Part shown: piece after piece, positions 1 to 20,245 of the stretch
How the letters are laid out: every line of letters starts with the position of its first letter
How positions within the stretch are numbered: the first letter of the stretch is position 1
IMG/VR virus record: IMGVR_UViG_3300047557_002431
Span: 1-20,245 of that record
Strand: one strand, 5' to 3'
Length of the DNA stretch: 20,245 nucleotides
Source of the DNA: a virus
Notes under the pieces: generated by a model
The model's input: only the letters and a program-made list of their open reading frames with translations
What the model was told of the DNA's origin: nothing
Database searches by the model: none
Program-made: the position numbers and the translations under genes

Positions 1-1
1 T

Positions 2-697
2 AAGCTAAGGCCGAGGAAATTAATATTGTTTGGTGCTAGGCCGAATAAAGGCAAAACGGCGGCACTCCTTTCAGAAAGTCTATACTTAATCCGGCAGTTC
101 CCTGAAGGCAAAAAGGTCTTGTTTGTTACCAGTGAAGAAGACCCAAATGATATATACTTTCGCGCTTATTGTAATGTTATCAATACGTTCGGACATGTGC
201 CGGATATTACGCACCGATTTCAGGTGTTCCATTCCGGTTCCTGGAACACAGACGATCTGTATGCGATCTTCGATGCGATGCGGGATGAGATCGGCATTGT
301 CTGCTTTAACCCACTGTATAACGTGAAGATACGCGGACACAAGGAACGGGACACAAACTACTTTGAGGAAGTCTCGAAGTGGTCGCGGAACATTGCTATT
401 GAGTTCAACTGTCCAGTCTTCACCGCCGCGCAGTTATCAGAGTCCGGCGACAACAAGAAGATCGTGGACATGACGCATATTTATTTCTCGAAGACTGGAA
501 CACCCGCCGCCCTTGATGGCGCTGTGTTGATCGGCAGCACGAACGACCCGAACGATGACGGATACCGCTGGATTAATATTGCGAAGAACAAGTTCTTTGC
601 CCCGGATAAACTGAAAGACCCTAACATGATTAGTGTATGGGGCAAGAAGGTTGCTTTCGATGGTGCCAACAGTATCTTGAAGGACTTGGATGTATGA
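2..697 (+). CDS. Replicative DNA helicase, DnaB/RecA-like ATPase domain (5' partial)
   Basis: ATP-dependent helicase core expected to unwind DNA at the phage fork. The frame is open to the window edge, and residues just before the first in-frame TTG (26) already form the strand leading into the P-loop, so the true start lies upstream. Seen: Walker A GARPNKGKT at 32-58; a strand ending VLFVTSEED in the position of the DnaB H1a motif; CPVFTAAQLS with the conserved H3-type glutamine; and INIAKNKF resembling the DnaB H4 region. The segment where Walker B is expected reads IVCFNPLYNV, with Asn where Asp is usual, although the alignment by eye is uncertain. The stop overlaps the methyltransferase start (ATGA at 694), indicating co-translation. 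Other RecA-fold ATPases of the RepA/DnaB group are possible. The polymerase and nucleases downstream support a replication role. Confidence 0.8.
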   Translation, partial: KLRPRKLILFGARPNKGKTAALLSESLYLIRQFPEGKKVLFVTSEEDPNDIYFRAYCNVINTFGHVPDITHRFQVFHSGSWNTDDLYAIFDAMRDEIGIVCFNPLYNVKIRGHKERDTNYFEEVSKWSRNIAIEFNCPVFTAAQLSESGDNKKIVDMTHIYFSKTGTPAALDGAVLIGSTNDPNDDGYRWINIAKNKFFAPDKLKDPNMISVWGKKVAFDGANSILKDLDV

Positions 698-1599
698 CGG
701 CATACTACAATGAGAACGACAAAAATGCTGCGGCGTGGTTACGGGAATTGATTAAAAAAGGCTTGATTGCACGCGGGGAAGTTGATGAAAGAGACATACG
801 AGACGTTACCCCTGCTGAATTGGGGGGCTACACACAATGTCACTTCTTTGCAGGAATCGGTGGATGGAGTTACGCATTACGTCTTGCCGGGTGGGATGAC
901 GAAAGACCCGTCTGGACAGGTTCCTGCCCCTGCCAACCTTTCAGCACGGCAGGCAGAAGAGCTGGGGTTTCTGACGAGCGGCATCTCTGGCCTCACTTCC
1001 ACTGGCTCATTAGCCAGTGCAGCCCTCCAGTCGTCTTTGGCGAGCAGGTTGCAAGCAAGGACGGCCTCGCTTGGCTCGACCTTGTACAAGCTGACTTGGA
1101 AAGAGCGGGCTACGCCGTCGGGGCGGCAGATCTGTGCGCTGCGGGCATCGGTGCCCCGCACATCCGACAAAGACTATTCTGGGTGGCCGACGCCAAACGC
1201 CAGCAACGTCAAGAATGCCTACCAAGACCCGGACAAGGTGATTGCGCGGCGGGAAGCGGGACGGCAGTCGAACCTACAAGATTTTGCATCTCTGGCGGGC
1301 TGGCCGACGCCCACAGCCCGCGATTGGAAGGATGGGAGCTACCAACAGAATGTGCCAGAGAACTCTCTGTTGGGCAGGACAGTCTGGCAAGTGGAGAACG
1401 GCCCGGCCCGGTTAACGGCTTCTGGCGAGATGCTGACTGGCTCTTCTGCCGGGACGGAAAGTGGCGGGCAGTTGAACCCGGCTCATTCCCGCTGGCTCAT
1501 GGGCTACCCGGCAGAGTGGGACGATTGCGGGGTTACGGCAATGCCATTGTCCCGCAAGTCGCAGCACAGTTCATAGCAGCGTATATGGAGACAATATGA
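694..1599 (+). CDS. DNA (cytosine-5) methyltransferase
   Basis: Transfers methyl from SAM to C5 of cytosine in DNA, probably to protect phage DNA from restriction. 301 residues. Motif I FAGIGG is at 52-57. Motif [10 protein letters not shown] has the catalytic cysteine at about C80. Motif VI is FGEQV (E117; the usual form is ENV). A motif VIII-like IRQRLFWVA follows, and a C-terminal [11 protein letters not shown] corresponds to motifs IX/X. The region between motif VIII and the C-terminus, where a target-recognition domain would lie, is low in recognisable structure and contains GLADA. It overlaps a second long ORF read in another frame (785-1576). The ATG at 694 overlaps the helicase stop and is preceded by AAGGA at 680-684. 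Family recognition is secure. The target sequence cannot be read from the protein. Confidence 0.9.
785..1576 (+). CDS. Overlapping out-of-frame ORF inside the cytosine methyltransferase gene (dual coding)
   Basis: 263 residues read in the +1 frame relative to the methyltransferase, almost wholly within it. The ATG at 785 has its own Shine-Dalgarno-like GGGGAA (775-780) with a 4-nt spacer; an upstream TTG at 767 is possible. The protein contains [38 protein letters not shown] and [20 protein letters not shown]. From memory, these strings recur in many phage and prophage proteins annotated as hypothetical or as methyltransferase parts. The same DNA that gives WVADA/GLADA in the methyltransferase gives GWPTP here, at about 1181-1196 and 1297-1313. 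Function is unknown; a partner or specificity factor for the methyltransferase is only a guess. The alternative is a conserved shadow of the methyltransferase codons, but the length and the RBS argue for real translation. Confidence 0.6.
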
Positions 1600-1946
1600 A
1601 AACCGGCCCCGAGAGGGGACTAAGTAAACATCCCTTAACCAGCACGAGAGGGTCTATGAGAGAGGAAGAAAACGGCGAGGTGTGGTATAAAGGGCTTTAT
1701 CTAGGAAAAGGCCCCGCCGCCGAGAAATTAAAGTATAAAGCACAGTATCAAGAGTATAGGGCTTATTGTGAGGAGGCACAGCATCGGCGGTCTCTCCTGA
1801 TGGAGGAAGAAGAAGTTGGGCAAAAAACTCAGCCTAGCGCCACAAAAGGTTTATTACACCCATCTTTTGCGTTATGGCTACTAGTCTCCTTGGCAATAGG
1901 AAGTACCTTTCTAAGCGCCTATCTAATATGGGAAATGATTGTATGA
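1596..1946 (+). CDS. Small protein with C-terminal membrane anchor
   Basis: 116 residues, not recognised as a known family. The N-terminal part is hydrophilic and charged (KLKYKAQYQEYRAYCEEAQHRR suggests a helix or short coiled coil), followed by an acidic EEEE patch. The last ~28 residues (FALWLLVSLAIGSTFLSAYLIWEMIV) form one hydrophobic segment, so a tail-anchored inner-membrane protein is likely. The ATG at 1596 overlaps the methyltransferase stop as ATGA and has GGAG at 1587-1590. An internal ATG at 1656 with GAGAGG before it is a shorter alternative. The stop overlaps the next start (ATGA at 1943), so it is translated with the M15 peptidase. A membrane-anchored protein next to a cell-wall peptidase could suggest a lysis role, but that is inference only. 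Confidence 0.7.
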   Translation: MKTGPERGLSKHPLTSTRGSMREEENGEVWYKGLYLGKGPAAEKLKYKAQYQEYRAYCEEAQHRRSLLMEEEEVGQKTQPSATKGLLHPSFALWLLVSLAIGSTFLSAYLIWEMIV

Positions 1947-2368
1947 TTAACCTTGATCGAAAGCTCAGCGAGCATTTCACTCACCGAGAATTGATGGACC
2001 CGGCAACGCAAGAGGTTCGGCTACAGCCGGGTTTCCTGCAACGACTGGAGGCGGTGCGCAAGATGCTGGATGCGCCTATGACAATCACCAGCGCATGTCG
2101 TTCCCCGGAGACAATGGACAGGCTGCGCCGTGAAGGATACAGAGTAGCGCAGAACTCTTTCCATCAAATGTTCAACAAGTTACACGGTACTGCTACCTGT
2201 GCTGTCGATGTTGCTCTGCGCGATCCTGCATATAATGGTAAGCTAATACGAATTGCCTTGCAACAAGAGTGGCGGGTCTTTAGCTATAAAGGACATATCC
2301 ACCTTGACTTGGGCAACCTGTATGCAGACAAGATTCCTAACGAACCCGTATTTGTACGAATTGATTGA
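1943..2368 (+). CDS. M15-family zinc peptidase (D,D-carboxypeptidase / endolysin-like)
   Basis: 141 residues matching the compact M15 (VanY/DUF882-like) fold that cleaves peptidoglycan stem peptides. The N-terminus LSEHFTHREL is the usual opening of phage M15_3 proteins. MTITSACRS carries the conserved Arg (R53). HGTATCAVDV (H81...D89) corresponds to the metal-binding HxxGxAxD motif, with one residue more than usual between His and Asp. GHIHLDLG (H118, H120, D122) is the C-terminal catalytic/metal segment. No signal peptide is seen, so export would need a holin. The ATG at 1943 overlaps the previous stop (ATGA); the longer frame back to 1874 lacks an RBS and would overlap its neighbour heavily. 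Its place inside a replication operon is unusual for a lysis gene. The unusual motif spacing leaves catalytic activity unproven. Confidence 0.75.
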   Translation: MINLDRKLSEHFTHRELMDPATQEVRLQPGFLQRLEAVRKMLDAPMTITSACRSPETMDRLRREGYRVAQNSFHQMFNKLHGTATCAVDVALRDPAYNGKLIRIALQQEWRVFSYKGHIHLDLGNLYADKIPNEPVFVRID

Positions 2369-2375
2369 GGACAAC

Positions 2376-2777
2376 ATGATCGACAGGGCACAATTTGAGG
2401 GTGTGATGTCAGCAATTATGCTGATTGCACACCATATCGGACTGCTACAGAATAACAATCGCAGGGAGTTGTTTCTGAACTCCATGAAGGGTACACCAGT
2501 CTTCATGACTGTGCCTCGCAAGGAGCTGCGTGAGATATACGAAACGTACTGCACCTTTGTGGAACAGGAGCAGTTCCGTGAAAAGATGCTTCAGAATATC
2601 CGGGAACTGAACCCGGAAGACAAAGGGGATGATATTTTTTATATCAACCAAGCGTTTTCTGATATTGAAGCACACCGGAAAAGGGGCTATGCTGAAACCA
2701 GAGATTTTATTCTGAAAGAGCATGGTGCAGCACATGGCAATTCTGGTGACATTCGACACGGAAACGTCGATTCATAA
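2376..2777 (+). CDS. Hypothetical phage protein
   Basis: 133 residues, family not recognised. It appears soluble and mostly helical, with no membrane segment or obvious metal motif. It begins MIDRAQFEGVMSAIMLIAHH and ends in a polar tail rich in His, Gly and Asp. The start at 2376 is chosen for GAGG at 2367-2370 with a 5-nt spacer, lying 8 nt after the peptidase stop. The longer open frame (from 2253) would run through the peptidase gene. Its 3' end overlaps the DNA polymerase start by about 44 nt, so the two are probably translationally linked. A replication accessory role is a guess from position. Confidence 0.65.
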   Translation: MIDRAQFEGVMSAIMLIAHHIGLLQNNNRRELFLNSMKGTPVFMTVPRKELREIYETYCTFVEQEQFREKMLQNIRELNPEDKGDDIFYINQAFSDIEAHRKRGYAETRDFILKEHGAAHGNSGDIRHGNVDS

Positions 2778-4884
2778 CAAGGTGGGGAACTTTGAGGGTT
2801 CCCCGCATTGCCCCGACAACTGGGCAGTTTATCTAGGATATGCTATTGGTAAACAGCCGGTTCAGATACAGAGATTCAGCACCCTGACGGAAGCATCCGG
2901 CGGGGTGTTTCTGTTACCGGACTTAACCAAGAAATATATTTTCACCGGCCATAACATCAAGTTCGACCTTCTGTACGCCCGCAAACACAACTGGCGCGTT
3001 GTGGATAGCAGTTCCCGCTCCATGCCCCTGTGGGATTTTCTGATGCAGAATCACGTCTGGGATACGATGGTGGCGGAATATATGTTGCAGGGGCAACGGG
3101 AATCGTTGCCGTCCCTTGACACGGTGGCTGTTCGGTATGGTGGGACTGTCAAGGAATCAATGATTAAAGAGTACTGGCAGGCCGGTATATCCACGGAGAA
3201 CATTGACCCGGAAGTGGTAGAACCATACCTGATTGGGGATGTCACGAACACGCGATTGATTGCGGAAAAACAGATTCAGGCCATGCGCGAGCAGGATATG
3301 CTGCAACTGGCGAAAACTGTTTTCCGCTTTATGTTACTGACAACAGAGATGGAGTACAATGGATTACACGTTAATCTTGAATGGGTATCTGAATACCATA
3401 AAACAGTATTGGCAGAACGCGACACTCTACGTCAAAGCATTATTGATTTTCTGCAAAGTCGTTTGCCGGAGATACCGGAGGGGATTCTCAACCCTGATTC
3501 GCCAGATCACCTTTCTGCTGTCATGTTTGGAGGTGAGATTAAATATCGGATTCAGAAACCCCTGCTGGATGAAGCGGGCAATGAGGTTGTGTTTAAGAGT
3601 GGCCAGAAAGCAGGCCAAGTCCGGCTGAGGCGGGAGGATCACGCTATCCCGGTGAACCTATTCCGTATCAAGCCCTTGCCGCAATGGCAGACAAAGAAGG
3701 GGGTGAGTACCGGTGATGACGTGGTACAGGCGTTGAAGGATCAAGACCCGTTCTTTCAACTCCTGTCTGATTACCGGCGTGTATCTAAGGATTTTTCCAC
3801 CTATGTGGAGAGCAAGAGTGGCAACGCTGTTGCCCAGCTTGTGTTCCCGGACAGCAAGATTCACGCCAATATCAATCACGCCGTTACCGCTACGATGAGG
3901 ACGAGCAGCACGAACCCGAACATTCAGAACCTGACCAACCGGACAGAGTTCAAAAAGGCGTTTACGTCCCGGTTTCGGGATCAAGGAACGCTGCTGGAGG
4001 TGGACTTCTCACAACTAGAGATTGTATGTAAGGCACATTGCACGCAGGACAGGCGATTCATTGAGGATGTTTTGTCGGGTGTGGACTTTCACTGCCTCCG
4101 CGCTGCTTTCGCTGCCGAGTCCCCGGTAATTTTAGGCAGACCAGCATCCTATGAGGAGATTGTTCGGGAGGTGGCAGCAAAGAATGAGGAGTTTGTGCAA
4201 GCTCGGAAACGGGCGAAAGGAATCGGCTTTGCTATGGAGTATGGAGCTGGCCCCACGTCCATCTCGCTGGACACCGGCATACCTGCGTTTGTCGTTAAGC
4301 AGGTGTTTGAAAAGGAAGCAGAACGCTATCCGGCAGTGAAGCATTATTATGAGAATGTGCAGTCTCTTGCCGAGGACAATATCGTAAAAAACACGCATAA
4401 AATCACGCTGTTGCGGGACAGGGTTAAAGCAGTACCTTATCTTGATGACTATAATCAGCCCGTCATTGTTCCGGCCAACACCGCTGTTTATACGTCCCCG
4501 TTTGGGGCAAAGTTGTCGTTCCCGCAGTTCCAGAAGTTCGAGACAAAACAGCTCTCGATCTCACCCACTCATATCAAAAACTACCCCATCCAGCACTTTG
4601 CTACTATGGTCGTAGCAGTTGCCGGGGTTAGGCTTCTGAATGCGATGGTGGAAAACCAGTTCTTTGGCGGCAAGGTTCTTGCCGTGAACACGATTCATGA
4701 CAGCTACCTGTTTGATTTGCATCTGGATATGCTGGAAGATTTTTCCAAGATTGTGAAAGAAGCACTTGAAAATACCCCATTGGACTTGTATAATCTGTTT
4801 AACATCAAGTTTGAGCTGCCCTTGAAGGTTGATCTTGAACATGGTCCTAACTGGAAAGAGTGTAAAATAGAGGTTAAAGTATGA
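2734..4884 (+). CDS. Family A DNA polymerase with 3'-5' exonuclease domain
   Basis: Replicative DNA polymerase of the Pol I/T7 family, 716 residues. The N-terminal proofreading exonuclease shows TFDTETS (D8, E10, ExoI), FTGHNIKFD (ExoII) and YLIGD (ExoIII). The polymerase part shows motif A LLEVDFSQLE (Asp near residue 424), motif B RKRAKGIGFAMEYG (from about 491) and motif C IHDSYLFD (H655 D656 S657). Motif C carries Ser where Pol I and T7 have Glu; I recall HDS as common in phage family A enzymes. The start is uncertain: ATG 2734 (used) has GGTG with a 6-nt spacer, while ATG 2722 adds four residues. The gene overlaps its upstream neighbour and ends in ATGA with the next gene. The length is typical for phage polymerases lacking a 5'-3' exonuclease. 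Confidence 0.95.
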   Translation: MAILVTFDTETSIHNKVGNFEGSPHCPDNWAVYLGYAIGKQPVQIQRFSTLTEASGGVFLLPDLTKKYIFTGHNIKFDLLYARKHNWRVVDSSSRSMPLWDFLMQNHVWDTMVAEYMLQGQRESLPSLDTVAVRYGGTVKESMIKEYWQAGISTENIDPEVVEPYLIGDVTNTRLIAEKQIQAMREQDMLQLAKTVFRFMLLTTEMEYNGLHVNLEWVSEYHKTVLAERDTLRQSIIDFLQSRLPEIPEGILNPDSPDHLSAVMFGGEIKYRIQKPLLDEAGNEVVFKSGQKAGQVRLRREDHAIPVNLFRIKPLPQWQTKKGVSTGDDVVQALKDQDPFFQLLSDYRRVSKDFSTYVESKSGNAVAQLVFPDSKIHANINHAVTATMRTSSTNPNIQNLTNRTEFKKAFTSRFRDQGTLLEVDFSQLEIVCKAHCTQDRRFIEDVLSGVDFHCLRAAFAAESPVILGRPASYEEIVREVAAKNEEFVQARKRAKGIGFAMEYGAGPTSISLDTGIPAFVVKQVFEKEAERYPAVKHYYENVQSLAEDNIVKNTHKITLLRDRVKAVPYLDDYNQPVIVPANTAVYTSPFGAKLSFPQFQKFETKQLSISPTHIKNYPIQHFATMVVAVAGVRLLNAMVENQFFGGKVLAVNTIHDSYLFDLHLDMLEDFSKIVKEALENTPLDLYNLFNIKFELPLKVDLEHGPNWKECKIEVKV

Positions 4885-5309
4885 CTCAGATTGTGAATCA
4901 GGCCGTTGATGGGTTTAACCCAAATTCAAAATTCCCGACAAAGCCCGGCCTTAAAATCGGAGAGTTCTGGTACTCGCACCCCGGCGCTATTGATGTGCAA
5001 AAAGGGGACGTGGTGTCGTTTGATTACGTCATCAATGCTAAAGGATACCGTGACATTGTGAAGGGCACTTTCACTAAGTCCGGCGGACAAGCCGCAGCCC
5101 CTGCTGGTGGCGGTTCCCGTCCTGTTCGTCAGGATGACTCGGAACGTCAACGGGCTATCATGCTGCAATCTGCTGCGAAAATTGCAGCGGAACTGTACGT
5201 TGCCGGCAAACTCGACCCGGATGGCATCTCATCCGTTGCCGCTGGCGCAGAACAACTGGCAGACTTCTTCGGTGGTAAAGTCACCGTTGAGCAGCTTTCC
5301 GGGTACTGA
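4881..5309 (+). CDS. Putative single-stranded DNA-binding / OB-fold protein
   Basis: 142 residues starting at an ATGA overlap with the polymerase stop. The first ~70 residues look like a small beta-barrel: GEFWYSHPG, KGDVVSFDYV and NAKGYRDIVKGTF resemble OB-fold strands seen in phage ssDNA-binding proteins. A flexible Ala/Gly/Pro linker follows (SGGQAAAPAGGGSRP). The C-terminus is helical and acidic rather than the classic DDDIPF-type SSB tail. Position between polymerase and exonuclease genes fits a role coating ssDNA during replication and recombination. No catalytic residues are apparent. The assignment rests on fold impression and context, not on a diagnostic motif. Confidence 0.55.
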   Translation: MTQIVNQAVDGFNPNSKFPTKPGLKIGEFWYSHPGAIDVQKGDVVSFDYVINAKGYRDIVKGTFTKSGGQAAAPAGGGSRPVRQDDSERQRAIMLQSAAKIAAELYVAGKLDPDGISSVAAGAEQLADFFGGKVTVEQLSGY

Positions 5310-5310
5310 T

Positions 5311-5967
5311 ATGAGCAAGAGGCAGTTTGACAAGTTTGGGATCAAGCATCTTTCAGCAAATAGCCTGAACCTGTTTCGGACTGCCCCAGCTCTTTGGGTT
5401 GTCCGGTATCTGTATAATGTCAAGGACGAATCATCCCCCGCTATGCAGCGGGGGCTTGATGCTGAAAAGGCGGTTTACGACCGCCTGTGTGGAGTTGAAA
5501 ACCCATACAACCCAGAAATGATTGACGGCATCCTGAAAGAGCTTGAGCCGTATGGCCCGCTGGTTTCGTATCAGCGGGAGCTGTTATATCAGCCTATTGG
5601 ATTCCCGATGCCGATTAAGGGATTCCTTGATTTTGAATTTGAGTCCGCTTGTGTGGACTTGAAGACAAAACGTGCGATGCCAAAGGCGATTGATTATTCT
5701 CACCGCCTCCAAGGGGCCTTCTATGCAATGGCCACCGGGAAAGATCAGCACTTCCTCTATGCCACTGATAAGAAAGCGCAAGTGATTCCACTTGAGGACG
5801 CCAGTAGTTCTGCTGCGGAACTTATGGCTATTTGCCGCTCAGTGGAAAAGTTCCTGTCTGTGTCGGATGACCCGGAAGAACTGGCAACGATGCTGTTCCC
5901 GGATATGACGGCCTTTCAGTGGGGCGACAATAGCAGAAAGGCTGCGCAAGAGATATGGCAGCTATAA
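5311..5967 (+). CDS. PD-(D/E)XK exonuclease, RecB/Cas4-like
   Basis: 218-residue nuclease probably resecting DNA ends for phage recombination. It opens HLSANSLNLFRTAPALWVVR, the usual start of phage RecB/Cas4-family proteins. RGLDAEKAV lies near residue 48. The active site reads GFLDFE (D107), VDLKTK (D116-x-K118) and LQGAFYA (QxxxY, Q134/Y138), which is the PD-(D/E)XK core plus motif IV of RecB-type nucleases. No four-cysteine iron-sulphur cluster of Cas4 is visible, and there is no CRISPR array nearby, so an adaptation role is unlikely. The ATG at 5311 follows the previous stop by one base; the longer open frame upstream overlaps the SSB-like gene. The 3' end overlaps the next nuclease gene by 13 nt. 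Confidence 0.8.
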   Translation: MSKRQFDKFGIKHLSANSLNLFRTAPALWVVRYLYNVKDESSPAMQRGLDAEKAVYDRLCGVENPYNPEMIDGILKELEPYGPLVSYQRELLYQPIGFPMPIKGFLDFEFESACVDLKTKRAMPKAIDYSHRLQGAFYAMATGKDQHFLYATDKKAQVIPLEDASSSAAELMAICRSVEKFLSVSDDPEELATMLFPDMTAFQWGDNSRKAAQEIWQL

Positions 5968-6302
5968 AGATTTCCAGCGCCAAAGCAAAAGCGCGGCGAG
6001 GTCAGCAGTGGGTACGGGACAAACTCCTTGAATTGTTCCCGGAACTGGCCCCGGATGATGTGCGTTCTACGCCTATGGGCGTTACTGGAGAAGATGTGCA
6101 GTTGTCACCTAAAGCCAGGGCACTGTTTCCCTTTGCGATTGAATGCAAAACGAAAAAAGCATTTTCGATTTACAAGGAATTTGAACAGGCGGACAAGCAC
6201 AAGAAAGATTTTCCCGGCCTGTTGTTTATCAAGGCGGATCGCAAAGAGCCGCTTGTTGTCATGAGTGCCGACACATTCTTCCAAGTATGGAGCCAGAAAT
6301 GA
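5955..6302 (+). CDS. Small PD-(D/E)XK endonuclease, Holliday-junction-resolvase-like
   Basis: 115 residues. Seen: a basic N-terminus (SSAKAKARRGQQWVRDKLLELFPEL), then VRSTPMGVTGEDVQLSPKARALFPFAIECKTKKAF, in which D47 (GED), E63 and K65 (ECK) form a PD-(D/E)XK active site. This compact architecture resembles resolvase- and VSR-sized phage nucleases that act on branched or unprocessed DNA. The ATG at 5955 lies 13 nt inside the previous gene and lacks a strong Shine-Dalgarno, so coupling is expected. The stop overlaps the metallophosphoesterase start (ATGA at 6299). The nuclease superfamily call is fairly firm; the precise substrate is inferred from its neighbours. Confidence 0.7.
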   Translation: MAAIKISSAKAKARRGQQWVRDKLLELFPELAPDDVRSTPMGVTGEDVQLSPKARALFPFAIECKTKKAFSIYKEFEQADKHKKDFPGLLFIKADRKEPLVVMSADTFFQVWSQK

Positions 6303-7072
6303 AGATACTGGTTATCGGAGATGCTCACGTTGAGCAGGAGCAAGACCTGCGCCGCTTTGACGTACTAGGTAAGTTTATTGTGGAACAGAGGCCGGAAGCT
6401 ATTGTAAGTATTGGCGACTTCATGGATATGGCGTGTCTGTCCGCTTGGGATGCAGACAAACGATTGAAGATGGAAGGGCTTCGGTATCAGAAAGAGATTG
6501 AGGCCGGGAATCAGGCGCTTGATCTGATTGATGACAAGATCAACGCCTATAATGAGCGTCAGTCAGAGAACAAGAAGCGGCAGTACAATCCACAAAAAGT
6601 ATATATTGAAGGCAACCACGAATCTAGACTTCTCAGATACTTAGAGCGCGACCCGACCTTCGTCGGGTTTGCAGACATCCGCAAAGACCTGCGGATTGAT
6701 TCTCGCAAATGGGTATGGGTGTATTACGGGGATGATATAAAAATCCGTGGGATTTCCTTTACGCATATACCTTTTTCTGCAAATGGCAAGCCAATCAGCG
6801 GAAATGATATTGCAAATAAAGCGCATAGGGTGTATAATAACTCTGTTGTTTTTGGTCATACGCACCAACTTGTTTATCAAGCATTTCAAAGAAAAAACGG
6901 TAGTCGCCAACAGGTGCTGAATGTTGGGTGCTATTATGAACATCAACCAGATTATATCGAGAAAGCGCCGACGGCACACTTTAAAGGCGTTGTTCTTATG
7001 AATGTTGGAGAAGACGGTGAGTTCGAGATACAAACAATATCAATCAAGTCCCTACTCAAAGATTACGCCTGA
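6299..7072 (+). CDS. Calcineurin-like metallophosphoesterase
   Basis: 257-residue binuclear metal phosphoesterase. All signature motifs are present: GDAH (D8, H10), GDFMD (D40), GNHE (N106-H107), a later THIP histidine and GHTH near residue 187. Between motifs II and III lies a charged helical insert (about residues 50-98). Phage enzymes of this type may act on DNA ends, on cyclic nucleotides or as an SbcD-like subunit; the substrate cannot be read here. No SbcC partner is nearby. The start is set at ATG 6299, an ATGA overlap with GGAG at 6289-6292 and a 6-nt spacer; ATG 6287 would add four residues. It follows two nuclease genes, consistent with DNA processing. Confidence 0.85.
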   Translation: MKILVIGDAHVEQEQDLRRFDVLGKFIVEQRPEAIVSIGDFMDMACLSAWDADKRLKMEGLRYQKEIEAGNQALDLIDDKINAYNERQSENKKRQYNPQKVYIEGNHESRLLRYLERDPTFVGFADIRKDLRIDSRKWVWVYYGDDIKIRGISFTHIPFSANGKPISGNDIANKAHRVYNNSVVFGHTHQLVYQAFQRKNGSRQQVLNVGCYYEHQPDYIEKAPTAHFKGVVLMNVGEDGEFEIQTISIKSLLKDYA

Positions 7073-7217
7073 TGAACTATATCAGCGTATTATTGACGCT
7101 ATGGATCAGGAAGAACTTTTGGACATTCTTCAGTTTTCTATGGAAGATTTAGTTGCAATCCTGCAAGATGAGATTTGGGAAAAACGCCAGCGATTTTGGG
7201 CACTGTACAATGACTGA
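7017..7217 (+). CDS. Small acidic helical protein
   Basis: 66 residues, function unknown. The sequence is rich in Glu, Asp and Leu (ITPDELYQRIIDAMDQEELL, then FSMEDLVAILQDEIWEKRQR), predicting amphipathic helices and no membrane segment. The start is chosen as GTG 7017, because GGAGAAG (7007-7013) lies at correct spacing; ATG 7002 is five codons earlier but has no good Shine-Dalgarno. It overlaps the phosphoesterase gene by 56 nt and the DUF3310 gene by 8 nt, indicating translational coupling. It could be a small regulatory or protein-binding factor, but nothing specific supports that. Confidence 0.6.
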   Translation: MSSRYKQYQSSPYSKITPDELYQRIIDAMDQEELLDILQFSMEDLVAILQDEIWEKRQRFWALYND

Positions 7218-7566
7218 TACACCTATGCACTACCAGCAAGAGATTACTCCGCTGGAGTATATCACAAAAAACAAGATGGACTTTGCTTCCGGGAACGTGG
7301 TGAAGTATGTCACCCGGTTCCGCGATAAGGGGGGTAGTGATGATCTGGTCAAGGCAGCAGATTATATTCGCAAACTGTTGGAAGCAGAGTATGGCCTGAC
7401 ATTTGATCTGGAAGTCAGGCCAGTCATCCCACCGAAAATACAATTCAAGAATACACCTCCGGGTTTTCCGATTATGCGATTCTATAGCTTAGGGTTATTT
7501 CCAGAATGGAAAGAACCAGTATGTAAAACAGTTACGAAGTTGACAGGCTATCAATATGCAAACTGA
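7210..7566 (+). CDS. DUF3310-family phage protein
   Basis: 118 residues. The N-terminal half matches the DUF3310 signature: PLEYITKNKMDFASGNVVKY, then VTRFRDKGG and DDLVKAADYIRKLL, equivalent to the family pattern of GN-x-x-KYxxRxxxKGG followed by DLxKAxxYI. These phage proteins are often found with nucleotide-metabolism genes, and some are annotated as nucleotide kinases, but the biochemical role is unsettled. The C-terminal ~55 residues are not part of the signature and look unrelated. ATG 7210 overlaps the previous stop; ATG 7225 is an alternative. The stop overlaps the MazG-like gene by 11 nt, and this pairing supports a nucleotide-pool role. Confidence 0.75.
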   Translation: MTDTPMHYQQEITPLEYITKNKMDFASGNVVKYVTRFRDKGGSDDLVKAADYIRKLLEAEYGLTFDLEVRPVIPPKIQFKNTPPGFPIMRFYSLGLFPEWKEPVCKTVTKLTGYQYAN

Positions 7567-7936
7567 TTACGTTGGACTGGTGCAGGACTTCTGCGTCAAG
7601 TATCAATTCCCGATCAATGACCCCGCGCCGGATGTTATCAAGTCCGTCTGGCGGGGAATCCAGTCAGAGCTGGAAGAACTGGAGGAAGAAGTCTTCGATA
7701 TTTTTGAGGGAGGAGAAATTGACCAGGAGAACGCCACGAAAGAGATCAATGACGTGCTTTTCCTTGTGTTCAAGCTGGCCGTTGTCCTTGGCCTGAATGT
7801 TGAGGAAGCCTTCCAGAAGGTTGCAGAAAGCAACTTGACAAAGGGGGAGAAAGACGGTAGCTATAAAAAGGTGAACGGCAAACTGCAAAAGGGCGCGGCT
7901 TATGTGCCCCCTGATTTGAGTGAGTTTGCTAAGTAG
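7556..7936 (+). CDS. MazG/HisE-like nucleoside triphosphate pyrophosphohydrolase
   Basis: 126 residues of the all-alpha NTP pyrophosphatase superfamily, which hydrolyses NTP or dNTP to NMP and pyrophosphate. The metal-binding helix carries ELEELEEEVFDIFE (from E38), and the second acidic motif is EINDVLF (E63xxD66). The C-terminal segment ESNLTKGEKDGSYKKVNGKL resembles the substrate-closing loop of phosphoribosyl-ATP pyrophosphohydrolase-like phage enzymes. In phages these enzymes may remove unwanted nucleotides or lower ppGpp. It is the last gene before the intrinsic terminator at 7961, closing the first operon. A second, different MazG-like gene is at 19746. Confidence 0.8.
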   Translation: MQTDYVGLVQDFCVKYQFPINDPAPDVIKSVWRGIQSELEELEEEVFDIFEGGEIDQENATKEINDVLFLVFKLAVVLGLNVEEAFQKVAESNLTKGEKDGSYKKVNGKLQKGAAYVPPDLSEFAK

Positions 7937-7960
7937 CCATTTTGTACTCCTTGTTTAACT

Positions 7961-7993
7961 TGGCGCGGTTAGCGATAATCGCGCCATTTTTTT
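7961..7993 (+). terminator. Rho-independent terminator after the replication operon
   Basis: Arms TGGCGCGGTTA (7961-7971) and TAATCGCGCCA (7976-7986) form an 11-bp stem with one G.T wobble, closed by GCGA, a GNRA tetraloop. Seven T residues follow (7987-7993). It separates the MazG-like gene from the reductase gene. Confidence 0.93.
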
Positions 7994-8021
7994 AATTAAT
8001 CGTGCCATATCGGAGTGAATC

Positions 8022-10826
8022 GTGACAACTTTCAATGACATCTCGCAGCGCATTCTGGAAGGGCGGTATCTTCTGGAAGGAGAGACGCCGGAGCAGGCGA
8101 TGCGACGGGCAGCAGATGCGTATGCCAGCAACAAAGAACATGCAGACCGGCTGTATAGCTATGCCATCAAGGGCTGGATGATGTTTGCCAGTCCCGTCCT
8201 GTCCAATGCCGGGAACAAGAAGGGCTTACCTATTTCCTGCTATACCACGGAAATGCAGGATGATCTTTTTGACATCATGAGTACCCTCACAGAAGTGGCG
8301 ACAATGAGCAGCCGTTCCGGCGGCATTGGCATATATGCAGGCAACCTGCGCTCTGACGGCACGATGACGAGCCGGGGGAATGAAAGCACAGGTATGCTCC
8401 CGTTTATCAAGTGTGCTGATCCCTTGATGGTTGCATTCAAGCAAGGGCGCACACGCGGCGGCGCAACCGCTGTTTATCTGGACGTATCACACCCAGAGAT
8501 TGAAGAGTTCGTCAACGCCCGCAAGCCAACTGGCGGCGATCCCCGGCGCAAGTTCCTTGATCTACACCATGCAGTGAATATCCCGGATGCGTTCATGGAA
8601 GCCGTCATTGCTGGGACGGGATGGGAACTGATTGATCCGCACACGAAACAGATCAAGGCCGTTATCCCGGCCCGCAAGCTGTGGGAAGAAATCTTGGCCG
8701 CTCGCATTGAACGTGGCGAGCCATACCTGCATTTCATTGATGAAGCAAACAGGAAGCTCCACCCCAAGTTGCAAGAGAAGGGGCTTGCAATCAATACGAG
8801 TAACTTGTGTGTTGCGCCCGAAACCCCTGTGCTGACCCAGAACGGGTGGGAAAGAATAGATGCGCTTTCTCATAAGGCACTGTCTGTTAATGTGTGGAAT
8901 GGGGAAGAATGGTCAACAGTACTCCCCGTGAAAACCGGCACACAACAGAAACTCGTTCGCGTTCATTTCTCAGACGGCTCTAGTCTGGACTGCACTCCGT
9001 ATCACAAGTTTTATGTGCAGCCCGGTTATAAAGGGGATTCTGTGTGCGTTGAAGCACAAGAACTCAAGTCTGGGGATAAACTGGAGAAGTTTGCTTTGCC
9101 GCAGAATGGGCAGCAATTTAATGAGGGGGAGTTTTCTGATTTCCCTGATGCTTACTCCTTTGGTTTTTACTGCGGGGATGGCACGAAAAATCAGCCTTCG
9201 TCTTGGGTGTACGCTCCAAAAGAAGAAGCGGTCTCAAAACTTCGGGGCACAGTTGCGGAAGACTTTGACAAATATGGGCGTAAACGCTGGGAGCATGGGC
9301 TTTGGGAACACCCTAAGTTTACCGTGCCAATGAAGTACTCCCTGCGGACACAACTTGAATTTCTGGCCGGTTATCTGGATGCAGATGCGTGTGTTGTGGA
9401 AAGCACTCGTTGCCAGAACATTCAAGTAGTTTCTGTGAATTGGAGTTTCCTACACCAAATCAAACTGATGCTGCAACATCTTGGGGTTTCCAGCACCCTA
9501 TGCGCTCGCCGGGAAGCTGGGGAGTTCCAGTTACCTAAGAACGATGGCAGCGGCGAGACTGGAGCGTATGAGTGTCAGAAACTGTGGCTGTTGAACATTA
9601 ACGGGGCTGGCGTTAAGCGTTTGATTGAGCTGGGCCTTCCAGTTGTGCGACTGAAACTTAAAGCGGAGCAACACCCTCAACGCGACGCATCGCGTTTTGT
9701 GTATGTCACATCCGTGGAGGAAACTGGCCGCGTATCTGACACTTATTGTTTCAAAGAGCCTATCCGTGGCCGGGGAGTATTCAACGGCATCCTTACTGGG
9801 AACTGTTCCGAGATTGAACTGGTCACGAACGAAGAACGCTCCGGCGTGTGCTGTCTGTCCAGTCTGAACCTGTATTACTGGGATGAATGGAGAGGCACTC
9901 GGATTGTGGAAGACATGATCGAGATGCTGGATAATGTCATCTCGGTCTTTGTGCGGAAAGTCACAAACCTGACGCCGGAACAACTGGCGGAAGATCGTCC
10001 GCATACTCTGGAGGAGTTCCGGGTACTGGCCTATAGCGAAGGGATGTCCCGGAAGCATGAGCCGCTCTTGAAGGCGGCGTGGTCGGCATATCGGGAACGC
10101 TCCCTTGGACTCGGAACGATGGGCTGGCACAGCCTCTTGATGCGGAAAATGATTCCGTTTGAAAGTGCCCTGTCTGTTGCGCTCACGCACAGCATTTTCC
10201 GGGATATTAGAAGCAGGGCTAAAGCACACAGCCGACACCTTGCAACAGTGCGCGGAGAAGCGCCCGATCTGGTTGGCAGCGGGGATCGGAATGCTAACCT
10301 GCTTGCGATTGCTCCGAACAGCACAAGCTCTCTGATCTGCGGGCAGGTCTCGCCTTCCATTGAGCCAGTCGCCGGGCATATCGTGAAGCAGAATACGCTT
10401 TCCGGAACGCTCTATATCAAGAACCCGGTGCTGGATGATCTCATCCAGAAACGGTGCGAAGACCCGGAAGCAGCGTGGCGTGACATCAACCGGCGGAAGG
10501 GTAGTGTCCAGCACGTTGATTGGCTTACGCAGGACGAGAAGGACGTGTTCAAAACCGCCTATGAGATCGACCAGAATTGGGTGATTGAGCAGGCGGCAGC
10601 CCGTCAGAATTATATCTGTCAGGCGCAGAGCGTGAACACCTTCTTCCGGCCCGACGCCAACAACACGATTGACAAGTCTTATGTTTCCCGCGTTCATATC
10701 AATGCGTGGAAAAAGAAGCTGAAGACGCTGTATTATTGCCGGACTGACACCAAGGCGGAAGACGGGGAAGCCTTTGCTATGCCGGTTAAGAAAAGCAGTG
10801 AAGACTGCCTGTCTTGCCAAGGTTGA
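8022..10826 (+). CDS. nrdA: Ribonucleotide reductase class I large (alpha) subunit, containing an intein
   Basis: 934-residue precursor. Removing the 332-residue intein leaves a 602-residue subunit that reduces ribonucleotides to deoxyribonucleotides. Extein motifs: ISCYTTE (C73, redox cysteine); SNL|CSEIEL (C595 of the precursor, the thiyl-radical cysteine equivalent to E. coli C439, with its neighbouring N and E); GVCCLSSLNL (C610/C611, partner cysteine); NSTSSLICGQVSPSIEP; KTLYYCRT (Y904-Y905, the radical-transfer tyrosine pair); and a C-terminal CLSCQG redox tail. There is no N-terminal ATP-cone, since the protein begins near the catalytic domain; this suggests absent or reduced dATP activity control. 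The start is GTG 8022, with CGGAG at 8011-8015. Terminators flank it on both sides. Its partner small subunit is at 13690. Confidence 0.95.
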   Translation: MTTFNDISQRILEGRYLLEGETPEQAMRRAADAYASNKEHADRLYSYAIKGWMMFASPVLSNAGNKKGLPISCYTTEMQDDLFDIMSTLTEVATMSSRSGGIGIYAGNLRSDGTMTSRGNESTGMLPFIKCADPLMVAFKQGRTRGGATAVYLDVSHPEIEEFVNARKPTGGDPRRKFLDLHHAVNIPDAFMEAVIAGTGWELIDPHTKQIKAVIPARKLWEEILAARIERGEPYLHFIDEANRKLHPKLQEKGLAINTSNLCVAPETPVLTQNGWERIDALSHKALSVNVWNGEEWSTVLPVKTGTQQKLVRVHFSDGSSLDCTPYHKFYVQPGYKGDSVCVEAQELKSGDKLEKFALPQNGQQFNEGEFSDFPDAYSFGFYCGDGTKNQPSSWVYAPKEEAVSKLRGTVAEDFDKYGRKRWEHGLWEHPKFTVPMKYSLRTQLEFLAGYLDADACVVESTRCQNIQVVSVNWSFLHQIKLMLQHLGVSSTLCARREAGEFQLPKNDGSGETGAYECQKLWLLNINGAGVKRLIELGLPVVRLKLKAEQHPQRDASRFVYVTSVEETGRVSDTYCFKEPIRGRGVFNGILTGNCSEIELVTNEERSGVCCLSSLNLYYWDEWRGTRIVEDMIEMLDNVISVFVRKVTNLTPEQLAEDRPHTLEEFRVLAYSEGMSRKHEPLLKAAWSAYRERSLGLGTMGWHSLLMRKMIPFESALSVALTHSIFRDIRSRAKAHSRHLATVRGEAPDLVGSGDRNANLLAIAPNSTSSLICGQVSPSIEPVAGHIVKQNTLSGTLYIKNPVLDDLIQKRCEDPEAAWRDINRRKGSVQHVDWLTQDEKDVFKTAYEIDQNWVIEQAAARQNYICQAQSVNTFFRPDANNTIDKSYVSRVHINAWKKKLKTLYYCRTDTKAEDGEAFAMPVKKSSEDCLSCQG
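8808..9803 (+). other. LAGLIDADG intein within the reductase large subunit
   Basis: 332 residues in frame within the reductase. Block A begins with Cys (CVAPETPVLTQNGW). Block B is DGSSLDCTPYHKFYV with the TxxH motif. Two LAGLIDADG homing-endonuclease motifs are YSFGFYCGDGT and LEFLAGYLDADA. The C-terminal blocks are VSDTYCFKEP and GVFNGILTGN, ending in Asn, with Cys as the first C-extein residue. The penultimate residue is Gly rather than the common His; I recall a similar LTGQ/LTGN ending in other reductase inteins. Removing it rejoins SNL to CSEIEL, a perfect reductase active-site motif. Both splicing termini and the endonuclease acidic residues (D of CGDG, D of LDAD) are intact, so both activities are plausible. 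Confidence 0.93.
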
Positions 10827-10836
10827 AAATCTGGAG

Positions 10837-10874
10837 TTCCGTGGAAGAAATACAACCTTCCACGGAATATTTTT
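10837..10874 (+). terminator. Rho-independent terminator after the reductase large subunit
   Basis: Perfect 11-bp stem TTCCGTGGAAG (10837-10847) / CTTCCACGGAA (10857-10867) with a 9-nt loop, followed by TATTTTT (10868-10874). It lies between the nrdA stop (10826) and the methyltransferase start (10891). Confidence 0.88.
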
Positions 10875-10890
10875 GAGGATAGTAGCTTAC

Positions 10891-12069
10891 ATGGATTACC
10901 AGCTCTATAATGATGATTGTCTGAATGCCCTGAAATCCATGCCGGAAAACAGCGTGGATTCAGTAGTCACTGATCCGCCCTACGGCCTGTCATTTATGGG
11001 CCGGAAATGGGACTATGATGTCCCCGGCGTTGAGATATGGGCAGAGTGCCTGCGTGTATTAAAGCCGGGCGGGTATTTACTGGCGTTTGCTGGAACACGG
11101 ACGCAGCATCACATGGCGGTTAAGATTGAGGATGCCGGGTTTGAAATTAGGGATGTGATTGCGTGGGTTTATGGATCGGGATTCCCGAAGTCGCTGGATG
11201 TGAGTAAGGCGATTGATAAGGCTGCGGGTGCTGAAAGGGGAAAAGTGCGAGTCAAGCCGCGCCCTGAAACTAGCGGGACTATGGCAGGGGCCAGCGATAC
11301 GAGACCGTGGATCGAAAAATCGCGGGCGCTTGGGTATCACGAAGTTGATGGAAAAGAGCCGGTAACAAAAGCCGCCCACCAATGGCAAGGGTGGGGCACC
11401 GCGCTCAAGCCCGCCTTGGAACCAGTAACGGTTGCCCGCAAGCCTCTTATCGGAACAGTGGCAGCGAATGTGCTGGAGTACGGAACCGGGGCAATCAATA
11501 TTGATGGTTGCAGGATTCCCCGCGATCCGGATGATGTCAGTGGTTGGAGTGCTTCCGGGAGTAATGAATCTGAAAACCGTTCAATGAGCGGAAAGAACTA
11601 CAACAGAGCGCCAAAGCCGGATGCAGATGGACGCTGGCCCGCCAACTTTATTCACGACAACAGCGACGCAGTGACTGCCTTGTTAGGGGATGCATCCCGC
11701 TTTTTTTACTGCGCCAAGGCCAGTAAGCGGGATCGGGATGAGGGGCTGGAGGGGTTTGAGGTTAAACGCACAGGCGGGATGGAGGCAACCGCAGATGGGC
11801 GTATGCTTACCGGCAGCGGCAATGAAAGAACCACAGCCCGCGCCAACGTACACCCCACCGTCAAGCCTACCGACCTGATGCGCTACCTCTGCCGCCTTGT
11901 CACCCAGCCCGGCGGTATCGTTCTCGATCCTTTTATGGGTTCCGGCAGCACTGGCAAGGCTGCGATTCTGGAAGGGTTCCGGTTTATCGGTATTGAACGG
12001 GAGCCGGAGTATTTTCGGCTTGCGGAAGCAAGGATAAAACACGCCGCCGAAAAAACCTCTTGCCCCTAA
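10891..12069 (+). CDS. DNA adenine-N6 / cytosine-N4 methyltransferase (beta-class order)
   Basis: 392-residue SAM-dependent exocyclic-amino methyltransferase. The catalytic motif IV TDPPYG (D28-G32) comes near the N-terminus. SAM-binding motif I LDPFMGSGSTGKAA (about 345-358) is near the C-terminus, preceded by HPTVKP (about 321). This is the order of beta-class enzymes such as HinfI- and CcrM-type. The DPPY form is compatible with either N6-adenine or N4-cytosine. A long central region (about 120-320) would hold target recognition. ATG 10891 is chosen; GAGGA (10875-10879) is 11 nt away, somewhat long. The frame is open upstream into nrdA but crosses a terminator, so the longer start is rejected. 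With the C5 enzyme at 694 it gives the phage two chemically distinct modification activities. No cognate endonuclease gene is seen. Confidence 0.92.
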   Translation: MDYQLYNDDCLNALKSMPENSVDSVVTDPPYGLSFMGRKWDYDVPGVEIWAECLRVLKPGGYLLAFAGTRTQHHMAVKIEDAGFEIRDVIAWVYGSGFPKSLDVSKAIDKAAGAERGKVRVKPRPETSGTMAGASDTRPWIEKSRALGYHEVDGKEPVTKAAHQWQGWGTALKPALEPVTVARKPLIGTVAANVLEYGTGAINIDGCRIPRDPDDVSGWSASGSNESENRSMSGKNYNRAPKPDADGRWPANFIHDNSDAVTALLGDASRFFYCAKASKRDRDEGLEGFEVKRTGGMEATADGRMLTGSGNERTTARANVHPTVKPTDLMRYLCRLVTQPGGIVLDPFMGSGSTGKAAILEGFRFIGIEREPEYFRLAEARIKHAAEKTSCP

Positions 12070-12084
12070 TTTTATTTGTGTTAG

Positions 12085-12096
12085 GTTAAATTTAAC
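12085..12096. promoter_or_regulatory. Perfect palindrome, operator candidate
   Basis: GTTAAATTTAAC is a perfect 12-bp palindrome in the gap between the methyltransferase and the hexapeptide-repeat gene. Its AT-rich two-fold symmetry is typical of dimeric repressor sites. No repressor gene is identified in the window, and no convincing -35/-10 pair was found beside it. Confidence 0.3.
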
Positions 12097-12104
12097 AACC
12101 GCCC

Positions 12105-12123
12105 GCCGGGAGCGTATCCCGGC
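12105..12123 (+). other. GC-rich hairpin in the leader of the hexapeptide-repeat gene
   Basis: GCCGGGA (12105-12111) and TCCCGGC (12117-12123) form a 7-bp stem with a GCGTA loop. No T-run follows, so it is not a standard terminator. It sits 24 nt before the ATG at 12148 and could affect mRNA stability or translation. Part of it recurs imperfectly after the gene (12569-12590). Confidence 0.4.
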
Positions 12124-12147
12124 AACACACAACAAGGGGACAAAACA

Positions 12148-12567
12148 ATGACTGACAAAAAATTTGAACTAACCGGAATCACAATCGAGCACGAGGGCAA
12201 GACTCTATACCGCATCAAAGCATTGCGCGATTTTGCCAACGTGAAAGCAGGAGATTTAGGGGGGTATCTCGAAAAAGAATCCAATCTCAGTCACGAGGGC
12301 GATGCGTGGGTGTTTGGCGATGCGTGGGTGTATGACAATGCGTGGGTGTATGACAATGCGCGGGTGTATGACAATGCGCGGGTTTGTGACGATGCGTGGG
12401 TATATGGCGATGCGTGGGTATATGGCGATGCGTGGGTGTATGGCGATGCGCAAGTGTGTAACAATGCGCAGGTTTTTGGCAATGCGCAGGTGTTTGGCAA
12501 TGCGTGGGTGTTTAGCGATGCGCAGGTGTTTGGCAATGCGTGGGTGTCTGGCGATTTAACTAGATGA
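12148..12567 (+). CDS. Hexapeptide-repeat (left-handed beta-helix) protein
   Basis: 139 residues. The N-terminal ~45 residues form a small domain (FELTGITIEHEGKTLYRIKA, then RDFANVKAGDLGGYLE), familiar from phage and prophage proteins. It is followed by about 14 tandem six-residue repeats of the form (G/D)(D/N)A(W/R/Q)V(Y/F/C) at 12298-12549. Such repeats fold into a stacked beta-helix. Function is unknown; related proteins occur widely in phages, and no enzyme active site is present. The start ATG 12148 has AAGGGGA at 12134-12140 with a 7-nt spacer. The repeats are nearly identical at the DNA level, so copy number may vary by slippage. It is flanked by a short imperfect direct repeat and followed by the structured RNA candidate. 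Confidence 0.8.
   Translation: MTDKKFELTGITIEHEGKTLYRIKALRDFANVKAGDLGGYLEKESNLSHEGDAWVFGDAWVYDNAWVYDNARVYDNARVCDDAWVYGDAWVYGDAWVYGDAQVCNNAQVFGNAQVFGNAWVFSDAQVFGNAWVSGDLTR
12298..12549 (+). repeat. 18-bp tandem repeat array coding the hexapeptides
   Basis: About 14 copies of an 18-bp unit approximating GCGATGCGTGGGTGTATG, always in frame. Neighbouring copies differ by a few bases, consistent with expansion by duplication. It is coding, with no unique spacers, so it is not a CRISPR array. Confidence 0.88.
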
Positions 12568-13070
12568 TCGCCCGAAGCGCATCCCGGAAACCGCTCGATT
12601 GAAGTATTGCGATGGTTTAAGGTCTGGTCGTTACCAGTCTGACAAAAACGGCGTCACAAGTAGCAATACTTCAATGGTGCGGCTAGCGGCAGAGGATGTC
12701 ACGCTCTTCTTGGTTCCGCGAAAAACGGGTAGGTGTGATGTTGCCCGTCACAAACCGCCGCACCAACAGGCAGTTAGGTATGCTTAGCGCAGCAAACCTG
12801 CCGTGAGCCGTGGACACGCTAAATCCCACGGGTAGCTATAGGCGCGGCGTAATGGCGATACGCTGATGAGGGGACGGCAGGGTTAGCCCTCAAAGAACAA
12901 AAAAATCCCGCACACCGCTCTTTGTGAGCACACTTGATGGGGTTAGAAGCGATGAAACCCGGCGACAGAAACTCGCTCCTGTGTGCTCTCATGGTGCGGT
13001 AAATAATCCCGTCATTGAAGGAGGGTAATCCGACAATGACGGTTCGCACCAACCAACACACAAAGAGGAT
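12568..13070 (+). ncRNA. Candidate large structured non-coding RNA (~500 nt)
   Basis: No credible gene fits this gap, but long complementary segments fill it. Perfect helices on the + strand: 12598-12610/12663-12675 (13 bp); 12676-12683/12757-12764 (8 bp); 12784-12789/12817-12822 and 12808-12813/12826-12831 (6 bp each, mutually pseudoknotted); 12769-12773/12798-12802; 12891-12896/12919-12924; 12926-12933/12981-12988 (8 bp) enclosing 12940-12944/12956-12960; 13009-13017/13034-13042 (9 bp) inside 12992-12998/13045-13051 (7 bp). The closing pair TGGTGCG / CGCACCA is used twice. The size and nested, pseudoknotted layout recall large ornate phage RNAs such as GOLLD and ROOL, but I cannot match it to either. 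Boundaries and strand are inferred from position between + strand genes. A riboswitch, degenerate ribozyme/intron or replication-origin structure is also possible. Confidence 0.55.
12674..13053. repeat. Repeated stem halves ATGGTGCGG and CGCACCAAC
   Basis: ATGGTGCGG occurs at 12674-12682 and 12991-12999. Its complement-bearing partner CGCACCAAC occurs at 12759-12767 and 13045-13053. Each pair can close a domain of the putative RNA (12675-12765 and 12992-13051), and the halves could also pair across domains. Confidence 0.6.
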
Positions 13071-13072
13071 TT

Positions 13073-13156
13073 ATGTCTGGCGGAGCTTTGGACTACCTCT
13101 GCGGAAGCAGCAGCGGCATCGCTGCAAGACGCCATTAAGTTAGCGCGAGAAAGCTG
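13073..13156 (+). pseudogene. Possible frameshifted remnant of a small MSGG-type phage gene
   Basis: An ATG at 13073 preceded by AGAGGA begins MSGGALDYLCG and stops at 13138 after 21 residues. I recall MSGGxxDY openings from small phage proteins. In the +1 frame the same stretch reads SAEAAAASLQDAIKLARES and stops at 13155-13157, overlapping the next start as TGATG. A single extra or missing base near 13097 would join the two. It may therefore be a broken gene, a sequencing error or a short leader peptide. Confidence 0.3.
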
Positions 13157-13483
13157 ATGCTGGAAACACTCAAGTGGGATTATGAAATCAATACCGACGT
13201 GCAGCCTATTCCGGCGACAATCAGCTTTTATCTGGAGAAAAGGCCTGTCGCTCTGCGCGGTGCTTTCTGCCTTACACACCATTCCGATGGGAGCAGGTGG
13301 ATATGGGCAGTGAATAGCGACACCTGGTGCCCATATAAAACCATTCAACTTGCCAAAGACGATCTAATTAGGCTACTTGAAAAGGACGGATTCGGTAATG
13401 TCTTGGACATTGCCGGTGCAATAGACAGGATAGCAAATGGCGAACATAATCCAATTCAGAACACACGACGAGCAGCACCTTGA
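13157..13483 (+). CDS. Hypothetical protein
   Basis: 108 residues, family not recognised. It contains several aromatic residues (WDYEI, FYLEK, SRWIWAVNSDTWCPY), suggesting a compact beta-containing domain, then a helical C-terminus. No membrane segment or catalytic motif was seen. ATG 13157 overlaps an upstream stop as TGATG, with a weak GAGAAAG just before it. The 3' end overlaps the following gene by 47 nt. It lies between the RNA candidate and the reductase small subunit, so it is likely on the nrdB transcript. No function is proposed. Confidence 0.65.
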   Translation: MLETLKWDYEINTDVQPIPATISFYLEKRPVALRGAFCLTHHSDGSRWIWAVNSDTWCPYKTIQLAKDDLIRLLEKDGFGNVLDIAGAIDRIANGEHNPIQNTRRAAP

Positions 13484-13685
13484 CGAGATCAGGCGGGATA
13501 TGCTCACTTACGTTGAGGAACTCATTCCCCGGATTGAGGCCGGGGAAATCAAGGGGATGGTTATCGGACTTGACCGGACAGATGGACATTGTGAAACACT
13601 ATGGTCAGGGATGGGAAGACGGGACTTGCATTATATCCTGTCGTTAATGAAACATACTTACGAACGGCGATGCTTTGAGGAGTGA
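13437..13685 (+). CDS. Hypothetical protein
   Basis: 82 residues: a helical N-terminal half (DEQHLDEIRRDMLTYVEELI), then a short strand-like stretch (IKGMVIGLDRTDG) and a C-terminal helix. I do not recognise the family with confidence. AGGA at 13425-13428 lies about 6-8 nt before ATG 13437. It ends 5 nt before the reductase small-subunit ATG, and the Shine-Dalgarno of nrdB is inside its last codons, implying tight coupling with nrdB. It could serve as an accessory factor, but no motif supports this. Confidence 0.65.
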   Translation: MANIIQFRTHDEQHLDEIRRDMLTYVEELIPRIEAGEIKGMVIGLDRTDGHCETLWSGMGRRDLHYILSLMKHTYERRCFEE

Positions 13686-13689
13686 CCAA

Positions 13690-14640
13690 ATGCCTTACAA
13701 CACACAACGCTTGACCTATAAACCCTTCGAGTACCCGTGGGCCTTCACGGCTTGGCAGGACTCGGAGAAACTGCACTGGCTTCCTGATGAGGTAAACTTT
13801 CAGGAAGACGTGAAGGACTGGAACACACGCCTGTCGCCGGAAGAAAAGGAATTTCTCCGGCAGATTTTCCGCTTTTTCGTCATTGGTGATCTGGATGTCG
13901 CCAGTAGCTACATTGACCATTATTTGCCGGAAGTTAAGACGCCGGAACTGCGTATGATGATGCTGTCCTTTGCAGCGAGAGAGGCGGTACACGTCTCCGC
14001 CTACGCAACGCTCCTGGACACCGTTGGTATGCCGGATACAGAGTATGAGGCATTCACACAATACCGGCAAATGCGTGAGAAGCATGACTACTTCTTCAAC
14101 GACGATGAGCTGTCCTTACCGCTCAAAATCGTGAAATACAGCGCCTTTGGCGAAGGTCTCCAGCTTTTCAGCAGCTTTGCTATGCTCCTGAACTTTCCCC
14201 GCTTCAATAAGATGAAGGGCATGGGGCAGATTGTCTCATGGAGTATCCGGGATGAGCAGGATCATGTTCGGAACATGATTAAATTGTACCACGAAATCAT
14301 TGCTATTGAAGGGTACAGGCCCGGCCACGATACCCAGCTGCTTAAAATTGCCCGGTCTATGGTTGATCTGGAGATGAACTTCATCGACCTTGCTTTCGAG
14401 ATGCGCGGTGTGCAAGGACTCTCGAAAGAAGAAGTCAAAGAATATGTACGTTATATCTGCAACCTTCGGCTGGCGCAACTGGACTACCCAGCTCCGCTGT
14501 TCCCGGACGTAAAAGACAACCCGTTGCCATGGCTTGAAGACCATATTCAGGGACTGGAGTTTACAAACTTTTTTGAGAACGCCCCCACAAATTATCAAAA
14601 AGGGGTGTTGACAGGGGAGATCGACTATAGCATTATGTAG
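13690..14640 (+). CDS. nrdB: Ribonucleotide reductase class I small (beta) subunit
   Basis: 316-residue ferritin-like radical-generating subunit that passes a radical to the large subunit at 8022. Metal ligands and radical residue are visible: D67 (GDLDV), E98 and H101 with Y105 (REAVHVSAY, the ExxHxxxY pattern of the tyrosyl-radical site), E155 (GEGLQLFSSFA), and E189/H192 (RDEQDHV). The radical tyrosine is present, pointing to a Tyr-radical class I enzyme rather than the Tyr-less Ic/Ie types. The start is ATG 13690 with a strong GAGGAG (13677-13682). A terminator follows at 14685. Unlike most nrd operons, 2.8 kb with a methyltransferase, a repeat protein and an RNA candidate separate it from nrdA. 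Confidence 0.95.
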   Translation: MPYNTQRLTYKPFEYPWAFTAWQDSEKLHWLPDEVNFQEDVKDWNTRLSPEEKEFLRQIFRFFVIGDLDVASSYIDHYLPEVKTPELRMMMLSFAAREAVHVSAYATLLDTVGMPDTEYEAFTQYRQMREKHDYFFNDDELSLPLKIVKYSAFGEGLQLFSSFAMLLNFPRFNKMKGMGQIVSWSIRDEQDHVRNMIKLYHEIIAIEGYRPGHDTQLLKIARSMVDLEMNFIDLAFEMRGVQGLSKEEVKEYVRYICNLRLAQLDYPAPLFPDVKDNPLPWLEDHIQGLEFTNFFENAPTNYQKGVLTGEIDYSIM

Positions 14641-14684
14641 TGGCGAGACTTCATCAGGCATCGGAAACCAAGTGAAACTAGCAG

Positions 14685-14715
14685 TGGCCGGGTGTTATGA
14701 GCATCCGGCCATTTT
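14685..14715 (+). terminator. Rho-independent terminator after the reductase small subunit
   Basis: TGGCCGGGTG (14685-14694) pairs with CATCCGGCCA (14702-14711), 10 bp with one G.T wobble and a 7-nt loop. TTTT then an AT-rich stretch follow. It ends the nrdB transcript and precedes the small-gene array. Confidence 0.88.
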
Positions 14716-14743
14716 ATAAAAACATTGTTGAAAGGGGGCTGCT

Positions 14744-14845
14744 ATGGAAGAAGGGACGAGGCTATTGCGCGGGATACGGAACGCGCTGTTGATGTGTATC
14801 CCATTTTATGTGATTGTGTACTTAATTCTAGCGGGGGTGCTATGA
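14744..14845 (+). CDS. 33-residue membrane microprotein
   Basis: Short gene of 33 residues. A basic N-terminus (MEEGTRLLRGIRN) is followed by one hydrophobic helix (ALLMCIPFYVIVYLILAGVL) reaching the C-terminus, so a single-pass membrane protein with the positive end in the cytoplasm is likely. AAAGGGGG at 14731-14738 gives a strong ribosome site. The stop overlaps the next start as ATGA (14842), which supports real translation. It is the first gene after the nrdB terminator. Function is unknown; host-membrane modulation is only a possibility. Confidence 0.6.
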   Translation: MEEGTRLLRGIRNALLMCIPFYVIVYLILAGVL

Positions 14846-15039
14846 CAGAAAAAGAGGGCTGCTGGTGGCGGGATGAAATGGATGAGCCACCACTAGCTAT
14901 ACATACCGGAGAGCTGACAACAGTGAGCCTGATCCGCATGGGGATTGATCCAACCACAAAAGAAGAATTTTCCTCAGAAGACATTTGGGTACTCCCAACA
15001 TTTCCAGGAAAGAAAACAGATAGGAGGAGATATGAATAA
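14842..15039 (+). CDS. Hypothetical protein
   Basis: 65 residues, acidic in the first half (EKEGCWWRDEMDEPP) and basic at the end (KKTDRRRYE). No family recognised; no membrane segment. ATG 14842 overlaps the microprotein stop (ATGA), with GGGGG at 14832-14836. The next gene's Shine-Dalgarno lies inside its last codons, and the two overlap by 8 nt. Confidence 0.6.
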   Translation: MTEKEGCWWRDEMDEPPLAIHTGELTTVSLIRMGIDPTTKEEFSSEDIWVLPTFPGKKTDRRRYE

Positions 15040-15205
15040 GTTTTTACGGCGTCTTTTCTCCCGGTGCCAACACCATTGGGAGGTGTTTGAAACACTGGAC
15101 GTGTTCAGATACAACCGAGTGACCGGGAAAAGGAGCGAGCAGATTGGACAGGAATACGTCTTGCGCTGCAAACACTGCGGCGATATGAAAACAAAACGAG
15201 TATAA
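15032..15205 (+). CDS. Small zinc-ribbon-like protein
   Basis: 57 residues with a CxxH (CQHHW) near residue 12 and a CxxC (LRCKHCGD) near residue 46, a spacing typical of a small treble-clef or zinc-ribbon site. The N- and C-termini are basic, so nucleic-acid or protein binding is plausible. A very strong AGGAGGA (15022-15028) precedes ATG 15032. Similar CxHxW...CxxCG proteins are frequent in phages and usually unnamed. Confidence 0.7.
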   Translation: MNKFLRRLFSRCQHHWEVFETLDVFRYNRVTGKRSEQIGQEYVLRCKHCGDMKTKRV

Positions 15206-15505
15206 CACGGGAGACTGAAATGCGTACAATTGACGAACTTCATTCAATAAAAGATCAGCTTACTGTAGAAGCACTGGAAATTTATGTAAATTACCACAAG
15301 CAAACACCAAAAAGTTTATACCAAAATCACATTGAGTGCCGGGAAAATTTGATAAATACTGCAAAAATGCTTGATACAGCGTTTTACTTAATTAATGAAG
15401 CGAGCAAAAATTTAAAAGATAGCGACAAATCCCTTTATTATAAAGTACTGGGATTTTTACATGAGTGTGGGCAAACAAAGAAACAAAACACGGGAGACTG
15501 AAATG
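15204..15505. repeat. 19-nt direct repeat carrying ribosome site and start codon
   Basis: AACACGGGAGACTGAAATG is identical at 15204-15222 and 15487-15505. Each copy holds a GGGAGA Shine-Dalgarno and the ATG of a different gene (15220 and 15503), overlapping the end of the preceding gene. Confidence 0.9.
15220..15501 (+). CDS. Hypothetical helical protein
   Basis: 93 residues, predicted almost all helical, with no family recognised. Lys-, Asn- and Tyr-rich composition and many AT-rich codons set it apart from its GC-richer neighbours, suggesting separate acquisition. It starts from the first copy of the 19-nt repeat (GGGAG at 15208-15212) and ends within the second copy. No membrane segment was seen. 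Confidence 0.65.
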   Translation: MRTIDELHSIKDQLTVEALEIYVNYHKQTPKSLYQNHIECRENLINTAKMLDTAFYLINEASKNLKDSDKSLYYKVLGFLHECGQTKKQNTGD

Positions 15506-15691
15506 AAAACCTACGACGCAGGATTGTTGATTATCGTTCTGGCCGCAGCCATTGGGTGGGGCGTGTCATACCTTGGTAATGCGGCTGTTTCTGGCGATCC
15601 AGTGCCGACGTATTGCGAGCGGTATGTGGAGCGTATGACTGATACAGGTCGTGAGCTGATTTGCGAAGCGAAGGAGCAAAACGATGGCTGA
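15503..15691 (+). CDS. Small secreted or membrane-anchored protein
   Basis: 62 residues. A hydrophobic N-terminal segment (GLLIIVLAAAIGWGVSYLG) follows MKTYDA and could be a signal anchor. The rest is hydrophilic with two cysteines (TYCERYVE and LICEAKEQ) that could form a disulphide outside the cytoplasm. It starts at the second copy of the 19-nt repeat. It overlaps the next gene by 8 nt. Family not recognised. Confidence 0.65.
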   Translation: MKTYDAGLLIIVLAAAIGWGVSYLGNAAVSGDPVPTYCERYVERMTDTGRELICEAKEQNDG

Positions 15692-15872
15692 AGATAAAAA
15701 CCTAGTTTTTCTTTCAGATTATGGACTGACTGAAAACGAACGTATAATTTATGCGCAAGATCGTGCAATCGTACGGCTAATTGAACTGCTGAAAGAATTT
15801 ATGGCATCTGATCCATATCATCCTTCATTTGATGATGCGCATGATGTGATTTCACGCATAAGGATATACTGA
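15684..15872 (+). CDS. Hypothetical small protein
   Basis: 62 residues, acidic and helical (NERIIYAQDRAIVRLIELLK), ending with a histidine/aspartate-rich loop and a short helix. AAGGAG at 15671-15676 with a 7-nt spacer supports ATG 15684. It lies one base before the next gene. Family not recognised. Confidence 0.6.
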   Translation: MAEDKNLVFLSDYGLTENERIIYAQDRAIVRLIELLKEFMASDPYHPSFDDAHDVISRIRIY

Positions 15873-15873
15873 A

Positions 15874-16098
15874 ATGACTGACACAATAAATGACGGCGGC
15901 CCGGCGTTTCCACTTTATTGCGGCCCCGGAGACACTGGCAACACTGGCGGCATGACGCTGCGAGATTATTTTGCAGCGGCGGCGCTGCAGGGGATTACAG
16001 CTCGCACACATATAAACTCGGATATGAGGGGATGGGCAGAGTTAGCGTATAAACACGCCGACGCAATGCTTGCAGAGAGGAACAAAAACAATGACTAG
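15874..16098 (+). CDS. Conserved phage protein of the DGGPAFP / MTLRDYFAAAALQG type
   Basis: 74 residues. INDGGPAFPL, GGMTLRDYFAAAALQGITA and AELAYKHADAMLAERNK form a layout that I recall from many phage and prophage genomes, always of unknown function. It is soluble, with a helical C-terminal half. GGAT lies about 10 nt before ATG 15874. Eight nt overlap with the following gene indicate coupling. Confidence 0.75.
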   Translation: MTDTINDGGPAFPLYCGPGDTGNTGGMTLRDYFAAAALQGITARTHINSDMRGWAELAYKHADAMLAERNKNND

Positions 16099-16546
16099 CA
16101 CAGCAAAACCGACGCCTTGGGATAAAGTCACCGACGAGACATTAGAGGTGTTTTACGAAATAGGTCTAACACCGCGCCAGTTGTTGGATCGGCTTAATTT
16201 CTTACAACAAGGCTGCGCCAAAACTGAGCATGAAATCAAACAAGTGTTGGGGAAGGCGCTTGGAAACTACCCTTGGTATAAGGACGACCAAAAAAATTTT
16301 CCTAGTGCCACTGACGCGGATGGTGTTTGCGTGGGGGAACACGTTGCGGAAACTATAGCGGAAGAGGCAGCAAACGTTATCGTACAGCTGAGGGAACAGC
16401 GGGATGAGTTAGAAGCCGCACTTTTTCAGCTTTACGATTATGCATTGAATAGAGGGAGTGACGATAATTTTCCTTTGCAAATTAGCATTTTAATTCGACA
16501 AGCCTATGAAGCCGCCCTCGCCAAGGGCGGAAAGGTGGGTGGGTGA
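16091..16546 (+). CDS. Hypothetical phage protein with helical domains
   Basis: 151 residues. The N-terminal part (VTDETLEVFYEIGLTPRQLL) is followed by a central hydrophilic stretch and a C-terminal helix pair (VIVQLREQRDELEAALFQLY) able to form a coiled coil. No catalytic motif. The C-terminal ALAKGGKVGG resembles tails of the modular small phage proteins further along. ATG 16091 overlaps the previous stop; GAGAGGA lies upstream. The stop is shared with the next start (TGATG at 16546). Confidence 0.65.
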   Translation: MTSTAKPTPWDKVTDETLEVFYEIGLTPRQLLDRLNFLQQGCAKTEHEIKQVLGKALGNYPWYKDDQKNFPSATDADGVCVGEHVAETIAEEAANVIVQLREQRDELEAALFQLYDYALNRGSDDNFPLQISILIRQAYEAALAKGGKVGG

Positions 16547-16818
16547 TGCATACAGTATCTACATGGGATCGGTTTATAGGCGCTGTGGCCTTATTTATCG
16601 GGGTAATGCTGACACTGATAGCGCCGTTCCTGACTGTTGTCCTTTTGTTTATGGCAATCCCGTTTCAGGCCATTGGCGCGGCATTGTCGAGCATTGGTGA
16701 CACATTAAACGCATTCCCCTCTAATTTTCGTGATTGCATAAACTGCACTACACACATTGCCAATAAAGGCATTCACAGAATGAGATTTGGGAAGGAAAAA
16801 CAAAATGACCCCGCGTAA
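16546..16818 (+). CDS. Integral membrane protein
   Basis: 90 residues. Residues ~10-50 are strongly hydrophobic (FIGAVALFIGVMLTLIAPFL, then TVVLLFMAIPFQAIGAALSS), enough for one long or two short membrane helices. The polar C-terminus holds a CINC motif and basic residues, probably cytoplasmic. ATG 16546 overlaps the previous stop (TGATG); a GTG one codon upstream is equally possible. A small cassette protein with no recognised family; a holin-like role cannot be excluded but is unsupported. Confidence 0.65.
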   Translation: MHTVSTWDRFIGAVALFIGVMLTLIAPFLTVVLLFMAIPFQAIGAALSSIGDTLNAFPSNFRDCINCTTHIANKGIHRMRFGKEKQNDPA

Positions 16819-17209
16819 CCCGCTCGATAAAAAAGTGATTGTTGATCGTGAAGATTTACACACTGCTGTTTGTTATGTGCGCCAAGCCGCATTTCAACAT
16901 GAGCAGAAAGGTTACGGAACTCACCATGCGTTGCTGGATTTAATTGCGAGGCTAGAAGAGCAAGCGCTCGCCACCAACCTCACCGGATGGGCGGCGGTGC
17001 CTGTGGAACACACACCAGATATGGCGTCTGCCGCAGTAAAGGCGCTGGAGAACAGCATTTGTGCTGACATTGATTTCCATCTGTCTTGGGTGAACACAGC
17101 AGACCAAGAGGTGCAGCTCGTATCATGTCTGGGGAGGACTCACTGCGCCATGCTCAACGCCAGCCCGGCGTTATTTGAAACAAGGGAAAAAGAAAATGAA
17201 CAAGCTTGA
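16805..17209 (+). CDS. Modular orphan phage protein, paralogue A
   Basis: 134 residues. It shares three blocks with the next gene: KVIVDREDLHTA near the N-terminus, ATNLTGWAAVPVE in the middle and CAMLNASPALF near the C-terminus. The TGWAAVPVE...MLNASP arrangement recurs in small phage proteins of unknown function. The stretch between the shared blocks differs, so the pair are mosaic paralogues. AAGGA upstream supports ATG 16805. It overlaps its neighbours at both ends. Confidence 0.7.
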   Translation: MTPRNPLDKKVIVDREDLHTAVCYVRQAAFQHEQKGYGTHHALLDLIARLEEQALATNLTGWAAVPVEHTPDMASAAVKALENSICADIDFHLSWVNTADQEVQLVSCLGRTHCAMLNASPALFETREKENEQA

Positions 17210-17386
17210 TGGGAAATGTATTGTTGATCGCGACAAGCTACATATGATTTTCAACGCTTTGGAAAACATCCATCATGAGGAGGAAAAAGGCGGATATCCA
17301 TTGCATCCAGAAATGCGGGCGTTCATGGAGCATTTCAAAACTGCCCTTGCCACCGACCTCACCGGATGGGCGGCGGTGCCTGTGGA
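16970..17386. repeat. 38-bp direct repeat in the paralogue pair
   Basis: The 38-bp segments 16970-17007 and 17349-17386 are identical except for one base and encode A-T-N/D-LTGWAAVPVE in two neighbouring genes. A further 20-bp identical pair lies at 17148-17167 and 17470-17489 (PCMLNAS region). Confidence 0.88.
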
Positions 17387-17516
17387 GCTGACAGACGACC
17401 ACATTTATGTGGCATGGTTAAAGATTGATGACGACCTTGAAAATAAGACTTTGCGTGACGTACATCGCACCATGCTCAACGCCAGCCCGCCGCTGCCAAC
17501 AGGAGAAAAACAATGA
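17196..17516 (+). CDS. Modular orphan phage protein, paralogue B
   Basis: 106 residues, paralogous to the preceding gene: KCIVDRDKLHMIF, ATDLTGWAAVPVELTDDHI and HRTMLNASPPLPTGEKQ. No enzymatic motif or membrane segment; function unknown. ATG 17196 follows AAGGGAAAAAG and overlaps the end of paralogue A. The stop overlaps the next start as ATGA (17513). Confidence 0.7.
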   Translation: MNKLDGKCIVDRDKLHMIFNALENIHHEEEKGGYPLHPEMRAFMEHFKTALATDLTGWAAVPVELTDDHIYVAWLKIDDDLENKTLRDVHRTMLNASPPLPTGEKQ

Positions 17517-17746
17517 TTACAGTGAAAGAGTTTTATGACATTTATCAAAAGCAAGCTCCCGCTTCGGGATGCACAGTTGTGCGAGTGGACGGAACAAAAG
17601 TGAATTTATTGCCGTTCCAGAAAACCCCTTTTGGCGATGTTTTTGCGACAGAAGATGGAAATAAAAACTGGAAAATGTTTACCCCGTTGTACAACGTACA
17701 AGCCATTTTGGATCCAGATGAAACGCAAATTGCAGGAGACATTTAA
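17513..17746 (+). CDS. Hypothetical protein
   Basis: 77 residues, predicted alpha/beta (ITVKEFYDIYQKQ helix, then several strands such as GCTVVRVDGTKVNLLPF). Family not recognised. The start is an ATGA overlap with AGGAGAAA (17501-17508) upstream. It ends directly against the next ATG with no gap. Confidence 0.65.
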   Translation: MITVKEFYDIYQKQAPASGCTVVRVDGTKVNLLPFQKTPFGDVFATEDGNKNWKMFTPLYNVQAILDPDETQIAGDI

Positions 17747-18064
17747 ATGCAAAAAGAAATTGATATCAAAGGTTTGCCGCAAGAACTTGTCAGTCAGTTG
17801 CGCCTTAACACACAAAAGGAAACAATACAAAGCAAATTCTCCCATCAAATAACAGAAATCTTGACAGAACATGACGGCACGGCTTCCTTGGATGAAATCC
17901 TTGTCGCTTACTGGCGCAAAACGCAAGTTGTTTTAAAGCGCTCAATTTGTTTGTCACGCATGGACAAAATGAAACGGGACGGAATTGTTGTTTCCGCTGG
18001 CACTCAACAGCGGGCAGTTTATCGCCTAAAAGACAGCCCGCCGCTGCCGGGAGGTGGGGAATGA
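17747..18064 (+). CDS. Putative winged-helix DNA-binding protein
   Basis: 105 residues. Residues ~28-95 (ITEILTEHDGTASLDEILVA, then a helix, SRMDKMKRDGIVVSAG and RAVYRL) resemble a winged helix-turn-helix: helix, recognition helix, then a two-strand wing. A regulator of the phage or host is possible, but no catalytic or oligomer domain is attached. The C-terminal tail SPPLPGG matches the module ending paralogue B, at DNA level AGCCCGCCGCTGCC at 17484-17497 and 18035-18048. AGGAGA upstream supports ATG 17747. Confidence 0.55.
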   Translation: MQKEIDIKGLPQELVSQLRLNTQKETIQSKFSHQITEILTEHDGTASLDEILVAYWRKTQVVLKRSICLSRMDKMKRDGIVVSAGTQQRAVYRLKDSPPLPGGGE

Positions 18065-18240
18065 ACGGTAATGAATTTGTTGCCGGGGCGTTTGCTGGCT
18101 TTGCGTCCGCAGTCGTTATTTTTATGTCAGTGGTTCTTATTAATTTAAAGGTTTTTAAGAACGAAACAGACCTGCTGCGCTTCTGCATGACGCACAGCAT
18201 ACCATTGGAACAATGCAAAATACCGGAAAAAGGAAAATGA
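18061..18240 (+). CDS. Single-pass membrane microprotein
   Basis: 59 residues. A hydrophobic helix (FVAGAFAGFASAVVIFMSVV) near the N-terminus is followed by a polar tail with two cysteines (RFCMTHSIPLEQCKI). Start ATGA overlap at 18061 with GGGAGGTGGGGA just upstream, a strong site. Function unknown. Confidence 0.65.
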   Translation: MNGNEFVAGAFAGFASAVVIFMSVVLINLKVFKNETDLLRFCMTHSIPLEQCKIPEKGK

Positions 18241-18581
18241 CAATGTACAAACCGGGAACGCAACTGATTATGGTTGAACCGTGGTCGCGAGAAGCCGCGA
18301 TAAAACTAGGTTTTCTGGTCGAACCCTACAATACGAGGGGCGTGACAGACTGGCGCATTACCGTCACCGAATCCGGCCCGAATGCTGCGGAGCGGTTTTT
18401 GCCGCAGGTGTTCGATGTGGTTATGCTAGGCGAAAATGATGCCGTGCGGAGTATTGGTGAGATAGATGACGGCACATATTACTCACCGTGCGGTGATTTT
18501 TGGCCGCTGTCAGAAGTCAAACGCATCATCGAACGCAACGACACACCGTTTCCGCAATTCTCAGAGGTGATCGAACCATGA
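18237..18581 (+). CDS. Hypothetical protein
   Basis: 114 residues, mostly beta with Pro/Gly turns (YKPGTQLIMVEPWSREAAIK, PQVFDVVMLGEND, DGTYYSPCGDFWPLSEV). Family not recognised. ATG 18237 overlaps the previous stop (ATGA); ATG 18243, two codons later, has the better spacing from AGGA (18231-18234) and may be the real start. The end overlaps the next gene by ATGA. Confidence 0.65.
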   Translation: MTMYKPGTQLIMVEPWSREAAIKLGFLVEPYNTRGVTDWRITVTESGPNAAERFLPQVFDVVMLGENDAVRSIGEIDDGTYYSPCGDFWPLSEVKRIIERNDTPFPQFSEVIEP

Positions 18582-18850
18582 AGCCGACTGTTTTATATCA
18601 TGCAACAAACCCCAAAAAAGCAAGAGCTTATCGAGAGACGGGACATATCATCGCGCCAGTCAGGGGATTTAATACCGTAGAAGGTGCTATGGCGTGGGCA
18701 ATGAAAGTGGGGCGAACCGTGATCTATGAAATACATGCAACGGATTTAGATAACGTCCACAAACTGCCGGATCATCACAATCAATTTGGAACGGCCTACT
18801 GGATCGATGAAAATGTTAACAACTTTAAATGCGTCTATAGCGCGGTGTAA
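18578..18850 (+). CDS. Small protein with ADP-ribosyltransferase-like opening
   Basis: 90 residues. It begins VLYHATNPKKARAYRETGHI, then GAMAWAMKVGRTVIYEIHAT. This order (strand ending YHxT, helix and xxG, then a helix with AMAWA before a strand) recalls small ADP-ribosyltransferase-fold proteins, whose first catalytic His lies in a YHGT strand. The later Tyr and Glu needed for catalysis cannot be assigned with confidence. AGAGGTGAT upstream and the ATGA overlap support ATG 18578. It may instead be an unrelated orphan phage family. Confidence 0.5.
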   Translation: MKPTVLYHATNPKKARAYRETGHIIAPVRGFNTVEGAMAWAMKVGRTVIYEIHATDLDNVHKLPDHHNQFGTAYWIDENVNNFKCVYSAV

Positions 18851-18899
18851 ATGAGGTTGATTTGTGCGGTTATGCGCATCTGTTACAGGAGATTGAGCA

Positions 18900-19097
18900 A
18901 TGACATGGAGTGCCAACATTCCTATGCCTGCTCGTGTCAGGCAATACGTCACGGTGCAGGAATTTAAACATTTTGATCAGATTTCGACCACGTTTGAAAA
19001 ACCGGAAACGGCAAACGTCCGACTGATCCATTTCACCACCACCATCCGGCCAGACAACAGCGCCGTGCTGGTGATGCTATGGGAGAGCATACAATGA
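18900..19097 (+). CDS. Hypothetical small protein
   Basis: 65 residues, predicted mainly beta (FEKPETANVRLIHFTTTIRP, then NSAVLVMLWES). No family recognised. AGGAG (18887-18891) precedes ATG 18900 after a spacer of about 8 nt. The end overlaps the nuclease-like gene as ATGA. A short 38-codon frame from 18851 overlaps its start but lacks a ribosome site. Confidence 0.6.
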   Translation: MTWSANIPMPARVRQYVTVQEFKHFDQISTTFEKPETANVRLIHFTTTIRPDNSAVLVMLWESIQ

Positions 19098-19636
19098 CGT
19101 TTGATATAGAAAAATTTTTGCGGCTATCACCCAACAATCGGTATCTGGATGTGGATTATAAAGATTTTATTTACGTCTGGAATGACACATTGAGCCGAGT
19201 GGAAGCTGTTGCTGGTTGTCCGACAAAACCGAATCCCAGCAAAAGAGATCATTCTTATATGCGAAAATGGTTTGACCGTGAGACATATCAAAAGATTAAC
19301 CCCGAACACAAATCAGTAAACATAGGTCATATTGTTGCGAGGAATCTTGGCGGGCTAGATCACACATTGAATCTTGTGAGGCAAAACGCCAAAGCAAACA
19401 ATAAAGAATACGCCAATGCAGAAAGGATTGCCCGTCAACCTGATACAACATTTATTGTCATAGCGTTGCGTTATGATAATTTTCATTGCAATACGCAAGT
19501 ACCGTCCAGTTTTGACTTTTATATAGAAAAAAACAATCGGGAAGGCACGGTTTACACAATCCCGAATATCGTCAACGTAAATGAAAAAGAAGCCATGGAA
19601 ACATGGTTCAAAACGAAAGAAATGCAAAATGCATAA
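19094..19636 (+). CDS. Putative GHI-type (beta-beta-alpha-metal) nuclease
   Basis: 180 residues. The central segment VNIGHIVARNLGGLDHTLNL, continuing VRQNAKANNKEYANAE, matches the DNA/RNA non-specific endonuclease pattern: GH with catalytic His (H79), an xLGG turn, then N93 and N98/N102-103, where the metal-binding and structural Asn lie. The usual DRGH is replaced by IGH, so the first acidic residue is missing. No signal peptide or immunity-protein gene is evident. GGGAGAG upstream of ATG 19094 and the ATGA overlap give a clear start. AT-rich codons resemble the 15220 gene. A cell-killing, host-DNA-degrading or purely structural role cannot be separated. Confidence 0.55.
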   Translation: MTFDIEKFLRLSPNNRYLDVDYKDFIYVWNDTLSRVEAVAGCPTKPNPSKRDHSYMRKWFDRETYQKINPEHKSVNIGHIVARNLGGLDHTLNLVRQNAKANNKEYANAERIARQPDTTFIVIALRYDNFHCNTQVPSSFDFYIEKNNREGTVYTIPNIVNVNEKEAMETWFKTKEMQNA

Positions 19637-19736
19637 CCACTTAGAGCTATGGCAAATCGTCGCATGGGGATGCGCTGCTTTGATGATCCCATCTGCGATT
19701 GTTTGTTACCTAGAACGCCATGAATTCAAAAGATAG
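19629..19736 (+). CDS. 35-residue membrane microprotein
   Basis: Short gene encoding a hydrophobic helix (IVAWGCAALMIPSAIVCYLE) between MHNHLELWQ and a charged end (RHEFKR). The start overlaps the nuclease-like stop by 8 nt, and the next gene's ribosome site begins at its stop. The Shine-Dalgarno is weak, so translation probably depends on coupling. Function unknown. Confidence 0.5.
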   Translation: MHNHLELWQIVAWGCAALMIPSAIVCYLERHEFKR

Positions 19737-19745
19737 GAGAATCAA

Positions 19746-20039
19746 ATGCGTGATATTGCGCGAATCGAAAAATGGGCACACGACCGGAACATCATCAATG
19801 GTTCAACCCGGCAGGCGCAGTTGTGCAAGCTGATTGAAGAAGTCGGGGAACTGGCCACCGCTATCAACAAGCAGCGTCCTGCTGATGTGGTGGATGCTAT
19901 TGGGGATTGCGCCGTTGTGCTGACCATCCTTGCCGCTCAAAGCCAGACGACGCTGGAGGCGTGTATTGATCGGGCGTATCTGGAGATCAAGGATCGCAAG
20001 GGCCGCATGGTGGACGGCGTGTTTATCCGGGAGGAATAG
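19746..20039 (+). CDS. Second MazG-like nucleotide pyrophosphohydrolase
   Basis: 97 residues, a single-domain MazG-type NTP pyrophosphatase. The metal site is EEVGE (E31, E32, E35) in KLIEEVGELATAI, and the second acidic cluster is DVVDAIGD (D47, D50, D54). It ends RKGRMVDGVFIRE, the usual substrate-loop tail of phage MazG-like proteins. It differs from the 7556 enzyme in length and motif order, so they are not recent duplicates. AGGAGA (19735-19740) gives a good start. It may clear non-canonical or host nucleotides; the substrate is not readable. Confidence 0.85.
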   Translation: MRDIARIEKWAHDRNIINGSTRQAQLCKLIEEVGELATAINKQRPADVVDAIGDCAVVLTILAAQSQTTLEACIDRAYLEIKDRKGRMVDGVFIREE

Positions 20040-20040
20040 G

Positions 20041-20127
20041 ATGAAGACGCTTGCTGGAACATTGACCGGGTTTATTCTCGGTATAGTTGTGTCACTTTTT
20101 ATCATCGTGCAAATCACAAACCGTTGA
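20041..20127 (+). CDS. 28-residue membrane microprotein
   Basis: Encodes MKTLAGTLTG followed by the hydrophobic run FILGIVVSLFIIVQIT and NR: one membrane helix with almost nothing else. A strong GGGAGGA (20028-20034) precedes ATG 20041, one base after the MazG-like stop. The size and layout fit phage membrane microproteins, function unknown. Confidence 0.6.
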   Translation: MKTLAGTLTGFILGIVVSLFIIVQITNR

Positions 20128-20148
20128 CACTGAAACCGGGCGGTGGTA

Positions 20149-20166
20149 AAAGTTAATCAAAGTTAA
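20149..20166. promoter_or_regulatory. Paired AAAGTTAA direct repeat, possible binding site
   Basis: AAAGTTAA occurs at 20149-20156 and 20159-20166, 10 bp apart (one helical turn), in the gap before the gene at 20188. Such spacing suits a protein binding one DNA face. No promoter boxes were confidently recognised. Confidence 0.3.
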
Positions 20167-20187
20167 ACACAAAATATGAGGTAAAAC

Positions 20188-20245
20188 ATGCGGAACTTTG
20201 ATCTAATTTCCATGCAAGTGGACGAGAAACGTCTGTTTGCCTATG
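20188..20245 (+). CDS. Start of an unidentified gene (3' partial)
   Basis: ATG 20188 with GAGG at 20179-20182 opens a frame (MRNFDLISMQVDEKRLFAY) that runs to the window edge. Nineteen residues are too few to identify it. Confidence 0.55.
   Translation, partial: MRNFDLISMQVDEKRLFAY

Follow-up and report, generated by a model that had tools for sequence, protein, structure and literature searches.

A virus record from IMG/VR (the window, i.e., the whole stretch of 20,245 bases analyzed here) carries between 12568 and 13070 a non-coding region that contains far more long helices than expected by chance. Our best overall explanation, to which we assign a probability of roughly 0.55, is that this region would encode a structured phage non-coding RNA (ncRNA) that is made from the + strand, consists of tandem exchangeable units, and acts in trans. 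We place the whole RNA array at 12571 to 13051 on the + strand (approximate limits; roughly 480 bases), based on the lack of a match in Rfam, the excess of long helices, and homologous units in the phage contigs L002, L038, L025, and L149. The initial annotation had proposed one large structured RNA. The structured ncRNA and its interleaved helices hold, but we find an array of separable units instead of a single large fold, given that single-unit versions of about 170 to 280 nucleotides (nt) exist in L149 and L025 and that units differ between very close phages.

The genes around the array lie on the + strand of the window and include those for DNA polymerase A, for NrdA with an intein-like insert, for an N6/N4 methylase (ending at 12069), and for a beta-solenoid repeat protein (12148 to 12567), with nrdB, identified via its relatives, starting at about 13687. 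As initially annotated, the interval from 12568 to about 13070 lacks a plausible gene: the open reading frames that start and end inside 12568 to 13070 encode at most 80 amino acids, no reading frame is conserved, and the conserved module of L025 has stops in all six frames. Neither 13157 to 13483 nor 13437 to 13685 matched Pfam or PHROG, no toxin was recognized among the neighboring proteins scanned with these two collections, and no tRNA or tmRNA was found in the window by ARAGORN or Rfam. The insert in nrdA (8809 to 9809) contains a LAGLIDADG domain; L149, a close relative, has no such insert, and that of L002 is much shorter. The beta-solenoid gene, of the YdcK type, is made of near-exact 18-base repeats and is probably prone to expand and contract.

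When compared with 200 dinucleotide shuffles, the region 12568 to 13070 contains five perfect helices of at least 8 bp versus 0.49 expected (0/200 shuffles reach five), 15 of at least 6 bp versus 8.4 expected (4/200 shuffles reach 15), and one of 13 bp (0/200 shuffles), while the 42 helices of at least 5 bp are near the chance expectation of 34.6. The count of at least ten perfect helices of 5 to 13 bp made at first sight is right, yet the excess over chance ascribed to them resides in the long helices, those of 5 bp being at chance level. The folding energy of the window is modestly low (z = −2.46 on the + strand and −3.36 on the − strand); among the homologues it is lower in L149 (z = −4.66) and L002 (z = −4.83), and the L025 unit folds no better than its shuffles (z = −0.78).

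On the + strand of the window, the array starts with a small GC-rich hairpin, CCCGAAGCGCATCCCGG (12571 to 12587), that precedes unit 1, and the same hairpin lies directly 5′ of the single unit in L149. Hairpins of this kind (GCCGGGAGCGTATCCCGGC type) are found before genes and RNA units alike, at 12105 to 12123 and 12571 to 12587 in the window, at 4127 to 4153 in L038, and at 8640 to 8665 in L149. Unit 1 opens with the upstream strand CCGCTCGA (12591 to 12598), which can pair with TGGTGCGG at 6/8 positions, followed by a domain X (12599 to 12674) that we call module A and that is conserved in four contigs. Its outer stem (12599-12609/12664-12674) falls within a 13-bp arm pair noted before (12598-12610/12663-12675), which is exact in the sequence, and it contains two hairpins (12624-12627/12634-12637 and 12640-12643/12653-12656) connected by a loop-loop helix (12628-12632/12647-12651), all conserved in the four contigs. 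The P stem of unit 1 (12675 to 12765), formed by TGGTGCGG (12675 to 12682) and CCGCACCA (12758 to 12765), encloses domain B, with hairpins at 12692-12696/12705-12709 and 12725-12729/12744-12748 and a loop-loop helix at 12698-12702/12735-12739, for which there is a homologous domain in L002. A different pseudoknot had been claimed here, 12725-12729/12744-12747 with 12734-12738/12749-12752; its letters do pair (ACGGG/CCCGT and TGTGA/TCACA), in helices one base longer than described, but since L002 pairs the same loop with an earlier loop, the interaction of 12698-12702 with 12735-12739 appears better supported. The middle domain (12768 to 12907) comprises a stem (12797-12804/12874-12881) and the other claimed pseudoknot, which proved exact, 12784-12789/12817-12822 (TTAGCG/CGCTAA) with 12808-12813/12826-12831 (CCGTGG/CCACGG); no homologue of this domain was found, and the window sequence is its sole support. 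The last unit consists of the upstream strand CCGCTCTT (12915 to 12922), a domain X whose stem is 12923-12933/12981-12991, and a P stem (12992 to 13051) formed by TGGTGCGG (12992 to 12999) and TCGCACCA (13044 to 13051) around an inner stem (13009-13017/13034-13042), with an orthologue in L149.

Four further phage contigs carry homologous units (L046/L002, L047/L038, L025, and L149). Among relatives collected by an nrdB search, window positions 12599 to 12736, or part of them, recur downstream of nrdB in L002/L046, upstream of it in L038/L047, and on the opposite strand beyond nrdB in L025. In three pattern scans of IMG/VR, these contigs (L002, L038, and L025) came up again together with unrelated matches, and a covariance model of module A found no further units in the nrdB relatives. 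A polA search added L149, which is about 90% identical to the window and carries a strongly diverged copy (E of about 5e−6); L149 apart, further nrdB and polA relatives yielded no additional units. There was no convincing match in bacterial genomes, phage records, or plasmids: the seven matches from the genome collection were rejected, all being apparently coding chance matches, and those from phage and plasmid records were short and at chance level.

Comparison of the five contigs reveals a common unit plan, CCGYNC - hairpin domain X - TGGTGCGG - domain B - CCGCACCA, in which CCGTACCA, CCGTGCCA, or TCGCACCA can replace CCGCACCA as the closing strand. X ends exactly where TGGTGCGG starts in all eight units examined; a further unit, the first one of L038, has no clear X. 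Within an array, no alignment between the domains is seen outside the joints. Across nine units, the P stem contains 66 Watson-Crick, 6 G-T, and 0 A-C cells, which suggests that the + strand rather than its complement folds; as TGGTGCGG belonged to the search patterns, its invariance is partly by design, while the variation of the other P strand is less constrained. The eight bases 5′ of X also pair with TGGTGCGG, at 5 to 7 of the 8 positions in 8/8 units and mostly at the GCGG end, compared with 11% of background 8-mers that reach 6 pairs. Two partners are available to TGGTGCGG, an imperfect one upstream and a perfect one downstream, and given that these pairings are mutually exclusive, the joint may be bistable and could plausibly exchange strands while the RNA is transcribed. 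In such co-transcriptional folding, the perfect downstream pairing would replace the imperfect upstream one.

In matched comparisons between phages, identity amounts to 86 to 95% for the 84-nt module A and to 60 to 80% for nrdB, suggesting either strong constraint on the module or its movement between phages. It sits at differing positions relative to nrdB, and it forms the 5′ unit in the window but lies within the last unit in L002 and L038, where the 3′ parts differ. In four sequences, 95/96 cells of the module A pairs are standard versus 30 to 57% when the partner is slid, and two pairs are altered on both sides. The initial annotation had named covarying base pairs as its expected support; pairs do change in a pair-preserving manner, but weakly and in few sequences, with 19/500 shuffles reaching the covariation score of module A. 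Given the small number of homologues (five contigs only), we take this thin covariation as supportive of the structure and not as conclusive. Domain B of unit 1 is 76% identical to its homologue in L002 and shares with it the two hairpins and the loop-loop helix in the same register, a C-G pair of this helix in one being G-C in the other. The pairing of stem X likewise persists despite sequence change among units.

Close relatives differ both in the number of units and in X, whereas joints and stems persist. Where the window has two units, the middle domain, and the solenoid gene, L149 has one unit. The domain B of this unit and that of the last window unit are orthologous (95% identity over 13016 to 13100; the L149 domain has about 32 additional nt inside), but the X of L149 differs in sequence and forms a perfect 11-bp stem. 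The comparison shows that close relatives have exchanged, gained, and lost domains. This natural swap between phages that are about 90% identical reveals which parts are exchangeable and which are fixed, and makes structure and function directly testable. A unit can also be missing altogether, as in L017, L064, and L065, whose NrdB proteins are 87 to 90% identical to that of L025 and which have no unit in the same gap. L065 retains the remnant CCCGCACCAATTTTTT: at 3560 to 4345 of this contig, the 3′ end of thyX is duplicated beside an inserted gene and followed by CCCGCACCAATTTTTT, which resembles the 3′ terminus of an RNA unit that was lost. The nrdB-thyX gap that holds the RNA unit in L025 is occupied in these three contigs by a different conserved structured element, CCCCGAAGGCTGGGG ... 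GCCCGGTTGGCGTTAGAGCCGGGC (L064, 5565 to 5680; L065, 4230 to 4345; L017, 1690 to 1830 on the minus strand).

No Rfam covariance model matched the window at its gathering score, and an E-value limit of 10 added just two implausible weak matches; in the homologous arrays, nothing credible except tRNA itself was detected even at relaxed E-values. This agrees with the initial annotation, in which the RNA could not be matched to GOLLD or ROOL: the GOLLD model failed in the window and homologues, relaxed E-values included, as did the ROOL model, and no Rfam model of a self-splicing intron matched. In the collection of papers that we searched for RNAs of this kind, only reports of the GOLLD/ROOL type came up. 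GOLLD and ROOL are structured phage RNAs of unknown function that have kissing loops and lie near tRNA genes (PMC12286853). GOLLD, a giant, ornate RNA found in phages and prophages, is often near tRNA genes and has kissing loops (PMC12286853). It resembles the present arrays in that the one of L038 contains a tRNA, but many GOLLD RNAs exceed 800 nt and GOLLD combines a universally conserved 3′ region with a less conserved 5′ region, whereas the RNAs described here have 170 to 490 nt, exchangeable units, and differing 3′ parts. ROOL (rumen-originating ornate large RNA), often located near tRNA islands, shares with them the pseudoknots and the kissing loops (PMC12286853), but differs from an array that is built of units with swapped domains and fails the ROOL covariance model. 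Riboswitch and T-box leaders are similar in the mutually exclusive pairings of one strand, yet they gave no Rfam match, and the gene adjoining the array varies from phage to phage, the one in the window being broken. Tandem pseudoknotted RNA units are also known from phages and plasmids as the antitoxin RNAs of type III toxin-antitoxin systems (ToxI type); the units here are longer and are not near-identical tandem repeats. We would call this RNA a new class within the known kind "structured phage ncRNA"; it fails the covariance models of GOLLD and ROOL, is constructed from exchangeable units, and is comparable to them in general kind only, without being a member of either.

The context of the arrays bears on how they might act. 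tRNA genes adjoin them in two relatives, with tRNA-Tyr in L002 and, inside the array itself, tRNA-Phe in L038, and are missing from the window, L001, and L025. In L002, a promoter-like site is followed by tRNA-Tyr, a short stretch, the array, a 13-pair terminator, and a new promoter-like site. This order makes a trans-acting stable RNA, probably produced together with the phage tRNAs, the most likely mode of action. It also speaks against the alternative that survives best, although we regard it as unlikely, namely, that the units are structured spacers between cistrons and that this hairpin-rich intergenic RNA only insulates, processes, or stabilizes phage mRNA. Simple GC-rich hairpins do precede genes in the same phages (12105 to 12123 in the window; L149), the nrdB-thyX gap holds a different structured element in L017, L064, and L065, and no promoter was detected at the window's own array, all of which would suit a spacer. 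However, a near-identical module A despite 60% identical nrdB, together with loop-loop helices, exceeds what a spacer needs, and the L002 array is its own transcription unit with tRNA and terminator.

Control of the downstream gene seems less likely than action in trans, too. A cis-acting leader, in which the bistable TGGTGCGG joint would serve as a switch or attenuator of the gene just downstream (here a small gene starting MSGG), could explain why one strand has two mutually exclusive pairings and why, in the window and in L149, the last stem lies shortly 5′ of an ATG with its ribosome-binding site. Yet this gene (13073 to 13160, MSGGALDY...), whose frame is longer in L149 and L002, is shortened by an internal deletion and a frameshift, its first codons being fused out of frame to its last part, whereas the adjoining RNA unit is conserved and intact. 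In addition, the terminator and new promoter-like site separate array and gene in L002, and L038 and L025 have other genes downstream, so that we consider a leader rather unlikely. That the hairpins act at the DNA level, as single-stranded sites for a recombinase or transposase that moves the units as cassettes, would account for the varying number and position of units, for their patchy presence, and for the remnant in L065; it is nevertheless improbable, as no mobility gene was recognized in the neighborhood, kissing loops and the L002 terminator fit an RNA, and known hairpin recombination sites are far shorter and less ornate than the array domains. Chance structure or decayed coding sequence, with which helices of 5 bp at chance level and a window fold z-score of only −2.5 would agree, is very improbable in view of the long-helix excess, the conserved homologues, and the stops in all frames of L025.

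For the trans-acting RNA, the fast exchange of domains suggests that units could bind or sequester a partner that varies between hosts, e.g., a host or defense protein or RNA, a guess that, taken by itself, is less likely than not. Within the window, the RNA has one candidate antisense target, a 12-mer, which is at chance level. Points that weigh against the trans-acting RNA are the small number of homologues with their thin covariation, the L025 unit that folds no better than its shuffles, and the absence of a detected promoter or terminator at the window's own array. A fuller version, somewhat unlikely as a whole, would be a new class of cassette array with kissing-loop modules and a bistable three-strand joint, expressed with phage tRNAs, whose modules bind or mimic varying host targets and are for this reason exchanged quickly between close phages; if true, the array would be an RNA-based counter-defense or host-takeover device. 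GOLLD and ROOL being known but unexplained large structured phage RNAs, the array represents a second, unrelated, modular design and a smaller system to probe, with one unit of about 170 to 280 nt and adjoining tRNA genes in two relatives.

Additionally, the pattern CACAAGTAGCA...TGGTGCGG retrieved a Firmicutes-type prophage RNA (L048, L050, L051, L053, and L054), which we rejected as a distant relative: TGGTGCGG does not occupy one and the same alignment position in L048 and L053, this RNA is missed by the module A model, and with a bridging pattern we obtained nothing but further members of the family and chance matches that seem to be coding. It is a conserved, Rfam-negative, non-coding element of prophage-like contigs (also L136) in its own right. 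In L048 (1790 to 2180), it lies directly upstream of an integrase-like gene, followed by HNH and terminase-like genes, and the element contains an invariant motif, CACAAGTAGCAAGTAG.
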